Below are positions 1 through 39,807 of a stretch of DNA of 39,807 nucleotides, piece by piece. The stretch's first letter is position 1, and the number at the start of each line of letters is the position of its first letter. This stretch comes from Clavibacter tessellarius. GTDB taxonomy: Bacteria; Actinomycetota; Actinomycetes; Actinomycetales; Microbacteriaceae. The translations under genes were made by a program, and so were the position numbers. The notes beneath the pieces are model-generated. The model saw nothing but the letters and a program-made list of their open reading frames with translations, had not been told where the DNA came from and did no database searches. The stretch spans positions 1-39,807 of the forward strand of contig NZ_LQXA01000050.1 of the NCBI RefSeq assembly GCF_001618005.1. The letters are read 5' to 3'.

Positions 1-85
1 CCCCGCCGCCGCCGTCCCGCCGCATCGCGGCACAGGCACCCGCACCACCGCGACACCCGCACCACCGACACACGAAGGAGGACCG

Positions 86-646
86 ATGGCCCGCTTCCCC
101 GGCCTCGACGCCCTCCGGTCCCGCCGGTCCGAGCGCCCGCGCACCGAGCGCGTCCCCGTCACCCTGCCCGACGGCGACGCGCCCGCCGGCAACTGGCTCC
201 GCAGCATGCGCTTCTCCGGGTTCTCCGCGATGGTGCTCGTGCTCCTCGTCCTCACGGTCGTGGTCCTCGCGCCGGGCCTGCGCATCTACCTCGAGCAGCG
301 CCAGCAGCTGAGCAGCCTGCAGAGCGCGGTCGACGCGCAGAAGCAGACCATCGCGCAGCTCCAGGACCAGCGCGCCCGCTACGACGACCCCGCCTTCCTC
401 AAGGCGCAGGTGCGCGACCGCCTCTTCTACGTGATGCCCGGCGAGACCAGCTACCTCGTGCGCGGCCTGCCCGCGACGGGCGGCCAGGCGGCCACCACCA
501 CCCCGGACGGCGCCCCCATCAGCGACGACCTGCAGGAGACGAAGCAGGACTGGGTCCAGGCCCTCCTCGGCTCCGCCCTCACCAGCGGACTCAGCGACAC
601 CCCGCCCGACCAGCTCCAGGGATCCGTCCAGGGAGGCGACCAGTGA
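86..646 (+). CDS. FtsB/DivIC-like septum formation initiator protein
   Basis: This is a 186-residue single-pass membrane protein of the FtsB/DivIC (septum formation initiator) family, expected to act at the division site as a structural partner of the FtsQ/FtsL-type divisome proteins. A charged N-terminal cytoplasmic region (1-40) is followed by one hydrophobic segment (about 44-64), a Gln-rich helical stretch that looks like a short coiled coil (68-98), and the family's FYVMPGE motif at 114-120. The C-terminal tail (125-186) is low in complexity and rich in Gln, Thr and Gly. A very good Shine-Dalgarno sequence, GAAGGAGG (74-81), lies just before the ATG. The stop overlaps the start of the DUF501 gene by 4 nt, a common pairing in actinobacteria, usually downstream of eno, which would lie outside the window. 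Confidence 0.88.
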   Translation: MARFPGLDALRSRRSERPRTERVPVTLPDGDAPAGNWLRSMRFSGFSAMVLVLLVLTVVVLAPGLRIYLEQRQQLSSLQSAVDAQKQTIAQLQDQRARYDDPAFLKAQVRDRLFYVMPGETSYLVRGLPATGGQAATTTPDGAPISDDLQETKQDWVQALLGSALTSGLSDTPPDQLQGSVQGGDQ

Positions 647-1158
647 CCCGACCCCCCTTCGACCCGCCCTCCGAGCGCGACGTCCGCGTCGTGTCCGCCC
701 AGCTCGGCCGTCCCGCCCGCGACGTCGTCGGCATCGCCGCGCGCTGCGTCTGCGGCAACCCCACCGTGGTGAGCACGGCCCCGCGACTCAGCGACGGCAC
801 GCCGTTCCCCACGCTCTACTACCTGTGCCACCCCGCGGCCACCGCCGCGATCTCGCATCTCGAGGCCGAGCACGTCATGGCGGAGCTCCAGGACGACCTC
901 GCGGAGGACGAAGCCATGCGCGACGCGTACGCCGCGGCCCACGCGTCCTATCTCGCCGACCGCGAGTCGATCCTCGTCGTGCCGGAGCTCGCGGGCGTCT
1001 CCGCGGGCGGCATGCCCGTGCGCGTCAAGTGCCTGCACGCCCTCGCCGGCCACGCGCTGGCTGCGGGCCCGGGCGTGAACCCCATCGGCGACATCGCGCT
1101 GGCCCGCGCCTCCTGGTCGCCGGACGTCTGCGAGTGCGCCGACCACGACGCCGCATGA
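643..1158 (+). CDS. DUF501 domain-containing protein
   Basis: A 171-residue soluble protein of the DUF501 family, whose biochemical role is not known. It carries the family's Cys-containing N-terminal block (RCVCGNP near residue 30), the PFPTLYYLCHP stretch near residue 60, an acidic helical middle region, and the C-terminal part with VKCLHALAGHALAAG, the most recognisable signature of the family. The conserved Cys and His residues suggest a bound metal, but this is inference. It starts inside the end of the FtsB-like gene (4-nt overlap) and its own stop overlaps the next start (ATGA at 1155-1158), so the three genes are probably translationally coupled. The genomic position after ftsB matches the usual actinobacterial arrangement. 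Confidence 0.88.
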   Translation: MTRPPFDPPSERDVRVVSAQLGRPARDVVGIAARCVCGNPTVVSTAPRLSDGTPFPTLYYLCHPAATAAISHLEAEHVMAELQDDLAEDEAMRDAYAAAHASYLADRESILVVPELAGVSAGGMPVRVKCLHALAGHALAAGPGVNPIGDIALARASWSPDVCECADHDAA

Positions 1159-2453
1159 TCCGCGGACGCGCCGGCCGGGCCCGCGCCGCCGGCACGCCCG
1201 CCGGGTCGCCGCATCGCGCCGCCCGCGGGCTGGTCGTCGCGGTGCTCGCGCTCGCCTCCGTGCTGGCCGCCGCGTCGCCCGCGGTCGCGGATCCCGTGCG
1301 CGAGCGGGAGTACTGGCTCGCCGACTACGGCGTCCAGCGCGCGTGGAACACGACGCGCGGCGAGGGCGTGAAGGTCGCCGTCATCGACACGGGCGTCGAC
1401 GCCTCGGTCGCGGACCTGCGCGGCGCGGTCGTCGGCGGCACGGACGTCTCGGGCGTCGGATCCGCGGGGGGCACCCGGCCGGTCGGCGCCTCCAGCGAGC
1501 ACGGCACGATGGTCGCCTCGCTCCTGGCCGGCCGCGGCACCGGCACGGGCTCCGGCGTGATCGGCGTCGCTCCCGCGGCCAGCATCCTCAGCGTCTCGGT
1601 CGCGCTCGGCGGGCCGACGCCGGGCGCGCGCGACGAGGACGCGCAGATCGCCGACGCCGTGCGCTGGGCCGTCGACAACGGCGCGAGCGTCATCAACATG
1701 TCCCTCACCCGCAACTCGCTCGACTGGCCGGAGAGCTGGGACCGTGCCTTCCTCTACGCGTACCAGCACGACGTCGTGGTGGTCGCGGCGGCCGGCAACC
1801 GGGGGAGCGGCACGACCGAGGTCGGCGCGCCCGCCACGATCCCGGGCGTGCTCGCGGTCGCGGGCGTCGACCGGTCGGGTGCCGCCAGCTTCGACGCGTC
1901 GTCGCAGGGCATCACCATCGCGGTCGCGGCGCCCAGCGAGCAACTCGTGGGCGTCGCCCCGGGCGGCGGCTACGTGCAGTGGAGCGGCACGAGCGGGGCG
2001 GCGCCGCTCGTCTCCGGCGTGGTCGCGCTCGTGCGGGCCGCGCATCCGGAGCTGAAGGCCGACGACGTGGTCGAGCGGGTGCTCGCCACCGCCCGGCAGA
2101 AGGGGCAGCCCGAGATCTACGGCCGCGGGCTCGTCGACGCGGCCGCCGCCGTGACTGCCGACGTCGCGCCCGCCAGCGGCAAGCCGCTCGGCGACCTCGA
2201 GGAGTGGGTGCGCCTGTACCGTCGCGCGCCCGTCGCGACGCCGACGCCGGACGCGGGAGCCACGGCGGATCCGGCCCCCACGGTGCCCGCGGACGCCGCG
2301 CCCGCCGACCCCGCCGCCGACCCGCTGCCGACCGTGGGCGCGCTCCGGCAGGCGGGGATCCCGGCCCTCGTCCTGTCCCTCTTCGCCGGCGCGGCGGCGG
2401 CGATGTCCGTGGTGGCCGTGCGGCATTTCAGACGGCTGCTCCGGAGGGAGTAG
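1155..2453 (+). CDS. S8 family serine protease, membrane-anchored (mycosin-like)
   Basis: A 432-residue secreted subtilisin-like protease. The start is the ATG overlapping the DUF501 stop; it gives a clean signal peptide (hydrophobic 24-41, ending near AVA at 43-45). The catalytic triad is visible: D78 in VAVIDTGVD, H116 in SEHGTMVAS and S280 in SGTSGAAP, with the oxyanion Asn N215 in AAGNRGSG. After the protease domain comes a Pro/Ala/Thr-rich linker (about 355-395), one transmembrane segment (about 400-421) and a short Arg-rich cytoplasmic tail. This architecture, a periplasm-facing protease tethered by a C-terminal helix, is that of mycosins (MycP). No ESX secretion genes are present in the window, so the mycosin label describes architecture only and the substrate is unknown. 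Confidence 0.9.
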   Translation: MIRGRAGRARAAGTPAGSPHRAARGLVVAVLALASVLAAASPAVADPVREREYWLADYGVQRAWNTTRGEGVKVAVIDTGVDASVADLRGAVVGGTDVSGVGSAGGTRPVGASSEHGTMVASLLAGRGTGTGSGVIGVAPAASILSVSVALGGPTPGARDEDAQIADAVRWAVDNGASVINMSLTRNSLDWPESWDRAFLYAYQHDVVVVAAAGNRGSGTTEVGAPATIPGVLAVAGVDRSGAASFDASSQGITIAVAAPSEQLVGVAPGGGYVQWSGTSGAAPLVSGVVALVRAAHPELKADDVVERVLATARQKGQPEIYGRGLVDAAAAVTADVAPASGKPLGDLEEWVRLYRRAPVATPTPDAGATADPAPTVPADAAPADPAADPLPTVGALRQAGIPALVLSLFAGAAAAMSVVAVRHFRRLLRRE

Positions 2454-2490
2454 CCTGATTCCGACCACAATCTGCAGGGAGTCATCCATC

Positions 2491-3978
2491 GTGCCCAAAA
2501 TCCTGATCGTCGGCGGCGGCTACGCCGGTTTCTACACGGCATGGAAGCTCGAGTCGCACCTCCGATCCGGCGAGGCCGAGGTCACCATGGTCGACCCGCT
2601 GCCGTACATGACGTACCAGCCGTTCCTGCCCGAGGTCGTCTCCGGATCCATCGAGCCGCGCCACGCCGTGGTGTCCCAGCGACGCCACCTGCGCACCACC
2701 AACGTCGTCACCGCCAAGGTGACCGGCATCGACCACGCGTCGAAGACGGCGACCATCACGCCGCCCGTGGGCGAGCCGTACGAGTTCTCCTACGACATCA
2801 TCGTCGTCACCGCGGGCAGCGTCTCCCGCACGTTCCCGATCCCGGGCGTCGCGGACGAGGCCATCGGCCTGAAGACCATCGAGGAGGCCGTCGCCATCCG
2901 CGACCGCATCTTCGCGAACTTCGACCGCGCGGCCACCCTCCCGGCCGGGCCCGAGCGCGAGCGCCTCCTCACCTTCGTGGTGGTCGGCGGCGGCTTCGCG
3001 GGCATCGAGGTGTTCGCCGAGATGCGCAGCATCGCGACCGACCTCGTGAAGAAGTACCCCGAGATCGACTTCGAGGACACGCACTTCCACCTCATCGAGG
3101 CGATGGGCCGCATCATGCCCGAGGTGTCGCTCGAGACCAGCCACTGGGTGCTCAAGAACCTCGCCGAGCGCGGCGCGCTCGTGCACCTCGACACGCAGCT
3201 CAAGTCCGCCGTCGGCGGCGTCGTCGAGCTGTCGACCGGCGAGTCGTTCGAGTCCGACGTCATCGTCTGGACCGCGGGCGTCATGGCCAGCCCCATGCTC
3301 AAGAACACCGACCTCCCCATCGAGGAGCGCGGGCGCCTGCGCGTGCGCGCCGACGGTCGCGTCGAGGGCGACGACGGCATCGTCGCGGACGCCTGGGGCG
3401 CCGGCGACGTGGCGGCCACCCCCGACCTCACGGGCGGCGGCGTCGGCGGCTTCTGCGTGCCCAACGCGCAGCACGCCGTCCGCCAGGGCAAGCTCATGGC
3501 GAAGAACCTCACCGCGAGCATCCGCGGCGAGGGCATCACCGACTACTTCCACAAGAACCTCGGCGCCGTCGCGGGCCTCGGTCTCTACCAGGGCGCGTTC
3601 CAGTCCGGCAAGCTCGGCATCACCGGCTTCCCCGCCTGGGTCATGCACCGCGGCTACCACGGGCTCGCGATCCCGTCCTTCGAGCGCAAGGCGCGCGTCG
3701 TCACGGGCTGGCTGAACAACCTCGTCTGGGGTCGCGACATCGTCTCCCTCGAGGCGCGCGAGACCCCCCGCACCGCGTTCGAGACGTTCGCGTCGCGCCC
3801 GCGCCCCGCCGCGGATGCCGCTCCGGCCGCCCCCGCGAAGAAGGAGGAGGCGCCGGCCAAGAAGGCCGCCGAGGAGAAGGCCGACGCCCCCACCGAGGGC
3901 GAGAAGTCCCCGGCGCTCGCGGGCAGCTACAGCTCCTCGCCCAGCGCGGAGACGCAGGACGAGGACCGCACGGCCTGA
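2491..3978 (+). CDS. ndh: Type II NADH dehydrogenase (NDH-2), FAD-dependent
   Basis: A 495-residue FAD/NAD(P)-binding oxidoreductase of the NDH-2 type, expected to pass electrons from NADH to menaquinone at the inner face of the membrane without pumping protons. The FAD dinucleotide-binding motif GGGYAG is at 8-13. The second, NADH-binding Rossmann motif VVVGGGFAGIE is near 163-173. The FAD-contacting GAGDVAA lies near residue 306, and HAVRQGKLMAKNL follows. Residues from about 435 to the end form an Ala/Lys/Glu-rich tail beyond the conserved enzyme. Translation starts at GTG, preceded by CAGGGAG (2474-2480). A TAGCCT hexamer about 30 nt upstream of the start could be the -10 element. A strong hairpin terminator follows at 4002-4041. 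Confidence 0.88.
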   Translation: MPKILIVGGGYAGFYTAWKLESHLRSGEAEVTMVDPLPYMTYQPFLPEVVSGSIEPRHAVVSQRRHLRTTNVVTAKVTGIDHASKTATITPPVGEPYEFSYDIIVVTAGSVSRTFPIPGVADEAIGLKTIEEAVAIRDRIFANFDRAATLPAGPERERLLTFVVVGGGFAGIEVFAEMRSIATDLVKKYPEIDFEDTHFHLIEAMGRIMPEVSLETSHWVLKNLAERGALVHLDTQLKSAVGGVVELSTGESFESDVIVWTAGVMASPMLKNTDLPIEERGRLRVRADGRVEGDDGIVADAWGAGDVAATPDLTGGGVGGFCVPNAQHAVRQGKLMAKNLTASIRGEGITDYFHKNLGAVAGLGLYQGAFQSGKLGITGFPAWVMHRGYHGLAIPSFERKARVVTGWLNNLVWGRDIVSLEARETPRTAFETFASRPRPAADAAPAAPAKKEEAPAKKAAEEKADAPTEGEKSPALAGSYSSSPSAETQDEDRTA

Positions 3979-4001
3979 TCCGCGTGACGCTCTAGCTCCA
4001 C

Positions 4002-4041
4002 CGACGACGGCCCGCAGGCATCCGCTTGCGGGCCGTCGTCG
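4002..4041 (+). terminator. Hairpin terminator after ndh
   Basis: A perfect 15-bp stem (4002-4016 with 4027-4041, core GACGACGGCCCGCA) closes a 10-nt loop 24 bases after the ndh stop. There is no clear U-tract, as is usual for terminators in GC-rich actinobacteria. Confidence 0.75.
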
Positions 4042-4071
4042 TGCGTGGGCGCCGGATCCGCTCGCCGACCG

Positions 4072-4077
4072 TAGGCT
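4072..4077 (+). promoter_or_regulatory. Possible -10 element for the tRNA gene
   Basis: TAGGCT lies 22 nt before the mature 5' end of the tRNA, in the gap between the ndh terminator and the tRNA. No convincing -35 element was found. Confidence 0.35.
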
Positions 4078-4099
4078 GTCGGGAGCGCCCCGGCGCCAT

Positions 4100-4173
4100 G
4101 CCCCCGTAGTCCAATTGGCAGAGACGGGCGACTTAAAATCGCCGCAGTGTCGGTTCGAGTCCGACCGGGGGTA
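4100..4173 (+). tRNA. tRNA with UAA anticodon (tRNA-Leu), short variable loop
   Basis: A full cloverleaf folds by eye. The acceptor stem is 4100-4106 with 4166-4172, including a terminal G-U pair. The D-arm is 4109-4125 with the GG pair in the loop. The anticodon stem GGCGA/TCGCC (4127-4131, 4139-4143) closes the loop CTTAAAA, putting the anticodon TAA at 4134-4136. The variable region is only 5 nt (4144-4148), and the T-arm GTCGG-TTCGAGT-CCGAC spans 4149-4165. The discriminator base is A4173 and CCA is not encoded. UAA can only decode the Leu codon UUA, which is very rare in this window. Bacterial tRNA-Leu normally has a long class II variable arm, so the short loop is unusual. The gene stands alone between ndh and the acyltransferase. 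Confidence 0.9.
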
Positions 4174-4221
4174 CTGCTCGCAAGGGGTCCGGGAAGCCGG
4201 GCGTCCGCGCGGCTTCCCGGG

Positions 4222-5385
4222 CTACGGTCGGACGGCGGGGCCCCGGGACCGACGCGAGATGCGCGACCGGACGGCCTTCCGCGCGGGCTCCTCGACGAGG
4301 TGGTAGCACGCGGCCCCCACGGCGACCACGACGGCGTAGTGGCCGACCAGGATGGCCAGCTTGACGCCGGTGCCGGCATCCGCGAAACGCCCGACGGGGA
4401 GCAGCGCCCCCAGCACCATCAGCACGATGAAGTGGGTCATGTACACGGAGTAGGAGATCCGGCCTCCCCAGAGGAGCAGCCGCGAGCCGAGCAGCCGACC
4501 GACCGGACCCGTGGCGCCCGCGCAGGCGAGGACGAACAGGGCGATCACGGGCAGCGTCGACAGGGGCTGCGTGCCCTCGACCCCTATGGAGGCGAGTGCG
4601 ACGGCGAGCGCGAGGACGCTGACAGCGGCGGTCACGTCCCAGCCCCACCCGAAGCGGCGGTCGCCGAGCCAGCGCCAGCCGGCGAAGAGGCAGCAGCCCG
4701 CGGTGAACTCGAACGCGATCCGGAGCCAGATGAGCAGGAACGCGGAGGGCGAGTCGATGACCAGCGCCCCGGCGGCGAGCATCGCCGCGGCGCCCACCAC
4801 GACCAGGAGCGCCGCTGCCCCGAAGCCCGACGCTGCTGTGCGCAGCCGCACGAGTCCGATCGCGATGAGCGGGAACGCGAGGTAGGCCGCGAACTCCGCG
4901 GAGATCGACCACGCGGGGCCGTTCCAGGCCGAGAGGCCGAACACGGTCTGCGCGTTCAGGAGGTTGACGGCGAACGAGAGCGGCGTGTAGCCGCCGTCGG
5001 CGGAGAGGGCGACACCGAGGATGCGGGCTCCGAGGACCAGCGCGAGCATGGCGAGCAGCGTGAAGAGGTGCACGGGGTAGATGCGCGCGAACCGCAGCTC
5101 GAGGAAGGCACGGTAGCCGGACCAGGAGGGCGTCGCGAACCGGTCGGCGTAGTTGTAGGCGATGATGAAGCCGCTCAGGACGAAGAAGATCTCGACGCCG
5201 AGGAACCCGGAGCGGACCCAGGGGCCGATGACCTCCTGCGCGGAGGGGAACAACCCGTAGAGCACGAGCCGGAAGTGCTCCACGACCACCCACGCCGCCG
5301 CGAGGGCGCGGATCCCCGTCAGCCCGTCAGCTCCTGGCGGCGGGATGCGATGCCGGCGGTGCTCGTCATCAGTGCAGCCTTGCAC
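4222..5385 (-). CDS. Acyltransferase 3 family membrane protein (OafA/YrhL-like), 5' end disturbed by tandem duplication
   Basis: A polytopic membrane acyltransferase expected to O-acylate a cell-surface glycan. The N-terminal family signature LTGIRALAAAWVVVEHF opens the first helix, FFVLSGFIIAYNYADRF follows, and about ten hydrophobic segments run to a basic C-terminus. The intact frame extends upstream to a GTG at 5385 (387 aa), but that start lacks a good ribosome site and encodes an unconserved, His/Arg/Pro-rich leader. A better start is the ATG at 5369, preceded by AAGG at about 9 nt, but it runs out of frame after 16 codons (MTSTAGIASRRQELTG, then stop at 5321-5319). The two frames meet at an exact 8-bp tandem repeat (CCCGTCAG twice on the plus strand, 5315-5330). 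Removing one copy would join the ATG start to ELTGIRALAA and give a typical 379-aa protein. The gene may therefore be phase-variable, translated from the weaker GTG, or a recent frameshift mutant. Confidence 0.75.
   Translation of the reverse strand: MQGCTDDEHRRHRIPPPGADGLTGIRALAAAWVVVEHFRLVLYGLFPSAQEVIGPWVRSGFLGVEIFFVLSGFIIAYNYADRFATPSWSGYRAFLELRFARIYPVHLFTLLAMLALVLGARILGVALSADGGYTPLSFAVNLLNAQTVFGLSAWNGPAWSISAEFAAYLAFPLIAIGLVRLRTAASGFGAAALLVVVGAAAMLAAGALVIDSPSAFLLIWLRIAFEFTAGCCLFAGWRWLGDRRFGWGWDVTAAVSVLALAVALASIGVEGTQPLSTLPVIALFVLACAGATGPVGRLLGSRLLLWGGRISYSVYMTHFIVLMVLGALLPVGRFADAGTGVKLAILVGHYAVVVAVGAACYHLVEEPARKAVRSRISRRSRGPAVRP
5315..5331. repeat. 8-bp tandem duplication in the acyltransferase 5' end
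   Basis: CCCGTCAG occurs twice back to back (5315-5322 and 5323-5330), with one further matching base. Eight is not a multiple of three, so copy number decides which start codon is in frame with the acyltransferase body. Confidence 0.9.
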
Positions 5386-5534
5386 ACGGCCGCGCCCCGC
5401 GGACAGCGACGCGGATGGGTTCCGACGGAGACCACCCGGGCCGCCCCCACCCGCCCACCACTGAGACGACCACCTATCTCGACGCCGAGCGGCCACTGAG
5501 GTAGTACGCGATCCTTCCGCGCACGTATGGTTGA

Positions 5535-5557
5535 GGCACCCGCGGGGTTCGGGTGCC
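5535..5557 (+). promoter_or_regulatory. 5' leader hairpin upstream of the PP2C gene
   Basis: GGCACCCG (5535-5542) pairs perfectly with CGGGTGCC (5550-5557) around a 7-nt loop, 34 nt before the first gene of the five-gene operon. A TATGGT hexamer at 5526-5531, just upstream, could be the -10 element, which would put the hairpin at the 5' end of the mRNA. It may stabilise the transcript or be a protein-binding site; the role is not shown. Confidence 0.4.
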
Positions 5558-5591
5558 GTGGACGGGGGTCCATGACGGCGAAGGGGCGGGG

Positions 5592-6788
5592 ATGACTCTG
5601 ATCGAGGACGCGCGGGCACTCGCCGCGCAACGTGCCGTCGAGGCGCTCGGACTGCTCGACGGGCCGCCCGAGGAGCGGTTCGACCGTGTGACCCGGCTCG
5701 CCCGCACGGCGTTCGACGTGCCGCTGTCGACCATCGGGCTCGCCGACCACGACCGCATGTGGTTTGCCTCCTGTGCGGGCGCGGAGCTCTCCGAGACGCC
5801 CATCAGCACGGTCTTCTGCGACACCACCGTCCGGGAGGAGCGCCTGCTCGTCGTCGAGGACGCGCAGATGCATCCTGTCTTCCGCCACCTGCCGAGCGTG
5901 GCCGGGGAGCCGCACATCCGCTTCTACGCCGGGCATCCGCTGCGGGACACCGAGGGCGTGGTCGTCGGCACCTTCTGCCTCTACGACGTCCGGCCGCGCT
6001 CGCTCGACGGGGCGCAGCTCGCCCTCTTCGAGGAGCTCGCGGAGTGGGCGCAGCGCGAGCTGGTGGCGAGCGCCGAGATGGAGCGCGCGCACGCGGTCCA
6101 GTCCGCGCTGCTGCCCGCGGCCGAGGTGCAGCTGCCGGGATATGAGATCGCCGCCGTGTGCGTGCCCGCCCAGGTCGTCGGCGGCGACTTCTACGACTAC
6201 GAGCGCACCCCGTCGGGCCTGCGCTTCGCCATCGCGGACGTCATGGGCAAGGGCACGGGCGCGGCGATCCTCACGGCCACCGTGCGCGCCGTCCTCCGCG
6301 GGGTCGCCGCCACGGCCGACCGCTTCGGCGCCGGCGTGCTGGAGGACACGGGCCTCCTCGTCACGGACGCCGCGCGCTCCCTCGAGGCGGACCTCGAGCG
6401 CACGGGCGCGTTCGTCACCCTGCAGCACGGGCACCTCGACCAGGCCTCGGGCCTCCTCCGCTACGCGGACGCCGGGCACGGCCTCACGATCGTCGTGCAC
6501 CCGGGCGGCGGCGTGACGCACCTCGGCACGACCGACATGCCCGTCGGCATCATCCCCGACCACCAGTGGGAGGAGCGCCACGTCGTGCTCGCCCACGGCG
6601 ACACCTTCGTGACCTTCAGCGACGGCCTGTTCGACATGTTCGGCGGCAGCACCCCCGCCTTCGAGCTGATCGGGGCCCTCGTGCGCGAGTCGGGCGGGGT
6701 GCACGGGCTCGTGGAGCGCGTGCGGATCCTCGCCTCCGCCGGCACGCCCCTCGACGACGTGACGGTGCTCGCGGTGAAGCGCGCATGA
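5592..6788 (+). CDS. GAF domain-containing PP2C (SpoIIE-type) serine phosphatase
   Basis: A 398-residue cytosolic phosphatase of the RsbU/RsbP/SpoIIE class, which dephosphorylates phospho-STAS proteins in partner-switching systems. Residues about 21-155 are a GAF sensor domain (FDVPLSTIGLADHDRMWF early on, with a typical GHPLRDTEGVVVGTFCLYD end), followed by a helical linker and the PP2C domain from about 168. Metal-binding aspartates are visible: D199 in VGGDFYD, D216 in IADVMGKG, D344 in FSDGL and the DDVTVL end (D388/D389). The start is the ATG at 5592 with AAGGGG at 5581-5586; upstream in-frame starts lack such a site. The stop overlaps the glycosyltransferase start (ATGA). A phosphatase placed first in an operon that also contains STAS and HATPase genes is most simply the activating arm of a local switch. 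The GAF ligand is unknown. Confidence 0.92.
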   Translation: MTLIEDARALAAQRAVEALGLLDGPPEERFDRVTRLARTAFDVPLSTIGLADHDRMWFASCAGAELSETPISTVFCDTTVREERLLVVEDAQMHPVFRHLPSVAGEPHIRFYAGHPLRDTEGVVVGTFCLYDVRPRSLDGAQLALFEELAEWAQRELVASAEMERAHAVQSALLPAAEVQLPGYEIAAVCVPAQVVGGDFYDYERTPSGLRFAIADVMGKGTGAAILTATVRAVLRGVAATADRFGAGVLEDTGLLVTDAARSLEADLERTGAFVTLQHGHLDQASGLLRYADAGHGLTIVVHPGGGVTHLGTTDMPVGIIPDHQWEERHVVLAHGDTFVTFSDGLFDMFGGSTPAFELIGALVRESGGVHGLVERVRILASAGTPLDDVTVLAVKRA

Positions 6789-8791
6789 GCACCACGACGA
6801 CGACGACCGCGGCGCCGCGGCGTCCGCGCGCCCAGCGCATGACGGTCCGCTTCGCGATCGTGCGGATCCTCGCCGTGATCACCGCGATCCTCGGCCTCAA
6901 CTACATCATCTGGCGCCTGCTGTTCTCCGTGAACCCGGAGGCGCTCTGGATCGCGATCCCGCTCGTGATGGCCGAGACCTACAGCCTCATCGACTCGCTG
7001 CTGTTCGGCCTCACCATGTGGCGCGCCCGCGACCGCCCGAAGCCGCCCGTGCCCGGACCCGGCCTCACGGTCGACGTGTTCATCGCGACCTACAACGAGC
7101 CGCTCGACCTGGTGATGGAGACCGCGCGCGCCGCCCAGCGCATCCGCTACCCGCACAAGACGTGGGTGCTCGACGACGGCAACCGCACGGAGCTGCGCGA
7201 CCTGGCGGAGGCCGAGGGCATCGGCTGGATCACCCGCTCGGCCGACTGGTCGGGCCGGGCCCGGCACGCGAAGGCCGGCAACCTCAACAACGCGCTGCTC
7301 ACGACCGAGGGCGAGTTCATGCTCATCCTCGACGCCGACCAGGTGCCCGAGCCCGAGATCCTCGACCGCACCCTCGGCTACTTCGACGACCGGCGCATGG
7401 CGCTCGTGCAGACGCCGCAGGTGTTCGTGAACGTGCCCGACGCGGATCCGCTCGGCAGCCAGGCGCCCCTGTTCTACGGGCCCATCCAGCAGGGCAAGGA
7501 CGGCTGGAACGCCGCGTTCTTCTGCGGCTCCAACGCGATCCTCCGCCGCGAGGCCCTGATGCTGCTCGGCGTCTCCCGCTACGTGACCGACACCGAGATC
7601 AGCGTGTTCCGCGCGCTCCGCACCGCGAACGACGTGCTCGACAAGGCGCGCGCCGAGCTCGAGCCCGACCAGGTCGACCTCCGCAAGGCGCTCGACGACG
7701 TGACCTACGACGTGCGCCGCGCCCGCGCCGAGCTCCGCCGCGGCCAGCGCCTCGCGGACGTGACGTACCGCTTCCAGAAGCGCGTCGACTCGATCGCCGC
7801 GCGCATGGTGCAGGACGACATGTCGGCGCTCAAGGCCGACCTCGCGGAGATCGCCGCGCTCGCGGGCCGGCACTCCGCCGACCGCGACGCGGTGTCGCTC
7901 GTGGACGACAGCGCCATGACCCGCCTGGCCCAGCGCGACTGGTCGCCGCTCGGGGCGCTCGACGCGGTGCGCGCGATCATCCGCGACATCGACGTGCACC
8001 GGGACGACGACGCGCAGTCGATCATGCCGCTGGCCACCATCTCCGTCACCGAGGACATGGCCACCTGCATGCGCCTGCACGGCCTCGGCTGGAAGTCGGC
8101 GTACCACGACGAGGTCCTCGCCTACGGGCTCGCGCCGGAGGACCTGCCGACGATGCTCACGCAGCGCCTCCGCTGGGCGCAGGGCACGATCCAGGTCTTC
8201 TTCCGCGAGAACCCCCTGCTGCAGAAGGCGCTCTCGATCCCGCAGCGGCTCATGTACTTCGCCACCATGTGGAGCTACTTCTCCGGCTTCACCGCCCTCG
8301 TCTACGTGGCGGCGCCCATCATCTACCTGGTCTTCGGCGTGCTCCCCGTGCAGGCGCTCTCGACCGACTTCTTCTTCCGCCTGATCCCGTTCCTCCTCGT
8401 CAACCAGCTCCTGTTCGCGGTGGTCGGCCGCGGCAAGCGCACCTGGCGCGGGCAGCAGTACTCGCTCGCGCTCTTCCCGGTGTGGATCTCCTCGGTCACC
8501 ACCGCTGTCGCCAACGTCTTCTTCCGCAAGCCCCTCGACTTCGCCGTGACGCCCAAGGTGCGCGCCGAGAGCGGGAAGCCGCGCTGGGACCTGGTGAAGC
8601 CGCAGCTCTACGTGATCGGCGCGCTCATCGTCGCCTCGGCGATCGGCCTCCTCCGCCTCGCGGTCGGACAGGCGACGCCGCTCGGCACGTTCACCAACCT
8701 CGCCTGGGTCGTCTTCGACCTGGCGATCTTCAGCATCATCATCCGTGCGGCCCGCTACCGGGGCTTCACGCCGGCCAAGGAGGACGCATGA
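6785..8791 (+). CDS. BcsA-like processive family 2 glycosyltransferase with long helical insertion
   Basis: A 668-residue membrane glycosyltransferase resembling cellulose synthase BcsA and related beta-glycan synthases, expected to polymerise a sugar from a UDP-sugar and push the chain through the membrane. Two N-terminal helices (about 22-42 and 55-77) precede the GT-A domain. Substrate and catalytic motifs are intact: DDG 130-132, DAD 183-185, TED 422-424 and QRLRW 460-464. Further helices lie at about 488-520, 526-546, 561-580, 606-625 and 637-655. Between FCGSNAILRREAL (246-258) and TED there are about 160 residues where BcsA has roughly 20; this insert (about 262-415) is helical and charged, like a coiled coil. 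No PilZ domain or c-di-GMP motif is present. It overlaps its neighbours on both sides (ATGA each). The product sugar cannot be read from the sequence. Confidence 0.9.
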   Translation: MSTTTTTTAAPRRPRAQRMTVRFAIVRILAVITAILGLNYIIWRLLFSVNPEALWIAIPLVMAETYSLIDSLLFGLTMWRARDRPKPPVPGPGLTVDVFIATYNEPLDLVMETARAAQRIRYPHKTWVLDDGNRTELRDLAEAEGIGWITRSADWSGRARHAKAGNLNNALLTTEGEFMLILDADQVPEPEILDRTLGYFDDRRMALVQTPQVFVNVPDADPLGSQAPLFYGPIQQGKDGWNAAFFCGSNAILRREALMLLGVSRYVTDTEISVFRALRTANDVLDKARAELEPDQVDLRKALDDVTYDVRRARAELRRGQRLADVTYRFQKRVDSIAARMVQDDMSALKADLAEIAALAGRHSADRDAVSLVDDSAMTRLAQRDWSPLGALDAVRAIIRDIDVHRDDDAQSIMPLATISVTEDMATCMRLHGLGWKSAYHDEVLAYGLAPEDLPTMLTQRLRWAQGTIQVFFRENPLLQKALSIPQRLMYFATMWSYFSGFTALVYVAAPIIYLVFGVLPVQALSTDFFFRLIPFLLVNQLLFAVVGRGKRTWRGQQYSLALFPVWISSVTTAVANVFFRKPLDFAVTPKVRAESGKPRWDLVKPQLYVIGALIVASAIGLLRLAVGQATPLGTFTNLAWVVFDLAIFSIIIRAARYRGFTPAKEDA

Positions 8792-9126
8792 TCGACATCG
8801 CAGTGGCAGAGCAGGGCACGGAGGTCAGCGTCGTGACGCCGACCGGGCGCCTCAACATGGTGTCGGCCCGTCAGCTCACCACCGTCGTGACCGAGGTCAT
8901 CGACGGCGGGCGCCCCTTCGTGGTGGTCGATCTCGGCAGCACCGAGTTCATGGACTCCTCCGGTCTCGGCGCCCTCGTCTCGGGCCTCAAGCGCGCCCGG
9001 CAGGCGGGCGGCGACCTCCGGCTCGCGCGCCCGAACGCGCAGGTGCGGGCGGTGCTCGAGCTGACGAACCTCAACCGCGTCCTCACCGTGCACGACGCCC
9101 CCGAGGGCGTGTTCGGTGACCGGTGA
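8788..9126 (+). CDS. STAS domain anti-anti-sigma-factor-like protein
   Basis: A 112-residue single STAS domain of the SpoIIAA/RsbV type. The phospho-acceptor loop STEFMDSSGLGAL is intact; by analogy with SpoIIAA the modified residue is the second Ser of DSSGLG (S58), although S57 cannot be excluded. In such systems the protein binds an HATPase partner when unphosphorylated and is released when that partner phosphorylates it. Here the phosphatase (5592-6788) and the candidate kinase (next gene) share its operon. The start overlaps the glycosyltransferase stop (ATGA), with AAGGAGG at 8777-8783 as ribosome site. No sigma factor gene is seen nearby, so its target may be a non-sigma effector. Confidence 0.93.
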   Translation: MIDIAVAEQGTEVSVVTPTGRLNMVSARQLTTVVTEVIDGGRPFVVVDLGSTEFMDSSGLGALVSGLKRARQAGGDLRLARPNAQVRAVLELTNLNRVLTVHDAPEGVFGDR

Positions 9127-9574
9127 GGACATGGAGGGCATGACCCACCACGCGCCGCCGGTGCGCGCGAACGTCACGCTCCCCGCGGTGGACGAGAGCC
9201 TCGCGGCCGTGCACGCCGTGATCGCCGCGGTGTGGGACCAGGCCTTCGACGTGAGCGACGAGGAGCGGATGCTCTTCGAGACGGCCGTGGTCGAGATCGC
9301 GGGCAACGTGGTGGAGCACGGCGTCGCGGTGGGGCAGCGCGCGGGGTACCCCGTGACCTTCACGATGACCGTGGTCTGCCAGCACGACCGCATCGTGGCG
9401 CTGTTCGAGGACGACGGACAGCCGGCCGTCGTCGACCTCACGGAGGTGTCCATGCCCGACGACCTCAGCGAGAGCGGCCGCGGGCTGGCGCTCGCCCAGG
9501 CGATCCTCGACGACCTCACGTACGAGCGCACCGACGGCAGCAACCGCTGGCGGCTGGTCAGGCTCCGCGGCTGA
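9116..9574 (+). CDS. HATPase_c anti-sigma-factor-like serine kinase (RsbW/SpoIIAB-like)
   Basis: A 152-residue GHKL-type ATPase domain resembling RsbW/SpoIIAB. The N-box ETAVVEIAGNVVEHG is at 55-69 (Mg-binding N64), the G1-type DDGQP at 99-103 and the G2-type ESGRGLAL at 119-126, so the ATP site appears intact. In known systems this class phosphorylates the partner STAS protein and sequesters an output protein. The GTG start chosen has GAGGG at 9103-9107 with 8-nt spacing and overlaps the STAS gene by 11 nt; ATG codons at 9131 and 9140 are alternatives that would drop only a non-conserved leader. It ends in TGATG, coupling it to the next gene. No transmembrane segment is seen, so it should be cytosolic. 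Confidence 0.9.
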   Translation: MTGEDMEGMTHHAPPVRANVTLPAVDESLAAVHAVIAAVWDQAFDVSDEERMLFETAVVEIAGNVVEHGVAVGQRAGYPVTFTMTVVCQHDRIVALFEDDGQPAVVDLTEVSMPDDLSESGRGLALAQAILDDLTYERTDGSNRWRLVRLRG

Positions 9575-12195
9575 TGCGCGGCATCGGGAGACGGGACCGG
9601 GCGCGGTGGGGCGCACCCGCCCGGGGCGGGATCCGCCGCTGGGCCGCGGCCATGGTCGCGCTCGCGATCGCCGTCGTGCCCGCGACGGCGGCGCTCGCCG
9701 CGCCGCAGCCGACCGCGACGGCGCCCGCGGCGCCCGTGGACGAGGTCGACCTCACGCGCGGGCCGGCCGCGCCGTGGTTCGGCGGCATCATCGACTGGAC
9801 CGCGGACGACGCGCAGAGCTACGCCGATCGCCTGGGCGCCACCCCGGCCGTGCTCGGCCAGTCCGTGCGCTACCCCCTCGGATCCGACGACGTCACCTAC
9901 CTCGACCAGTTCGCCCAGCAGGCCGCGCAGCAGGGGTCGCTCCTCTTCCTCACCCTCGAGCCCACCGAGCCGCTCGCCGAGCTCACCGCCGCGGACGCCA
10001 CCGCCCTCACCGACCGGCTCGAGGCGCTCCGCGAGCGCTACGACTCCCGTGCGCTCGTGCGGTTCGCCCCCGAGATGAACGGCTCGTGGACCCCCTGGGG
10101 CCAGCAGCCGTCCGCGTACATATCCGCGTTCCGGCAGATCGCCGACGCCGTGCACGCCTCCGACGCGGGCGCCGTCACCGTGTGGTCGCCCGCCTACGCG
10201 GCCGGGTACCCGTTCGGATCCGCCGACGGGCTCACCGACTCCTCCGCCACCCGGCCCATCGCCGAGCTCGACACCGACGGCAACGGCCGCGTGGACGTCG
10301 ACGACGACGCCTACCGCCCCTACTGGCCGGGCGACGAGGCCGTCGACTGGGTCGGCCTGTCCGCCTCGCACTTCGGCTCCGAGCAGGACTTCTCCGTCGG
10401 GCAGCCGTCCCAGGAGTACCTCGGCAGCGAGGTCATCCCGCAGCAGGAGTTCGGGAAGAACGTGGTGCCCGAGGAGGGCAAGTTCGCGCGGGAGCTCGCG
10501 GGCGAGTACGGCTACGCCGACGAGGGCGGCACCGGGCGCGACTTCGCGGCCGAGTGGATCGAGGGCACGGGCAAGCCCGCCGTGATCGAGACCGGCGCGC
10601 TCTACGACCCCGCGCGCACCGACGGCGCGAGCGAGGCCGACGTCAAGCGCGGCTGGTGGGAGCAGGTGCTCTCCGCCGAGACGCGCGCCGACCACCCCGG
10701 CATCGGCATGGTCGTCTGGCGGGAGGTCGAGCGGAAGGAGGCGGAGGCCGACGACGCCGTCGTCGACTGGCGCGCCACGGGCGACGCGGACATCGCGTCC
10801 GCGCTCCGCGCCCACCTGGATCCGGCCACCGCGACCCTCGGTCCCGTCACGCAGGTCTTCGACCAGGAGCGCGCCAACGTCGCGACCGCGCAGTACCGCG
10901 ACCCCGGATCGCCCGAGGACGAGCAGATGGGCTGGATCGTGCTGTGCGCGGTCGTGCTCCTCCTCCTCTTCGTGATCTCCGGGCCGATCGGCCGCCTCAA
11001 GCCCGGCTGGCGCTACCCGGACGAGAACTCGCCCCGCGACCGCCGCCTCGACCTGTTCCGAGGCTGGACCATCGTGGCCGTGGTCATCACCCACATCGAG
11101 GTCGCGAGCCCCTACTCGTACGTGACGATCAACGCGATCGGCGCCATCACGGGCGCCGAGATGTTCGTGCTGCTCTCCGGCCTGGTGCTGGGCATGGTCT
11201 ACCCGATGGCGGTCAAGAAGTTCGGCGAGATGAAGGCGCTCGTCTCGATCCTGCGCCGCGCGTTCAAGCAGTACATCGTCGCGATCGCCGTGGTCGTCAT
11301 CGTCTTCGCTCTCACGTTCGTGCCGTTCCTCGCCACCGACGTGATCACCACCTTCACCGACCGCGGCACGGGCGCGGACGGCAAGGTCACCTCCGGCCAG
11401 GTCTACGACCTCTACCCGAACGGCGACCGGCTCCTCGACTACCCGCCGCCCTGGTACGCGATCCGCGACCTGCTGCTGCTGCGCATGGGCCCGTGGGTGT
11501 TCAACATCATGGGCCTGTTCGTGGTGCTGACCCTGCTCGTCCCGGGGATCGTGTGGCTGCTCCGCCGCCGCATGTGGTGGGTCGTCCTCATCGCCAGCTG
11601 GACCGCGTACGTGCTCAACGCGCAGTTCGACATCCGCGTGCTGCCGTCGATGTTCGAGGATGTCTTCCCCCTGCTCACCTGGCAGGTCGCGTTCCTGAAC
11701 GGCATGGTGATCGGCTACTACCGCCGTCAGATCACGCGCGCGCTCACGGGACGGCTGGGCCGCGTCCTCGTGTCGATCCTCGTGGTCGCGTACGTGGGCG
11801 CCCTCGCGGTGCTCTGGGCCGGGCACACCTACGGGGTCGCGATCCCGGGCGTCCCCGACGGCCTCTACTCGTCGCTGTACGAGTCGATGTACCAGCGCAC
11901 GTTCCTGCAGCCGGGCCGCCTCATCGACCTCGGGCTGATGCTCGTGGTGGCGTACACGTTCCTCACGCGGGTGTGGAAGCCGGTCGACCGCGCGTTCGGC
12001 TGGTTCTACACGCCGCTCGGATCCGCGAGCCTCTACGTGTTCATCGTCCACGTGTTCTTCGTGCTGATCGTCGGCAGCCTGCCGTTCCTCGACAGGTCGA
12101 ATCCCTGGCAGGGGGCGGTGGTCCACACGCTCGTGCTCGCGGCGATCTGGTTCATGGTCACGCGCAAGGTGCTCTTCAAGGTCATCCCCACCTGA
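9574..12195 (+). CDS. Secreted GH26-like glycoside hydrolase fused to OpgC-like membrane acyltransferase
   Basis: An 873-residue two-part protein. Residues 1-43 are a signal peptide or signal anchor (RRWAAAMVALAIAVVPATAALAA region). Residues about 65-415 resemble a GH26-type (clan GH-A) hydrolase: RFAPEMNGSW at 163-172 carries the likely acid/base E167, WPGDEAVDWVGL (251-262) is a typical GH26 block, and IETGA near E339 is the candidate nucleophile. Inside it, DTDGNGRVDVDD (233-244) looks like a calcium-binding EF-hand/dockerin-type loop. A helix at about 453-472 leads to an OpgC-like acyltransferase (about 485-873) with LDLFRGWTIVAVVITH, many membrane helices and a C-terminal FIVHVFFVLIVG segment. 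OpgC proteins succinylate osmoregulated periplasmic glucans. As the last gene of the operon it could trim and acylate the polymer made by the BcsA-like enzyme, which is inference. The start overlaps the HATPase stop by 1 nt. Confidence 0.88.
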   Translation: MRGIGRRDRARWGAPARGGIRRWAAAMVALAIAVVPATAALAAPQPTATAPAAPVDEVDLTRGPAAPWFGGIIDWTADDAQSYADRLGATPAVLGQSVRYPLGSDDVTYLDQFAQQAAQQGSLLFLTLEPTEPLAELTAADATALTDRLEALRERYDSRALVRFAPEMNGSWTPWGQQPSAYISAFRQIADAVHASDAGAVTVWSPAYAAGYPFGSADGLTDSSATRPIAELDTDGNGRVDVDDDAYRPYWPGDEAVDWVGLSASHFGSEQDFSVGQPSQEYLGSEVIPQQEFGKNVVPEEGKFARELAGEYGYADEGGTGRDFAAEWIEGTGKPAVIETGALYDPARTDGASEADVKRGWWEQVLSAETRADHPGIGMVVWREVERKEAEADDAVVDWRATGDADIASALRAHLDPATATLGPVTQVFDQERANVATAQYRDPGSPEDEQMGWIVLCAVVLLLLFVISGPIGRLKPGWRYPDENSPRDRRLDLFRGWTIVAVVITHIEVASPYSYVTINAIGAITGAEMFVLLSGLVLGMVYPMAVKKFGEMKALVSILRRAFKQYIVAIAVVVIVFALTFVPFLATDVITTFTDRGTGADGKVTSGQVYDLYPNGDRLLDYPPPWYAIRDLLLLRMGPWVFNIMGLFVVLTLLVPGIVWLLRRRMWWVVLIASWTAYVLNAQFDIRVLPSMFEDVFPLLTWQVAFLNGMVIGYYRRQITRALTGRLGRVLVSILVVAYVGALAVLWAGHTYGVAIPGVPDGLYSSLYESMYQRTFLQPGRLIDLGLMLVVAYTFLTRVWKPVDRAFGWFYTPLGSASLYVFIVHVFFVLIVGSLPFLDRSNPWQGAVVHTLVLAAIWFMVTRKVLFKVIPT

Positions 12196-12198
12196 TCG

Positions 12199-12232
12199 GC
12201 GCGGGTCGGAGCCGCACGGAGCCGACCCGCGC
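12199..12232 (+). terminator. Terminator of the five-gene operon
   Basis: A perfect 11-bp stem (12199-12209 with 12222-12232, core GCGGGTCGG/CCGACCCGC) with a 12-nt loop starts 4 bases after the last stop codon of the operon. It also faces the oncoming APC permease gene. Confidence 0.7.
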
Positions 12233-12318
12233 TCCGCACCCCTTCCCGGACGTCCATCACCCAGGTCATCGGCACGAGCGGGCAGCCGCCGCTGGACCGC
12301 CGCGGGCGTCGCCGGCCG

Positions 12319-13758
12319 TCAGCGCCGGTTGCGCGGGCTGTCCGGCGCGAGCACCGAGTTGCGCCGGGAGTAGGTGAGGTAGATCACGAGCCCGATGACG
12401 AGCCACACCGCGAACCGCACCCACGTCTCCCACGGCAGCGACGAGACGAGCCAGAGCGAGAAGCCGATGCCGATGATCGGCACCACCGGCATGAGCGGCA
12501 GCCGGAACGTCCGCGGGATCTCCGGCCGCCTGTAGCGGAGCACGATCACGGCCGCGCACACCACCACGAACGCCAGCAGGATCCCGATGTTCGTGAGCTC
12601 CGCCACCACGGTGATGGGCAGGAAGCCCGCGAACAGGGCCGAGCCGATGCCGATGATCCACGTCACGCGCGTGGGCACGTTCCGCTTCCGGTCGGTGACG
12701 GCGAACCACTTCGGCAGCAGCCCGTCGCGGCTCATGGAGAACCACACGCGGCTGGCGCCGAGCATGAAGGTGAGCATCACGGTGACGACGCTGACGATCG
12801 CGCCGACCGCCACCACGTTCGCGACCGCGGGCAGCCCCACCGACTCGAACGCCGTCGCGAAGCCGCTCTTCGGGTCGATCTCGCTGTACTTCTGCATGCC
12901 CGTCAGCACGATCGTCGCCAGCACGTAGAGCGCCATCGCGATGCCGAGCGACAGCAGGATCGCCTTCGGCATGTGCTTGGTGGCGTCCTTCGACTCCTCG
13001 GCCGCGGTGCTCATGGCGTCGTAGCCGAAGACCGCGAAGAACACGGTGGCGGCGCCGGTGAAGACGCCGGCCGCGCCGAAGGGGAAGTACGGCTGGTAGT
13101 TCGCGCCGGTGATCTGCGTGAAGCCGATGACCACGATCACCAGCACGAGCGCGACCTTGAGGCCCACGAGGTACAGCTCGAAGCGGCCGACGCTCTTCAT
13201 GCCGCGCGTGAGCACGAACGCGGTGCCGAGGCAGAGCACCACGGCGAACAGGTCGACCACGTGGCCCTCGCCCGTGCCGGCGGCGCCGAGCATCCAGGCC
13301 GGGAGGTCGACGCCCACGTGGTCGAGCAGGAAGCCCGCGTACCCCGATACGCCGATGGCGACCACCCCCACGATGGCGGTGTACTCGAGCAGCAGGTCCC
13401 AGCCGATGAACCAGCCGACGATCTCGCCGAGGGCCGCGTAGCCGTACGTGTAGGCGGAGCCGGCCCGCGGGATCATGCCCGCGAACTCCGCGTACGAGAG
13501 CGCGGCCGCGGCGCTCGCGATGCCGGCGATGAGGAACGAGATGAGGACGGCGGGGCCCGCGGTCTGGTTGGCGACCGTGCCCGCGAGCGTGAAGATGCCC
13601 GTGCCGATGATGCCGCCCACGCCGATGGCCGTCAGCTGCCACAGGCCGAGCGAGCGGGTGAGGCCGCCCTCCTCGCCGGCGCCGGGCTCGGCCTCGATGG
13701 CCTCCACCGGCTTCCGTCTCGTCAGGGCCGTCCAGAACGACGTGCTCGCTGCGCTCAT
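12319..13758 (-). CDS. APC family amino acid permease
   Basis: A 479-residue polytopic transporter of the amino acid-polyamine-organocation superfamily, most like the YhdG/cationic amino acid transporter group. The start ATG at 13758 has AGGAGCG just upstream. An N-terminal cytosolic stretch leads to LTAIGVGGIIGTGIFTLAG, the conserved unwound first helix whose GxGI(I)GTGIF residues bind the amino acid backbone. FAGMIPRAGSAYTYGYAALGE follows, the conserved block between helices 2 and 3. About 12 membrane segments are visible, and the protein ends in a short basic tail. The substrate cannot be told; cationic amino acids would be a guess. It converges with the exopolysaccharide operon and shows no obvious functional link with it. 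Confidence 0.9.
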   Translation of the reverse strand: MSAASTSFWTALTRRKPVEAIEAEPGAGEEGGLTRSLGLWQLTAIGVGGIIGTGIFTLAGTVANQTAGPAVLISFLIAGIASAAAALSYAEFAGMIPRAGSAYTYGYAALGEIVGWFIGWDLLLEYTAIVGVVAIGVSGYAGFLLDHVGVDLPAWMLGAAGTGEGHVVDLFAVVLCLGTAFVLTRGMKSVGRFELYLVGLKVALVLVIVVIGFTQITGANYQPYFPFGAAGVFTGAATVFFAVFGYDAMSTAAEESKDATKHMPKAILLSLGIAMALYVLATIVLTGMQKYSEIDPKSGFATAFESVGLPAVANVVAVGAIVSVVTVMLTFMLGASRVWFSMSRDGLLPKWFAVTDRKRNVPTRVTWIIGIGSALFAGFLPITVVAELTNIGILLAFVVVCAAVIVLRYRRPEIPRTFRLPLMPVVPIIGIGFSLWLVSSLPWETWVRFAVWLVIGLVIYLTYSRRNSVLAPDSPRNRR

Positions 13759-13792
13759 GCTCCGCTCCTGTCGGGTCGCCCACCGGGGGATC

Positions 13793-13814
13793 GCGCCGTC
13801 GGCTCTGACGGCGC
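13793..13814. other. Small inverted repeat between APC permease and Ig-like gene
   Basis: GCGCCGTC (13793-13800) pairs with GACGGCGC (13807-13814) around a 6-nt loop. It lies 35 nt upstream of the permease start and 73 nt downstream of the Ig-like gene on the same strand, so it may be the terminator of the latter. Confidence 0.4.
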
Positions 13815-13887
13815 CTCCCAGTGTGGACCCGGCTCCGCGTCCGCACCAGGCGCGGCGTGGCATCGGGACGGACGGGACGGGGCGCTG

Positions 13888-16101
13888 CTAGGAGCGGACG
13901 GAGGGCTCGACCACGCGGATCCAGAGCCAGACCGCGACGCTGACCGCGGCGAAGGCGGCGGCGATCACGAGGGCGGTGATCCAGAGGCGGGCGTCGACCC
14001 CGCGCGCGGTGGTGGCGACCGCGGCGAAGCCGAGCGTGAGCACGGCCACGCTGACGACCGCCCAGAGCGGGAGGGAGCGCAGGATCAGCGAGCGGCCGAG
14101 GACCAGCGACACCGGCGTCAGGGCCAGCGCGGCCGAGCTCAGGGAGGCGAGCGTCATGACGCTGAGCAGCTCGTTCGCGGTCTCCGGCCACATGCCGCCG
14201 CCCGCGGGCACGAGGCCGTAGAGGATCCACGACACGAGGCCGAGCGTCGCGAGCGAGCCGGACTGGACGAGCGCGAGGCGGGCGCGCGACCGGTCGTCGC
14301 GGTCGTCGGCCACGAGCCCGAGCACCTGCCCGAGGACCACGGGCGGGGCGAGTCCGAGCACGCGCGAGAGGAGCACGGCCGTGACGGAGAGCACGAGCAG
14401 CGCGGGGACGGCGCGCACGCGGGCGGGGGCGGCGCCGACGCGGCCGGCCACGGACGCCACCGCGACGACGCCCACGCCGTTGACGACGGCGAGGCCCACC
14501 AGCGCGGCGAGGAAGAGGCGCACGGCGTTGGGGTCGGATCCGACGGGCAGCGACAGCGACGCCAGCGCGGCCGCGAGCACGAGCGCGGCGGCCGCGGCGC
14601 CCCAGCGTCCGGCGCGGCCGGGCTCGCGAGGCGGACGGGTGCCGAGCAGGGTGGGCTCCGGGAGGCGCCGGGGCGGGATCGGGATGGGCGCGGAGTCGAC
14701 GCGCCCGCCCACCACGAGCAGCTGCCCGGTCGTGGCGGGGGAGTCGGTGATGGCGGCGGCCGCGGCGCGCGTGGTGAGCGTGCCCGCGTCCCCGCGCGGC
14801 ACGATCCGGAGCGGCGTCACATCCTCGGCCGAGCGGTGCCGGCCGCCGAAGCGCGAGATGAGCGCGCCGCGGACGAGCAGCGCCGGCAGCGCGACGAGCA
14901 GGACGGCGCCGAGCGCGAGCAGCAGCGGCAGGAGGCCGCGGCCGTCGGTGAAGGCCGCGGACAGCGGCTGCAGCGCGGTGCCGAATCGCGTGGGCGCGTT
15001 CCAGGTCCCGGGCGCCGCGGCGGAGGGGGCGCCGGACCCGGGCCGGGCGTCGGGGGAGGGGCCGGCGCCCGGGGCGGAACCGCCGCCCGCGCCGCCGCCG
15101 GACCCGGGCGCGGGCGCGGTCGTCGCGCCGTCGGGCGACGCGGTGGCCCGGGGAGTCGGCGTGGCGCTCGGCGTGGGCGTGGCGCTCGGCGTCGGAGTGC
15201 CGGACGGCGCGACGACCGTGACGCGCACCTCGGCCGCCAGCGTGCTGATGTTGCCGAGCGGATCCGTGACCGTCGCCGTGATCCCGAGCGGCCCGGGCGG
15301 CAGCGTGCCCGTCGTGCACGACCACGCGCGTCCGGACACCTGGGCCGCGCACGCCGAGTCGCCGTACCCGCTGATGTAGGCGCGCACGGTCGCGCCGTCC
15401 TCGTCCGCGGTGCCGGAGATGGTGATGCCCGTGGCGTCGACCGTCGCGCCGGCCGCGGGCGCCGTGATGACCGCGGCGCCGGGCGCGGTCGTGTCGAAGC
15501 TGCCCGACCCGCGGCCGACCGCCGGCGTCCCGGTGCTCCACGGGGTGCTCTGGGTGGCGGTCACGGGGACGGCGGTGCCCGAGGGCGGGGGCGGCGCGAG
15601 GAGGCAGGCCCACGTGCTCGAGGAGCCGACGGTGGCGCGGCAGGAGGCGGAGCCGGAGCGCGCATCGACGGTCGCGCCCGGGAAACCGGTGCCGCTGACC
15701 ACCCCGGTGGTGACGACGGGGAAGCTGTTGACGCCGGGTGCCCGCAGCACGGACACGGTGGTGGTCGCCTCCTGTCCGGCGGAGGTGACGCGGACGGGGC
15801 TCTGCCCGTCGGGGACGCCCGTGGCGGTCGCGCGCCAGGTGGTGGCGGTGGGGAGCGTGACGGCGGCGGGCACGCTCGCGATGGTGACCTGCACGTCCTG
15901 GCCGGACGGACGCGTGCCGGTCACGGTGATCGCGCCGTCGGTCGAGAAGGCGGGGGTCTGGACGGTCGGCGCGGGGAGCGGCCCACCGGAGGGGGAGGGG
16001 CTCGGGGTGGGCGTGGCGTCGCCGGTGACGGCCGTCGCCGCGGTCGCGCCGCCCGCGGCCAGCGCGGCGACGAGCACCAGCAGGGCGGCGAAGCGGGCCA
16101 T
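13888..16101 (-). CDS. Large secreted/polytopic protein with Ig-like repeats
   Basis: A 737-residue protein that I cannot assign to a named family. The ATG at 16101 gives a clear signal peptide (MARFAALLVLVAALAAGGAT, then A/T residues). Residues about 45-300 look like three bacterial Ig-like modules; the third is the clearest, with ITAPAAGATVDATGITISGTADEDGATV (212-239, key residues G218, D222, G231, D234-D235). Cysteine pairs (C154/C166, C251/C262) probably form disulfides. A TPTPSA repeat linker (302-320) and a Gly/Pro/Ala-rich stretch lead to a membrane helix at about 389-411, a cytosolic loop (about 412-497), and then roughly seven more hydrophobic segments up to the end. Extracytoplasmic adhesive modules joined to a polytopic domain would suit a surface sensor or transporter, but no function is shown. 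The upstream region is shared with the divergent GH1-like gene. Confidence 0.75.
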   Translation of the reverse strand: MARFAALLVLVAALAAGGATAATAVTGDATPTPSPSPSGGPLPAPTVQTPAFSTDGAITVTGTRPSGQDVQVTIASVPAAVTLPTATTWRATATGVPDGQSPVRVTSAGQEATTTVSVLRAPGVNSFPVVTTGVVSGTGFPGATVDARSGSASCRATVGSSSTWACLLAPPPPSGTAVPVTATQSTPWSTGTPAVGRGSGSFDTTAPGAAVITAPAAGATVDATGITISGTADEDGATVRAYISGYGDSACAAQVSGRAWSCTTGTLPPGPLGITATVTDPLGNISTLAAEVRVTVVAPSGTPTPSATPTPSATPTPRATASPDGATTAPAPGSGGGAGGGSAPGAGPSPDARPGSGAPSAAAPGTWNAPTRFGTALQPLSAAFTDGRGLLPLLLALGAVLLVALPALLVRGALISRFGGRHRSAEDVTPLRIVPRGDAGTLTTRAAAAAITDSPATTGQLLVVGGRVDSAPIPIPPRRLPEPTLLGTRPPREPGRAGRWGAAAAALVLAAALASLSLPVGSDPNAVRLFLAALVGLAVVNGVGVVAVASVAGRVGAAPARVRAVPALLVLSVTAVLLSRVLGLAPPVVLGQVLGLVADDRDDRSRARLALVQSGSLATLGLVSWILYGLVPAGGGMWPETANELLSVMTLASLSSAALALTPVSLVLGRSLILRSLPLWAVVSVAVLTLGFAAVATTARGVDARLWITALVIAAAFAAVSVAVWLWIRVVEPSVRS

Positions 16102-16357
16102 CGGCTCGAGGGCCGGGCGCGGCGCCCTCGCCGTCGTGCGGGATCGCCGGACATCGCCCCCCGCCGATCCCGTGGAGGGGCGTCCCTCGATCTTCGCCCG
16201 ATACCGCACCGTGCACCCATTCATGCGGGATCGTCCGGGCGTGTCAACCGCCCGCACCGCCCGTGACGGAAGTGGTCCCGCAAGCTGGATGCCCGGTCCG
16301 TGCGCCTCGCATGCGCGATGGGCGCGGCCTCCGTCGGGAGCCGCCGTCCGCGTGCCC

Positions 16358-16363
16358 GATACT
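16358..16363 (+). promoter_or_regulatory. -10 element placing the TSS at the GH1-like start
   Basis: GATACT ends 6 nt before the GTG at 16370. With no ribosome site visible, the mRNA is probably leaderless. Confidence 0.5.
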
Positions 16364-16369
16364 GACGGG

Positions 16370-17788
16370 GTGCCCCGACCCGACGCCGTCCCCGACCGCC
16401 CCACGCCCGACGAGCTGGCCGGTCTCCTCGCCGGCGGTCCGCGCATCGGCGTCGCCACCAGCGCCGCCAAGGTGGAGGGCCGCGCGCACGAGGGCGGCCG
16501 CACCGAGTCGGTCTGGGACGCGTTCGCCCGACGCGGCGATGCCGTCGCGGGCGGCGGCGACCCCGAGCGCGGCGCCGACCACATCGCGCGGATGCCCGAG
16601 GACGTGGCGCTCGCGGCCGAGCTCGGCGTCGACGTGCTCTCCTTCTCGATCTCGTGGTCCCGCATCCAGCCGGAGGCGCGCGGCGGCCTCCGGCGCGAGG
16701 GCATCGGCTTCTACGACGAGCTCGTCGACGCGCTGCTCGCCGCGGGCATCCGCCCCCAGGCCGCGCTGCACGACCACGACCTGCCGGTCGAGCTCCAGGA
16801 TCGCGGCGGCTGGCTGCACCGCGACACCGCGCTCCGCTTCGGCGACCTCGCCTACCTGGCGGCGGAGGCGCTCGCCGACCGCGTGAACGACTGGACCACC
16901 CTGCGGACGCCCGCGCTCACCACGATGGGCGGCCATGTCGCCGGCACCCACGCGCCGGGATCCCGCCTCGGGCTCGACGCCCTCCCGACCGTGCACCACC
17001 AGCTGCTCGCGCACGGCCTCGCGGCGGAGGCGATCCGCGGATCGCGCTCCTCCGCACGCATCGGCATCGTGAACGCGCACCGCATGGTCGAGGCCGCCTC
17101 CGCGGACGACGACGACCGGGCCGCCGCGGTCGCCGCCCGGGCCCTGCACCAGGACCTCTTCGCCGACGCCGTGCTCCTCGGCCGCTACCCCGACCTCGAG
17201 GGCCCGCACGCCGAGGCCTTCGCGCGCCTGATGCGCGTCGACCCGTCCGACCTCCGCACCATCGCGCAGCCGCTCGACCTCTACGGCGTGGAGCTCGCCG
17301 ACCCGATCCGCGTGGCCGCCGTCCCGCGCCTCGTCGCCGGATCCGCCGCCCTGCCGTTCGTCGAGCTGCCCTGGACGGAGCACCCCGCGACCCTGGACGG
17401 GCACCCGGTCGCGCCCGACCTCGTCCCCGTCGTACTCGCCGACCTCCGCGCGCGCTACGGCGACGCCCTGCCCCCGGTCGTGCTGTCCGGCCTCGACGCC
17501 GCCCACCCCGAGCAGGTGGACGACCGGGACGGCACCCGGCGCGACCCGCGCCGCGCGCACGCGATCTCCGACCACCTCGTGCAGGCGCTCGCCGCCGTCG
17601 GCCCCGGCGGACCGGCCGCGGGCGTCCGGCTCGAGGCGGTCATCGCGGGCAGCCTGCTCGACGGCTTCGAGTGGGAGGCCGGGCACACGGCTCCGCGCGG
17701 CCTGGTGCGGGTGGATCCGCGCACCTCCGACCGCACGCCGCGCACCTCGTACCGCTTCCTCCGCGACACCCTGCGCGCCCGCGGCTGA
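16370..17788 (+). CDS. GH1-fold protein lacking both catalytic glutamates (pseudo-glycosidase)
   Basis: A 472-residue protein that aligns by eye along its length with family 1 beta-glucosidases: SISWSRIQPEARG (93-105), HDHDLPVELQDRGGWL (134-149), DRVNDWTTL (170-178), the GTHAPG block (192-197), and the C-terminal LLDGFEWEAGHT (429-440) with RTPRTSYRFLRDTL. The acid/base motif TLNEP is replaced by T-L-R-T-P (177-181). The nucleophile motif I/V-T-E-N-G is replaced by a stretch reading V-V-L-S-G-L-D (370-376). Both catalytic Glu residues are therefore missing, so ordinary retaining hydrolysis is not expected. The substrate-binding FEWEAGH is kept, hinting at a sugar-binding or sensing role. The GTG start at 16370 follows a -10 hexamer by 6 nt. 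The reading frame is clean, so this is not a decaying gene. Confidence 0.85.
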   Translation: MPRPDAVPDRPTPDELAGLLAGGPRIGVATSAAKVEGRAHEGGRTESVWDAFARRGDAVAGGGDPERGADHIARMPEDVALAAELGVDVLSFSISWSRIQPEARGGLRREGIGFYDELVDALLAAGIRPQAALHDHDLPVELQDRGGWLHRDTALRFGDLAYLAAEALADRVNDWTTLRTPALTTMGGHVAGTHAPGSRLGLDALPTVHHQLLAHGLAAEAIRGSRSSARIGIVNAHRMVEAASADDDDRAAAVAARALHQDLFADAVLLGRYPDLEGPHAEAFARLMRVDPSDLRTIAQPLDLYGVELADPIRVAAVPRLVAGSAALPFVELPWTEHPATLDGHPVAPDLVPVVLADLRARYGDALPPVVLSGLDAAHPEQVDDRDGTRRDPRRAHAISDHLVQALAAVGPGGPAAGVRLEAVIAGSLLDGFEWEAGHTAPRGLVRVDPRTSDRTPRTSYRFLRDTLRARG

Positions 17789-17860
17789 CGCCCGGCCGGC
17801 CGACGCCCCCAGTACGGGTGCGCCGGGGGATCCCACGGAGGTCGCGCACAGGGCCGCGCG

Positions 17861-17866
17861 TAGACT
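17861..17866 (+). promoter_or_regulatory. -10 element of leaderless lemA-family gene
   Basis: TAGACT ends 7 nt before the ATG at 17874, and no Shine-Dalgarno sequence lies between them. Confidence 0.6.
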
Positions 17867-17873
17867 CGCGGGC

Positions 17874-18440
17874 ATGGAATCGTGGATCGCGCTCGGAGCC
17901 GTCGTGCTCCTGGCAGTGCTCGTCGGCATCTACCTCTGGGCCACCTACAACGCCCTCGTCACGCTCAACGTGCGGGTCGACGAGGCGTGGAGCGACATCA
18001 CCGTCCAGCTCAAGAGGCGCGCCGACCTGCTGCCCACCATCATCGACTCGGTCAAGGGCTACGCGACCCACGAGCGGCAGGTGTTCGAGTCCGTCACGTC
18101 GGCCCGCACCGCGACCATCAGCGCCGGCAACCCGAGCGAGGCGAGCGCCGCCGAGGAGCGCCTGCAGGGTGCGATGAAGTCGCTGTTCGCCGTGGCCGAG
18201 GCGTACCCGCAGCTCCAGACGAGCCAGACCTTCCTGCAGCTGCAGGGCGAGCTCGTCGACACGGAGGACCGGATCCAGGCCTCACGCCGCTTCTACAACG
18301 GCGGCGTCCGGGAGCTCAACACCAAGATCACGCAGTTCCCGAACACGCTCTTCGTGCGCGGGCTGGGCTTCGGCGAGCGGGACTTCTACGAGGTCTCGAG
18401 CCTCGCGTCCATCGCCGAGCCGCCGCGCGTGCAGTTCTAG
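17874..18440 (+). CDS. LemA family protein
   Basis: A 188-residue LemA-family protein with one N-terminal membrane helix (about 5-24) and a long helical domain outside it. The diagnostic block YNALVTLNVRVDEAWSDI followed by QLKRRADLLPTIIDSVKGYA is present, as are FLQLQGELVDTEDRIQASRRFYN and the C-terminal FPNTLFVRGLGF. Length matches the usual 180-200 residues. The biochemical role of LemA proteins is not established; in bacteria they often sit beside TPM-domain or M48 peptidase genes, neither of which is present here. The gene is probably a single transcription unit, with a -10 hexamer immediately upstream, and it converges with the YcaQ-like gene 15 nt beyond its stop. Confidence 0.92.
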   Translation: MESWIALGAVVLLAVLVGIYLWATYNALVTLNVRVDEAWSDITVQLKRRADLLPTIIDSVKGYATHERQVFESVTSARTATISAGNPSEASAAEERLQGAMKSLFAVAEAYPQLQTSQTFLQLQGELVDTEDRIQASRRFYNGGVRELNTKITQFPNTLFVRGLGFGERDFYEVSSLASIAEPPRVQF

Positions 18441-18455
18441 CGGACCGCGCCCCTC

Positions 18456-19685
18456 TCAGCCGACGGACGTCGCCGCGATCCCCGGCAGGCGCGCGCGCAG
18501 CGCCGGAGCCAGCGTGCCCCGGTCCACCACCCCCACCTCCGCGAGGCCCTGCCACGCGGCGGCCCGCTCCACCAGCGGCGCGATCCGCTCGGCGACGGCG
18601 TCGGGATCGTGGCGTCCCTCGATCCACGATGCCTGCACGCGCAGCACGCCCGCCTGCCGGTCGCTCTTGAGGTCGACCCGGGCCACGATCTCGTCGTCGA
18701 CCAGCACCGGCAGCACGTAGTACCCGTGCACCCGCTGCGCCGCCGGCGTGTAGATCTCGATCCGGTAATGCAGGTCGAACAGCCGGAGCGCCCGCTCGCG
18801 GAACCAGACCACGGGGTCGAACGGCGAGAGCAGGGCCTCGGTGCGGATGCGCCGCGGCAGCCGCGCGTCGCGGTGCAGCCACACGGGCAGCGGCCTCCCG
18901 CGCCCCTCCCAGCCCGGCACCGTGACGGGCAGCACCTCGCCCGTGTCGGCGAGGTCGACGAGCGCGCGGTCGGTCGCCGCGCGGGACAGCCGGAAGTAGT
19001 CGCCGAGGTCGGCCGCCGTGCCGATGCCGTGCGCGACGGCGGCCCGGCGGACGAGCTCGCGCACCGCGTCCTCCTCCGGCACGACGCGATCGCGGACGGC
19101 CGCGGGCAGCACGTCCTCCGCGAGGCCGTAGACGCGCTCGAACCCGCGCCGGCCGGCGCTCGCGATCTCGCCCCACGCGAACATGGACTCCAGCGCGCGC
19201 TTCACGTCGGACCAGCCCCACCAGGGCCCGGTCCGCACGTTCGCCTCGTGCTCGATCGCGCTCGCCGGCACCGGGCCGGTGCGGCCGAGCTCCGCGCGGA
19301 CCTCGGCGAGGAGCGGCGCGTGCTCGCGCGCCCAGGATCCGGGCCGCATGCGCCGCGCGCGCTCCGCCTCCATCCGCCAGCGGTACAGCGGCAGGTCGTC
19401 CACCGGCAGGACCGCCGCCTGGTGCGCCCAGTACTCCGTGAACGCCCCGCGGCCGCCGAACAGCATGCGGTCGAGCGCGGACCGGTCGTAGGGTCCGACG
19501 CGCGCCAGCATCGGCAGGTGGTGGCTGCGCTCGAAGACGTTGACCGAGTCGATCTGCAGGAGAGCCAGGCGGCGCACCTCGGCGGCGAGGCGGCGCGAGC
19601 CGGGGGCTGCCGGATGCGGTCGGCCGAGCCCCTGCGCCGCGAGGGCCACGCGGCGGGCGAGAGCGGGGGAGACGGTGTCGGGCAT
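18456..19685 (-). CDS. Winged-helix protein of the YcaQ/AlkX DNA glycosylase family
   Basis: A 409-residue protein of the winged-helix DNA-binding family that includes E. coli YcaQ (AlkX), a glycosylase that unhooks DNA interstrand cross-links. The characteristic N-terminal block LQIDSVNVFERSHHLPMLARVGPYD (near 43-67) contains the QID motif. FTEYWAHQAAVLPVDDLPLYRWRM follows, and SPFDPVVWFRERALRLFDLHYRIEIYTPAAQRVHGYYVLPVL marks the C-terminal part of the family (key motifs DPVVW, YRIEIY, GYYVLP). Actinobacterial members of this family are diverse and some may not have the same activity, so the cross-link repair role is inferred from family. The ATG follows a -10 hexamer by 6 nt, suggesting a leaderless transcript, and the gene diverges from the PerM-like gene. 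Confidence 0.88.
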   Translation of the reverse strand: MPDTVSPALARRVALAAQGLGRPHPAAPGSRRLAAEVRRLALLQIDSVNVFERSHHLPMLARVGPYDRSALDRMLFGGRGAFTEYWAHQAAVLPVDDLPLYRWRMEAERARRMRPGSWAREHAPLLAEVRAELGRTGPVPASAIEHEANVRTGPWWGWSDVKRALESMFAWGEIASAGRRGFERVYGLAEDVLPAAVRDRVVPEEDAVRELVRRAAVAHGIGTAADLGDYFRLSRAATDRALVDLADTGEVLPVTVPGWEGRGRPLPVWLHRDARLPRRIRTEALLSPFDPVVWFRERALRLFDLHYRIEIYTPAAQRVHGYYVLPVLVDDEIVARVDLKSDRQAGVLRVQASWIEGRHDPDAVAERIAPLVERAAAWQGLAEVGVVDRGTLAPALRARLPGIAATSVG

Positions 19686-19691
19686 GGATCG

Positions 19692-19697
19692 ACGCTA
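19692..19697 (-). promoter_or_regulatory. -10 element of leaderless ycaQ-like gene
   Basis: Read on the minus strand, TAGCGT ends 6 nt before the ATG at 19685. The same hexamer is used by the cis-prenyltransferase gene at 30596. Confidence 0.5.
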
Positions 19698-19780
19698 CCG
19701 GCGGCCCCCGACGGACGCCGTCCGCACCCGCGCGGCTGGCCACGGGCCGCGCCCCGCACGGCCGCACCGGAGCCCCGTCC

Positions 19781-19786
19781 TAGACT
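19781..19786 (+). promoter_or_regulatory. -10 element of leaderless PerM-like gene
   Basis: TAGACT ends 6 nt before the ATG at 19793; it is the same hexamer as at the LemA gene. Confidence 0.55.
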
Positions 19787-19792
19787 CCCAGC

Positions 19793-21028
19793 ATGATCTT
19801 CGGCCAGCGATCCCGCGCGCGCGCCGCGGCTGCCGCCCGTGCGGCCGAGCCCCGCGTCGAGCCCGACATCGACACCGTCCAGCCCGTCGCGCGCACCGTC
19901 GCCGAGACCGTCCCGCCCGGCATGGTCATCGCGGGCGCGTGGGCGTGGCGCCTGCTCCTCATCCTCGGCGTGCTCGGCGTCGTCGCCTGGCTCGTGATCC
20001 AGCTCGAGTACGTGGTCATCCCGCTGTTCCTCGCCATCGTGCTCGCGGCCCTCCTCGTGCCCATCTCGAACTGGATGCAGCGGCACCACGTCCCGAAGTG
20101 GCTCGCGGTCGCCATCTCCGAGATCGGGGTCATCGTCGCGGTGGCCGCGCTCGTGTACCTCGTGACGACGCAGATCATCGGCCAGTACGACTCCATCCGC
20201 GCGCAGACGCTGACGCGCTACGCCGACGTGCGCGGCTTCCTCATCGACGGGCCGCTCCAGCTCTCCGAAGCGCAGCTCAACGACGCGTACCAGCAGGCGG
20301 TCGACGCGATCCAGCGCGACGCGGGCGCGCTCGTGAGCGGCGCGCTGTCGGTCACGTCGTCGCTCGGGCACGTGCTCACGGGCGTGCTGCTCGTGCTGTT
20401 CTCCACCCTCTTCATCCTCATCGACGGCGCGGGCATGTGGCGCTGGGTCGTGCGGCTGTTCCCGCGGCTGGCGCGCCCGGCCGTCGACGGCGCCGGTCGC
20501 GCGGGCTGGGCGACGCTGCAGAACTTCGTCAAGGTGCAGGTGCTCGTGGCGCTCATCGACGCGGTCGGCATCGCAGGCGGGGCCGCCATCATCGGCGTTC
20601 CGCTCGCGATCCCCATCGGCGTGCTGGTGTTCCTCGGCTCGTTCATCCCGATCGTGGGCGCGGTCGTCACGGGCACGCTCGCCGTCTTCGTCGCGCTCGT
20701 CTACAACGGGCTGACGCAGGCGCTCATCATGATCGCGATCGTGCTCATCGTGCAGCAGGTGGAGGGCCACGTGCTCCAGCCGCTGATCATGGGGTCGGTC
20801 GTGAAGGTCCACCCCCTCGCGGTCGTCCTCTCCGTCGCCGCGGGCGGCATGGTCGGCGGCATCGCGGGCACGTTCTTCGCCGTGCCGCTGGTCGCCACGC
20901 TCAACTCGATGGTCAAGCACGTCGCGAGCGGGGCGTGGCGCGGCGATCGGGAACCGCCGCCGCCCGCGGTCCCCGCCGACGCCTCGCACGCCACCCGCCG
21001 TCCGACCCCCAGGGAGCGCACCTCATGA
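19793..21028 (+). CDS. AI-2E family transporter (PerM/TqsA-like)
   Basis: A 411-residue polytopic membrane protein of the AI-2E exporter/permease family (UPF0118). After a charged N-terminus, two helices at about 55-95 contain the VVIPLFLAIVLAALLVPISNWM region. A third helix and a long amphipathic loop follow, then paired helices with GVPLAIPIGVLVFLGSFIPIVGAVVTG and QQVEGHVLQPLIMGSVVKVHPLAVVLSVAAGG, which is the most conserved family signature, and a final GIAGTFFAVPLVA segment. Substrates of this family are diverse, so export of AI-2 should not be assumed. The stop overlaps the start of the threonine ammonia-lyase gene by 4 nt, so the two are cotranscribed. Confidence 0.9.
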   Translation: MIFGQRSRARAAAAARAAEPRVEPDIDTVQPVARTVAETVPPGMVIAGAWAWRLLLILGVLGVVAWLVIQLEYVVIPLFLAIVLAALLVPISNWMQRHHVPKWLAVAISEIGVIVAVAALVYLVTTQIIGQYDSIRAQTLTRYADVRGFLIDGPLQLSEAQLNDAYQQAVDAIQRDAGALVSGALSVTSSLGHVLTGVLLVLFSTLFILIDGAGMWRWVVRLFPRLARPAVDGAGRAGWATLQNFVKVQVLVALIDAVGIAGGAAIIGVPLAIPIGVLVFLGSFIPIVGAVVTGTLAVFVALVYNGLTQALIMIAIVLIVQQVEGHVLQPLIMGSVVKVHPLAVVLSVAAGGMVGGIAGTFFAVPLVATLNSMVKHVASGAWRGDREPPPPAVPADASHATRRPTPRERTS

Positions 21029-22395
21029 CCGACGCCGCCACCGCCGCATCCGACGCCCGTCCCGCCGCCGTGCCCGCCGACGCCCCGGTGCTCCGCGCCG
21101 TCGGGGACGAGATCGACCCCTCGCAGCTGGGGGAGGAGACGGCGGCGCTGGCGGGGGAGCTGCCCCGCGGATCCGCGCCCACGCTCGCGCGCATCGAGGC
21201 GGCTCGCGAGGTCGTGAGCCGCGTCGCCGACGTGACGCCCATGGAGTCGTCGCGGTTCCTCGCCGAGATCCTCGGCAGCCCCGTGCACCTCAAGTGCGAG
21301 AACCTGCAGCGCACCGGCTCGTACAAGATCCGCGGCGCCTACAACCGCATCTCGCGCCTCACCGACGAGGAGAAGGCGCGCGGCGTCGTGGCGGCCTCCG
21401 CCGGGAACCACGCGCAGGGCGTGGCCTTCGCGGCGCGCGAGCTCGGCATCCGCGCCACGATCTTCATGCCCGTGGGCGTCGCGCTGCCGAAGCTCCAGGC
21501 CACGCGCCAGTACGGCGCCGAGGTGGTGCTCCGCGGCCACAGCGTCGCCGAGCCCCTGCGCGCGGCCGCCGAGTTCGCCGCGGAGACGGGCGCCGTGCTC
21601 ATCCCGCCGTTCGACCACGAGGACGTCATCACGGGGCAGGCCACGCTCGGCCTCGAGATCCTCGACCAGACGCCCGACGTCGACACGGTCGTCGTCCCCA
21701 TCGGCGGCGGCGGCCTCATCTCGGGCGTCGCGACGGCGCTCAAGCTGCGCGCCGCCGAGGAGGGCCGCACGATCCGCGTCGTCGGCGTGCAGGCGCGGAA
21801 CGCCGCCGCCTACCCGCCGTCCCTCGCCGCCGGCCGCCCGACCGAGATCGAGATCACGCCCACCATCGCCGACGGCATCGCCGTCGCCAAGCCCGGCCTG
21901 CTCAACTTCGACATCATCCGGGAGAGCGTCGACGAGGTCGTCACGGTCGAGGACGACGACACGGCCCGCGCCCTGCTGCTGCTGCTCGAGCGCGCGAAGC
22001 TCGTGGTCGAGCCCGCGGGCGCGGTGGGCGTCGCGGCGATCCTCGCCGGGCTCGTGACGGACGCCGGCCGCACCGTCGTGATCCTCTCCGGCGGCAACAT
22101 CGACCCGCTCATGATGGAGCGCGTCATCAGCCGCGGCCTCGCCGCCTCCGACCGCTATGTGAAGCTGCGGATCATGCTGCCCGACCGTCCGGGCCAGCTC
22201 GCGCGCACGTCGCAGATCATCTCCGAGGCCAACGCGAACGTGGTCGAGGTGCTGCACACGCGGCACGGCCGGGGTCTGCAGATCAGCGAGGTCGAGCTCG
22301 AGGTGAGCGTGGAGACGCGCGGCTCCGAGCACACGGCCGAGGTCGTGCAGCGCCTCCGCGACGCGGGCTACGACCCCCGGCTCCTGCGCGACTGA
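21025..22395 (+). CDS. ilvA: Threonine ammonia-lyase (threonine dehydratase), PLP-dependent
   Basis: A 456-residue fold-type II PLP enzyme converting L-threonine to 2-oxobutanoate and ammonia, the first step towards isoleucine. The PLP lysine lies in TGSYKIRGAYNR (near residue 97), SAGNHAQGVA is the substrate/PLP-binding block, and GGGGLISG (near 230) holds the phosphate. The C-terminal 75 residues form an ACT-like regulatory domain beginning around YVKLRIMLPDRPGQLARTSQII, as in single-ACT threonine dehydratases. An extra N-terminal stretch of roughly 55 residues, rich in Ala, Pro and Asp, is not part of the usual enzyme. The ATG overlaps the transporter stop and has AGGGAG at 21011-21016. 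A very strong terminator follows. Whether it serves biosynthesis or catabolism cannot be told from the sequence. Confidence 0.9.
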   Translation: MTDAATAASDARPAAVPADAPVLRAVGDEIDPSQLGEETAALAGELPRGSAPTLARIEAAREVVSRVADVTPMESSRFLAEILGSPVHLKCENLQRTGSYKIRGAYNRISRLTDEEKARGVVAASAGNHAQGVAFAARELGIRATIFMPVGVALPKLQATRQYGAEVVLRGHSVAEPLRAAAEFAAETGAVLIPPFDHEDVITGQATLGLEILDQTPDVDTVVVPIGGGGLISGVATALKLRAAEEGRTIRVVGVQARNAAAYPPSLAAGRPTEIEITPTIADGIAVAKPGLLNFDIIRESVDEVVTVEDDDTARALLLLLERAKLVVEPAGAVGVAAILAGLVTDAGRTVVILSGGNIDPLMMERVISRGLAASDRYVKLRIMLPDRPGQLARTSQIISEANANVVEVLHTRHGRGLQISEVELEVSVETRGSEHTAEVVQRLRDAGYDPRLLRD

Positions 22396-22427
22396 CGGTC
22401 GGCGCGCGTCGGGCGGGGCCCCTCGGG

Positions 22428-22475
22428 ACGACGAGAGGGGACGCGGACCATGCGGTCCGCGTCCCCTCTCGTCGT
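22428..22475. terminator. 22-bp perfect hairpin between convergent ilvA and greA
   Basis: Bases 22428-22449 pair without mismatch with 22454-22475 around the 4-nt loop ATGC. It lies 33 nt after the ilvA stop and 12 nt after the greA stop, and can serve both strands. Confidence 0.9.
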
Positions 22476-22486
22476 GACGGCACGCG

Positions 22487-22975
22487 CTACGGCGTGTAGT
22501 TCTCCACGGCCTGGATCTCGACGGGGATCTCGCGGCCGTTCGGCGCCGTGTACGCGCCCTTCTGCCCGACCTCCCAGCCGATGATGGCGGTGCCCAGCGG
22601 CGACTGCTCGCTGTAGACGTCGAGGTCGCTGTCGCCCGCGATCTCGCGGTTGCCGAGCAGGAACTTCGTCTCGTCGCCGGCGATGAGCGCGGTGACGACC
22701 GTGCCGGGCTCCACGACGCCGTGGCTCTCCGGGGCGTCGCCCACCTCGGCCGTGCGGAGCAGCTGCGTGAGCTGGCGGATGCGGGCCTCGATCTTGCCCT
22801 GCTCCTCCTTGGCGGCGTGGTAGCCGCCGTTCTCCTTGAGGTCGCCCTCCTCGCGGGCGATCTCGATCTTCTTCGCGATCTCCTCGCGGCCCTGCACGCT
22901 GAGGGTGTCGAGCTCCCTGCTGAGGCGGTCGAACGCCTCCTGGGTCAGCCAGGTGACTGCCTGCTCCTGCGCCAC
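22487..22975 (-). CDS. greA: Transcription elongation factor GreA
   Basis: A 162-residue GreA that rescues backtracked RNA polymerase by stimulating cleavage of the nascent transcript. The N-terminal coiled coil (about 10-80) contains EIAREEGDLKENGGYHAAKEEQGKIEARI, whose acidic tip D-L-K-E-N sits in the polymerase channel, and the C-terminal FKBP-like domain contains SPLGTAIIGWEVGQKGAYTAPNG. The GTG start has AAGGAG with 6-nt spacing. Length and motifs are standard. It lies upstream of the shared ilvA/greA terminator and downstream of the DUF4307 gene on the same strand, separated by 60 nt; whether these two share a promoter is unclear. Confidence 0.95.
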   Translation of the reverse strand: MAQEQAVTWLTQEAFDRLSRELDTLSVQGREEIAKKIEIAREEGDLKENGGYHAAKEEQGKIEARIRQLTQLLRTAEVGDAPESHGVVEPGTVVTALIAGDETKFLLGNREIAGDSDLDVYSEQSPLGTAIIGWEVGQKGAYTAPNGREIPVEIQAVENYTP

Positions 22976-23035
22976 GATGGACTCCTTGCACTCGCACGGA
23001 CGCCCCGACGGATCCGTCGAGGCGAATCCCCCACT

Positions 23036-23530
23036 CTAGGCGGGCCAGCAGCTGTGGATCAACCCGGTGACGGCCGGCCCGGTGGTGCGCAGGCGCACGG
23101 TCTCGGTGCGCTCGACGCCGTCCTGCGCGGGCAGCTCGACGACCTTCCAGCCCACGATGGAGCGCTGCTCGTCCTGCGCCTGCACCGCGCACCACGCCTC
23201 CTGGCCGGCGGGCATGACGACCGAGAACGTGACGTCGATGGTGCGCGCGTCGACGACGTCGAAGGCGCGGTCGGTGGCGTCGATGGATCCGGACGCCTGG
23301 TCGAGCCCGGCCCACAGCACCCAGGCGCCGAACACCAGCGCGACGAGCCCGCCGGCGATGCCGTAGAGCCAGCGCTGGCGGATGCGCGCGGGACGCGTGC
23401 GGCCGTACCGCTCGTCGAGCGCGGCGGTCGAGACGGGGGCGGGGACGCGGTGCTCGACGGTCTCGTCGTCGTCCATGGAGGGGCCCGCGGAGGGGCCCGG
23501 GGATGCGGGGGAGCGGGACTCGGTCGTCAC
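23036..23530 (-). CDS. DUF4307 domain-containing membrane protein
   Basis: A 164-residue protein of the DUF4307 family with no known function. A variable, Pro/Ser/Asp-rich N-terminus is followed by LDERYGRTRPARIRQRW, the conserved pre-membrane block (around residue 40), one membrane helix (about 60-80), and an extracytoplasmic domain with VTFSVVMPAGQEAWCAVQAQDEQRSIVGWKVVELP (key residues C, Q, G, W) and a C-terminal Cys. The GTG start at 23530 is chosen because GGAGGAG stands 6 nt upstream; an ATG at 23551 would add 7 residues but would sit upstream of that site. The gene is divergent from mca, an arrangement also common in other actinobacteria. Confidence 0.88.
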   Translation of the reverse strand: MTTESRSPASPGPSAGPSMDDDETVEHRVPAPVSTAALDERYGRTRPARIRQRWLYGIAGGLVALVFGAWVLWAGLDQASGSIDATDRAFDVVDARTIDVTFSVVMPAGQEAWCAVQAQDEQRSIVGWKVVELPAQDGVERTETVRLRTTGPAVTGLIHSCWPA

Positions 23531-23597
23531 GGCGATCTCCTCCACACGCACCTTGTACTCTGGGGATCAAGACTACATTCCCCACCCTTGGAGCCCC

Positions 23598-24506
23598 GTG
23601 ACCCTGCGCCTCATGGCCGTGCATGCCCACCCCGACGACGAGTCGAGCAAGGGCGCCGCGACGTACACCCGCTACACGCAGGAGGGCGCCGAGGTCATGG
23701 TCGTCAGCTGCACGGGCGGCGAGGCGGGCGACATCCTCAACGAGGGTCTCGAGGACCGCGCGATGGCCGAGCGCGACCTGCCGGGCCTCCGCCGCATCGA
23801 GATGGCGCGTGCGCAGGCCGTCATGGGCGTGCAGCACCGCTGGCTGGGCTACGTCGACTCGGGCATGGCGCGCGAGGACGGCTCGCTGCCGCCCGCGTCG
23901 TTCGCGAGCATCCCGGTGGAGGTCTCCGCCGAGCCGCTCATCCGCCTGGTCCGCGCCTTCCGCCCGCACGTCCTCGTGGCGTACGACGAGAACGGCGGCT
24001 ACCCGCACCCCGACCACATCCAGGCGCACGTCGTGGCCATGGAGGCCTGGCGCGAGTCCGGCGTCGCCGGCTCCTACCCCGACGCGGGCGAGCCGTGGGA
24101 GGTCCGCAAGCTCTACTTCGACCGGATCTTCAACGGCACCAAGATCCGCGCCGTGCGCGAGCACCTGGTCGCCGCGGACGCCGGTCCCGAGATGCTCGAG
24201 GCCGTCGACGAGATGCTCGGCTGGATGGGCGACCGCCCTGACCTCTCCACGACGCGCGTGCACGTCGCCGACCACTTCGAGGCCCGCGACCGCGCCCTCC
24301 TGTCGCACGCGAGCCAGGTCGCCCCCGACAGCACGTTCTTCCGCTGGCCGCGCGACCTGCAGCAGCGCGCCTGGCCCTTCGAGGACTTCCAGCTCGTCGA
24401 GTCGCGCGTGCCGGTGCCGGAGCCCGAGGACGACCTGTTCGCCGGCATCGCGGACGACGGGTCGGCCGAGGTCCCGTCCGTCGCCGACCGGGCGGAGCGC
24501 GCCTGA
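23598..24506 (+). CDS. mca: Mycothiol S-conjugate amidase Mca
   Basis: A 302-residue LmbE/MshB-type zinc amidase. Mca cleaves mycothiol S-conjugates to a mercapturic acid that is exported and GlcN-Ins that is recycled, so it is a detoxification enzyme restricted to actinobacteria. The zinc motif AHPDDES is near residue 9. CTGGEAGDILN follows, and ENGGYPHPDHIQAH carries the third zinc ligand (His in HPDH). Compared with MshB, which makes mycothiol, the longer C-terminal part with ASQVAPDSTFFRWP...WPFEDFQLV is typical of Mca. The GTG start at 23598 has GGAG a few bases upstream; an ATG five codons later is possible. A TACATT hexamer at 23574-23579 may be the -10 element. Confidence 0.9.
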   Translation: MTLRLMAVHAHPDDESSKGAATYTRYTQEGAEVMVVSCTGGEAGDILNEGLEDRAMAERDLPGLRRIEMARAQAVMGVQHRWLGYVDSGMAREDGSLPPASFASIPVEVSAEPLIRLVRAFRPHVLVAYDENGGYPHPDHIQAHVVAMEAWRESGVAGSYPDAGEPWEVRKLYFDRIFNGTKIRAVREHLVAADAGPEMLEAVDEMLGWMGDRPDLSTTRVHVADHFEARDRALLSHASQVAPDSTFFRWPRDLQQRAWPFEDFQLVESRVPVPEPEDDLFAGIADDGSAEVPSVADRAERA

Positions 24507-24841
24507 TGGGCTCGGACCTGGCCCTCCGGCTCGCCGCCGCCGTCACGACCCCGAGCCCCACGCCCACGGCCGAGTTCGATCCGAACACCGTCTCGCCCGG
24601 CCCCGTCGGCTTCATCGCCATCTTCTTCGTGGCCGTGATGGTGCTGCTGCTCATGGTCGACATGACCCGCCGGATCCGCCGCACGCGCTACCGCGAGGAG
24701 ATCCGCGGCCGGCTCGAGGCGGAGAAGCTCGAGGCCGACCTCGCGCGCGACTCGGCGCCCGAGAGGGACCGCCGGGCGACGGACCCCGACGGCGACGACC
24801 CCGCGGATCCGGATGCTCCCGCGGGTCCGCCGCGCGGCTGA
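24506..24841 (+). CDS. Small single-pass membrane protein, hypothetical
   Basis: A 111-residue protein of unknown function. It has a short N-terminal part, one strong membrane helix (about 34-54, GFIAIFFVAVMVLLLMVDM), then a basic stretch (RRIRRTRYREEIRGRLEAEKLEADLARD) likely helical at the cytosolic membrane face, and an acidic Asp/Pro-rich tail. The start ATG overlaps the mca stop by one base (TGATG), so it is cotranslated with mca. Small membrane proteins of this shape often follow mca in related genomes, though this comes from memory of the gene order, not a search. Confidence 0.8.
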   Translation: MGSDLALRLAAAVTTPSPTPTAEFDPNTVSPGPVGFIAIFFVAVMVLLLMVDMTRRIRRTRYREEIRGRLEAEKLEADLARDSAPERDRRATDPDGDDPADPDAPAGPPRG

Positions 24842-24915
24842 ACGACGCCCCTGCCGGGTGGCGGGTCCGCCCCCGCGCTGTGGACGCCCGTCGGCCCGCC
24901 TGGGCCTCGGACCCG

Positions 24916-24921
24916 TATTCT
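24916..24921 (+). promoter_or_regulatory. -10 element of first small secreted protein gene
   Basis: TATTCT ends 26 nt before the ATG at 24948. The leader CCCACGAGAACGGAGT is shared with the second copy, where the spacing is identical. Confidence 0.55.
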
Positions 24922-24947
24922 CGTGACCCCCACGAGAACGGAGTCCC

Positions 24948-25214
24948 ATGGACACGACATCCTCCACGCCCTCGGGCCGATCCCCGCTTCGCCCCGTCCG
25001 GGCCGCATCCGTCACGGCCCTCGCCGCGATCGCGCTCTCCGCCACGGTCGGCCTCGGCATCGCCCACGCATCCGCCGCAGCGACCGCGTCCGCGGCTCCG
25101 GATGGGGTCAACGTCAGCGCCATGGGCCACAACCACAGCCAGCCCGAGCCGCATCCCGAGTACGAGTGGGCGCCCCCGAGGAGCACCTGGGGCCACCGCG
25201 ACCTCCACGGCTGA
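24948..25214 (+). CDS. Small secreted protein, tandem family member 1
   Basis: An 88-residue secreted protein of unknown function. GRSPLRPVRAAS precedes a hydrophobic core (about 20-39) ending in GIAHAS, a likely signal peptidase site. The mature part is only about 45 residues: Ala-rich, then DGVNVSAMGHNHS, then a Pro/Glu/Trp/His-rich tail ending GHRDLHG. It is paralogous to the next gene: the first 45 residues and the AMGHNHS motif are nearly identical, while the tails share almost nothing. The His/Asn-rich motif might bind metal, which is inference. GAGAACGGAG (24934-24943) serves as ribosome site. A conserved hairpin lies just downstream. Confidence 0.8.
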   Translation: MDTTSSTPSGRSPLRPVRAASVTALAAIALSATVGLGIAHASAAATASAAPDGVNVSAMGHNHSQPEPHPEYEWAPPRSTWGHRDLHG

Positions 25215-25237
25215 TGGCGACCGGCTGATCACCCGTC

Positions 25238-25274
25238 CGACGGCCGGCGTCCCCATGCGGGGCGCCGGCCGTCG
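25238..25274 (+). terminator. Conserved bulged hairpin, copy 1
   Basis: CCGACGGCCGGCG, a bulged T, and CCCC pair with GGGG-CGCCGGCCGTCGG around the loop ATGC. The same stem, including the bulged T at position 25250, recurs at 25673 and 26273. Confidence 0.7.
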
Positions 25275-25348
25275 CTCGTCCGCCCGCCTCGCGCACAGAC
25301 CCGTCCGCGTGCTGTGCACGCTCGACGACCCGCGGCCCGTCGGGTCCG

Positions 25349-25354
25349 TAGTCT
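25349..25354 (+). promoter_or_regulatory. -10 element of second small secreted protein gene
   Basis: TAGTCT ends 26 nt before the ATG at 25381, the same distance as in copy 1. The region between is nearly identical to the copy 1 leader. Confidence 0.55.
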
Positions 25355-25380
25355 CCTGGTCCCCACGAGAACGGAGTTCC

Positions 25381-25650
25381 ATGAACACGTCATCCACCAC
25401 GACCCCGGGCCGATCCCCGCTGCGTCCCGTCCGCGCCGCATCCATCACGGCCCTCGCCGCGATCGCGTTCTCCGCAACGGTCGGCCTGGGCATCGCGCAC
25501 GCATCCGCGTCCGCCTCCGCGACCGCCGCCTCGGACGGAGCCAGCGTCATCGCCATGGGACACAACCACAGCCCGGCTGACCCGGGTTTCGACGGCTCGG
25601 GACTGCCCTCGGTCGGGGGCTGGATCCGCAACCACCACGGGCACGGGTGA
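25381..25650 (+). CDS. Small secreted protein, tandem family member 2
   Basis: An 89-residue paralogue of the preceding gene, likewise secreted. Shared parts are GRSPLRPVRAAS, the signal peptide core TALAAIAFSATVGLGIAHAS, and AMGHNHS at about 58-64. The tail differs completely, being Gly/Ser-rich with WIRNHHGHG at the end. Both tails end in His- and Gly-rich residues. The pattern of constant leader, short constant motif and variable tail resembles families of secreted effectors or precursor peptides, but no modifying enzyme is nearby. The ribosome site GAGAACGGAG has the same spacing as in copy 1. Confidence 0.8.
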   Translation: MNTSSTTTPGRSPLRPVRAASITALAAIAFSATVGLGIAHASASASATAASDGASVIAMGHNHSPADPGFDGSGLPSVGGWIRNHHGHG

Positions 25651-25672
25651 TCAGCGGCTGAGCCGCCCGCCC

Positions 25673-25707
25673 ACGGCCGGCGTCCCCATCCGAGGGGCGC
25701 CGGCCGT
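25673..25707 (+). terminator. Conserved bulged hairpin, copy 2
   Basis: ACGGCCGGCG, a bulged T (25683) and CCCC (25684-25687) pair with GGGG (25694-25697) and CGCCGGCCGT (25698-25707). Stem, bulge and the following TCGCTCG match copy 1. Confidence 0.7.
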
Positions 25708-25801
25708 CGCTCGCGCGCTGGCTCGCCACCCGGGCGCCCCGGCCGTCACCTCCCCTGGTTCCCACATCCCATCGTCCGCACGACATAGGAGACACACCCA
25801 C

Positions 25802-26263
25802 ATGACCCTCGAATCCCCCTCGACCACCTCGCCTCGACGGTTCCGCATGGCGGGTGCCCTCGCCGCCTCGCTCGCGATCGTCCTCGCGGCCGGTATCGGT
25901 GCTGCGCCGGCATCCGCCCAGACGCTCGAGCAATCGGCGGCGACGGTCCCGTATGTCCGAGTCCAGCTCCAGACGCACTGGACCCCGCGCGGCGCCAACG
26001 TCAGGTCGATCAGGATCCATGGCCTCCCCGGCTTCCCCGACTCGACCTTCAACCAGTGCTACTCGATGGGCGCCTACGTCCCCGGGATCGATGCCTGGCC
26101 CTACATCAAGGTCGACGTGCCCCAGGGTCCGTACAAGATCACCAGCTACACCGGCCCGTGGTGCGGCGAGGCCTTCAAGACGAAGCGCGGCGTCGGGTTG
26201 ATGTACACGGACTACCGCAACTGGATGGTCAGCTCGGACGACCAGCCGACTCCACGCGGCTGA
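25802..26263 (+). CDS. Secreted protein of unknown function (153 aa)
   Basis: A 153-residue secreted protein I do not recognise. Basic residues (PRRFRMAG) precede a signal peptide core (about 16-36) ending APASAQ. The mature domain of about 115 residues has two Cys (in FNQCYSMG and GPWCGEAF) that could form one disulfide, many aromatic residues, and alternating strands such as YVRVQLQTHWTPRG and YIKVDVPQGPYKITSYTG, which suggest a small beta-sheet domain. AGGAG (25786-25790) lies about 11 nt upstream of the ATG. It follows the two small paralogues and is followed by the third copy of the same hairpin, so it belongs to the same secreted-protein cassette though its sequence is different. Confidence 0.8.
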   Translation: MTLESPSTTSPRRFRMAGALAASLAIVLAAGIGAAPASAQTLEQSAATVPYVRVQLQTHWTPRGANVRSIRIHGLPGFPDSTFNQCYSMGAYVPGIDAWPYIKVDVPQGPYKITSYTGPWCGEAFKTKRGVGLMYTDYRNWMVSSDDQPTPRG

Positions 26264-26272
26264 TCGGCGCGC

Positions 26273-26306
26273 CGGCCGGCGTCCCCCGTCCAGGGGGCGC
26301 CGGCCG
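26273..26306 (+). terminator. Conserved bulged hairpin, copy 3
   Basis: CGGCCGGCG, a bulged T (26282) and CCCCC (26283-26287) pair with GGGGG (26293-26297) and CGCCGGCCG (26298-26306). The downstream TCGCTCGTCCGCCCG is identical to that after copy 1. Confidence 0.7.
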
Positions 26307-26377
26307 TCGCTCGTCCGCCCGTTCGCCACCTGCGCGACTCCCGCCATTAACCCGCCCTCCTTAGCTTGGCCAGGCAA

Positions 26378-26395
26378 GGAGGGAACGTTCCCTCC
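26378..26395. promoter_or_regulatory. 18-bp perfect palindrome, probable LacI-family operator
   Basis: GGAGGGAAC-GTTCCCTCC is a perfect inverted repeat with a central CG, as in LacI-family operators, 25 nt before the start of the sugar importer operon. A second dyad overlaps it: CCCTCCTT (26355-26362) matches AAGGAGGG (26376-26383). The regulator is not in the window. Confidence 0.65.
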
Positions 26396-26419
26396 CCCTG
26401 CTCCACGAGGAGGTCCGAC

Positions 26420-27418
26420 GTGACGCACGCCCCCGCGCCCACCCGGGTCGCGCCGAAGCCCCAGGCGGTGTCGACGCCGGACCCGACGGCCGTCCAGCCG
26501 GCCGGCACGCGTCCAGGATCCGGCGCCCGCCGTCGTCGGAAGCCGGGCCGGATCCGCGACGGGCTCCTGTTCCTCGCCTTCGTCGGCCCCAACGTGCTGC
26601 TGCTCGCGGTCTTCACCTACAAGCCCCTGCTCGAGTCCTTCTACTACTCCACGCTGCAGTGGAACATCGGCTCGCAGGTCGCGCGCGAGGTCGGCCTCGC
26701 CAACTACGTCGCCTGGTTCCAGGATCCGCAGACCCCCACGGTCGTCGGCGTCACGCTGGTGTTCACGGGCGTCACGGTCGTCGGCTCGATGGCGCTGGGG
26801 CTCGGCGTCGCCGCGCTGCTGAACCGGAAGATCAAGCTGCGCGGCCCGGTCCGCACCATCATCGTCGCGCCCTACGTGCTCTCCGGCGTGGCGGTCGGCT
26901 TCCTCTGGCTCTACGTCTTCGACCCGAACTTCGGCCTCATCTCCGCGGGCCTGTCCGCCCTCGGCCTGCCCTCGCCCGACTGGTACAACGACCCGGGCGC
27001 CGCGCTCGCGATGGTGACCACCGTGCAGGTCTGGCGCGACCTCGGCTACTGCGCGCTCATCTACCTCGCGGGCCTCCAGGCGGTGCCGAAGGACCTGATG
27101 GACGCGGCGGCCCTCGACGGCGCCGGCCGGCTGCGCACCTTCGTGCGCATCGTGCTGCCGATGCTCAGCCCCACGACGTTCTTCCTCAGCGTGACCACGC
27201 TGCTCAGCTCGCTGCAGACCTTCGACCTCATCAGCGCGATGACCAAGGGCGGTCCGCTGCAGGGCACGACCACGATGATGTACCAGATCTACCACGAGGG
27301 CTTCGTGGCCGGACGGGCCGGCTACTCGTCGGCCGTCGCCACGATCCTCTTCCTCGTCCTGCTCGTCGTCACGCTCGTCCAGCTCGTCGTCGTCCAGCGG
27401 AAGGTGCACTACTCGTGA
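26420..27418 (+). CDS. Sugar ABC transporter permease, MalF/UgpA-like
   Basis: A 332-residue inner-membrane permease of the carbohydrate uptake type 1 group. A 45-residue Pro/Ala/Arg-rich cytosolic head is followed by six membrane helices and the EAA loop KDLMDAAALDGAGRLRTFVRIVLPMLSP, which docks the ATPase. The GTG start at 26420 is chosen because GAGGAGG (26407-26413) lies 6 nt upstream; earlier in-frame starts would run through the palindromic operator. The stop overlaps the GTG of the second permease by 4 nt. It should form the membrane pore with that partner and receive sugar from the binding protein at 28384. No ATPase is encoded, so a shared MsmK/MalK-type subunit from elsewhere is expected. 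Confidence 0.92.
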   Translation: MTHAPAPTRVAPKPQAVSTPDPTAVQPAGTRPGSGARRRRKPGRIRDGLLFLAFVGPNVLLLAVFTYKPLLESFYYSTLQWNIGSQVAREVGLANYVAWFQDPQTPTVVGVTLVFTGVTVVGSMALGLGVAALLNRKIKLRGPVRTIIVAPYVLSGVAVGFLWLYVFDPNFGLISAGLSALGLPSPDWYNDPGAALAMVTTVQVWRDLGYCALIYLAGLQAVPKDLMDAAALDGAGRLRTFVRIVLPMLSPTTFFLSVTTLLSSLQTFDLISAMTKGGPLQGTTTMMYQIYHEGFVAGRAGYSSAVATILFLVLLVVTLVQLVVVQRKVHYS

Positions 27419-28323
27419 CCGCGACCCTCACCCGCCCCGAGCCCGCGGCGGTGCCCGGCGCCCCGCGCCGGCGCGGCGCACGTCGACCCGGCGCCTCCGG
27501 ATCCGCCCGCCCGCCGCTCGCGGGCACCTACCTCGCGCTCGCCCTCGCCGTGCTCGTGATGCTGCTGCCGCTCATCTGGATGGTGCTCACGAGCTTCAAG
27601 GACTTCGGCGAGATCTACTCCGTGCCGCTGAAGCTGCTGCCGTCGTCGTTCGCGCCCTCGAACTACGCCAGGGCGTCCGACACGGTCTCCTTCTCCACGC
27701 TCGCGACCAACAGCGTCATCAAGACGGTGGTGGGATCCGGCCTCAAGGTGCTGCTCGGGCTGCTGACCGCGTACGCGCTCGTGTTCATCCGCGTGCCGTT
27801 CAAGAACGTGTGGTTCGGCGTCGTGATCCTCGCGCTCCTCGTGCCGCAGCAGATCGTTATGATCCCGAACTACCAGGTCATCGCGGGCCTCGGCTGGATC
27901 AACACCTACCCGGGCCTCATCCTCCCAGGCGTCGCGAGCGCCTACGGCACGTTCCTCTTCCGCCAGCACTTCCTCACGCTGCCCGGCTCCGTGCTCGAGG
28001 CAGCGTCGATGGACGGCGCGGGTCACCTGCGCCGGCTGTGGTCGTTCGTGATCCCCATGTCGGGCCCGACGATCGCCGCCGTAGCGCTCGTCTCCGTCGT
28101 CGGCGAGTGGAACGACTACCTGTGGCCGCTGCTCGTCACGACCGACCCGAAGATGATGACCCTGCCGGTCGGCCTCACCCTCCTGCAGGACACGACGGGC
28201 ATCACGAACTGGGGCGTGCTCATGGCCGGGACGGTCATCGTCACGCTGCCCGTGCTCGCCGTCTTCCTCGTGTTCCAGCGACGCATCGTCGGCGGCCTCA
28301 CCGCCGGCGCCGTCACGGGCTGA
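27415..28323 (+). CDS. Sugar ABC transporter permease, MalG/UgpE-like
   Basis: A 302-residue partner permease of the MalG type with six membrane helices; its first helix (about 43-63) is LALAVLVMLLPLIWMVLTSFK. The EAA loop reads LEAASMDGAGHLRRLWSFVIPMSGP. The typical SEWNDYLWPL-like block appears as GEWNDYLWPLLVT, and QRRIVGGLTAGAVTG closes the protein, as in many members of the family. It begins at a GTG overlapping the upstream stop, so the pair is translationally coupled. The transported sugar cannot be deduced; no glycosidase gene neighbours the operon to suggest one. Confidence 0.92.
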   Translation: MTATLTRPEPAAVPGAPRRRGARRPGASGSARPPLAGTYLALALAVLVMLLPLIWMVLTSFKDFGEIYSVPLKLLPSSFAPSNYARASDTVSFSTLATNSVIKTVVGSGLKVLLGLLTAYALVFIRVPFKNVWFGVVILALLVPQQIVMIPNYQVIAGLGWINTYPGLILPGVASAYGTFLFRQHFLTLPGSVLEAASMDGAGHLRRLWSFVIPMSGPTIAAVALVSVVGEWNDYLWPLLVTTDPKMMTLPVGLTLLQDTTGITNWGVLMAGTVIVTLPVLAVFLVFQRRIVGGLTAGAVTG

Positions 28324-28383
28324 GCCCGCCCTCCCTCGTCCCCCTTCCCGATCCCGCGCACCGACCCGATCCCCAGGAGAAGC

Positions 28384-29760
28384 ATGCCCATCGACCCGCG
28401 CTCGGCCTTCCGCGCCGCCGCCTCCCGCCCGTTCGACCGCCGCGACGTCCTGAAGATGGGCGCCGTGCTCGGCGGCACCGCGTTCCTCGCCGCCTGCTCG
28501 GGCCCCTCGGTCGGCGGCGCCGCGGCGACCGCCGCGCCCGACACCGACTGGGAGGGCGTGCAGCCCGCGAAGGACATCACCTGGTGGACGACGCACCCCG
28601 GCCAGACCTCCGACCTCGAGGCGCAGTTCGCCGCCGACTTCCTCGCGAAGACGGGCATCACCGTCAACGTCGTCACGGGCGGCGCGAGCTACGACGAGAT
28701 CGCGCAGAAGCTGCAGGCGGCCGCGGGCACCGACAGCATGCCCGACATGGTGAACGCGAGCGACACCTGGTGGTTCCGCTACATGGTCAACAAGCAGTCC
28801 ATCGCGATGGACGGCCTCATGGCGCACCTCGACTTCCAGCTCGACGACTACAACAAGGTGTTCCTCGACGACTACCTCTACGGCGGCGCGCGCTACGCCG
28901 TGCCGTACGCCCGGTCGACGCCGATCTTCTACTACGACAAGTCGATCTGGTCGGAGGCCGGCCTGCCCGACCGCGCGCCCGACACCTGGGCGGAGCTCGA
29001 GGAGTGGGCGCCGGCGATCATGAAGGCCGCCGGCGGCACGCCCGCCGTCCGCCTGCCGCAGGGATCCATCGGCACCTGGGCGATGAGCAACATGCTCTGG
29101 GGTCGCGGCGGCCAGTACTCCGACGGCTGGGACCTGAAGCTCGACCAGCCCGAGACCCTCGAGGCGGCCGGCTACGCCCGCGGTCTCGTCTTCGACTCCA
29201 AGATCGCGAACGTCGCGGCGGCCAGCGGCGACACCGCCGTCGACTTCGCGGGCGGCCTCGCGCCGTGCACCATCGCCTCGGCCGGTGCCGTCGGCATCGT
29301 CACCGCCAGCGCCAAGTTCCCCGTCGGCACCGGCGTGCTCCCCGGCGGTCCGCAGGGGCAGTTCGTCCCCACGGGCGGCACGGGCCTCGCGGTGGTCGGC
29401 AGCAAGACCAAGGAGCAGCAGCTCGCCGCCGGCATGTTCATCAAGCACGTCACCGAGGTCGACCAGCAGGTCGCCTTCGCCAAGAAGACGGGCTATGCCC
29501 CGGTGCGCACCTCGGCCGGCGAGTCGTCCGACCTGACGGGCTTCTGGGCGTCGAACCCGGCCTTCCGCACCGTGTACGACAGCCTCGAGCACGTCCGCTC
29601 GCAGGACTGGGCGCGGACGCTGATCCCCAACGGCGACACCTACCTGCAGCAGCCGTGGGCGCAGATCCTCTCGCAGGGCGCGGATCCCGCCGCCGTGTTC
29701 CCGGCCGCCGCGACGCAGCTGACCTCGGCCTACAAGGAGAACGTGCAGCCGTACCTGTAG
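28384..29760 (+). CDS. Sugar ABC transporter substrate-binding lipoprotein
   Basis: A 458-residue extracellular binding protein of the SBP_bac_1 family. The N-terminus has a twin-arginine-like sequence (DRRDVLKMG, R19-R20) followed by a lipobox LAAC with lipidated C38, so it is probably exported folded by Tat and anchored in the membrane. The mature part starts with KDITWWTTHPGQTSDLEAQFAADF, contains YAVPYARSTPIFYYDKSIWSEAGL, and ends with an LTSAYKENVQPYL stretch, all typical of oligosaccharide-binding proteins. AGGAGA (28375-28380) is the ribosome site. It completes the importer operon and is followed by a terminator shared with the convergent TrhA gene. Confidence 0.93.
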   Translation: MPIDPRSAFRAAASRPFDRRDVLKMGAVLGGTAFLAACSGPSVGGAAATAAPDTDWEGVQPAKDITWWTTHPGQTSDLEAQFAADFLAKTGITVNVVTGGASYDEIAQKLQAAAGTDSMPDMVNASDTWWFRYMVNKQSIAMDGLMAHLDFQLDDYNKVFLDDYLYGGARYAVPYARSTPIFYYDKSIWSEAGLPDRAPDTWAELEEWAPAIMKAAGGTPAVRLPQGSIGTWAMSNMLWGRGGQYSDGWDLKLDQPETLEAAGYARGLVFDSKIANVAAASGDTAVDFAGGLAPCTIASAGAVGIVTASAKFPVGTGVLPGGPQGQFVPTGGTGLAVVGSKTKEQQLAAGMFIKHVTEVDQQVAFAKKTGYAPVRTSAGESSDLTGFWASNPAFRTVYDSLEHVRSQDWARTLIPNGDTYLQQPWAQILSQGADPAAVFPAAATQLTSAYKENVQPYL

Positions 29761-29768
29761 CGGGCGCC

Positions 29769-29805
29769 GACGCACCCGCCCGATCAGACGACGGGCGGGT
29801 GCGTC
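29769..29805. terminator. Hairpin between importer operon and convergent TrhA gene
   Basis: A perfect 14-bp stem, GACGCACCCGCCCG (29769-29782) with 29792-29805, and a 9-nt loop. Its loop contains the stop codon of the minus-strand TrhA gene (29784-29786), so one arm is coding. Confidence 0.75.
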
Positions 29806-30527
29806 GCCACCAGCAGGATCCCCGTCCAGTGGCAGAGGAACGCCACCAGGGTGAACGCGTGGAAGATCTCGTGGAAGCCGAAGCGGCCGGGCCAGGGGTT
29901 CGGCCGCTTCAGCGCGTACGCGACCGCGCCGACCGTGTAGGCGAGGCCGCCCGCGAGGATGAGCGTCATCATGGCCGCGTCGGCGCGGAAGAAGTCGACG
30001 ATGAACACGAGCGACGCGTAGCCGAGCACGAGGTAGAGCAGCACGTAGAGCCAGCGCGGGGCGTGGATCCAGAACACGCGGAACAGGACGCCGAGCGCGG
30101 CGCCCGACCACACCAGCCAGAGCAGCAGAACCGACTCGTCGTGCGGCAGCGCCAGCACGGTGATGGGCGTGTACGAGCCCGCGATGAGCAGGAAGATGTT
30201 GGCGTGGTCCATCCGCTTGAGGAGGATCTTCGCCCGCGGCGACCAGTCGAACCGGTGGTAGACCGCGGAGACGCCGAACAGCAGCAGCGACGAGGCGACG
30301 AACACGGCGCACGCGATGCGGGCCGCGGCACCGTCGGCCACCATGATGAGCACGATCCCGAGTACGAGCGCCACCGGGGTCATGCCTGCGTGCAGCCAGC
30401 CGCGCCAGGTGGGCTTCGGCTCCGGGCCGACGTCCTGGGCGTCCTCCACGAGCGGGAGGTGAGCGACCGACGCGTCCTCCTCCGGGGTCTCGCCGAGCGG
30501 CCGGGAGGAGGAGGCGTCGCGCGTCAT
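29784..30527 (-). CDS. Hemolysin III / TrhA family membrane protein
   Basis: A 247-residue seven-helix membrane protein of the hemolysin III family (TrhA, PAQR-like). The conserved histidine motifs are visible: SAVYHRFDW after helix 2 and GFHEIFHAFTLVAFLCHW near the C-terminus, the residues thought to form a zinc site; KRMDHANIFLLIAGSYTPI marks helix 3. The first 45 residues are an acidic, Ser/Glu/Pro-rich cytosolic extension. The ATG at 30527 is 6 nt from a TACACT -10 hexamer, pointing to a leaderless mRNA. Despite the family name a haemolytic function is not established; E. coli TrhA has been linked to membrane energetics and lipid homeostasis. It diverges from the cis-prenyltransferase gene across 81 bases. 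Confidence 0.9.
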   Translation of the reverse strand: MTRDASSSRPLGETPEEDASVAHLPLVEDAQDVGPEPKPTWRGWLHAGMTPVALVLGIVLIMVADGAAARIACAVFVASSLLLFGVSAVYHRFDWSPRAKILLKRMDHANIFLLIAGSYTPITVLALPHDESVLLLWLVWSGAALGVLFRVFWIHAPRWLYVLLYLVLGYASLVFIVDFFRADAAMMTLILAGGLAYTVGAVAYALKRPNPWPGRFGFHEIFHAFTLVAFLCHWTGILLVATHPPVV

Positions 30528-30533
30528 CCTGCG

Positions 30534-30539
30534 AGTGTA
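30534..30539 (-). promoter_or_regulatory. -10 element of leaderless TrhA gene
   Basis: Read on the minus strand, TACACT ends 6 nt before the ATG at 30527. Confidence 0.55.
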
Positions 30540-30595
30540 GGACAGCCCGGGGGACGTCACCCCGGCGGGCGATCCGGGCTCCCGGGTGCGTGGGA

Positions 30596-30601
30596 TAGCG
30601 T
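30596..30601 (+). promoter_or_regulatory. -10 element of leaderless cis-prenyltransferase gene
   Basis: TAGCGT ends 7 nt before the GTG at 30609; no Shine-Dalgarno sequence is present. Confidence 0.55.
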
Positions 30602-30608
30602 TGCCCCC

Positions 30609-31394
30609 GTGCGAGAGAAGCCGATCCGACCGTGGCGCGGTCTCCTCTACCGGGCGTACCAGAAGCGCATCCGCCGCGGCCTCGACCGCAGCGCGCTCCC
30701 GCACCACATCGCGATGATCCTCGACGGCAACCGCCGCTGGGCCCGCCAGCTGGGCCTGGAGTCCGCCGCCCACGGGCACCGCGCCGGCGCGGCCAAGTTC
30801 CTCGAGTTCCTGGAGTGGTGCGACGACCTCGACATCAAGGTCACCACGCTCTACCTGCTCTCCACGGACAACCTCACGGGCCGCGGCAGCGACGAGCTCA
30901 CAGCGCTGATCGACATCATCGGCCAGCTCGCGGAGGACCTCTCCGAGCATCGCGACTGGCGCGTCAAGCACGTGGGATCCGACGAGGGCCTGCCGCCCGA
31001 GCTCGTCGCGCGCCTCGACGCCTCCGAGGAGCGCTCGAAGGGCAACACCGGGCTGCACATCAACCTCGCGGTCGGCTACGGCGGGCGCACCGAGATCGCG
31101 GACGCCATGCGCAGCATCGTGCTCGCGCACCACCTCGCGGGCGGCACGCTGGAGGACCTCGCGGGGCTCCTCACGCCGGCCCTCATCGGCGAGCACCTGT
31201 ACACCAGCGGCCAGCCGGATCCGGACCTCGTGATCCGCACCTCGGGCGAGCAGCGCATCAGCGACTTCATGCTGTGGCAGTCGGCGCACAGCGAGCTGTA
31301 CTTCATGGAGGCGCTGGGGCCGGACCTCCGCGAGGTCGACTTCCTCCGCGCTCTCCGCGACTACTCCTCGCGCCAGCGCCGCTTCGGGTCCTGA
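30609..31394 (+). CDS. Isoprenyl transferase (cis-prenyltransferase, UppS family)
   Basis: A 261-residue cis-prenyltransferase that condenses isopentenyl diphosphate onto an allylic diphosphate to make short- or long-chain polyprenyl diphosphates used as glycan carriers. The catalytic block IAMILDGNRRWARQ (about 35-48) with its aspartate, the HGHRAGAAKFLEFLEWC block, and RTSGEQRISDFMLWQSAHSELYF near the C-terminus are all intact. Actinobacteria often carry two such enzymes, one making Z,E-farnesyl diphosphate and the other making decaprenyl- or undecaprenyl diphosphate; product length cannot be fixed by eye. An uppS symbol would therefore be too specific. IspH at 37888 feeds the same isoprenoid pathway but is not in the same transcription unit. 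Confidence 0.93.
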   Translation: MREKPIRPWRGLLYRAYQKRIRRGLDRSALPHHIAMILDGNRRWARQLGLESAAHGHRAGAAKFLEFLEWCDDLDIKVTTLYLLSTDNLTGRGSDELTALIDIIGQLAEDLSEHRDWRVKHVGSDEGLPPELVARLDASEERSKGNTGLHINLAVGYGGRTEIADAMRSIVLAHHLAGGTLEDLAGLLTPALIGEHLYTSGQPDPDLVIRTSGEQRISDFMLWQSAHSELYFMEALGPDLREVDFLRALRDYSSRQRRFGS

Positions 31395-31623
31395 GGCGGC
31401 CGCCCCGCGCTCGCCGCCGTCGCGTCGGCCGGCCGCGCGGAGCAAGAGTTAATGTCCACGACACATCCGGACCCGCGTCGCACTGGTCACCGCGCGGGTG
31501 CGCGACGTAGGTTCCACTCATCGGGCATGGCGCCCGATCGAGAGGGCCGCTGGATCTCTTCTCGCCACCGTGGCCCGATCGCCGTCAGGATCCGAGCGCG
31601 AACGCTCGGGGATGGAGTGGCCC
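31395..31623 (+). other. Non-coding leader region before the PhoH-family gene
   Basis: These 229 bases lie between the cis-prenyltransferase stop and the chosen PhoH start. Locally less GC-rich spots are AGAGTTAATGT (31446-31456) and TAGGTT (31508-31513), the latter a possible -10 element about 110 nt before the gene. I see no convincing RNA fold or small open reading frame. Confidence 0.4.
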
Positions 31624-32979
31624 GTGGCCCCGATGGACAGCCAGAGCAGCACCGCACGACGCGCCAGCCGAGGGGAGGGGACGCCGCAGGCCGAGCGCAC
31701 GTACGTGCTCGACACCTCCGTCCTCCTGTCCGACCCGCGCGCGTTCTTCCGCTTCGCGGAGCACGCGGTCGTCATCCCGGTGATCGTCATCACCGAGCTG
31801 GAGTCGAAGCGGAACGATCCGGAGATCGGCTACTTCGCCCGCCAGGCGCTCCGCCACCTCGACCAGCTCCGCGAGGAGCACGAGCGGCTCGACTTCCCCA
31901 TCGAGGTGGGCGACGCGGGCGGCACGTTGCGCGTCGAGCTCAACCACTCGAGCATGGCGGGCCTCCCCAACGGCCTGCAGCTCGGGGACAACGACTCGCG
32001 GATCCTCGCGGTCGCCCTGAACCTCTCCACCGAGGGCCTCGCGGTCACGGTCGTCTCGAAGGACATGCCGCTGCGCGTGAAGGCCGCCTCCATCGGCCTC
32101 ATGGCGGAGGAGTACCGCGCCGAGCTCGCCGTGGACAGCGGATGGACGGGCATGGCTGACGTCACGCTCTCCGCCGAGCAGATGGCCGACCTCTACGACA
32201 GCGGCACCGTGCAGACCCGTGCGGTCGGCGACCTGCCCGTCAACACGGGCGTCGTGCTCCGCTCCGACCGCGGCCCCGCGCTCGGCCGCGTCGTGCGCCG
32301 CGGCACCGTGCACCTCGTCCGCGGCGACCGTGAGGTCTTCGGCCTCAAGGGCCGCTCGGCCGAGCAGCGGCTCGCGATCGACCTGCTCCTCGACCGCGAG
32401 GTGGGCATCGTCTCCCTCGGCGGCAGCGCCGGCACGGGCAAGTCGGCGCTCGCCCTCTGCGCCGCGCTCGAGGCGGTGCTGGAGAAGCAGCAGCACCGCA
32501 AGATCATGGTGTTCCGGCCGCTGTACGCCGTGGGCGGCCAGGAGCTCGGCTACCTGCCGGGCGACGCCACCGAGAAGATGAACCCGTGGGCGCAGGCCGT
32601 GTTCGACACGCTCGGCTCGGTGGTCTCGCAGAACGTCATGGACGAGGTGGTGGAGCGGGGGATCCTCGAGGTGCTGCCGCTCACCCACATCCGCGGGCGC
32701 TCGCTGCACGACGCGTTCGTGATCGTCGACGAGGCGCAGTCGCTGGAGCGGAACGTGCTGCTCACGGTGCTCAGCCGCATCGGCCAGAACTCGCGCGTGG
32801 TGCTCACGCACGACGTGGCCCAGCGCGACAACCTGCGGGTCGGCCGGCACGACGGCGTCGCGAGCGTGATCGAGACGCTGAAGGGCCACGAGCTGTTCGG
32901 GCACATCACGCTGACGCGCTCGGAGCGCAGCGCGATCGCCGCGCTCGTCACCGGGCTGCTCGACGGCGACCCCATGTGA
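31624..32979 (+). CDS. PhoH family protein with N-terminal PIN domain (PhoH2-like)
   Basis: A fusion of a PIN-like RNase domain and a PhoH ATPase, the PhoH2 arrangement reported to unwind and cut RNA. The PIN part opens with [12 protein letters not shown] (D30), followed by [11 protein letters not shown] and the acidic [12 protein letters not shown]. The PhoH part has Walker [14 protein letters not shown] (about 265-277), [26 protein letters not shown], Walker B VIVDEAQ (about 366-372) and THDVAQRDN. The start is uncertain: GTG at 31624 is chosen because GGAG stands 6 nt before it (451 aa); an ATG at 31612 or one at 31633 would change only the non-conserved head. In mycobacteria PhoH2 genes sit behind a phoAT antitoxin; no such gene is evident here. 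A strong hairpin follows. Confidence 0.9.
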
Positions 32980-32999
32980 TCCTCCCGCTCCCCGCAAGA

Positions 33000-33037
33000 C
33001 GACGGGCGCCGGTCCCCGAGGGGAGCGGCGCCCGTCG
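33000..33037. terminator. Bidirectional terminator between phoH-family gene and minus-strand run
   Basis: Twelve perfect base pairs (33000-33011 with 33026-33037), continued after one-base bulges by TCCCC/GGGGA (33013-33017, 33020-33024). It lies 21 nt after the PhoH stop and 15 nt after the stop of the small minus-strand gene. Confidence 0.85.
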
Positions 33038-33051
33038 GCGTCCTGGTTCCG

Positions 33052-33330
33052 CTAGCGGTCGAGCCGGGCGAGGATCTTGCGGCGTCGGCGGTGCAGCCTC
33101 CACCAGCTGACCGAGTGGCGCACCTGGATCTTCCCGAGCTCCGCCAGCCCGGGGAGGCCCTCTTCGGCTAGCCGCGCCTCGACGGCTGCCTTGTCGTCGC
33201 GGTCGGACGCCTCGATGATCGCGTTGGCCCGAGTCACCCGTTCCGACGACAGCGGGTGCGCGGCGATGGCCGCGTCCACCGCCGCGAGCGGCGTGCGCGG
33301 CTCCTCCACGGAGCCCCGGTCGGCGGTCAT
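33052..33330 (-). CDS. Small hypothetical protein at the end of the fumC run
   Basis: A 92-residue soluble protein of unknown function. The first 70 residues are acidic and helical (VDAAIAAHPLSSERVTRANAIIEASDRDDKAAVEARLAEEGLPGLAELG), while the end is strongly basic with Trp residues (SVSWWRLHRRRRKILARLDR), suggesting nucleic-acid or membrane contact, though nothing proves it. The ATG has GAGGG about 8 nt upstream and lies 16 nt after the fumC stop, so it is probably cotranscribed with fumC. Codon use is like its neighbours, and a strong terminator follows, both of which support it as a real gene. Confidence 0.7.
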   Translation of the reverse strand: MTADRGSVEEPRTPLAAVDAAIAAHPLSSERVTRANAIIEASDRDDKAAVEARLAEEGLPGLAELGKIQVRHSVSWWRLHRRRRKILARLDR

Positions 33331-33346
33331 GCCTCGACCCTCGCGG

Positions 33347-34774
<1,428 letters not shown>

Positions 34775-34854
34775 GCTGTTTCTCTCTCCTTCGGGACGGG
34801 TGATGCATCCGGACCCCGCGGGCCCGGTTCGCTCGGTCAGCGCGGACGGCCCCT

Positions 34855-35532
34855 CTAGCGGGGGATGTCGCCCACGATGACGTCGGGCACCGCGGTGCCC
34901 TCGAGGAGCTTGTAGTTGGCGCCGACGATGGCCAGGCTACCGGCCGCGACCCGGTCGGAGATCATCTCGGACGCCTCCAGCATGCGGGTCACGGTGCCGC
35001 GTAGGTGCTGGCGGCCGACCTCGCCGGCGTCGACCTCGGACGGGACGACGTGGTCGCCGGCGACGCGGCGGACCGCGGGCGCGATGGGCGCGATGAGGTT
35101 CGCGATGTGCGGCGGCAGCGCCTCCGCGTCCGGTGCGGCGCTCTCGATGGCGGCGCGCACGGCGCCGCACTCGTCGTGGCCGAGCACCACGATGAGCGGC
35201 ACGCCCAGCACGGCGACCGCGTACTCGAGGCTGCCGAGCACCGAGTCGGAGATGATCTGGCCGGCGTTCCGGACCACGAAGAGGTCGCCGAGCCCCTTGT
35301 CGAAGATGATCTCGGCGGCGAGGCGCGAGTCGCTGCAGCCGAAGAGCGCGGCCACCGGGCGCTGCACGTGGGCGAGCGCGGCGCGGCGCTCCACGTCCTG
35401 CCGCGGGTGCTCGGGCGTGCCGGCGACGAAGCGCGCGTTGCCCTCGATCATCTCCGCCCACACGGCGGCGGGTGCCTGCACGGTCTCGTCCTGCACGGTG
35501 TCCGCCTGCACGGTCTCTGCCTGGTCCGTCAT
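34855..35532 (-). CDS. Beta-class carbonic anhydrase
   Basis: A 225-residue beta-carbonic anhydrase interconverting CO2 and bicarbonate. Zinc ligands are recognisable: Cys in [11 protein letters not shown], and His and Cys in [31 protein letters not shown] is the typical dimer-interface and active-site stretch, and the Asp-Arg pair of the catalytic dyad lies in CSDSR. The first 20 residues are unusual, with three copies of a five-residue unit of the form (E/D)-T-V-Q-(A/D) encoded by a 15-bp tandem repeat. An SD-like AGAGGGG stands about 10 nt upstream of the ATG. It lies between DUF4245 and fumC in the same direction. Confidence 0.93.
35475..35514. repeat. 15-bp-period tandem repeat at the start of the carbonic anhydrase gene
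   Basis: CCTGCACGGT occurs at 35475, 35490 and 35505, an exact 15-bp period. It encodes the TVQ pentapeptide repeats, so changes in copy number would keep the reading frame. Confidence 0.8.
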
Positions 35533-35546
35533 CCCTCTGTCCCCTC

Positions 35547-36257
35547 TCACGGTGCGGTGGTGCTGGTGCTGGTGCTGGTGGTCGTGCCGCCGGCGGGCGA
35601 CGGCGTCGGCGTCGCGCTCGCCGGGGTGCTGCGCGCGGCGGCGACCGCCTCGATGGCCGTGCGCAGCTCGTTCGCGTCGGCCGTGCCGTAGATCGCGTAG
35701 GTGCTGTCGCCCTCGACCGCGCTCGCGGCCAGGACGACGTTGCCCGGATCCTCCGCCCGCGCGTTGTCGTAGAGCGTCCACTCGAGGCCGCCGATCTCCT
35801 CGGAGCTCACCTCGGGCGCTGACTGCAGCGTCTCGTCGAGCCACGTGGGGTTCGCGTCGATGCCCTGCGAGATGCCGATGTAGCGGTTGCTCGGCGTGAT
35901 GAGGCCGATGTACCAGACGGCCACGCCGTCGCGGCCGGCCGGGCGGATCTCGGCGTCGTTGCTCTTCCAGGCCGTGGGCAGGTCGGGCACGACGAGCGTC
36001 TGGGGGAAGCCGCCCTGCGCCTCGGAGGCCGCGGCGCCGAAGTCGACGTCGGGCAGGATCGTGGTGTTCGACCGCGGCACCAGCGCGATGATGACCGCGA
36101 CGGTCGCGACCGTGACGATGAGCGAGTAGAGCAGGTTGCGGAACGTCTGCTTGGCGCGGTGCCGGCGGGAGTCCGCGGCCTTGCGGGCGGCGGTCTCCTC
36201 GGGCGTCTCCGGGCGGCCGAGCTCGGCGACGACGTTCGGCGTGCGGGGCTTCGCCAC
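35547..36257 (-). CDS. DUF4245 domain-containing membrane protein
   Basis: A 236-residue protein of the DUF4245 family, function unknown. The cytosolic head contains AKPRTPNVVAELGRPETPEETAARKA and a basic RRHRAKQTFRNLL, then one membrane helix (about 42-61) and an extracytoplasmic domain with DLPTAWKSNDAEIRPAGRDGVAVWYIGLITPSNRYIGI and GLEWTLYD, the family's conserved blocks. The tail is a Ser/Thr/Pro-rich low-complexity stretch. The GTG start at 36257 begins 2 nt after the XseB stop, so the gene is closely coupled to xseB. DUF4245 genes beside xseAB are a frequent actinobacterial arrangement, from family knowledge. Confidence 0.88.
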   Translation of the reverse strand: MAKPRTPNVVAELGRPETPEETAARKAADSRRHRAKQTFRNLLYSLIVTVATVAVIIALVPRSNTTILPDVDFGAAASEAQGGFPQTLVVPDLPTAWKSNDAEIRPAGRDGVAVWYIGLITPSNRYIGISQGIDANPTWLDETLQSAPEVSSEEIGGLEWTLYDNARAEDPGNVVLAASAVEGDSTYAIYGTADANELRTAIEAVAAARSTPASATPTPSPAGGTTTSTSTSTTAP

Positions 36258-36259
36258 GG

Positions 36260-36514
36260 TCAGCCGGCGTCGGATGCGGTGGTGCGGGCGGCATCGAGGC
36301 GCGCCTTGGCGCCGAGCAGCCACTCCTCGCAGCGGGCCGCGAGGGCCTCGCCGCGCTCCCAGAGGGCGATCGACTCCTCGAGCGTGGTCGCGCCCTGCTC
36401 GAGGTCGTTGACGACGCGCACCAGCGCGTCGCGTGCCTCCTCGTAGCTGAGCTCGGAGACGTCGGGCAGGCGAGAGCCGGTGTCGGCGCCGGTGTCGGCG
36501 GGGCTGGTGGGCAT
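36260..36514 (-). CDS. xseB: Exodeoxyribonuclease VII small subunit
   Basis: An 84-residue XseB, the small helical subunit that binds several copies to XseA and regulates the single-strand exonuclease. ELSYEEARDALVRVVNDLEQGATTLEESIALWERGEALAARCEEWL is the near-complete family domain, predicted to be two helices. The first 20 residues are an extra Asp/Thr/Gly stretch. The ATG at 36514 is chosen because upstream extension would run into XseA; it starts 10 nt after the xseA stop. The next gene follows after 2 nt. Confidence 0.93.
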   Translation of the reverse strand: MPTSPADTGADTGSRLPDVSELSYEEARDALVRVVNDLEQGATTLEESIALWERGEALAARCEEWLLGAKARLDAARTTASDAG

Positions 36515-36524
36515 GGGCGAGATC

Positions 36525-37841
36525 CTAGCTTTCGGAGCCGGACGCGAGCCGGGCGTCGGGGGCGGGCGAGGCGGGCAGCCGCGCGGCCGACGACGGGATG
36601 TCGTCGGTGGGGCCGGTGGAGGTGGCGCCGAGCGCGCCGGCGGCGAGGCGCAGCACGAGGCCGGTGCCGTCGGGGGCGTCGGCGGGGGTGCGGAGCGCGG
36701 ATCCGTCGGCCGTCTGCACGATGGCGTAGCCGCGGTCGAGCACGTGCTGCGGCGACAGCGTGCGCAGCTGCCGGGACAGCTCGCTCGTCTGCTGCATGCC
36801 GCGCTCGACGACGCGGCCGGCGAGCTCCGCGGACCGGGCGATGTAGCGGCCGAGCTCCTCGGCGCGCGAGTCGACGATCCACGCGGTGCTCGTGAGGACG
36901 GGCCGCGACCGCAGCTGCTCGATGCGGTCGATCTCGCCGCGCACCTGGCTGGTGAGGCGCATGCCGATGCGCGCCCGCGCCTGCTGCACGCGCGAGAGCT
37001 CCTCGGAGACGTCCGGCACGACGCGCTTGGCGGCATCCGTGGGCGTGGAGGCGCGGAGGTCGGCCACGTCGTCGAGCAGCGGTCGGTCGGCCTCGTGCCC
37101 GATGGCGCTGACGAGCGGCGTGCGGCACGCGGCCGCCGTGCGCACGAGCTTCTCGTCGCTGAAGACGAGCAGGTTCTGGAAGTCTCCGCCGCCGCGCGCG
37201 ATCACGATGACGTCGACCTCGGGATCCTCGTCGAGCACCCCGATGGCGCGCGTGACCTCGCCCGCGGCCCGGTCGCCCTGCACCGCGGTGTGCACGACGC
37301 GGAAGCGCACGCTCGGCCAGCGCAGCTGCGCGTTGCGGAGCACGTCCTTCTCCGCGTCGGAGTCCTTGCCGGTGATGAGGCCGATGCAGCCGGGCAGGAA
37401 CGGCAGGCGGCGCTTGCGGTCGGCGTCGAACAGGCCCTCCGCGCGCAGCGTCTGGCGGAGGCGCTCGAGCCGCTCGAGCAGGTCGCCGAGGCCGACGTGG
37501 CGCATCTCGAGCACCTGCATCGTGAGCGTGCCGCCCTTGACCCAGTAGTTGGGCTTCACGAGCGCGACGACGCGGGCGCCCTGACCGAGGTCGGCCGGGA
37601 TCTTCGCGCGCACCGACGACCACACCGTGAAGCTGATGGTGGCGTCGACGTCGAGGTCCTTGAGCTTCCCGTAGACGTTGCCGCCGGATCCGCCCCACTG
37701 CGTGATCTCGCCCTCGACCCAGGCCGTGCCGAGCCGATCGATCCAGCCCTTGACCTTGCCCGAGAGCACCGAGACGGGCCAGGGTGCGTCGACCGTGGGG
37801 GCGCCGGCCGCGGGCATCGACACCGTGCGCGTCTCGCTCAT
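36525..37841 (-). CDS. xseA: Exodeoxyribonuclease VII large subunit
   Basis: A 438-residue XseA, the catalytic subunit degrading single-stranded DNA from both ends. The N-terminal OB-fold reads WPVSVLSGKVKGWIDRLGTAWVEGEITQW. The catalytic domain contains GLITGKDSDAEKDVLRNAQLRWP, VDVIVIARGGGDFQNLLVFSDEKLVR and TPLVSAIGHEADRPLLDDVADLRASTPTDAAK, all conserved in the family. The C-terminal coiled region precedes VLDRGYAIV. The ATG at 37841 matches the usual N-terminus; further upstream the frame would enter the ispH promoter. It diverges from ispH over 46 bases and leads a six-gene minus-strand run. Confidence 0.95.
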   Translation of the reverse strand: MSETRTVSMPAAGAPTVDAPWPVSVLSGKVKGWIDRLGTAWVEGEITQWGGSGGNVYGKLKDLDVDATISFTVWSSVRAKIPADLGQGARVVALVKPNYWVKGGTLTMQVLEMRHVGLGDLLERLERLRQTLRAEGLFDADRKRRLPFLPGCIGLITGKDSDAEKDVLRNAQLRWPSVRFRVVHTAVQGDRAAGEVTRAIGVLDEDPEVDVIVIARGGGDFQNLLVFSDEKLVRTAAACRTPLVSAIGHEADRPLLDDVADLRASTPTDAAKRVVPDVSEELSRVQQARARIGMRLTSQVRGEIDRIEQLRSRPVLTSTAWIVDSRAEELGRYIARSAELAGRVVERGMQQTSELSRQLRTLSPQHVLDRGYAIVQTADGSALRTPADAPDGTGLVLRLAAGALGATSTGPTDDIPSSAARLPASPAPDARLASGSES

Positions 37842-37875
37842 CCGTCCACCCCGCTCGACGCCCAGATCGGGCGCA

Positions 37876-37881
37876 TACAAT
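37876..37881 (+). promoter_or_regulatory. -10 element of leaderless ispH
   Basis: TACAAT, a near-consensus -10 hexamer, ends 6 nt before the GTG at 37888. It lies in the 46-base gap to the divergent xseA. Confidence 0.65.
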
Positions 37882-37887
37882 TGACAC

Positions 37888-38979
37888 GTGACTACAGCGA
37901 CCACTGACCAGCGACTCGTGGGAGCACCCGTCGTCAGCCTGTCGATGCCGCGGATGCCCGGCGTCCGCAACAGGCTCAAGGATAACCCGGTGGCAGGACC
38001 CAAGAAGGTCCTGCTCGCCGCCCCCCGCGGGTACTGCGCGGGCGTCGACCGCGCCGTCGTGGCCGTCGAGAAGGCGCTCGAGCGCTACGGCGCCCCCGTC
38101 TACGTGCGGAAGCAGATCGTCCACAACGTGCACGTCGTCTCGACGCTCGAGCGCATGGGCGCGATCTTCGTGGAGGAGGTCGACGAGGTCCCCGAGGGCG
38201 CCCACGTCGTCTTCAGCGCCCACGGAGTCTCGCCGGCCGTCGTGCAGGGCGCGGCCGACCGCGGCCTGCAGGCCATCGACGCCACCTGCCCCCTCGTCAC
38301 CAAGGTCCACCGCGAGGCCGTGCGCTTCGCCAAGGCCGACATGCAGATCCTCCTCATCGGCCACGAGGGCCACGAGGAGGTCGAGGGCACCGCGGGCGAG
38401 GCGCCCGAGCAGACCATCGTGGTCAACTCCCCGGAGCACGCCGACGTGATCGAGGTCAAGGACCCCGACAACCTCGTCTGGCTCTCGCAGACCACGCTCT
38501 CGGTCGACGAGACGATGGAGACGGTCCGCCGCCTCCGCGCCCGCTTCCCGAACCTGCAGGATCCGCCGAGCGACGACATCTGCTACGCCACCCAGAACCG
38601 CCAGGTCGCCATCAAGAAGGTGGCGGTCGACGCCGACCTCGTCATCGTCATCGGATCCGCGAACAGCTCCAACTCCGTCCGCCTCGTCGAGGTCGCGCTC
38701 GAGTACGGCGCCAAGGCGTCGTACCGCGTCGACTACGCGTCCGAGGTCAAGCAGGAGTGGCTCGACGGCGTGCAGACGGTCGGCGTCACGAGCGGTGCGT
38801 CCGTCCCCGAGGTCCTCGTGCAGGAGCTGCTCGACGACCTGGCCGACGCCGGCTACGGCGACGTCACCGCGGTCGTCACAGCCGAGGAGGACCTCGTCTT
38901 CTCGCTCCCCAAGGAGCTGCGCAAGGACCAGTCCGGCAACACGGACTCCCGCGCCATCGGCGGGCGCACCCGCGCGTGA
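37888..38979 (+). CDS. ispH: 4-hydroxy-3-methylbut-2-enyl diphosphate reductase
   Basis: A 363-residue IspH (LytB), the last enzyme of the MEP pathway, reducing HMBPP to IPP and DMAPP with a [4Fe-4S] cluster. The three cluster cysteines are in [24 protein letters not shown] and [11 protein letters not shown]; the catalytic Glu and His lie in [14 protein letters not shown] and VHNVHVV. A 35-residue N-terminal extension precedes [14 protein letters not shown]. The GTG start stands 6 nt after a near-perfect -10 hexamer with no ribosome site, so the mRNA is probably leaderless. The stop overlaps the GTG of the next gene by 4 nt. Confidence 0.96.
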
Positions 38980-39776
38980 GCGACGACGACGGCCCGCGCC
39001 GTCCCGGCCGACCCGCCCCGCGCTACGGCGAGTACGCGTCGTCGTCGTCCGCTGGCTCGTCCTCGGACGGGTCCGGCCTGTCGGAGGCGGATGCCCGCAT
39101 CGTCGCCGAGGCCGCCGAGTACCGCCGCGCGCAGGCGGAGCGCGATGCGCCCGCCGCCCCCGCGGGCCGCGGTGCGAAGAAGGGCGCCGCACCCGCCGCG
39201 CCGCAGACCCTCGCCGAGCAGATGGCGGAGGAGCGCAAGGCCGCCCGCGAGCGGATGCTCGCCGAGCGCCGCGACGCCGAGAAGGCCGCGGAGGCGGAGC
39301 GTCGCCAGGCGCGGCGCTCGCCGTCCGCCGGTCCCACTTCCGGTCCCGGTCCGTCGAGCGAGCCCGGTCGGCCGGGGTACCTGCCGACGCAGGAGCCCCG
39401 CCGTGCCGGTCGACGCCTCGACGCCGCCGTCACGATCGCCCTGCTGGCGGTGGGCGCGCTGAACCTGCTGTTCAGCCTGGGCTCGTACACGGACCTGCCG
39501 GGGGCCCTCTCCCGCGCGTTCCCTGCCCTCGGCATCGCGGGTGCGTACACGCCCACGTCGGCGACCGGCCCCGTGGGAGTGGCCCTCCTGGTCATCACGG
39601 TGTCCGTCTTCGCGGCGACCGTGGCCCTCTCCCTCCGCCGGATCCGACTCGGCCGCATCGCGTTCTGGGTCCCGCTGGTCGGCGTCGTGGTCGCGACCGT
39701 GGTCTCCGCCCTGCTCCTGTCGAGCCTGCTCACGGCGGATCCGGCGTTCCAGCAGTTCGTCATGAACCGCGGGTAG
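38976..39776 (+). CDS. DUF6264-like membrane protein
   Basis: A 266-residue protein, function unknown, resembling the DUF6264 family found beside ispH in Microbacteriaceae (family assignment from memory). The N-terminal half is cytosolic and low in complexity: [14 protein letters not shown], then a highly charged helical stretch (about 75-120, rich in Ala, Glu and Arg, likely coiled coil). The second half has three or four membrane helices (about 149-168, 197-218, 229-254). The GTG start overlaps the ispH stop (GTGA), so translation is coupled to ispH. Its conserved position suggests a link to envelope or isoprenoid metabolism, but there is no direct evidence. Confidence 0.8.
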
Positions 39777-39807
39777 CACCCGGCGCGCAGCGCGCACGAC
39801 GGCGGGG

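What the first reader, a model, noticed from the sequence alone, without database searches (positions are those of the whole stretch)
5592..12195. Five-gene exopolysaccharide operon with a built-in partner-switching module
Seen: five plus-strand genes all overlap (ATGA at 6785-6788, ATGA at 8788-8791, an 11-nt overlap at 9116-9126, TGATG at 9572-9576). They encode a GAF-PP2C phosphatase, a BcsA-like glycosyltransferase, a STAS protein with DSSGLG, an HATPase kinase with intact N-, G1- and G2-boxes, and a secreted GH26-like/OpgC-like fusion. Known: PP2C-STAS-HATPase sets normally control sigma factors, and bacterial cellulose synthases are usually controlled by c-di-GMP through PilZ. Inference: here no PilZ domain and no sigma factor is present, so the switch may act directly on the synthase, making a phosphorylation-gated polysaccharide factory whose product is trimmed and acylated by the last gene. 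I do not know of a characterised system with this layout.
Basis: partly seen in the sequence, partly recalled or inferred. Interest (0 to 1): 0.82.

Follow-up and report, generated by a model that had tools for sequence, protein, structure and literature searches.

The report
Phospho-switch wired to a sugar-polymer synthase
Many actinobacteria appear to turn a cellulose-synthase-like enzyme on and off with a small phosphorylated partner protein encoded in the same operon, where most of the related enzymes examined carry a sensor domain for the messenger c-di-GMP instead.

Summary
The five overlapping genes are real: GAF-PP2C phosphatase, BcsA-like GT2 synthase, STAS protein, HATPase kinase, and GH26-OpgC membrane protein. 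The core PP2C-GT-STAS-HATPase is conserved: co-oriented in 60 of 80 named loci.

The synthase carries a roughly 150-residue helical insertion between its FFCGS and TED motifs and has no PilZ (0 of 57 scanned). Insertion-less relatives show no switch nearby (0 of 16) and mostly keep PilZ (13 of 16). The window genome has no GGDEF match.

A sister clade links STAS to the synthase. Its nine synthases have a shortened insertion and no kinase or phosphatase found nearby. Each keeps a STAS domain, next door in seven and fused in two; the phospho-serine is Ala or Pro in all nine, but Ser in 129 of 129 in the main clade.

Best reading: STAS is a direct regulatory subunit of the synthase, probably active when unphosphorylated, with PP2C and HATPase setting its state. 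No binding or activity is shown, and the contrast is essentially one evolutionary event. SiaABCD and SypE/SypA are precedents: a new variant of a known kind.

The parts
5592..6788 (+). GAF-PP2C (SpoIIE-type) phosphatase; proposed to dephosphorylate the STAS protein
   Evidence: Pfam SpoIIE 7.2e-30, GAF 2.1e-15. PP2C within 2.5 kb of 113 long-insertion synthases: 80 with GAF, 33 without; ten of the 33 scanned: receiver domain in 5, PAS and/or MASE1 in 3 (one of these, L165, below the cut-offs), no named sensor in 2
6785..8791 (+). BcsA-like GT2 polysaccharide synthase without PilZ
   Evidence: CelA TIGR03030 2.4e-102 but under its cut-off; phmmer to BcsA; Foldseek 9b8v_E 4.8e-25; 0 of 57 with PilZ
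7571..8026 (+). roughly 150-residue helical insertion (residues about 263-414) between FFCGS and TED motifs; candidate regulatory or docking element
   Evidence: unaligned gap between the two BcsA matches; spacing 166-193 in 110 of 110 matches; helices 255-290, 297-318, 323-342, 349-361, 375-383, 388-402 in the AF2 model
8788..9126 (+). STAS protein (anti-anti-sigma-like); proposed direct partner of the synthase
   Evidence: TIGR00377 8.2e-21 above cut-off; conserved next to the synthase
8956..8958 (+). Ser57, first Ser of DSSGLG, predicted phosphorylation site
   Evidence: Ser in 129 of 129 STAS proteins near long-insertion synthases, Ala or Pro in 9 of 9 of the kinase-less clade; that this is the phosphorylated Ser is recalled from SpoIIAA/RsbV
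9116..9574 (+). HATPase_c_2 (RsbW-like) serine kinase; proposed to phosphorylate the STAS protein
   Evidence: Pfam 7.7e-13; among 115 aligned homologues, duplicates included, N-box Glu in 113 and Asn in 114, G2 Gly-Arg-Gly in 114, 113 and 114
9574..12195 (+). membrane protein: GH26-like domain, presumed extracytoplasmic (about 9769-10818), fused to an OpgC-type acyltransferase-like membrane domain (about 11035-12162); accessory
   Evidence: OpgC_C 2.1e-51; GH26 by profile and fold, weak in Pfam for the window's own; OpgC hit in 34 of 80 loci

Best explanation
A partner switch controls the synthase protein itself rather than transcription. The HATPase phosphorylates the STAS protein on Ser57. 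The PP2C phosphatase, driven by its GAF domain (receiver or PAS domains in some relatives), removes the phosphate. Unphosphorylated STAS binds the BcsA-like synthase, most likely at or near the helical insertion next to the active site, and permits or activates polymerisation of a beta-linked glucan-type polysaccharide. The insertion plus switch takes the place of the PilZ/c-di-GMP control seen in most insertion-less relatives examined. In the sister clade the switch looks frozen: kinase and phosphatase are not found at the locus and a STAS domain that cannot be phosphorylated at this site stays beside the synthase or is fused to it. Shown: gene content, synteny, motif states, fusions, PilZ distribution, no GGDEF match. 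Inferred: STAS-synthase binding, the insertion as contact, the direction of regulation, the product.
For: Synteny: PP2C-GT-STAS-HATPase co-oriented in 60 of 80 named loci; among 143 distinct long-insertion synthases 129 have STAS and 128 HATPase within 8 kb, while order and strand of the PP2C gene vary. Ten of the 80 named loci have no adjacent switch; nine of those genomes could be searched and all nine have the kinase elsewhere, eight in a PP2C-STAS-HATPase trio with no synthase hit in its 1.5-kb flanks and one beside another synthase copy. Fusion and co-loss: nine short-insertion synthases each carry a STAS domain (Pfam STAS over cut-off 9 of 9), two as GT-STAS fusions, with no kinase or phosphatase hit in the up to 8 kb held on each side (L224 holds only 0.2 kb upstream) and the phospho-Ser changed in 9 of 9, against 129 of 129 Ser in the main clade. 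Regulator swap: PilZ in 13 of 16 insertion-less synthases, 12 over cut-off, 0 of 57 long-insertion and 0 of 6 short-insertion scanned; STAS, HATPase or PP2C near 0 of 16 insertion-less, 5 of which are cut to under 3 kb on one side. No GGDEF match in the window genome, search positive in 8 of 14 controls. No SigB/F/G-type sigma above the primary-sigma level in G074, G115, G122 (93% complete) and G137, which have synthase, STAS, kinase and phosphatase.
Against: Nothing shows binding or an activity change. On the core tree (FastTree, long branches flagged) the absent, short and long states are each one clade, so insertion, PilZ loss and switch amount to about one evolutionary contrast. Partial Mantel: the insertion tracks STAS (r 0.35), HATPase (0.34) and PP2C (0.29) alike, so it does not single out STAS; STAS also tracks the C-terminal core (0.29). 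A SigF-like sigma factor exists in the window genome with no RsbW beside it, so control in trans is not excluded there, and in L211 an ECF-type sigma-like ORF follows the kinase gene on the same strand. Of 143 long-insertion synthases 11 have no switch gene near, three have STAS without a nearby kinase and two a kinase without a nearby STAS. The synthase model is of moderate quality (pLDDT 78, pTM 0.75). Activation, rather than inhibition, by unphosphorylated STAS is argued only from its retention in kinase-less lineages.
Confidence: 0.68

Rival explanations
1. Classical anti-sigma circuit in trans: the HATPase binds an unlinked SigB/F/G-type sigma factor and the synthase is merely co-transcribed or a regulon member.
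For: The families are those of anti-sigma factors and antagonists; a SigF-like sigma gene without adjacent RsbW exists in the window genome; SigB/F/G-type matches of 190 bits or more occur in 13 of the 36 family genomes with the synthase, and weaker ones of about 84-110 bits in others; one locus, L211, has an ECF-type ORF right after the kinase gene.
Against: A second STAS-HATPase-PP2C-PP2C module in the same genome is an equally good partner for that sigma. Four genomes with the full switch show no SigB/F/G-type match above primary-sigma level. No sigma gene in the window's operon; sigma-like ORFs in only 9 of 143 loci. It does not explain STAS fusion to the synthase.
Confidence: 0.13
2. The HATPase, not the STAS protein, contacts the synthase as inhibitor (or phosphorylates it); STAS acts by sequestering the kinase, as in RsbV/RsbW.
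For: This is the usual logic of the families (recalled); in two loci a kinase but no STAS lies near the synthase (L172, L173); insertion divergence tracks the kinase as well as STAS.
Against: In the nine short-insertion loci STAS is retained or fused to the synthase while no kinase is found at the locus, the reverse of what this model predicts.
Confidence: 0.1
3. The switch controls another local process, such as gene 5, an accessory enzyme or complex localisation, and its tie to the synthase is through shared use only.
For: A switch without any synthase exists elsewhere in the window genome.
Against: Gene 5 is not conserved while the switch is; the fusion partner is the synthase itself.
Confidence: 0.07

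Closest known systems
SiaABCD of Pseudomonas aeruginosa (PMC8457831, passages read)
   Same: A phosphatase (SiaA) and a kinase (SiaB) set the phosphorylation of a STAS-like protein; the unphosphorylated form directly binds and activates an enzyme
   Different: Target is a diguanylate cyclase that acts through c-di-GMP; SiaC is DUF1987; here the proposed target is the synthase and the genome has no GGDEF match
SypE/SypA of Vibrio fischeri (PMC4517449, passages read)
   Same: STAS protein controlled by a kinase/phosphatase governs a polysaccharide locus; unphosphorylated form active; the Ser-to-Ala form complements
   Different: SypA's downstream partner was unknown in that paper; SypE holds both activities in one response regulator; no STAS-synthase fusion described in the passages read
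HsbA/HsbD and BgrV/BgrR partner switches (named in PMC8457831, passages read)
   Same: STAS protein controls an enzyme (a diguanylate cyclase)
   Different: Enzyme class and genomic setting
BcsA cellulose synthase with PilZ (4p00, 9b8v)
   Same: GT2 core, TED and QxxRW motifs, membrane fold
   Different: No PilZ; large insertion between FxCGS and TED; STAS partner proposed instead of c-di-GMP
all4160 of Anabaena, glycosyltransferase with N-terminal STAS (mentioned in PMC8256260, passage read)
   Same: Precedent for STAS fused to a glycosyltransferase
   Different: Fused at the other end; relation to this synthase not tested here

Membership tests
BcsA / bacterial cellulose synthase (TIGR03030) | GT2 core with TED and QxxRW and membrane helices | tested here: met
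BcsA / bacterial cellulose synthase (TIGR03030) | score above the curated equivalog cut-off (699 bits) | tested here: not met
   343 bits
BcsA / bacterial cellulose synthase (TIGR03030) | C-terminal PilZ domain | tested here: not met
   0 of 57; so it is BcsA-like, not filed as BcsA
BcsA / bacterial cellulose synthase (TIGR03030) | makes cellulose | not testable with these tools
   product unknown; the GH26-like neighbour domain resembles lichenase CtLic26, a hint only
Rsb-type partner switch (PP2C, STAS, HATPase kinase) | all three proteins with intact key motifs | tested here: met
   the G1 stretch of the kinase is loose; my PP2C motif patterns matched unevenly among relatives (111, 104, 97 and 40 of 113), the loosest pattern being too narrow to judge by
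Rsb-type partner switch (PP2C, STAS, HATPase kinase) | reversible phosphorylation of the STAS Ser | not testable with these tools
   needs biochemistry
Sigma-factor control by partner switch (SigB/SigF systems) | cognate SigB/F/G sigma gene in the operon | tested here: not met
   window; of 143 loci 9 hold a sigma-like ORF; the only one following the switch on the same strand within 5 kb is ECF-type (L211)
Sigma-factor control by partner switch (SigB/SigF systems) | a SigB/F/G sigma in every genome with the switch | tested here: inconclusive
   absent above primary-sigma level in G074, G115, G122, G137; middle-score tier ambiguous
Direct enzyme control by STAS (SiaC/SiaD-like) | STAS physically bound to the enzyme | tested here: inconclusive
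   two natural GT-STAS fusions and frequent adjacency; no binding data

The most novel reading that the evidence does not exclude
One branch of cellulose-synthase-like enzymes has exchanged its regulator: PilZ/c-di-GMP control was replaced by a STAS subunit docking on a helical insertion inside the catalytic domain, making polymer synthesis phosphorylation-gated and c-di-GMP-independent; a sister branch has frozen this STAS as a permanent, non-phosphorylatable subunit.
Probability: 0.5. Interest if true: 0.85.

Novelty: new variant of a known kind. Interest (0 to 1): 0.7.

Why it matters
Partner-switch proteins are known mostly as regulators of sigma factors, with a few cases acting on diguanylate cyclases; for SypA, which controls a polysaccharide locus, the partner was unknown in the paper whose passages I read. 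A conserved operon in which the STAS protein is tied to the synthase, twice by fusion, makes 'STAS directly gates a polysaccharide synthase' testable. It would also give a second, c-di-GMP-independent way to control cellulose-synthase-family enzymes, and show how an enzyme family exchanges one allosteric input for another.

Tried and rejected
Tried, little gained. Partial Mantel co-divergence did not single out STAS. The consensus promoter/terminator scan found none in this GC-rich stretch. Foldseek on the synthase returned BcsA, CesA and related synthases for the whole chain and says nothing about the insertion. The upstream divergent acyltransferase as a sixth member was rejected: its only hit at E 1e-10 among the 177 loci searched was weak (46.5 bits, L033). 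Model coordinates were not in the Python box, so distances from insertion to active site were not measured. Predicting the GT-STAS fusion was not attempted because its loci came from the fetch from genomes, which structure prediction's stated rule does not list. Novelty searches (listings seen, empty; five papers read as passages only) found no description of this operon; subscription papers and preprints were not covered. One of those papers, PMC6821405, says its refined tree left out sequences with insertions over 10 residues.

Rows dropped before counts; three GT records without both motifs: L204, a 245-aa piece; L248's second weak GT-like ORF; and L147, counted afterwards among the 16 insertion-less by its continuous Pfam match and PilZ. 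L192 lies on a 3.3 kb contig, so its 'PP2C only' is not informative. Contig ends leave under 3 kb on one side in 5 of 16 insertion-less loci (L145, L146, L154, L155, L156) and in one of nine short-insertion loci (L224). Absence of switch genes was judged with profiles built from the operons' own genes at E 0.01. One search used 166 rows. One search used the 110 loci with all four genes near, 91 after thinning. The 57 synthases scanned for PilZ are the window's and 56 from the 80 named loci; 6 of the 9 short-insertion ones were scanned. Of the 143 long-insertion rows 78 are named loci. The first insertion-length script misread some spacings because of a loose motif; one search replaced it. The Mantel and Fisher values treat related genomes as independent and are descriptive only.
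Full report
What is there. The window (contig 50 of a 3.3 Mb genome) shares 93-96% synthase identity with the same-genus genomes and the Clavibacter loci, so it is most likely Clavibacter. The first half of the last one is GH26-like: phmmer E 3.5e-5 to endoglucanase H, profile E 2.1e-9, best fold match CtLic26 lichenase; Pfam GH26 is found in 6 of 6 relatives at E up to 0.1, the window's own at 0.041 and below the cut-off. Its second half is OpgC_C.

The synthase is unusual. It matches E. coli BcsA in two stretches, 17-262 and 415-650. Between them lies a roughly 150-residue insertion between the FFCGS and TED motifs; the motif spacing is 166-193 residues in all 110 synthases first collected, against 24-26 in insertion-less relatives. 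In the AlphaFold2 model (pLDDT 78, pTM 0.75) it is mainly helical. There is no PilZ domain in 57 of 57 scanned.

Conservation. In the best 80 named loci kept from one genome-contig scan, 60 have PP2C, GT, STAS and HATPase close and co-oriented; seven more have GT, STAS and HATPase in place; three have the STAS-HATPase pair on the opposite strand; ten have none adjacent. Genera among the 60 include Nocardioides, Aeromicrobium, Arthrobacter, Pseudarthrobacter, Rhodococcus, Williamsia, Gordonia and Geodermatophilus, besides Clavibacter. For nine of the ten exceptions the genome could be searched and all nine have the kinase elsewhere: eight in a PP2C-STAS-HATPase trio with no synthase hit in its 1.5-kb flanks, one beside another synthase copy. 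The synthase is patchy, the window's own genome counted each time: 36 of 199 genomes of the family, 24 of 396 of the order, 23 of 394 of the class, and, at a looser threshold, 17 of 396 of the phylum, 15 of these by a match to the N-terminal part only.

Insertion, switch and PilZ. Of 170 distinct synthases, 143 have the long insertion: 116 with STAS, HATPase and PP2C within 8 kb, 10 with STAS and HATPase, 3 STAS only, 2 HATPase only, 1 PP2C only at a contig end, 11 none (the ten above and L223). Insertion-less relatives (15, plus L147) have none of the three (0 of 16), though five of them are cut to under 3 kb on one side; 13 of 16 carry PilZ, 12 over the cut-off. The window genome has no GGDEF match, with 8 of 14 control genomes positive. 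So PilZ control and insertion-plus-switch exclude each other in this sample.

The sister clade. Nine synthases have a shortened insertion (spacing 134-142) and no kinase or phosphatase hit in the up to 8 kb held on each side; L224 holds only 0.2 kb upstream. Seven have a STAS gene just downstream; two, L160 and L161, are GT-STAS fusions. Pfam STAS is over cut-off in 9 of 9. The first Ser of DSSGLG, the phosphorylation site by recall of SpoIIAA and RsbV, is Ala in five and Pro in four, and Ser in 129 of 129 in the main clade. Six of the nine synthases were scanned and none has PilZ. If the kinase were the synthase's partner, STAS should have been lost first; the opposite is seen. If unphosphorylated STAS shut the synthase down, these lineages would be keeping a permanently silent enzyme; hence the inference that unphosphorylated STAS is permissive or activating.

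Sigma factor rival. The genome has eight sigma70 region 2 matches, one of SigF type at C16 with no RsbW beside it, and a second STAS-HATPase-PP2C-PP2C module at C30 without a synthase, so trans control cannot be excluded here. Of the 36 family genomes with the synthase, 13 have a SigB/F/G match of 190 bits or more and others a weaker one of about 84-110 bits. But G074, G115, G122 and G137 have synthase, STAS, kinase and phosphatase and no match beyond the roughly 130-bit one that SigA gives. Sigma-like ORFs lie in 9 of 143 long-insertion loci; the nearest, in L211, is an ECF-type ORF on the same strand just after the kinase gene. ECF factors are not the usual partners of RsbW-like kinases (recalled).

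Limits. On the core tree (FastTree, long branches flagged) each insertion state is one clade (support 99 for short, 95 for long), two changes in all: the associations are one evolutionary contrast kept over long times, not many independent ones, and the Fisher values overstate the evidence. Co-divergence of the insertion is shared by STAS, HATPase and PP2C. Binding, enzyme activity and the polymer are untested.

Comparison. SiaC activating SiaD when unphosphorylated, and the HsbA/HsbD and BgrV/BgrR pairs (PMC8457831, passages), and SypA acting downstream of SypE with an unknown partner (PMC4517449, passages) are the nearest mechanisms. A glycosyltransferase with an N-terminal STAS domain, all4160 of Anabaena, is mentioned in PMC8256260 (passage). 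The passages read describe no STAS switch wired to a BcsA-like synthase with a catalytic-domain insertion. My searches found no paper on this operon, within an open-access library only. I call it a new variant of a known kind.

Noticed in passing
G000:C30:95311-98764 (L141): Second STAS-HATPase-PP2C-PP2C module in the same genome without a synthase; a candidate regulator of the orphan SigF-like sigma factor.
   Followed up: partly
G000:C16:9019-9684 (L140 about 5930-7240, minus strand): SigF-type sigma factor gene without an adjacent anti-sigma gene.
   Followed up: partly
L211 11659-12822: ECF-type sigma-like ORF on the same strand right after the switch genes, the only such case among 143 loci.
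   Followed up: partly
L166 6856-8709; L167 6464-8116: Single open frames with GAF, PP2C and HATPase hits, beside an extra STAS gene: phosphatase and kinase apparently in one protein, as in SypE.
   Followed up: partly
PP2C genes in L085, L101, L104, L175, L177 and L165, L219, L232: The phosphatase's sensor domain is swapped between lineages: receiver domain, or PAS and/or MASE1 (L165 below cut-offs), instead of GAF.
   Followed up: partly
L086: Locus titled Kitasatospora arboriphila has the same residues at the insertion start as Williamsia loci; possible mislabelled or contaminated record.
   Followed up: no
window 4222-5619, minus strand: Divergent acyltransferase-3 ORF upstream of the operon; only one weak hit among 177 related loci.
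   Followed up: partly
G1013, G1124, G1237 (L212/L213, L217/L218, L229/L230): Genomes holding both a long-insertion synthase with the switch and a short-insertion one with the Ser-less STAS: natural internal controls.
   Followed up: partly
L107 10001-11965; match at G026:C1:3000135-3002102: A stop codon inside the synthase match range; may be true breaks, end effects of the alignment or sequencing errors.
   Followed up: no
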